A DNA stretch of 21,905 nt, from positions 1-21,905 of the forward strand of contig MNYV01000162.1 of the NCBI GenBank assembly GCA_001873285.1, written 5' to 3'. Made by a program: the position numbers and the translations under genes. The number at the start of each line of letters is the position of its first letter. Position 1 is the stretch's first letter. The notes under the pieces are model-generated. The model saw nothing but the letters and a program-made list of their open reading frames with translations, did no database searches and was not told the DNA's origin. Below, in pieces: positions 1 through 21,905 of the stretch. The DNA comes from Nitrospirae bacterium CG2_30_53_67 (GTDB lineage Bacteria > CG2-30-53-67).

Positions 1-75
1 GCTCCGGCAAGGGAGGCGGTCAAACCCAAGAAGATCGAGATTGAAGTCGCCGGTAAAAAGTCAAAGGCTGCTTAG
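1..75 (+). CDS. C-terminal tail of an unidentified protein (5' end outside window)
   Basis: The first reading frame is open from the window edge to a TAG at 73-75 and encodes 24 residues. The tail is rich in Lys and Ala (it ends IEIEVAGKKSKAA). Too little is present to name a family. It is called coding only because the frame is open and ends just before a convergent gene. A short basic tail occurs in many unrelated proteins, so no function is offered. Confidence 0.4.
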   Translation, partial: APAREAVKPKKIEIEVAGKKSKAA

Positions 76-175
76 CAGCGATGCCATTCCGTCCCAGCCT
101 TACATTAAAAATTATCCGGCATAACGACGCATCTCTCAATAAGGGGGATGGGTTTTTTATGCGGAGGACGTAATG

Positions 176-226
176 AAGACCTGCTTGTGACTGCCGGTTT
201 TTGTCCATACATGACAAGCAGGACTT
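176..226. repeat. Imperfect inverted repeat between convergent genes
   Basis: The arms CCTGCTTGT (180-188) and ACAAGCAGG (214-222) are perfectly complementary. After one mismatch they extend by three more pairs (176-178 with 224-226), leaving a 25-nt loop. It lies between the end of the partial gene at 75 and the end of the DUF3047 gene at 284. It could terminate either transcript, but neither side has a clear U-tract, so it is described only as a repeat. Nothing else is recognisable in 76-283 apart from a short GGGGGATGGG/T-rich segment near 140-158 that resembles the element at 17330-17367. Confidence 0.45.
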
Positions 227-283
227 GGGCCGCTTCACTACGAGCAACTACCGTTCCTTTTATTTTTTGACTCCTCATGAACT

Positions 284-976
284 CTATCGGGGTTTATCTG
301 AGGTGGGAGAAATGGTCTCGAGTTTGATGTCATCGTAGTAGGCCACCGCTGACTCTCCGGTGTTGTCGGTATCGGTCATGATGGCGATGGCGCCTGCGTA
401 GGAGGGATCTTTCCCAAAGCATGTTCTGTAATCCTCGAAGACATTTCTTTTTTCCGTAACCCATGTCCCCACCTTTTTTTCTCCGCTTTCCACAGCAATC
501 ATCATGGTTCTTGAATAGTATGGGTTGGGGCATCTCTCCCCCCTGGGGAGTTTGTTGGCCCAGATATAGTTGATGCTCCTGGTCAGGGCCGGGATGAAGT
601 GCGGGAAAACCACATAGACCCGTGCCGCATAATCGTCCCCCTGGCGGGTTCTTTCATCCCCTTTTTGAAGGATGTTTTCCACCTTCCACCGCCAGGTCAG
701 GACCGGATAATCCCTTGTATCGTATTTAATTTTGTAGATAAGGCCGGAAGCCGAGGCATGGCTCTCTGCCTTGAGGCAGCCGCTCCCATCCATCTTGATG
801 ACGGTATACCGGGTCTCTCCCTCGAAAATTTTCTTCTCCCACCGGGTCTTGAGGCCTGCTTCGAAATCGTCGATGAGAACAAAGGGTTCCCTGGCGAATC
901 CTGAGAGGAACAGGGCCGCATACAAGAGAAAAATGCAGAATGCAGACAACCATGTTTTGGTTTTCACTCTTCCCAT
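284..976 (-). CDS. DUF3047 family exported protein
   Basis: This 230-residue protein begins with a basic n-region and a hydrophobic stretch (about residues 8-27), consistent with a signal peptide or N-terminal anchor, so it should act outside the cytoplasm. The body matches the DUF3047 pattern as I know it: an early FVLIDDFEAG strand, a TWRWKV motif near 95, a DDYAARVYVVF segment near 113, and a late YYDDIKLE strand. The family looks like a beta-sandwich resembling carbohydrate-binding folds, but no activity is established. It lies 48 bp downstream of the mgtE-like gene on the same strand and may be co-transcribed with it. The ATG used lacks a strong Shine-Dalgarno sequence. The family call is recognition by eye. 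Confidence 0.75.
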   Translation of the reverse strand: MGRVKTKTWLSAFCIFLLYAALFLSGFAREPFVLIDDFEAGLKTRWEKKIFEGETRYTVIKMDGSGCLKAESHASASGLIYKIKYDTRDYPVLTWRWKVENILQKGDERTRQGDDYAARVYVVFPHFIPALTRSINYIWANKLPRGERCPNPYYSRTMMIAVESGEKKVGTWVTEKRNVFEDYRTCFGKDPSYAGAIAIMTDTDNTGESAVAYYDDIKLETISPTSDKPR

Positions 977-1024
977 GGCCCATGAATTTTATTGAAGGAG
1001 TCCCTGTCTCCAGCAGGAATAGAA

Positions 1025-2029
1025 CTATCCCAGCATGAAAACCGCCAGCGTAAAATAAAATACGAGCGTAAGGATGTCCGTCAAAGCAAGCGTTACAGGT
1101 CCTGCTGCGATTTTGGGGTCAAGCCGCAATGCATGCAGCAGGCTGGGGATGCTCAACCCGAATACACAGGCTGCGCACATGGAGAGAACAATGCCCAGGC
1201 CGATCACCCATGCGGCCGCGCCGTCACCTCGCCAGGCCCAGACGATCAGAGCCACGATCGAACCACAGGCCCCCCCAAGCAGCAGGGAGGTGGTAACCTC
1301 GCGCCGCAGCGCCTCGGCATACCATCGAAGGGTAGGCCGAGAGGTGCGGAGAGCCTGAATCGCCACCGTCATGGACTGGACACTTACGCTCTCGCCCAGG
1401 CCCAGCACCAGGGCCATAAAGAAGGCAAGCATCAGATACTGAGACAGGGTCACCTCATAGACGCTTGTCAGCAATGCGCAGATCGTGCCGCCGCTGATGG
1501 CTGCAAGCAGCCACGGAAAGCGGAATCGGAAGGACCTGAACGGTGACGCATCCCGCACCTGTGACACGCGGAATCCAAGTGATTCAAATACGGCATCTGT
1601 TTGCTCCCGCTCGGCCAGGTCGAAGACCTCTTCGGTGAACAGGCTGATGTCCACGATGCCCACCAGATGGCGCTCCTCATCGACCACAGGGAAGGCGAGG
1701 AACTTGTGCATCACGAATAATTCACAGGCTTCCAGCACTGTAGCGGTGTGAGGGATGGCGATGACCCGCTTGATCATGATGTCTGCCAGGCGTTGTTCCA
1801 CAGGAGCGGTAAGCAGCCGGCGTGTAGGCAGGACACCAAGCAGCTGGTTTGCCTCATTGACCATGTAAAAGTAGACGATCTTCTCGCCTGCGCCATGCCG
1901 CCGAATGGCCGACAGGGCCTCCTGTACGGTCATTTCCTGCCGCAAGGATGAGAAGTCCCTGCGGACGTGGGCCAGAATCGGCTCCTGCAGATTGAGTGAT
2001 CGCTGGGTTACAGGCAACGCAAACCCCAT
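1025..2029 (-). CDS. Short MgtE-type magnesium transporter (CBS pair plus membrane domain)
   Basis: The 334-residue product carries two CBS motifs (about residues 20-135), then a five-helix MgtE-type membrane domain (about 160-334). The transmembrane Asp of the terminal LTDILTLVFYF helix, conserved in MgtE pores, is present at residue 318. Canonical MgtE proteins have about 130 extra N-terminal residues forming the acidic Mg2+-sensing domain; these are missing. The open frame continues upstream to 2281 but that stretch is not MgtE-like. A promoter (2081-2109) and a hairpin (2054-2075) lie inside the extension, so the ATG at 2029 was chosen. In the pore signature, which in canonical members reads roughly GGNxGxQ, this protein has GESVSVQS, so selectivity could differ. 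The likely role is Mg2+ or another divalent cation crossing the inner membrane, with adenine-nucleotide or metal control through CBS. Confidence 0.8.
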   Translation of the reverse strand: MGFALPVTQRSLNLQEPILAHVRRDFSSLRQEMTVQEALSAIRRHGAGEKIVYFYMVNEANQLLGVLPTRRLLTAPVEQRLADIMIKRVIAIPHTATVLEACELFVMHKFLAFPVVDEERHLVGIVDISLFTEEVFDLAEREQTDAVFESLGFRVSQVRDASPFRSFRFRFPWLLAAISGGTICALLTSVYEVTLSQYLMLAFFMALVLGLGESVSVQSMTVAIQALRTSRPTLRWYAEALRREVTTSLLLGGACGSIVALIVWAWRGDGAAAWVIGLGIVLSMCAACVFGLSIPSLLHALRLDPKIAAGPVTLALTDILTLVFYFTLAVFMLG

Positions 2030-2053
2030 GCCATGTATTAGGAAACCTGACGA

Positions 2054-2075
2054 AAGGCCGGCTGATGCCGGCCTT
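2054..2075 (-). promoter_or_regulatory. 5'-terminal hairpin of the mgtE-like mRNA
   Basis: A perfect 9-bp stem (AAGGCCGGC/GCCGGCCTT) with a TGAT loop lies between the predicted promoter and the ATG at 2029. The start site inferred from the promoter falls at about 2074, so the hairpin would form the extreme 5' end of the transcript. There is no U-tract on either strand, which argues against an intrinsic terminator. It may protect the mRNA 5' end or be a regulatory leader element. It does not look like the M-box or mgtA Mg2+ riboswitches. Confidence 0.5.
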
Positions 2076-2080
2076 GAAAA

Positions 2081-2109
2081 ATAATACCATCCTAAACGCT
2101 GTTTTACAA
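2081..2109 (-). promoter_or_regulatory. Predicted sigma70-type promoter for the mgtE-like gene
   Basis: On the minus strand, TTGTAA (2109-2104) and TATTAT (2086-2081) are separated by exactly 17 bp. They match the consensus at 4/6 and 5/6 positions. The predicted start is near 2074, giving a leader of about 45 nt before the ATG at 2029. Confidence 0.5.
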
Positions 2110-2156
2110 TGCACAAATAATAAATCAGTCCCATTTCCCCCGGTTCAACTTTATGC

Positions 2157-2186
2157 TTGAATATTATGCATGACCCTTCATATAAT
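2157..2186 (+). promoter_or_regulatory. Predicted promoter for the NlpC/P60 lipoprotein
   Basis: TTGAAT (2157-2162) and a perfect TATAAT (2181-2186) are separated by 18 bp. Transcription would start near 2193. That lies downstream of the first in-frame start codon at 2170, which supports a later translation start for the lipoprotein. Confidence 0.5.
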
Positions 2187-2280
2187 TGAGATAAGTCCCG
2201 GTCCGGGTGTACGGGCGCAACGGCGGCTTCAGGAGCGCAGATTGCATATCCCTTCAATGCCCATAATGAGGTGCATTTCA

Positions 2281-2790
2281 TTGCCCCCTTGTATCAGCAG
2301 GCCGGCCCGCCCTTCAAAAATGATCGGGGGAATGGTCGCTCTCTTGCTTTTTGTCCTCATGGGCTGCGCCCCCAGGCCTCTCATCCGGCCGGAGATCCCC
2401 GGCGCCCGGAGCCTGGGCGATGTTGAAGATCGGATCCGGGCCGAGGCCGAGGCATGGGAGAAGACCCCTCACGTTCTCGGCGGGGCGGGCAAGGACGGCA
2501 TAGACTGTTCCGGTTTCGTGGCGCTCGTGAATCAGAAACTTTTTGGGATCGAACTTCCCCGCACGGCTGAAGAACAGGCGGGAACGGGTACGCCGGTTCC
2601 GAGAAAACAGCTTCAGGCCGGGGACCTTGTTTTTTTTATGCCGTCTTCAAAGAAGCCCCATGTGGGGATCTATTTGAGCCGCGGGGAATTCGTTCATGTG
2701 TCCAGCAGCAGGGGCGTCATGATCTCAAACGTCCATGATCCTTATTGGTGGGATTGTTACTGGACGGCGCGGCGTATCCTTCAGATGTGA
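2281..2790 (+). CDS. NlpC/P60 family lipoprotein, putative peptidoglycan endopeptidase
   Basis: The C-terminal NlpC/P60 domain has the nucleophile Cys in DCSGFV (residue 77) and the catalytic His in HVGIYL (128). A third His follows in FVHVSS (140). Family members cleave D-glutamyl-diaminopimelate or related bonds in cell-wall peptides. The N-terminus has a hydrophobic core ending in the lipobox LMGC, so the protein should be lipidated at Cys29 and anchored in the envelope. I chose the TTG at 2281 because GAGGTG lies 7 bp upstream and it gives a basic n-region. ATG at 2320 is the main alternative and gives a short n-region without positive charge. Codons further upstream precede or crowd the predicted promoter. 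No operon partner is evident. Confidence 0.85.
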   Translation: MPPCISRPARPSKMIGGMVALLLFVLMGCAPRPLIRPEIPGARSLGDVEDRIRAEAEAWEKTPHVLGGAGKDGIDCSGFVALVNQKLFGIELPRTAEEQAGTGTPVPRKQLQAGDLVFFMPSSKKPHVGIYLSRGEFVHVSSSRGVMISNVHDPYWWDCYWTARRILQM

Positions 2791-2805
2791 CAGCAGGGTA
2801 ATATC

Positions 2806-2976
2806 AAAAGCTAACCACAGAGAACACAGAGAAATACTTTATGTTTTTAAAAAAACCGTCAGAAGAAAAAAATGAATAGCCACATTTCGTTTGAGAGGAC
2901 ACAGAGGTGGAAAACCTAAATCTTGCCTGCTTGTTGGTATCCAAGAAATACTCTGTGTTCTCTGTGGTCAGCTTTT
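2806..2976. repeat. 171-bp palindromic repeat element (CCACAGAGAACACAGAG family)
   Basis: The ends form a 26-bp inverted repeat with a single mismatch: 2806-2831 contains CCACAGAGAACACAGAG and 2951-2976 contains its complement. A third, partial copy (GAGGACACAGAGGTGG, about 2894-2909) lies inside. Short repeats of this type (ACCACAGAGRACACAGAG) are dispersed in many bacterial genomes, from general knowledge. The structure suggests a non-autonomous, MITE- or REP-like mobile repeat, or two inverted copies with spacer. It ends 32 bp before the next gene's start codon and could influence that gene's transcription. Confidence 0.7.
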
Positions 2977-3007
2977 AAGAATACGAACCTTAGAACGAGG
3001 AGGCTTC

Positions 3008-4312
3008 ATGGACAGGAGACAAGGGGACTCGCTTCCATCCATTCAGGATGCCGAGCTGGAAGACAAGACCGTGCTGGTCCGTTTTGATCACAATGTGGTG
3101 AAGAACGGCGAGATCAAGGACCCCTTCAGGATAGACCGGACCATCGGGACCCTTTTCCATATTGTCGAGAGGGGCGGCCGGCCCATCCTCATGACCCATA
3201 TCGGGAGGCCCCGGGACAAGGAGACAGGAAAGATCCAATGCAGGGAAGGGGAGTCGGTCAGGCCGATCGTTGACTATATCGAACAGAAGCTGCATACACG
3301 GTTCTTTGTCCCCGAGTTTGAAATTGATCCTGAAAAGGGAATCATGGGCATTGATACCTCCATCAATATCGCCATACGGGAGCTGCGCAGCAGGAAGGTC
3401 AGCGGCATCTATCTCCCCAACACCCGATGGTTCTTCGGTGAGGAGGCCAAAGGCCCCGAGCGGGAGAGGTTCGCCCTCCAGCTCGCCGGGCTTGCCGATA
3501 TCTACGTCAATGACGCCTTTGGCTCATGGCAGCCCCATGCATCCACCTATGACATCGTCAGGCATCTGCCGTCGTGCGCCGGGTTTCTCATGCAGCAGGA
3601 GATCAAGAACCTGGATCGGGTGCTCGAACCCGAGAGGCCTTTCCTTGCCGTGGTGGCCGGGGCGAAATATGATACCAAGATCGGGCCTCTTTACGCCATC
3701 TATGATAAGGTCGACCGGATCATCCTCGGCGGTGTGATCTACAACACCTATCTCTGTGCAAGATACGGTGTCAGGATCAAGGGCGTTTCCGATTCAGACA
3801 TCAACCTTGCGCGGGAACTTGTTGAAAAGGACAAGGTCACAAAGAAGATCATCGAGCTTCCATTCATCGTGGAGTCGGATACGCTTGAAGGGAGAAAAGA
3901 GGGGCATTACAAGACCATCTCCGTTTCGGATTTTAAAAGCGGTCGGGAGTACGGCTATATCGCCGATATAGACCCGGCTTCGTTCAGAGACGGGAAGGTG
4001 CATGCGACCATTCTCGATGCCCGTACGATCCTCGTCAATGCCGTCATGGGATTTACGCCTCATTTCATTGAAGGCTCTCAGGCCTTGGACCATACGATTG
4101 ACGAGAACAGGGACGCGATCAAGATGTACGGCGGCGGGGACACGCTTCAGGAGTTCAAAAACCTCTGTCCCGGTCTCTATCTTTCGGTGATGGACAATGC
4201 AAGATACTATTTCTTCACCGGGGGCGGGACCGTGCTCACCGCCATCGGAAAAGGGAGCCCCTACGGATTGCAGCCGATACGCGCCCTGATTGAAAAAGGC
4301 GGCCGGGGGTAG
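3008..4312 (+). CDS. Divergent phosphoglycerate kinase family protein
   Basis: The 434-residue product aligns by eye along the whole PGK fold. Visible are VRFDHNV (Arg25, Asp27, Asn29), THIGRP (His64, Arg67), LPNTR (Arg140), YVNDAFG (167-172), AGAKYDTKIG (Lys220, Lys224) and GGGDT (375-379). Two sites depart from the family. The segment usually reading DAFGTAHRAHAS is DAFGSWQPHAS, replacing the substrate-phosphate arginine (about Arg170 in human PGK) with Gln175. The nucleotide-side NGPMGVFE motif is NAVMGFTP. It may therefore be a paralogue with altered substrate or poor glycolytic activity. The ATG at 3008 is set by GAGGAGG at 2997-3003. No other glycolytic gene is adjacent, unlike usual gap-pgk-tpi clusters. 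Confidence 0.8.
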   Translation: MDRRQGDSLPSIQDAELEDKTVLVRFDHNVVKNGEIKDPFRIDRTIGTLFHIVERGGRPILMTHIGRPRDKETGKIQCREGESVRPIVDYIEQKLHTRFFVPEFEIDPEKGIMGIDTSINIAIRELRSRKVSGIYLPNTRWFFGEEAKGPERERFALQLAGLADIYVNDAFGSWQPHASTYDIVRHLPSCAGFLMQQEIKNLDRVLEPERPFLAVVAGAKYDTKIGPLYAIYDKVDRIILGGVIYNTYLCARYGVRIKGVSDSDINLARELVEKDKVTKKIIELPFIVESDTLEGRKEGHYKTISVSDFKSGREYGYIADIDPASFRDGKVHATILDARTILVNAVMGFTPHFIEGSQALDHTIDENRDAIKMYGGGDTLQEFKNLCPGLYLSVMDNARYYFFTGGGTVLTAIGKGSPYGLQPIRALIEKGGRG

Positions 4313-4364
4313 GGGATCTCCGGCAGAGGTCTCCGGTCAGGGTGTTTGTTCCCCGGTCTCCCGG

Positions 4365-4784
4365 CTAACGCCAGCCCACAGGCATGTATCCCCTGTCCCG
4401 CAGGCACTGATCCACAAACTGCCGAAGGACCGGGTCGGGGTCACGGGCATGCAGGAGCCCGTGCATGAATCCGCCTGCACTGCCGCCCGCCGCGCCTGCC
4501 GCGGCGCCCCGCCCGAACTCGCCTGTGACCGCACCCACCGCTGCGCCGGTGACGGTACCGACCGCGGCGCCGGCTGCGGTGTCACCCGCCACTTTGGCCT
4601 CCGGATGCGCCTTGACCCCGTGTTCGGCGGCGAACCGCATGCAATCGTCGAGGTCCCGCTGTGCCGCCGCCGTCCCCACTTCACGCAGATGGGGATTGGG
4701 GTAAAGGACCGGCCTCATGGGGGCGCATCCTGTGAGGACAAAGGCCGTGGTGACCGTGATCAAAAATACGGCTGAAAATTTCAT
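4365..4784 (-). CDS. Glycine-zipper lipoprotein
   Basis: This 139-residue protein starts with a signal peptide ending in lipobox LTGC, with lipidation expected at Cys20. A glycine-zipper region (about residues 63-108) is built of repeated small-residue steps (AAGAAVG, TGAAVGAVTG, AAGAAGGSAGG), which normally form membrane-inserted helical hairpins. The C-terminal part holds RQFVDQCLRDRGY, and two cysteines (about residues 48 and 128) may form a disulphide. The Shine-Dalgarno AGGAG lies 6 bp before the ATG. It is convergent with the PGK-like gene. It is probably an envelope-associated lipoprotein of unknown function. Confidence 0.75.
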   Translation of the reverse strand: MKFSAVFLITVTTAFVLTGCAPMRPVLYPNPHLREVGTAAAQRDLDDCMRFAAEHGVKAHPEAKVAGDTAAGAAVGTVTGAAVGAVTGEFGRGAAAGAAGGSAGGFMHGLLHARDPDPVLRQFVDQCLRDRGYMPVGWR

Positions 4785-5042
4785 GGTTTCTCCTTTTGCT
4801 TTCCAGGTTTCTCCTCCCTCGAAACAGACAGAGAAGAAAGTTTTCCCGTTACGGGGCTCTCCCTTGCAAAGTAAACATAGTATACATCCGGATCAGAATC
4901 AAGTGGAAGAAGTCGGTCCCTCTCAATAGGATTGTATTTCTGTCTGTATTGTATTATGATTTCACTCCGGTATTCTTCTTGGATCGGGTTTCAGCCGGGG
5001 ATGACCGGGAACAAACAGGACGGGATGCATGAGGAGATCAAA

Positions 5043-5474
5043 GTGAGAAAATGGATTCTCATGGTTTTTTCAGCAGCGGTTGCTTTTCTCGTGGCCGCTC
5101 AGTTGATCCCTTTGAAGAGGACGAATCCCCCGGTGGAAACGGATGTCTCGGTCCCCGATGATGTCAATCTCATCTTGCGCCGTGCCTGCTATGACTGCCA
5201 CTCCCATGAGACGGTCTGGCCCTGGTACAGCCGGGTGGCCCCTGCATCATGGCTTGTCGTGTCGGATGTGCACAGGGCCCGGAATAAACTCAATTTTTCC
5301 AAATGGGACAGATTGGATGGTCGGCATCAGATCAAAATGATGAAAGAATGCTGGCAGAAGGTTTCCGAGAAGGAAATGCCTCCCCTGATTTACCTGCTCG
5401 CTCATCCTGATGCACGACTCACCCCTGCGGATCGTGAGCTTATCCATCAGTGGTCTCTTAGTGAGGGTCTTTAA
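5043..5474 (+). CDS. Membrane-anchored haem-binding protein (CxxCH)
   Basis: The 143-residue protein has an N-terminal signal anchor (residues 3-23) and one c-type haem motif CYDCH (49-53), followed by SHETVWPWYSRVAPASW. This matches the small haem-binding domain family (Haem_bd) found in periplasmic proteins of many Gram-negatives. A later KEMPP motif (about residue 112) also fits the family. Haem would be attached covalently in the periplasm; the partner is unknown. The GTG at 5043 was chosen because GAGGAG lies 6 bp upstream; an in-frame ATG at 5025 is possible. The stop is 15 bp before the mprF-like gene, suggesting one transcript. Confidence 0.85.
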   Translation: MRKWILMVFSAAVAFLVAAQLIPLKRTNPPVETDVSVPDDVNLILRRACYDCHSHETVWPWYSRVAPASWLVVSDVHRARNKLNFSKWDRLDGRHQIKMMKECWQKVSEKEMPPLIYLLAHPDARLTPADRELIHQWSLSEGL

Positions 5475-5489
5475 CCCGGATTCTTGAAT

Positions 5490-9052
<3,563 letters not shown>

Positions 9053-9272
9053 ACGCCGACTCAATATGGGGTTGGCATCATAAAAAAAGAGGTTATTTAA
9101 GCCGGCGGAGATGTTTTTTTTTAAAAAATACTCTTCAAGCGCTTTACAAATCCGGTAGAATATGGTTAATAGAATATGAACGGTGTCATGAAAAAAAGGA
9201 GATCTAACAAAGACTGCACGGAAAGGCATATTTTTTTATGCCGAGACCCTGCCGATGAAGAAGGCCGCTTTT

Positions 9273-9572
9273 ATGAAAAAGAATTGCTGGGAGTATATGA
9301 AGTGCGACAGAGGACCGGACGAAGGCAAGGCGGAGACCTTGGGCCTCTGCCCGGCCGCCAACGAAGTGAGGCTGAACGGAGTGCATGGCGGCATGAATGC
9401 CGGAAGGGCCTGCTGGGTGGTTCCAGGGACGTGTTGCGATGACTTCGGGACCCATGATGCCGGCACGGTCTTTAAGACCTGTACGGATTGTGATTTTTAT
9501 AAGCTCGTCAAACAGGAAGAACATCCGAAGTTTATTTTTTCAGGGGTTCTTCTCAAGAACTTAATGTCATGA
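9273..9572 (+). CDS. Two-CW domain Cys-rich protein
   Basis: This is a 99-residue cytoplasmic-looking protein with eight cysteines. It has the paired CW dipeptides of the two-CW family: NCWEYMKC (5-11) and RACWVVPGTCC (46-55), followed by CTDCDFYKLV (70-79). The Cys arrangement suggests a metal or Fe-S site, but no function is established. The ATG at 9273 was chosen over the one at 9255 because AAGAAGG lies 8 bp before it and it gives the usual family N-terminus (MKKNCWE). The 220 bp upstream are A/T-rich with no convincing promoter. Confidence 0.75.
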   Translation: MKKNCWEYMKCDRGPDEGKAETLGLCPAANEVRLNGVHGGMNAGRACWVVPGTCCDDFGTHDAGTVFKTCTDCDFYKLVKQEEHPKFIFSGVLLKNLMS

Positions 9573-9689
9573 GCCTTCATACCTTGTCCTACTCTGCCGG
9601 GTCATGAATGGATTCATCATGCTTCATCCTCCTCCTCTTTTAACCAGACCGATGGATGGGACGGATTACGTCCGTAAGGAAATAGTCTC

Positions 9690-10607
9690 TTGATCAGGAC
9701 ATACGCCTTATTCTGCTTGATGGTCCTTTTTGTCGTTCTTGTGCTCCCGATCCAGGCCTTCTGCACCGAGGACTATGCCGGAGAAACAGGCAGGGCTTGC
9801 CGGACATGCCATCTCAGTCCTGCCGGAGGCGGAACGCTCACGGCATCAGGGGAGTCCTTCCGGGACGAGTTGAGGGCCAAAGGCCGGGACCGGCCTCTCA
9901 ACCCCATCCAGCATATCGTACGGTTCATCATCGGATATCTTCATATGCTTACGGCGGTTATCTGGTTCGGCACGATCCTCTATGTGCATCTCTTATTGAA
10001 ACCGGCCTATGCGGCAAGGGGCCTTCCCAAAGGGGAGCTATGGCTCGGATGGGTTTCCATTGCCATTATGGCCGTGACCGGTACGCTCCTCACCATTGCC
10101 CGGGTCCCTTCCTGGTATGTGTTCTTTCATACAAGATTCGGGATCCTGCTCCTGATCAAGATATCGCTTTTTATCGTCATGGTCGCTGCAGCGACACTCG
10201 TTACCTTTGTGATCGGCCCGAAATTAAAGAAGAGAAAAGAGTCGAAGACCCGGCAGCAAAAGCGGGACCTCACACCGGAGGAGGTTTCCGAGTTCGACGG
10301 CAAGGAGGGAAGACCGGCCTATATTGTTTTTCGGAAAACGGTCTATGATGTCACTCAGAGCAAATTCTGGAAAAAGGGAAGTCATATGGAGAGGCACCAG
10401 GCCGGCGCCGATCTGACGGATCTGCTGAAACAGGCCCCCCACGGGGAGGACAATATCCTTCCCATGCCGGTCGTGGGAAAGCTTCTTGCTTCTTCGGAGA
10501 AGAGGGGGAAGCCGCCGGAGATCAGGGTCTTTTATTTTTTTGCCTACATGAACCTCGTCATTGTCTTCATGATCATTTTTATCATTGCCCTTTGGCGGTG
10601 GTGGTGA
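9690..10607 (+). CDS. CopD-like membrane protein with c-type haem motif and cytochrome b5 domain
   Basis: The 305-residue protein combines three parts. A signal peptide leads into a periplasmic segment with CRTCH (37-41), a c-type haem site. A membrane core follows (about 75-178, three or four helices) with IIGYLHMLTAVIWFGTIL, typical of CopD-like or DUF2269-like domains. A cytochrome b5-like domain (about 193-266) reads TVYDVTQSKFW...GSHMERHQAGADLTDLLKQAPHG, with His232 and His236 as candidate ligands. A final helix ends in LWRWW. The architecture suggests transmembrane electron transfer between a periplasmic c-haem and a b-haem, which is inference. The TTG start is supported by AAGGA 9 bp upstream; a small hairpin (ACGGA/TCCGT, 9661-9675) precedes it. 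Confidence 0.78.
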   Translation: MIRTYALFCLMVLFVVLVLPIQAFCTEDYAGETGRACRTCHLSPAGGGTLTASGESFRDELRAKGRDRPLNPIQHIVRFIIGYLHMLTAVIWFGTILYVHLLLKPAYAARGLPKGELWLGWVSIAIMAVTGTLLTIARVPSWYVFFHTRFGILLLIKISLFIVMVAAATLVTFVIGPKLKKRKESKTRQQKRDLTPEEVSEFDGKEGRPAYIVFRKTVYDVTQSKFWKKGSHMERHQAGADLTDLLKQAPHGEDNILPMPVVGKLLASSEKRGKPPEIRVFYFFAYMNLVIVFMIIFIIALWRWW

Positions 10608-10697
10608 AAATAAACAGCACGCGCATTTCCCGTCTTTTTCTGCCTGGGCAGCAAGTGCATATAAATAAAGAAAAAATTCATCAATAATAAATAATTC

Positions 10698-10726
10698 TTG
10701 ACAAGTCAAGATTTCTGGTGTATTCT
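10698..10726 (+). promoter_or_regulatory. Strong promoter of the RHH/PIN toxin-antitoxin locus, with overlapping palindrome
   Basis: A perfect TTGACA (10698-10703) is separated by 17 bp from TATTCT (10721-10726). The -35 box lies within the dyad CTTGAC-AA-GTCAAG (10697-10710), a plausible repressor half-site pair. Transcription would start about 10733, at or beside an ATG, so the transcript could begin with a start codon. Confidence 0.65.
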
Positions 10727-10732
10727 ACCAGC

Positions 10733-10903
10733 ATGATTGAACGACGCTATAAATCGACGGAATCTCTTGACGGGGTCATTGATCTCGAACGTTTGAGATC
10801 AGGACCGACCGACAGCCTGGAGAGCGGCGGATTTCAGGGGCGAGAAGCGCATGAGGACTGCTCGGCGCTATGCTGGATGCAACCATCAAAGGCGCTTATT
10901 TGA
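10733..10903 (+). CDS. Possible leaderless 56-residue ORF ahead of the antitoxin
   Basis: An ATG at the predicted transcription start opens a 56-codon frame (beginning MIERRYKSTESLDG) that ends 16 bp before the antitoxin start. It has no ribosome binding site and no recognisable family. A short segment in another frame (LLGAMLDATIKGAYLMSGVKP, ending at the TGA at 10921-10923) also looks protein-like, so this stretch could be a frameshifted relic of a larger gene. It could equally be untranslated leader. Confidence is low. Confidence 0.25.
   Translation: MIERRYKSTESLDGVIDLERLRSGPTDSLESGGFQGREAHEDCSALCWMQPSKALI
10781..10800. promoter_or_regulatory. Operator-like 20-bp palindrome in the toxin-antitoxin leader
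   Basis: GATCTCGAACGTTTGAGATC is a perfect dyad except for one symmetric pair (positions 7 and 14). It lies about 50 bp downstream of the predicted start site and 120 bp before the antitoxin. Ribbon-helix-helix antitoxins commonly bind such palindromes to autorepress, so this is a candidate binding site. Confidence 0.5.
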
Positions 10904-10919
10904 TGAGTGGAGTCAAACC

Positions 10920-11162
10920 GTGAAACGAAAAGTCGGAACACTCCTTGAAGAAGACGTGCTGCGCAAGGCCAAGCGCCGGGCGGTTGACGAAGGACGTCCT
11001 CTGAGCGATCTGATTCAGGATGCGCTGGAAAGCTACCTCTCAACACGAGCCGTCGACCCGGCAAAGAGCGACGCGGCCTATCAGCTTTATTGCGAGCGGC
11101 CGATAAAGCTTACCTCGGCAAAGCTCAAGGCAGTCATGGAGGAAGATGCATGGGATCTGTAA
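10920..11162 (+). CDS. Ribbon-helix-helix (CopG-type) antitoxin
   Basis: This is an 80-residue protein. Residues 1-40 (KRKVGTLLEEDVLRKAKRRA... LSDLIQDALESYL) have the beta-alpha-alpha pattern of a ribbon-helix-helix DNA-binding domain. The acidic C-terminal tail (ending VMEEDAWDL) would wrap the toxin. The GTG start was chosen because GGAG lies 7 bp upstream; the frame is open to an ATG at 10851, but those extra residues do not fit the fold. The gene overlaps the PIN toxin by 13 bp. It is expected to neutralise the toxin and repress the promoter upstream. Confidence 0.8.
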   Translation: MKRKVGTLLEEDVLRKAKRRAVDEGRPLSDLIQDALESYLSTRAVDPAKSDAAYQLYCERPIKLTSAKLKAVMEEDAWDL

Positions 11163-11665
11163 ACCTCGACGATATCCCGGCCGGCAGCCTCTGCATGATC
11201 GATACGAACGTTCTGCTCTATGCGGAACAGAATGTTTCAGATCAGGCGCAGAGATTTATCCGGCGCTGTGCCAAGGGCGAGCTGAGCGGCGTTCTGCCGC
11301 AAACAGTCTGGCAGGAATTGACGCATAAGCTCATGCTCGCAGAGGCCATGATGAAAGGGGCCATCGCAAAAGGCAATCCCGCAGCGCGTCTTGCGGCAAA
11401 ACCCGAAATCATCAAGGGGCTGAGCCTCTATCGCGCCAAAGTAAATGCGCTTTCTGACCTCGGACTAAGGTTCGCGGCCTGCACGCTGGAAGACCTTACG
11501 AAGACTGCGTTCAAGATGCAGGAGAAGTACGGATTTCTTACAAATGATGCAGTGGTGCTGGCAGTGGCGATGCGGCTGAAGGCGGATGTGCTGGTGTCAA
11601 GCGATAAGGCATTCCATGGAGTGACGGAGGTGGCGGTCCATTATCCCACGGATTTGCGTCTTTGA
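11150..11665 (+). CDS. PIN-domain toxin (VapC-like ribonuclease)
   Basis: The 171-residue product has the four acidic residues of PIN nucleases: Asp18 (CMIDTNVLLY), Glu56 (WQELTHK), Asp133 (LTNDAVVLAVA) and Asp152 (VSSDKAF). PIN toxins are Mg2+-dependent RNases that block translation by cutting RNA, often tRNA or rRNA; the target cannot be read here. It is somewhat longer than the common VapC length of about 130-140 residues. The ATG at 11150 has GGAGGA just upstream, within the antitoxin 3' end, so the pair should be translationally coupled. Confidence 0.85.
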   Translation: MGSVNLDDIPAGSLCMIDTNVLLYAEQNVSDQAQRFIRRCAKGELSGVLPQTVWQELTHKLMLAEAMMKGAIAKGNPAARLAAKPEIIKGLSLYRAKVNALSDLGLRFAACTLEDLTKTAFKMQEKYGFLTNDAVVLAVAMRLKADVLVSSDKAFHGVTEVAVHYPTDLRL

Positions 11666-11786
11666 TTTTTCCAAACCTCAACATGGGCAAGTTTGCCGAA
11701 TTGAAACCATTTCAATATATAACGCTCAAACGCGGCGGCAATGTCCGCGTCAAGACACGGCCGGAGTGGGGAGTCGGAGGCTGAAT

Positions 11787-12704
11787 ATGATCTTTATTGC
11801 CGGAGCAACAGGTTTTGTGGGGAGGCATATCCTCGACGCGCTTCAGCGGGAAAGAGCGGCTGTACGATGCCTTGTCCGTGACGAGAACAAGGCAGACTGG
11901 GTGCGTTCCCTGGGGTTTGAAGCCGTCCAGGGAGACATCACGGATGCGGACTCACTGCATGGGGCTTTGGATGGGGCCGAGACCATTGTCCATCTGGTGG
12001 GGATCATCGAAGAAAATGCAAAGAGCACGTTTGAATCCGTGCATGTACAAGGGACCCGGAACCTTGTGAACGAGTCGGTCTCAAGCGGTGTAAAACGGAT
12101 TTTTTATCAGTCGGCCCTGGGGGCCGATATCCAGTCTCCCTTCGCGTACCTTAAGACCAAGGCCGAGGCTGAGAAGATTGTTGTCTCATCGGATATCCCC
12201 TATACGATCTTTAAACCCTCACTCATTGTGGGGAAGGGGGACGGGTTTACGGAAAGGATGAGGAAGCTCATTTCTGCCGGGCCTGTGGTTCCTGTGCCGG
12301 GCAGCGGCCTGGCCAGGTTTCAGCCGCTCTATATCCGGGACTGGCTCGAGTGCTTCCGTCTGGCATTGATCCATGGAGTCTCCGGGAACAGGATCTACGA
12401 GTTTGGAGGCCCTGAGCAGCTCACCTATAATGAGATATTGAAAGAGATCATGGATGTGCTGGAGATAAAAAAGCCGGTCATCCATATCCCCATGGGGGTT
12501 GTTAGGTTATCGCTCCCCTTCATGGGAGCGGTCCGATCCGTTGCCTCGGCCCTGGGCCGGGAGATCCCTCCGGTGACGGACGAGCTTCTCTCCCTGTTGG
12601 GCATGGACAATGTCTGCGATAAGGATTCGATCCGGAAGCATTTCGGATTCACACCGAGCCGGTTCAAAGAGGCATTGAGGGAGTTTCTGCAAGTCAGCCC
12701 ATGA
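11787..12704 (+). CDS. NAD(P)-binding SDR, complex I NDUFA9-like/atypical extended family
   Basis: The 305-residue protein has an N-terminal Rossmann motif GATGFVG (6-12), a DxTD segment near 55, and YLKTK near residue 115, which keeps the Tyr-xxx-Lys spacing of SDRs. The later segments FKPSLIVGKGDGF and RFQPLYIRDW, with FGGPEQLTYNEIL, match the NDUFA9-like/YbjT group often annotated as complex I NDUFA9 subunit family proteins. Substrate is unknown; roles in quinone or lipid-linked metabolism are proposed for relatives. The ATG at 11787 has GGAGG 6 bp upstream. The 121 bp between it and the PIN toxin contain only a 33-codon frame (11683-11784) that I do not call. Confidence 0.8.
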   Translation: MIFIAGATGFVGRHILDALQRERAAVRCLVRDENKADWVRSLGFEAVQGDITDADSLHGALDGAETIVHLVGIIEENAKSTFESVHVQGTRNLVNESVSSGVKRIFYQSALGADIQSPFAYLKTKAEAEKIVVSSDIPYTIFKPSLIVGKGDGFTERMRKLISAGPVVPVPGSGLARFQPLYIRDWLECFRLALIHGVSGNRIYEFGGPEQLTYNEILKEIMDVLEIKKPVIHIPMGVVRLSLPFMGAVRSVASALGREIPPVTDELLSLLGMDNVCDKDSIRKHFGFTPSRFKEALREFLQVSP

Positions 12705-12741
12705 AAGAGAGGTTCGGGCGTTCGGAATCGCCGGCCATCTT

Positions 12742-12987
12742 TTATCCCTCCTTCTCGGCCTGGAAACGGCTTTCCAGGAATCGGACGATGTCATCCGATT
12801 CATACATGGGCTTATCATCAATGAAGAGACAAGGGATTTGATACATCCCCCCATCCCGTATAAGCCGCATCATATTCGGCGGCCAGAGAATATTTCTATA
12901 GACCACATCCGCCTTTAATCTCCTGACGGCCCTCCGGACCTTCATGCAGTAGGGTCAGGTGGGAAACTGGTAGAGTTCGAGCTTCAC
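12742..12987 (-). CDS. Putative selenocysteine-containing glutaredoxin (UxxC), UGA read through
   Basis: Read with the in-frame TGA at 12957-12955 as Sec11, the gene encodes 81 residues. It starts at GTG with GGAGG 7 bp upstream. The translation opens with KLELYQFPT-U-PYCMKV, where the usual glutaredoxin active site is TCPYC. The rest of the fold is intact: the QIPCLFIDDKP cis-Pro motif (Pro52) and ESDDIVRFLESRF, ending at a normal length. A standard gene finder would give only the 67-residue piece from the internal Met at 12945, lacking the first strand and nucleophile. A hairpin at 12924-12944 meets my recollection of bacterial SECIS rules. It has its own promoter and is convergent with the SDR gene. 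The alternative is a nonsense mutation or sequencing error at one base. Confidence 0.8.
12924..12944 (-). promoter_or_regulatory. Bacterial SECIS-like hairpin
   Basis: In the mRNA sense, GGUCC (12940-12936) pairs with GGGCC (12932-12928) around a GGA loop. After an A-G mismatch, UGA (12944-12942) pairs with UCA (12926-12924). The apical loop starts 19 nt after the UGA codon and begins with two G residues. From memory, bacterial SECIS elements have the loop about 16-37 nt after UGA, 3-14 nt in size, with G in its first two positions; this fits. It would bind SelB to deliver Sec-tRNA. Confidence 0.7.
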
Positions 12988-13027
12988 AGGAATCCCTCCG
13001 GATCGTGATTTTCCAACCGTATGTTTC

Positions 13028-13055
13028 AGTCTATCACGGCCTGATCCATTGTCAA
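13028..13055 (-). promoter_or_regulatory. Predicted promoter of the selenoglutaredoxin gene
   Basis: On the minus strand a perfect TTGACA (13055-13050) is followed after 16 bp by TAGACT (13033-13028, 4/6). Transcription would start near 13021, giving a leader of about 34 nt before the GTG. A live promoter argues against the gene being a dead fragment. Confidence 0.55.
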
Positions 13056-13076
13056 GCACGCCGAAAGAAAACAATA

Positions 13077-13537
13077 TTAAACCAGTCCGCAAATACTTTT
13101 TGGAGTCAGTCCCATTCTTAGTTGAAATTCCGTAGCGGCTCCCATCTTCATCAGGCAGCTACACCCTCCTTTCCCGAGGCCGGCTCTATCCTCAACTCCC
13201 TTTGGATCGCTATTACCAATTGGAGAAGATGCCGGTAACCACAGATCTTATTCAGCCTGGGCTCTATATCCAATAAGGCGGCAGCCAACTATCTCTGTTT
13301 CTGATTCGAGTTCTTCCAATGATCTACTTTGTCCAGTCTCTGACCGATCAGGGACATGAGCGACTCGATGCAGTTGCTGGTCTTCAGGCTGGGGCCGAGC
13401 TCCTGAATTCGCCCCAGCTTGTGTAACGTCAACGTCTACTCAAGACCCTCTTTCCGACTTCTGACCGCCGACTCATTGATCAACTTGAGCGCCTTCTTCA
13501 CCTTGGCCCTTCTTGCCTTGACATTTTTGCCTGCTTA
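13077..13537 (-). pseudogene. Decayed C-terminal fragment of a transposase (IS256/Mutator-like)
   Basis: The minus-strand frame gives ALKLINESAVRSRKEGLE, then HKLGRIQELGPSLKTSNCIE, IGQRLDKVDHWKNSNQKQR and LAAALLDIEPRLNKICGYRH, the C-terminal signature of a transposase group I associate with the Mutator/IS256 type. In-frame TAG codons at 13438-13436 and 13291-13289 break it. The second replaces the Trp normally found in QKQRW. A TAA at 13537-13535 marks the upstream limit. The N-terminal two thirds of the protein are absent. The family name is by recollection; the decay is directly visible. Confidence 0.75.
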
Positions 13538-13634
13538 TAATACTTTTTTCATCAGCGGTTCATTTCCTTAAAATGGTTTCTAACTGACCAGAAACAAAAC
13601 CATTTTAGGAGCCGATACTTTAAATTTCAACTAA
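13118..13634. mobile_element. Deletion-derivative insertion sequence remnant with 12-bp inverted ends
   Basis: TTAGTTGAAATT (13118-13129) and its exact complement (13623-13634) bracket most of the transposase fragment, suggesting the terminal inverted repeats of a 517-bp internally deleted element. No target-site duplication is evident. Near the right end a second strong dyad, AAAATGGTTT/AAACCATTTT (13570-13579, 13597-13606), is present. The 706 bp between the glutaredoxin start and the nuclease start contain this remnant and no intact gene. Confidence 0.55.
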
Positions 13635-13693
13635 CTTTAGCAGACCGCCGGTCACACTTTATGCGGTCATTGCAGGCAGGAGGAATGGAAACG

Positions 13694-14554
13694 ATGAAGA
13701 TATATATATCCCCCCCATTTATTACATTTATAAAACAGACCCGGCATATCATTCCCGCTTTTATTTTGCTATATCTTCTTTTTATCATTTCTGATCCTGC
13801 TTTTTCACAGGAGACCGGACAGGTTCAGAAGGTGTATGACGGCGATACGGTGCTGCTGTCAGATGGCCGAAAAGTAAGGTATCTGGGAATTAATACGCCG
13901 GAATGGCAGGAGCCCTTTTATTTAAAAGCAAAACGGATTAACGAGTCATTAGTGATGGGGAAGGATGTTCGCCTGGAGTTTGACGAAGAACGAGTAGACA
14001 AATATGGTCGTTTGTTGGCGTATCTTTATGTGAGAGATCAGATGGTAAATGCCAAACTGATTGAGGACGGTCTCGCTCATGCATTTTTCATCCCGCCGAA
14101 TCGTAAACATCATGCATTACTGCTCAAACTTCAGGCAGATGCCAGGGAACGCAAATTAGGGATATGGTCTAAACGCGGCAAGATGTCTGTCCTTAAGATT
14201 ACCAGTGTCCACCCGCCTATCTCCGCTGAAGGAAAATCGCTTCAACCCTATTCACGGATTGCTAATATCAGTAATATTAAGGTCAATCTTGCAGGATACA
14301 CACTTTCCAGCGAAACAGGACCCTCGTATAAGTTCCCTGATATTGAGTTGGCGCCTGGGTATACCGTTCTTGTTGTCAGCGGGAAGAAAATCAATAATCT
14401 GAAAAGCGAAGGTCAGCTCGTTATTTACTGGAATGATCAACCTGCCAAATGGGATGAAGAGGAGGACACTGCATACCTCACAGCCCCTGATGGAACTCTA
14501 ATAGACTTATATCATTACAAGGGACGCCGAGTCTCACGAAAACCTAAGCAGTAA
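13694..14554 (+). CDS. Exported thermonuclease-like (SNase) protein with C-terminal lamin-tail-like domain
   Basis: The 286-residue protein has a signal peptide or anchor (about 18-38), then a staphylococcal-nuclease fold (about 43-160). Motifs are KVYDGDTVLL (Asp49, Asp51), VRYLGINTPEW (Arg62, Glu70) and DKYGRLLAYLYV (Arg106), matching the SNase Ca2+/catalytic set. The residue equivalent to Asp40 of the staphylococcal enzyme is Asn67. Residues about 165-277 form a beta-rich segment (GYTLSSETGPSYKFPDIELA, GYTVLVVSG) typical of lamin-tail domains attached to secreted nucleases. It should degrade nucleic acid outside the cytoplasm. The ATG at 13694 follows AGGAGG by 10 bp. Base composition is visibly more AT-rich than the flanking core genes, consistent with transfer. 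Confidence 0.82.
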   Translation: MKIYISPPFITFIKQTRHIIPAFILLYLLFIISDPAFSQETGQVQKVYDGDTVLLSDGRKVRYLGINTPEWQEPFYLKAKRINESLVMGKDVRLEFDEERVDKYGRLLAYLYVRDQMVNAKLIEDGLAHAFFIPPNRKHHALLLKLQADARERKLGIWSKRGKMSVLKITSVHPPISAEGKSLQPYSRIANISNIKVNLAGYTLSSETGPSYKFPDIELAPGYTVLVVSGKKINNLKSEGQLVIYWNDQPAKWDEEEDTAYLTAPDGTLIDLYHYKGRRVSRKPKQ

Positions 14555-14623
14555 ACTCCTTAAGTAAGTAAAATGGAAAGGTTCTTTTTAAAGGATATGT
14601 GCCTGCCGACTTCGCCAATCCAC

Positions 14624-14639
14624 AACGTTATCCGAAATT
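14624..14639 (+). repeat. 16-bp direct repeat, upstream copy flanking the DUF2281/MazF pair
   Basis: AACGTTATCCGAAATT occurs here and again, identically, at 15366-15381, 742 bp away. The copies bracket one toxin-antitoxin pair. GGATATGTG upstream (14594-14602) can pair weakly with CACAAC/TATCC around this copy. The 233 bp between the nuclease and the antitoxin contain no gene and no convincing promoter. Confidence 0.6.
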
Positions 14640-14787
14640 GTGTTTTTAAGTTGAAAAGATTATGGACTTAACCCCGTCAATGTGACATAATTATTTGTTG
14701 GGAACATGATTGGGCTGATTGTCCCCTTGAGGTTTTATGCCTTAAAGAGATTGTTTGTAAATTTAAATAACATGAAAGAGGTTGAAC

Positions 14788-14982
14788 ATGAGCAAAAAGG
14801 AATTACTTATCAGTGAACTTGAACAGTTTACGGAGCCTCTTCTTGATGAGGTGTTGGATTTCGTCCATTTCTTAAAGACTAAGTTAACAAAGGAAAGGAT
14901 CGATACTGCTATCGCGAGTGAATCCGCTTTAAGAAAAGATTGGCTTAAAGCAGAGGAGGATGAGGCATGGCAAAGTTTGTAA
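14788..14982 (+). CDS. DUF2281-type antitoxin
   Basis: The 64-residue protein reads SKKELLISELEQFTEPLLDEVLDFVHFLKTKL, the pattern of DUF2281 proteins that act as antitoxins upstream of MazF/PemK- or PIN-type toxins. The C-terminal acidic tail (LKAEEDEAWQSL) is the likely toxin-binding part. The ATG at 14788 is favoured by GAGG 6 bp upstream over a TTG at 14782. It overlaps the toxin gene by 16 bp. It should neutralise the toxin and may take part in autoregulation. Confidence 0.78.
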   Translation: MSKKELLISELEQFTEPLLDEVLDFVHFLKTKLTKERIDTAIASESALRKDWLKAEEDEAWQSL

Positions 14983-15347
14983 GAGGCGATGTCGTTGTTG
15001 TGCCTTTTCCCTTTTCTGATCTAAGCCAATCTAAAAGACGGCCTGCTTTAGTCATTACATCATTGGACGGCGACGACCTTATTCTTTGTCAGATAACCAG
15101 TCAAACAATCAAAGACAATTATTCACTTTCACTTGATGATAAAGACTTTAAAACGGGGAGTCTAAAACAGACAAGCAATTTAAGGCCTAATCGCATCTTT
15201 ACAGCGGACAGCCATATTATCTTATATCGCGTCGGCAATCTTAGGGATGAAAAGCTCTCTGAAGTTGTTGAAAAGATTGTTGAAATAATTCGCGGTAAAA
15301 ACACAACTTCCGATAACAAAGCGCAAACGGCTATCACACAAACCTGA
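14967..15347 (+). CDS. PemK/MazF-family mRNA interferase toxin
   Basis: The 126-residue product starts KFVRGDVVVVPFPFSDLSQS and continues KRRPALVIT, the signature of the MazF/PemK beta-barrel, with the conserved RP near residue 25. QITSQ and SNLRPNRIFT (about 69-78) mark the substrate groove. MazF-type toxins cut single-stranded mRNA at short motifs. The ATG lies in the antitoxin 3' end after GAGGATGAGG. The last 15 or so residues (after EIIRGKN) run into the attC-like palindrome, and the stop codon sits inside it, as is common for integron cassette genes. Confidence 0.85.
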   Translation: MAKFVRGDVVVVPFPFSDLSQSKRRPALVITSLDGDDLILCQITSQTIKDNYSLSLDDKDFKTGSLKQTSNLRPNRIFTADSHIILYRVGNLRDEKLSEVVEKIVEIIRGKNTTSDNKAQTAITQT

Positions 15348-15381
15348 CGGCTTCGTTTACGCTTGAACGTTATCCGAAATT
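15305..15381. repeat. attC-like imperfect palindrome at the end of the MazF gene
   Basis: Outer arms AACTTCCGATAAC (15305-15317) and GTTATCCGAAATT (15369-15381) pair at 11 of 13 positions. Inner arms AAGCGCAAACG (15319-15329) and CGTTTACGCTT (15354-15364) pair at 10 of 11. Spacers are unequal (1 nt against 4 nt). This two-box nested layout, with GATAAC and GTTATC at the edges, resembles integron attC sites (RYYYAAC...GTTRRRY), although GTTATCC deviates from the strict consensus. No integrase gene is in the window. Confidence 0.5.
15366..15381 (+). repeat. 16-bp direct repeat, downstream copy flanking the DUF2281/MazF pair
   Basis: This is identical to 14624-14639 (AACGTTATCCGAAATT) and forms the right arm of the attC-like palindrome. 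Two identical junctions 742 bp apart with a complete toxin-antitoxin pair between are what an inserted gene cassette would leave. Confidence 0.6.
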
Positions 15382-15435
15382 ACGGGCAAAATTTTAAGAG
15401 GAATTAAAACCGCGTATAGAAATTCAGATTGATCC

Positions 15436-18036
15436 TCATACAGGAAGATGTTCCTTCACAAACTCTTCGACATACCAGTCCGTAATGGCATCATTGTACA
15501 TGACCATGTCCAGTTGTTTGGTATAGGCGGTCAGCTTGCCCATGAGTTCCAGACGTTCTTCAATGTGAGGCTGTTTGAATTTTGCAAGCACGGCATCAAT
15601 GACGTCTTCGGTAAACGTCACCTTAAAATCCATCTTCTTCAGAATCTTCCGGATGAGCCGGACCCTCCTTAATCTCCTGTCGGCGGAGGCCCCGCCGCCC
15701 TTGAAAAAGAATCTGATGTAATTGTCATTCATGTTTTCGCCCGCATACGCCTCCACCATGGAGAAGTGATAACCGAGGCGGATGCTGAAATTCATGTAAT
15801 GGCCGGAAATGACCGCCAGACTCTTCTCTCCGGTTCGGTAGATCTGATCCTCCGGTATGGCCGCGGTGTGGGCGATCATGCCGATAAAGCCCTTGGCATC
15901 CGCAGGACGGGGCTCAGGCCATTTCATGCCGCGCATCCCCTTGAGAAATGCAGAAAATGGGATCGAGCATATGTCCTCGGGAGAGGCCTTCTTGACATGG
16001 TTTTTTATACCGCCATCGATGTTAATGAGATGGACCGCAATAGGGATACCTGACAGCAGAGGGGTGGTAGCGACTCCTTCCAGGTCATAGTCTTCCCCCA
16101 ACCCGAACATCTTGGCCATGGCCATTTCATGGGCAAACCGGGTGATATCATGGAAGGTCCTGCAATATTCAGGCTTGAAGTCTTCCGCTTCAGGGTTGAC
16201 CAGATTCAAAGGGACAATCCACTTTAATGTCTTTTCCAGTGTTCTGAAAAGGCGGGTCTCTTTGAACGGCTCTTTTCTCTTTGAAGCATACTTCAGCAGC
16301 TTATCCACCTTCCCTTCATAAACCGTGCCATGGATGGCATCCACGGTCAGTTCCTGGCCATCCTGGATCATACTTGTTGCCGTCTCTGTATCCAGGATAG
16401 CGGGAATCCGATACTCCCTGGCCAGTGATGCCATGTGTCCGGTCACTCCGCCCACATCGGTAATAATCGCAGCGGCCTTGTCCATGACCATGACGAATTT
16501 GGTCGAGGTGTGTCTGGCTACGAGCACGGCCCCTGCCGGGAAATCGGCCAGGTCTTTTTCATCCTTCATCAGGAAGGCCTTCCCGTAAGCGATTCCCTTG
16601 CAGGCAATGACGCCCTTGTCCAGCAGGATCGTACGCCCCTCTATGCGCCTGGGAACGCTCCCTTCTGTTTGACCGGACGGGACCGTTCGAAGAGGCCGGC
16701 TCTGAAGGATGTAGATCCGGTGATCCTGGTCCATGGCCCATTCAATGTCCTGAGGCTTGCCGTAATGATCCTCCAGAACGGATGCATAGCGGGATAATGT
16801 GCCGGCCTCGTCATCGGATAGAGCGGGTTTTCCATTCAACTCCACGGGCACAGCTATCTGTTTGATGCCCCCTTCCTGGGCACAGGTCCACATGGTCTCC
16901 TGTTCCGGGATGCTGCTTTCCAGGACAGAGCCGTTCTTTCTGGAAACCATGAAGGCTTGCGGAGCAACCGTTCCATCCACTACGGACTTTCCCAGCCCCC
17001 ATACCGTATTCATGATGACGGTATCACTTTCCGGGTGATTGGGGTTCCTGGTATACATGACGCCGCCGGCCCTGGCATGGATCATCCGCAGGACACACAC
17101 GGCCATAACCATTTCCTCCTCTGAAAACCCTTTTGTCTTGGAGTAGAATATCGCCCGGGGGGTGAAAAGGCTGGCAACGACTTCTTTGTATTTTTGCAGG
17201 ATGAGATCGCCTTGGAGGTTCAGGAAGGTGGCATACTGCCCTGCAAAACTGAATTCTCCGTCTTCATGGATGGCGCTGCTTCTGACGGAGACCTTGACGT
17301 TCACATCCGGTTTTAGAAATTCACCATTTCCCCCTTTAATAAGGGGGAGTGTGGGGGGATTTTTTTCTTTAAGTCCGGTGTAGGCTGTTTGTATGGCCTC
17401 TTTAAGATCCGCAGGAATTTCCCCATGGATCACCATATCCTGTATCCCTCTGCCGACCTCTTCCAGTTTTTCCATACGATCAATAGGAAGTTCAGATAAT
17501 TTCTTATTGATCTTTTCCGCAAACCGGTTATGTTCCATGAACCTTTTGAAGGCGTATGCGCTGATTGAGAACCCATCCGGGGTGGGAAGGTGAAGCCGGT
17601 TTCTGATCTCTCCCAACTGTGCAGTCTTGCCTCCGGAGACATGGGACATATCGCCGGTCAGGTTTTCTATGGGAATAGTCAGGTCGGTTTGCGGGATCTC
17701 TATTTTATATTCGATGATTTTTTTCAACTCATCATGGATCTGATCATAGATCGGGAAGAGTTCCTTGAATGGGTCATGAGACAGGGCATTCAAGTCCTGA
17801 ATGATGTTTAAAACCCTGTCCGCAATCAATTTGATGCGGGTCTCAAGGTAGCGCTTGTCGAACAGGTATTCTCCTGAAAGTTTTTCCTCCATGTCCGCCA
17901 TGAGTGTCAGAACATGGTTGTTTTCTGTAAGGAGGCGCTGGAACGTCAGGTAGATTTGTTTCAGGGCTTCTTTGGCGGATCGCTCCTCTTCTCTCTTTTC
18001 TGAGGATTTTTTGAAGATCCTGAAAAGGCTGCGCAT
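15436..18036 (-). CDS. PEP-synthase-like protein (PEP/pyruvate-binding ATP-grasp plus phosphohistidine domain)
   Basis: The 866-residue protein has four parts. Residues 1-115 are charged and helical (likely coiled coil). Residues about 125-450 form a PPDK/PPS-type ATP-grasp domain (SGGKTAQLGEI, KVSVRSSAIHEDGEFSFAGQY, GGVMYTRNP, IEWAMD...IYILQSRP). Residues about 468-580 form the swivelling phosphohistidine domain with TGHMASLAREYRIPAIL (His534). Residues about 590-866 are a C-terminal region that does not show the PEP/pyruvate barrel motifs of true PEP synthases. It probably autophosphorylates His534, but the acceptor is uncertain. Residues 226-236 (NPPTLPLIKGG) encode a palindromic repeat inserted in the ATP-grasp domain. 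The ATG has AAAGG about 10 bp upstream. Its promoter abuts that of the divergent CBS/transporter operon. Confidence 0.8.
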   Translation of the reverse strand: MRSLFRIFKKSSEKREEERSAKEALKQIYLTFQRLLTENNHVLTLMADMEEKLSGEYLFDKRYLETRIKLIADRVLNIIQDLNALSHDPFKELFPIYDQIHDELKKIIEYKIEIPQTDLTIPIENLTGDMSHVSGGKTAQLGEIRNRLHLPTPDGFSISAYAFKRFMEHNRFAEKINKKLSELPIDRMEKLEEVGRGIQDMVIHGEIPADLKEAIQTAYTGLKEKNPPTLPLIKGGNGEFLKPDVNVKVSVRSSAIHEDGEFSFAGQYATFLNLQGDLILQKYKEVVASLFTPRAIFYSKTKGFSEEEMVMAVCVLRMIHARAGGVMYTRNPNHPESDTVIMNTVWGLGKSVVDGTVAPQAFMVSRKNGSVLESSIPEQETMWTCAQEGGIKQIAVPVELNGKPALSDDEAGTLSRYASVLEDHYGKPQDIEWAMDQDHRIYILQSRPLRTVPSGQTEGSVPRRIEGRTILLDKGVIACKGIAYGKAFLMKDEKDLADFPAGAVLVARHTSTKFVMVMDKAAAIITDVGGVTGHMASLAREYRIPAILDTETATSMIQDGQELTVDAIHGTVYEGKVDKLLKYASKRKEPFKETRLFRTLEKTLKWIVPLNLVNPEAEDFKPEYCRTFHDITRFAHEMAMAKMFGLGEDYDLEGVATTPLLSGIPIAVHLINIDGGIKNHVKKASPEDICSIPFSAFLKGMRGMKWPEPRPADAKGFIGMIAHTAAIPEDQIYRTGEKSLAVISGHYMNFSIRLGYHFSMVEAYAGENMNDNYIRFFFKGGGASADRRLRRVRLIRKILKKMDFKVTFTEDVIDAVLAKFKQPHIEERLELMGKLTAYTKQLDMVMYNDAITDWYVEEFVKEHLPV
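17330..17367. repeat. Intragenic palindromic repeat (CCCCCTT...AAGGGGG)
   Basis: CCCCCTT (17330-17336) and AAGGGGG (17341-17347) form a perfect 7-bp hairpin with a TAAT loop, followed by GTGGGGGGATTTTTTT. The translation on the minus strand (NPPTLPLIKGG) is the familiar product of dispersed intergenic repeats caught inside a frame. It remains in frame, so the PEP-synthase-like gene stays open. A partial relative may lie near 138-158. Confidence 0.6.
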
Positions 18037-18141
18037 GGATAGAATGCCTTTCTATACGGAGACATGGAAGATCAGATTATTTTCATCTTCTTAATATGTT
18101 ATTCATTGCCATTTCACGGTTTCATAAAGGGTTACAGCGTG

Positions 18142-18170
18142 ATTATAGCGGATAAAAAAAATCTCGACAA
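18142..18170 (-). promoter_or_regulatory. Predicted promoter of the PEP-synthase-like gene
   Basis: On the minus strand, TTGTCG (18170-18165, 4/6) lies 17 bp from a perfect TATAAT (18147-18142). The predicted start is near 18135, about 100 nt before the ATG. Its -35 box overlaps that of the opposing promoter by five bases. Confidence 0.65.
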
Positions 18171-18192
18171 GATAAAATAATATCATTATAAT
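18164..18192 (+). promoter_or_regulatory. Predicted promoter of the CBS/transporter operon
   Basis: TCGACA (18164-18169, 5/6) lies 17 bp from a perfect TATAAT (18187-18192). The start near 18199 would give a leader of about 135 nt. Overlap of the two -35 boxes means one RNA polymerase would occlude the other. Confidence 0.7.
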
Positions 18193-18333
18193 TCAATAAT
18201 TTTATTATATGCATGTACGGAATCTGATATTACATTGCGACAGAATGGGAATCTTCAGGGATCCTTTTACTGAATGCTGTAATGCAAAAAATGAGTTTCA
18301 TGGTTTTCACCATGGAATAAAAAAGGAGGTTTT

Positions 18334-18843
18334 ATGCCGAACAACAAGGCTGTGAAGGATTTGATGATCGATGTCTTTGACTACCCGCATATCCCGTATT
18401 GGTTTACGATCCGGCAGGCCATAGGGGTGATCAGGAAGTCCATGATCGAGGCGGAGAAATGTTTCAACCCGCTGGCCATTCTGGTATTCGATGAGAAGTA
18501 TAATCTAATGGGTACATTATCTCTGAAAGATATACTCAGAGGTCTGGAGCCGACGTTTCTGAGTGCCTCAACCAAGGCCCAGGGATATGCAGAGAGCGAA
18601 GAAACGCTTGCCATTGTGTGGGATAGTCTGTTTGCAGAAGGATCAAAGACGCTAGCGGAGAAACCGGTGAGCGATATCATGGTTTCGATCCGGGGGTATG
18701 TCGGCCCGGAGGATCCGGTCACCAAGGCCGCCTATCTGATGATTCATCAGGACAGCATGCTCCTGCCGGTCATAGAGAACAAGAAGATTGTGGGAATTAT
18801 TCGGATAAAAGAGGTCTTTGAAGAGATTGCCGGAGTCGATTAA
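18334..18843 (+). CDS. Stand-alone CBS-pair protein (first of two)
   Basis: The 169-residue protein consists of two CBS motifs: residues about 8-70, with LAILVFDEKYNLMGTLSLKDIL, and about 110-165, with VSDIMVSIRGYVGPEDPVTKA and LLPVIENKKIVGIIRIKEVF. Between them is a linker rich in Ala, Ser and Glu. CBS pairs bind adenine nucleotides such as AMP or ATP and act as energy sensors, often on transporters. AAGGAGG precedes the ATG. It is followed 53 bp later by the SLC13 transporter, and a second CBS protein follows that, so a role in controlling these transporters is likely (inference). Confidence 0.85.
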   Translation: MPNNKAVKDLMIDVFDYPHIPYWFTIRQAIGVIRKSMIEAEKCFNPLAILVFDEKYNLMGTLSLKDILRGLEPTFLSASTKAQGYAESEETLAIVWDSLFAEGSKTLAEKPVSDIMVSIRGYVGPEDPVTKAAYLMIHQDSMLLPVIENKKIVGIIRIKEVFEEIAGVD

Positions 18844-18896
18844 AGATGGTTTGAATATTTATACATATCAGGAATCATTATCAGGGGAGGAGAGAG

Positions 18897-20421
18897 ATGG
18901 AAGGCAAACCGAGTGAAATAAAACCAGCAGGCTCCTTGCCGGAGCCGCCGGAGGAGATAAGGCTTGCCAGGATAAAAGAGGCCATTGACTGGAAGAGGGT
19001 ATTTTTCATCCTGTTGGGTCTGGGGCTTTTTTTTTCTTGTGTATTACACTCCCCCCTGGAAAGACGCTATCGACCCGGTCGGCAAGGCATTCCCGTTGAC
19101 CAAGGAAGGCAAGGGGGCCATTGCCCTGTTTCTCATGGCGGGCACCTGGTGGGTATTCGAAGTCGTGCCCATCGGGGTGACTTCGCTTGCCATCGGCGTA
19201 TTTCAGGCGCTCTTCAGCATCCGGTCCGCCAAGGATGCCTTCAAGGATTTTATGGACCCATCGGTCATGTTTATCTTCGGGTCCGTGGTGGTCGGTCTTG
19301 CCTTTTCCAAGACCGGTCTGACCAAACGCCTGGCTTATAAGATGCTCGAGGTGGTCGGAGAGAAAACGAGCATGATCCTGCTCGGCGCCTTGGTGGTGAC
19401 TGCGGGGCTCGCCCATCTCATGGCCCATACCGCAGCGGCGGCCACGGTTTTTCCCATCCTGCTCGCCATCTATGCCCTTTACGGCGAGGAGGACAAGCAG
19501 ACCAACTTCGGAAAGGCCCTGTTTATCGGCATGGCCTATGCCGCAGGCGCCGGAAGCATCATCACCTTCCTGGGATCCGCCCGATCCGCCGCAGGGGCCG
19601 GCATGTTCAGGGAATTTACCGGCAGGGACGTCGGATTTTTCGAGCTGACCAAATTCATGTTCCTCATCGGATGGCTCATGGTCTTCATCATCTGGGGCTA
19701 TCTCATGATCTTTCTCAAACCGGAGAAGAAGGTCATCTCAGGGCTCAGGGAGAAGGTGCAGAGGCTTTCCAGAGAACTCGGCCCCATGAGAATGGATGAA
19801 AAATTCGTCATTGTTACGGTGCTCGGCGTGGTCATCATCATGTCTTTGCAGTCCTTTGTCCCTGCATTAAAAGCCCTGGACCGGGCTGCATTGATCCTGA
19901 TCTCGACCCTCCTGTTCTTCATATTCAAGATCCTGACGGTAAAAGAACTCGAGGAGATCCCATGGAACATTATCCTCCTCTTCAGCGGCGCCATGAGCAT
20001 CGGTTTCTGCCTCTGGAAAACCGAGGCCGCCCAATGGATGGCGGTCAACTGGCTGGTCATGTTCCAGCACGCCCACTGGCTGGTCTTCGTTCTGAGCATT
20101 GCCACCTTTGTCCTGATCATGACGAACTTCATCATGAATGTGGCCGCCATAGCCATTTCTCTTCCGGTTTCCCTTGTGGTTGCAAAATATCTGGGAGTGG
20201 CGCCGGACGTCATCTTCTATGCCTCCCTGGTGACCGCGGGCATGCCCTTTCTCTTGCTCATCGGCGCGGCCCCAAATGCCATTGCCTATGAATCCAAGCA
20301 GTTCACCACCGGGGAATTTTTCAAACACGGGATCCCTTTGAGCATCATTCTGATTGTGGTTCTCGGACTGGCCATCGTTACCTTCTGGCCGCTTCTGGGT
20401 ATGCCGATACAGATTAAATAA
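18897..20421 (+). CDS. SLC13/DASS-family anion transporter, frameshifted at a T9 tract
   Basis: The N-terminal 45 residues are in the frame that starts at ATG 18897 (GGGGAGG 6 bp upstream) and end DWKRVFFILLGLGLFF. The rest is in the +1 frame and continues LVYYTPPWKDAIDP to 20421. Removing one T from the nine-T run at 19027-19035 restores a single 507-residue protein. The body has about a dozen helices with the DASS signatures HLMAHTAAAATVFPI and LIGAAPNAIAYESKQFTTGEFFKHG. The family imports di- and tricarboxylates or sulphate, often with Na+; the substrate is not readable. It lies between two CBS genes in one operon. The frameshift may be a sequencing error, a true mutation, or a slippage-controlled gene. 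Confidence 0.8.
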
Positions 20422-20449
20422 CGCCGGTTTATCAATAGGAGGTGAGCGC

Positions 20450-20923
20450 ATGAAAGCTGAAGATCTGATGATTCCTCTTCAGGGATATTTAAGCCCCGAT
20501 AACACCCTTCGGGAAGCGGTCAATCTTCTGAGGACGGCGCCCCGCGGGGTAGAAAGGGTCGGGGTCAAAGGGCTCCCGGTGCTGGATGCAAAGGGGCTTC
20601 CGGTCGGCATGCTCTCCATGCGGGATATATTGAAGGTCGTGTTCCCGTCTTACATGTCGCTGATGGACCTCGGGAAATTTACATGGGACGGCATGGTTGA
20701 GGACATGGCGAGGAAGGTGGGACATATCAAGGTTTCCGACCTCATGACCAAGAAGGTGATTCATGTGAATGAAGATGCCCAGCTCATGGAATGTGTGGAC
20801 CATATGATCAAGTATAACGTGCGCAGGCTCCCGGTCATCGGCAAGGACGGCAAGGTGGTCGGTATGCTTTATGAAAGGGATATCTTTTTTGAAATCACCA
20901 AGGCCATGCTGAATGAAAAATAA
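20450..20923 (+). CDS. Stand-alone CBS-pair protein (second of two)
   Basis: This is a 157-residue protein of two CBS motifs. The first has MKAEDLMIPLQGYLSPDNTL and GLPVGMLSMRDILKVVFP; the second has VSDLMTKKVIHVNEDAQLME and RRLPVIGKDGKVVGMLYERDIFFEI. AGGAGGTG precedes the ATG at 20450. The gaps to the DASS gene (28 bp) and to the ArsB/NhaD-type gene (26 bp) indicate one operon. It is a likely adenylate-sensing partner of the adjoining transporter and is distinct in sequence from the first CBS protein. Confidence 0.87.
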   Translation: MKAEDLMIPLQGYLSPDNTLREAVNLLRTAPRGVERVGVKGLPVLDAKGLPVGMLSMRDILKVVFPSYMSLMDLGKFTWDGMVEDMARKVGHIKVSDLMTKKVIHVNEDAQLMECVDHMIKYNVRRLPVIGKDGKVVGMLYERDIFFEITKAMLNEK

Positions 20924-20949
20924 CCATTTGAAAATAGAGGAGGTCCGAG

Positions 20950-21905
20950 ATGAGTTCTGAGGCCGCTTCACAGGTCGTGGTCATGGGGCCGTCCTTCTGG
21001 ATGGCGACAGCGATTTTTATCCTGGCCTATGCCCTGATCATATCCGAGAAGGTTCATAAGACCATTCTGGCCATCTTCGGCTCGGCATTGATGATCGTTC
21101 TGGGGATCGTCACGCAGGAAGACGCCTTCCATTCCATGGAACTGGGCATAGACTGGAACGTCATCTTCCTGCTGGTCAGCATGATGATCATTATCAACAT
21201 CATGAAACCCACGGGCCTATTCGAATATATCGCCATCAAGAGCGCCAAGGCGGCCAGGGGGGAGCCGTTCAGGATCATGGCGATCTTCTCGATAGTCACG
21301 GCCACGCTCTCGGCATTTCTCGACAATGTGACGACGGTCCTCCTGATCGCGCCGGTGACGCTCCTGATCTGCCAGGCCCTGGAGCTGGAGGTGGTCCCCT
21401 TTCTGATCACCGAGGCCCTGGCTTCGAATATCGGAGGAACCGCCACCCTGATCGGCGACCCGCCCAACATCATGATCGCCTCCAAGGCCCAACTCGACTT
21501 CATGGCCTTTATCTACCATCTAAGCCCGGTCATCATCGTTGTACTGATCGCGTACGTAGCCACCATCAAGTTCATATTCGGGAAGCAGTTGCATGTGAAA
21601 GAGGAGTTGAAACAGCGAGTCATGGCCATGAATGAAAACGAGGCCATCAAGGACCCGGTGCTCCTGAAGAAGTCCCTTTTTGTGCTGGCCGTGACCATTA
21701 CAGGCTTTATCTTTCACGGGGCGCTTCATTATGAGCCGGCCACCATCGCCCTCTTCGGCGCAGGGCTTCTGCTGCTCATCTCAGGGACCAAGGAGCCGCA
21801 TCGCATCCTGGCCGAGGCCGAATGGGCCACGCTCTTTTTCTTTATGGGGCTGTTCATGATCATCGGCGGGGTGGTCAAGGTCGGTCTCATCAAGTGGATG
21901 TCGAT
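20950..21905 (+). CDS. ArsB/NhaD-type ion transporter, 3' end outside window
   Basis: The frame opens at ATG 20950 (GAGGAGG about 8 bp upstream) and stays open for 318 codons to the window edge. It encodes a polytopic membrane protein. The segment LSAFLDNVTTVLLIAPVTL followed by SNIGGTATLIGDPPNIMIAS is the family signature of the ion transporter superfamily (ArsB, NhaD and related citrate-type permeases). GDPPN is especially typical. Whether it exports arsenite, exchanges Na+/H+ or carries an organic anion cannot be told. Being the last visible gene behind a CBS pair, it may be energy-regulated like the DASS transporter upstream. Confidence 0.85.
   Translation, partial: MSSEAASQVVVMGPSFWMATAIFILAYALIISEKVHKTILAIFGSALMIVLGIVTQEDAFHSMELGIDWNVIFLLVSMMIIINIMKPTGLFEYIAIKSAKAARGEPFRIMAIFSIVTATLSAFLDNVTTVLLIAPVTLLICQALELEVVPFLITEALASNIGGTATLIGDPPNIMIASKAQLDFMAFIYHLSPVIIVVLIAYVATIKFIFGKQLHVKEELKQRVMAMNENEAIKDPVLLKKSLFVLAVTITGFIFHGALHYEPATIALFGAGLLLLISGTKEPHRILAEAEWATLFFFMGLFMIIGGVVKVGLIKWMS

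Follow-up and report, generated by a model that had tools for sequence, protein, structure and literature searches.

Selenocysteine (Sec)-containing glutaredoxins have been listed for Geobacter, Alkaliphilus, and Moorella (PMC1794560) and from the Sargasso Sea (PMC1088965), and the family has been reviewed more broadly (PMC13188914). Bearers of the UxxC form include Geobacter sulfurreducens, Alkaliphilus metalliredigenes, Moorella thermoacetica, and Clostridium (Alkaliphilus) oremlandii, and the family is partly characterized; in the last of these species it has been studied biochemically, the U13C and C16S mutants of Grx1 make the positions of the Sec and Cys residues evident, and the glutaredoxin reduces a Sec-containing MsrA (PMC4479559). 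Other described proteins approach this kind from different sides. A GST-like selenoprotein family known from metagenomes (PF13409/COG0625) also carries Sec in a GST_N-type protein but is listed without a UxxC motif, the NCBIfam Uxx-star families (NF041114 and NF041212) are likewise Sec-bearing and glutaredoxin-like, and a group of Cys-containing glutaredoxins of approximately 80 residues is annotated as "glutathione S-transferase N-terminal domain-containing protein."

Here, we describe a gene in a 21,905-nucleotide stretch of contig MNYV01000162.1 (the window) from Nitrospirae bacterium CG2_30_53_67 that adds to the established Sec-glutaredoxin kind, to which we assign it by domain matches, a U-P-Y-C motif, and a fold model. 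We put the probability at roughly 95% that the gene encodes a small selenoprotein, a single-domain glutaredoxin of GST_N/Grx2-like type in which the UGA at codon 11 is read as Sec, with both Sec insertion and enzyme activity predicted from sequence. The features of the locus are collected in Table 1.

Table 1. Features of the predicted Sec-glutaredoxin locus, in window coordinates
Feature	Coordinates	Strand	Details or basis
Sec-glutaredoxin gene (predicted)	12742..12987	(-)	81 codons plus TAA stop (ending at 12742), GTG start at 12987-12985
UGA codon, predicted selenocysteine 11, replacing the nucleophilic Cys of C-P-Y-C	12955..12957	(-)	Alignment of homologues
Cys14, predicted resolving cysteine of U-P-Y-C (TGC)	12946..12948	(-)	Invariant in 25/25 aligned homologues
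Shine-Dalgarno-like GGAGG	12995..12999	(-)	7 nt before the GTG
Sigma-70-type promoter TTGACA-N16-TAGACT with TG extension	13028..13055	(-)	Sequence and conservation in 6/6 family genomes; TTGACA starts at 13055, TAGACT ends at 13028
Putative bSECIS core	12928..12940	(-)	Stem GGUCC 12940-12936 / GGGCC 12932-12928, loop GGA 12935-12933

The preliminary description of this DNA had placed a TGA exactly at the nucleophilic Cys codon of a glutaredoxin, in a frame that runs on to full length and is preceded by a start codon with GGAGG and a promoter with a perfect TTGACA, and each of these elements is borne out by our reading. The TGA aligns with the Cys of homologues and is the sole interruption of the frame, which is otherwise open to its stop; read through as T-U-P-Y-C, it gives the 81-residue translation VKLELYQFPTUPYCMKVRRAV...VRFLESRFQAEKEG. 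The gene has its own promoter. Each of the six family genomes sampled retains its TTGACA together with much of the -10 sequence. It had also been foreseen that standard calling would yield a 67-residue fragment without the active site or pass over the gene, and the mechanical list of open reading frames does hold just such a fragment, beginning with ATG and spanning 12742 to 12945, which makes this gene a clear case of ordinary gene calling cutting off a redox enzyme's active site. One might propose instead that this fragment is the true product, a 67-residue protein without Sec for which the upstream codons are a leader, and the ATG at codon 15 does follow the active-site Cys directly and does not vary among the six genomes. 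However, a product begun there would miss beta strand 1 of the Trx fold as well as its nucleophile, codons 2 to 10 vary mostly as translated codons do (8 of 10 variable sites are third positions), and the Shine-Dalgarno sequence and conserved promoter fit the upstream GTG, so we regard initiation at the internal ATG as very improbable.

Searches for homologues in 60 and then 386 genomes recovered the glutaredoxin in each of the six genomes that sample the window's family across three genera, and in every one a single in-frame TGA, always at this codon, is the only internal stop. UGA also occupies this site in two genomes of a distant lineage, f99 (G104 and G370), where the N terminus reads MLKLYQFETUPYCEKVR, and all other homologues whose site was read carry Cys there. 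Aligning homologues with Cys or U at this position had been suggested earlier as a check, with random extra stops in close homologues named as evidence against the reading; the site proves to be either U or C, and the family shows no such stops. Homologues in a plasmid collection were all below 60% identity and are annotated as "glutathione S-transferase N-terminal domain-containing protein" (the active sites of these plasmid matches lie outside the U/C tally), and a search of viral contigs for relatives found none.

These comparisons also bear on whether the TGA could be an inactivating mutation, or a misread TGC, TGT, or TGG, with the downstream frame a relic. The assembly is fragmented into 183 contigs, a base error is conceivable when the window alone is considered, and the decayed remains of a transposase-like sequence, with stops, are found just upstream of the gene. 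Against this, six independent assemblies separated at the species, genus, or family level have this TGA and no further internal stop, as does the distant lineage; we take its presence in independent assemblies as a stand-in for resequencing. Among the family genes, pairwise dN over codons 12 to 75 ranged from 0.01 to 0.20 and dS from 0.27 to 2.7 where estimable (one pair was saturated), and wherever the estimate was usable dN lay well below dS, which shows purifying selection on the codons that follow the UGA. Together with the third-position variation in codons 2 to 10, this indicates that the gene evolves as translated sequence before as well as after the UGA. With selection persisting past the TGA and the promoter conserved, a pseudogene or sequencing error appears extremely improbable.

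The genome that contains the window encodes the machinery that Sec insertion would need. The preliminary description had implied that the organism has selA, selB, selC, and selD, and all four were found: selA (530.9 bits), a tRNA-Sec with anticodon UCA, selB (296.8 bits), and selD (158.3 bits). The matches of the selB and selD genes run to contig ends, where SelD lacks its N-terminal half, indicating that both genes were cut by the assembly. Both selA and selD are present in all eight genomes with UGA at the glutaredoxin site, that is, the six family genomes and the two of the distant lineage. The complete gene set with tRNA-Sec(UCA) argues against a reading of UGA as a standard amino acid, whether through a change of code to Trp or through a suppressor. 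Such a reading would also leave the frame open, since any sense assignment of UGA does so, but homologues carry Cys at the UGA site and UGA is found again at classical Sec positions (in FdhA and in SelD of relatives), and we give this explanation almost no credence beside the reading as Sec.

Two other genes with in-frame UGA were observed in this group. The formate dehydrogenase alpha subunit (FdhA) gene of the window's genome (locus L082, G000:C120:36322-38328) has one in-frame UGA at RY-U-HSS, followed 18 nt downstream by a 7-bp stem with the loop GGUCU, and is likely a second selenoprotein of this genome. SelD of relatives (L088, L086, L091, and further loci) has a UGA near the N terminus, in the contexts GAG-U-ACK and CGG-U-AAK, and is itself likely a selenoprotein. 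Our literature search found no paper joining selenocysteine and CG2-30-53-67. The glutaredoxin is an addition to a poorly sampled, uncultured Nitrospirae-labelled lineage that also shows a likely Sec formate dehydrogenase and Sec-SelD, and it leaves the understanding of selenoprotein function unchanged.

A search for a bSECIS element had been another suggested check, and a bSECIS-like hairpin is indeed present and conserved in the six family genomes. It lies 19 nt after the UGA, and its local fold in the window has an energy of -8.8 kcal/mol. Published rules for bSECIS elements call for an upper stem of 4 to 16 bp, a loop of 3 to 9 nt with a G in the first two loop positions, a distance of 16 to 37 nt from the UGA, and a minimum free energy of -7.5 kcal/mol or lower (PMC13188914). 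The window hairpin, with its 5-bp stem, agrees with all of these. The local folds of all six genomes contain the core hairpin, with energies from -7.2 (in one relative, just short of the -7.5 limit) to -11.7 kcal/mol; 60-nt folds of some relatives favor competing pairings. Agreement with the rules is common by chance: 94% of synonymous recodings of the gene hold some stem within permissive limits on stem, loop, and spacing, and 38% match the window's stem in stability, so the hairpin counts only through its conservation.

In the stem, all ten bases are identical in the six genomes, with variation confined to the loop (GGA, GGC, or GUC, two of the three bases varying). The gene's longest stretch without variation measures 15 nt; it takes in the 5' arm of this stem and stops at the first base of the loop, a length reached by 0.3% of codon-column shuffles. 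A Fisher test on frozen synonymous codons gave a P value of 0.0045 for a region picked post hoc, and an unbiased scan of frozen codons gave about 0.095. In the distant lineage, the G104 gene has a different stem of 9 bp that lies 24 nt from the UGA and has GUU as its loop. This stem and the one after the FdhA UGA also agree with the published bSECIS model in stem, loop, and spacing (PMC13188914). An Rfam scan of the window matched no family. The putative bSECIS hairpin is accordingly supporting rather than decisive, and the conservation of its stem outweighs its fit to the rules.

The earlier naming of the gene as a glutaredoxin stands, with a qualification as to type. With Cys substituted for U, the protein matched the Pfam Glutaredoxin family (PF00462) at 41.4 bits (cutoff, 22.9), but it scored higher against GST_N_3 (PF13417; 50.2 bits; cutoff, 22) and also matched GST_N_2 (PF13409; 39.9 bits, above cutoff), and the nearest NCBIfam models are those of glutaredoxin 2/GrxB, although it falls far below their cutoffs. 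An AlphaFold2 model (pLDDT, 93.7; pTM, 0.83) has the Trx fold, Foldseek matched it to GST, Grx2, and SspA folds, and Pro52, at the place of the cis-Pro of the Trx fold, is invariant in the alignment. The protein is a glutaredoxin nearer to the GST_N/GrxB type than to Grx1 or Grx3. With the described UxxC Sec-glutaredoxins it shares, judging by motif and published description, a small Trx fold, Sec as the N-terminal nucleophile, and a Cys three residues on; it differs from those of PF00462 in its resemblance to the GrxB N-domain. Although it matches PF13409 as the GST-like selenoproteins do, it consists of the N-domain alone, with U-P-Y-C, and lacks a GST C-terminal domain. Against the Uxx-star families it scored 16.5 to 16.9 bits, far below the cutoffs of 66 to 72. 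The annotated Cys glutaredoxins have, like it, approximately 80 residues, P52, and an ES-DI motif, but bear C-P-[YF]-C with Cys instead of Sec in the members read.

A more novel reading is that the stand-alone GST_N/Grx2-like glutaredoxins form a selenoprotein branch apart from the described PF00462 Sec-glutaredoxins, fixed across the Nitrospirae-labelled family and gained independently in f99. If so, the same site would have changed from Cys to Sec more than once. We think this rather unlikely. The Sec label requires two changes on a tree of 25 short proteins, but that tree is not strong enough for dating the changes between Cys and Sec, and its supported branches are compatible with one origin.

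The mechanism that we infer would begin with the ribosome reading the UGA at codon 11 as selenocysteine by means of SelB and tRNA-Sec(UCA), with the hairpin just downstream in the mRNA binding SelB and directing the insertion. Sec11 would then act as the nucleophile on mixed or protein disulfides, the candidate substrates, with Cys14 as the resolving residue. Adjoining gshA (GCS2 type) and gshB genes are present in the window's genome, which points to glutathione, probably made by the organism itself, as the likely reductant, and glutathione-coupled chemistry is plausible on this gene content. A role in serving a Sec-MsrA, the partner of the glutaredoxin in C. oremlandii, is unsupported here, as the sole MsrA found in the window's genome is an MsrAB fusion with Cys (GGCFWC).

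The surroundings of the gene offer several further observations. It is convergent with an NAD-epimerase-like gene in the window's genome and two others (G000, G001, and G002). Upstream of its promoter, positions 13100 to 13600 of the minus strand hold the transposase-like remnant with stops, which was judged by eye and has no Pfam match. A possible VapBC-type pair lies on the plus strand at 10851 to 11665, where a PIN-domain protein (11090 to 11665; PF01850, 36.7 bits) follows a small gene that matches DUF6364 weakly, and a similar PIN gene is found near the glutaredoxin of G001. A possible MazEF-type pair occupies 14782 to 15347 of the plus strand; its second gene (14967 to 15347) matches the PemK/MazF toxin at 43.2 bits, and the small gene before it has no domain match. 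Between this pair and the glutaredoxin, the plus-strand gene at 13661 to 14554 combines staphylococcal-nuclease and Lamin Tail domains and probably encodes a secreted nuclease.
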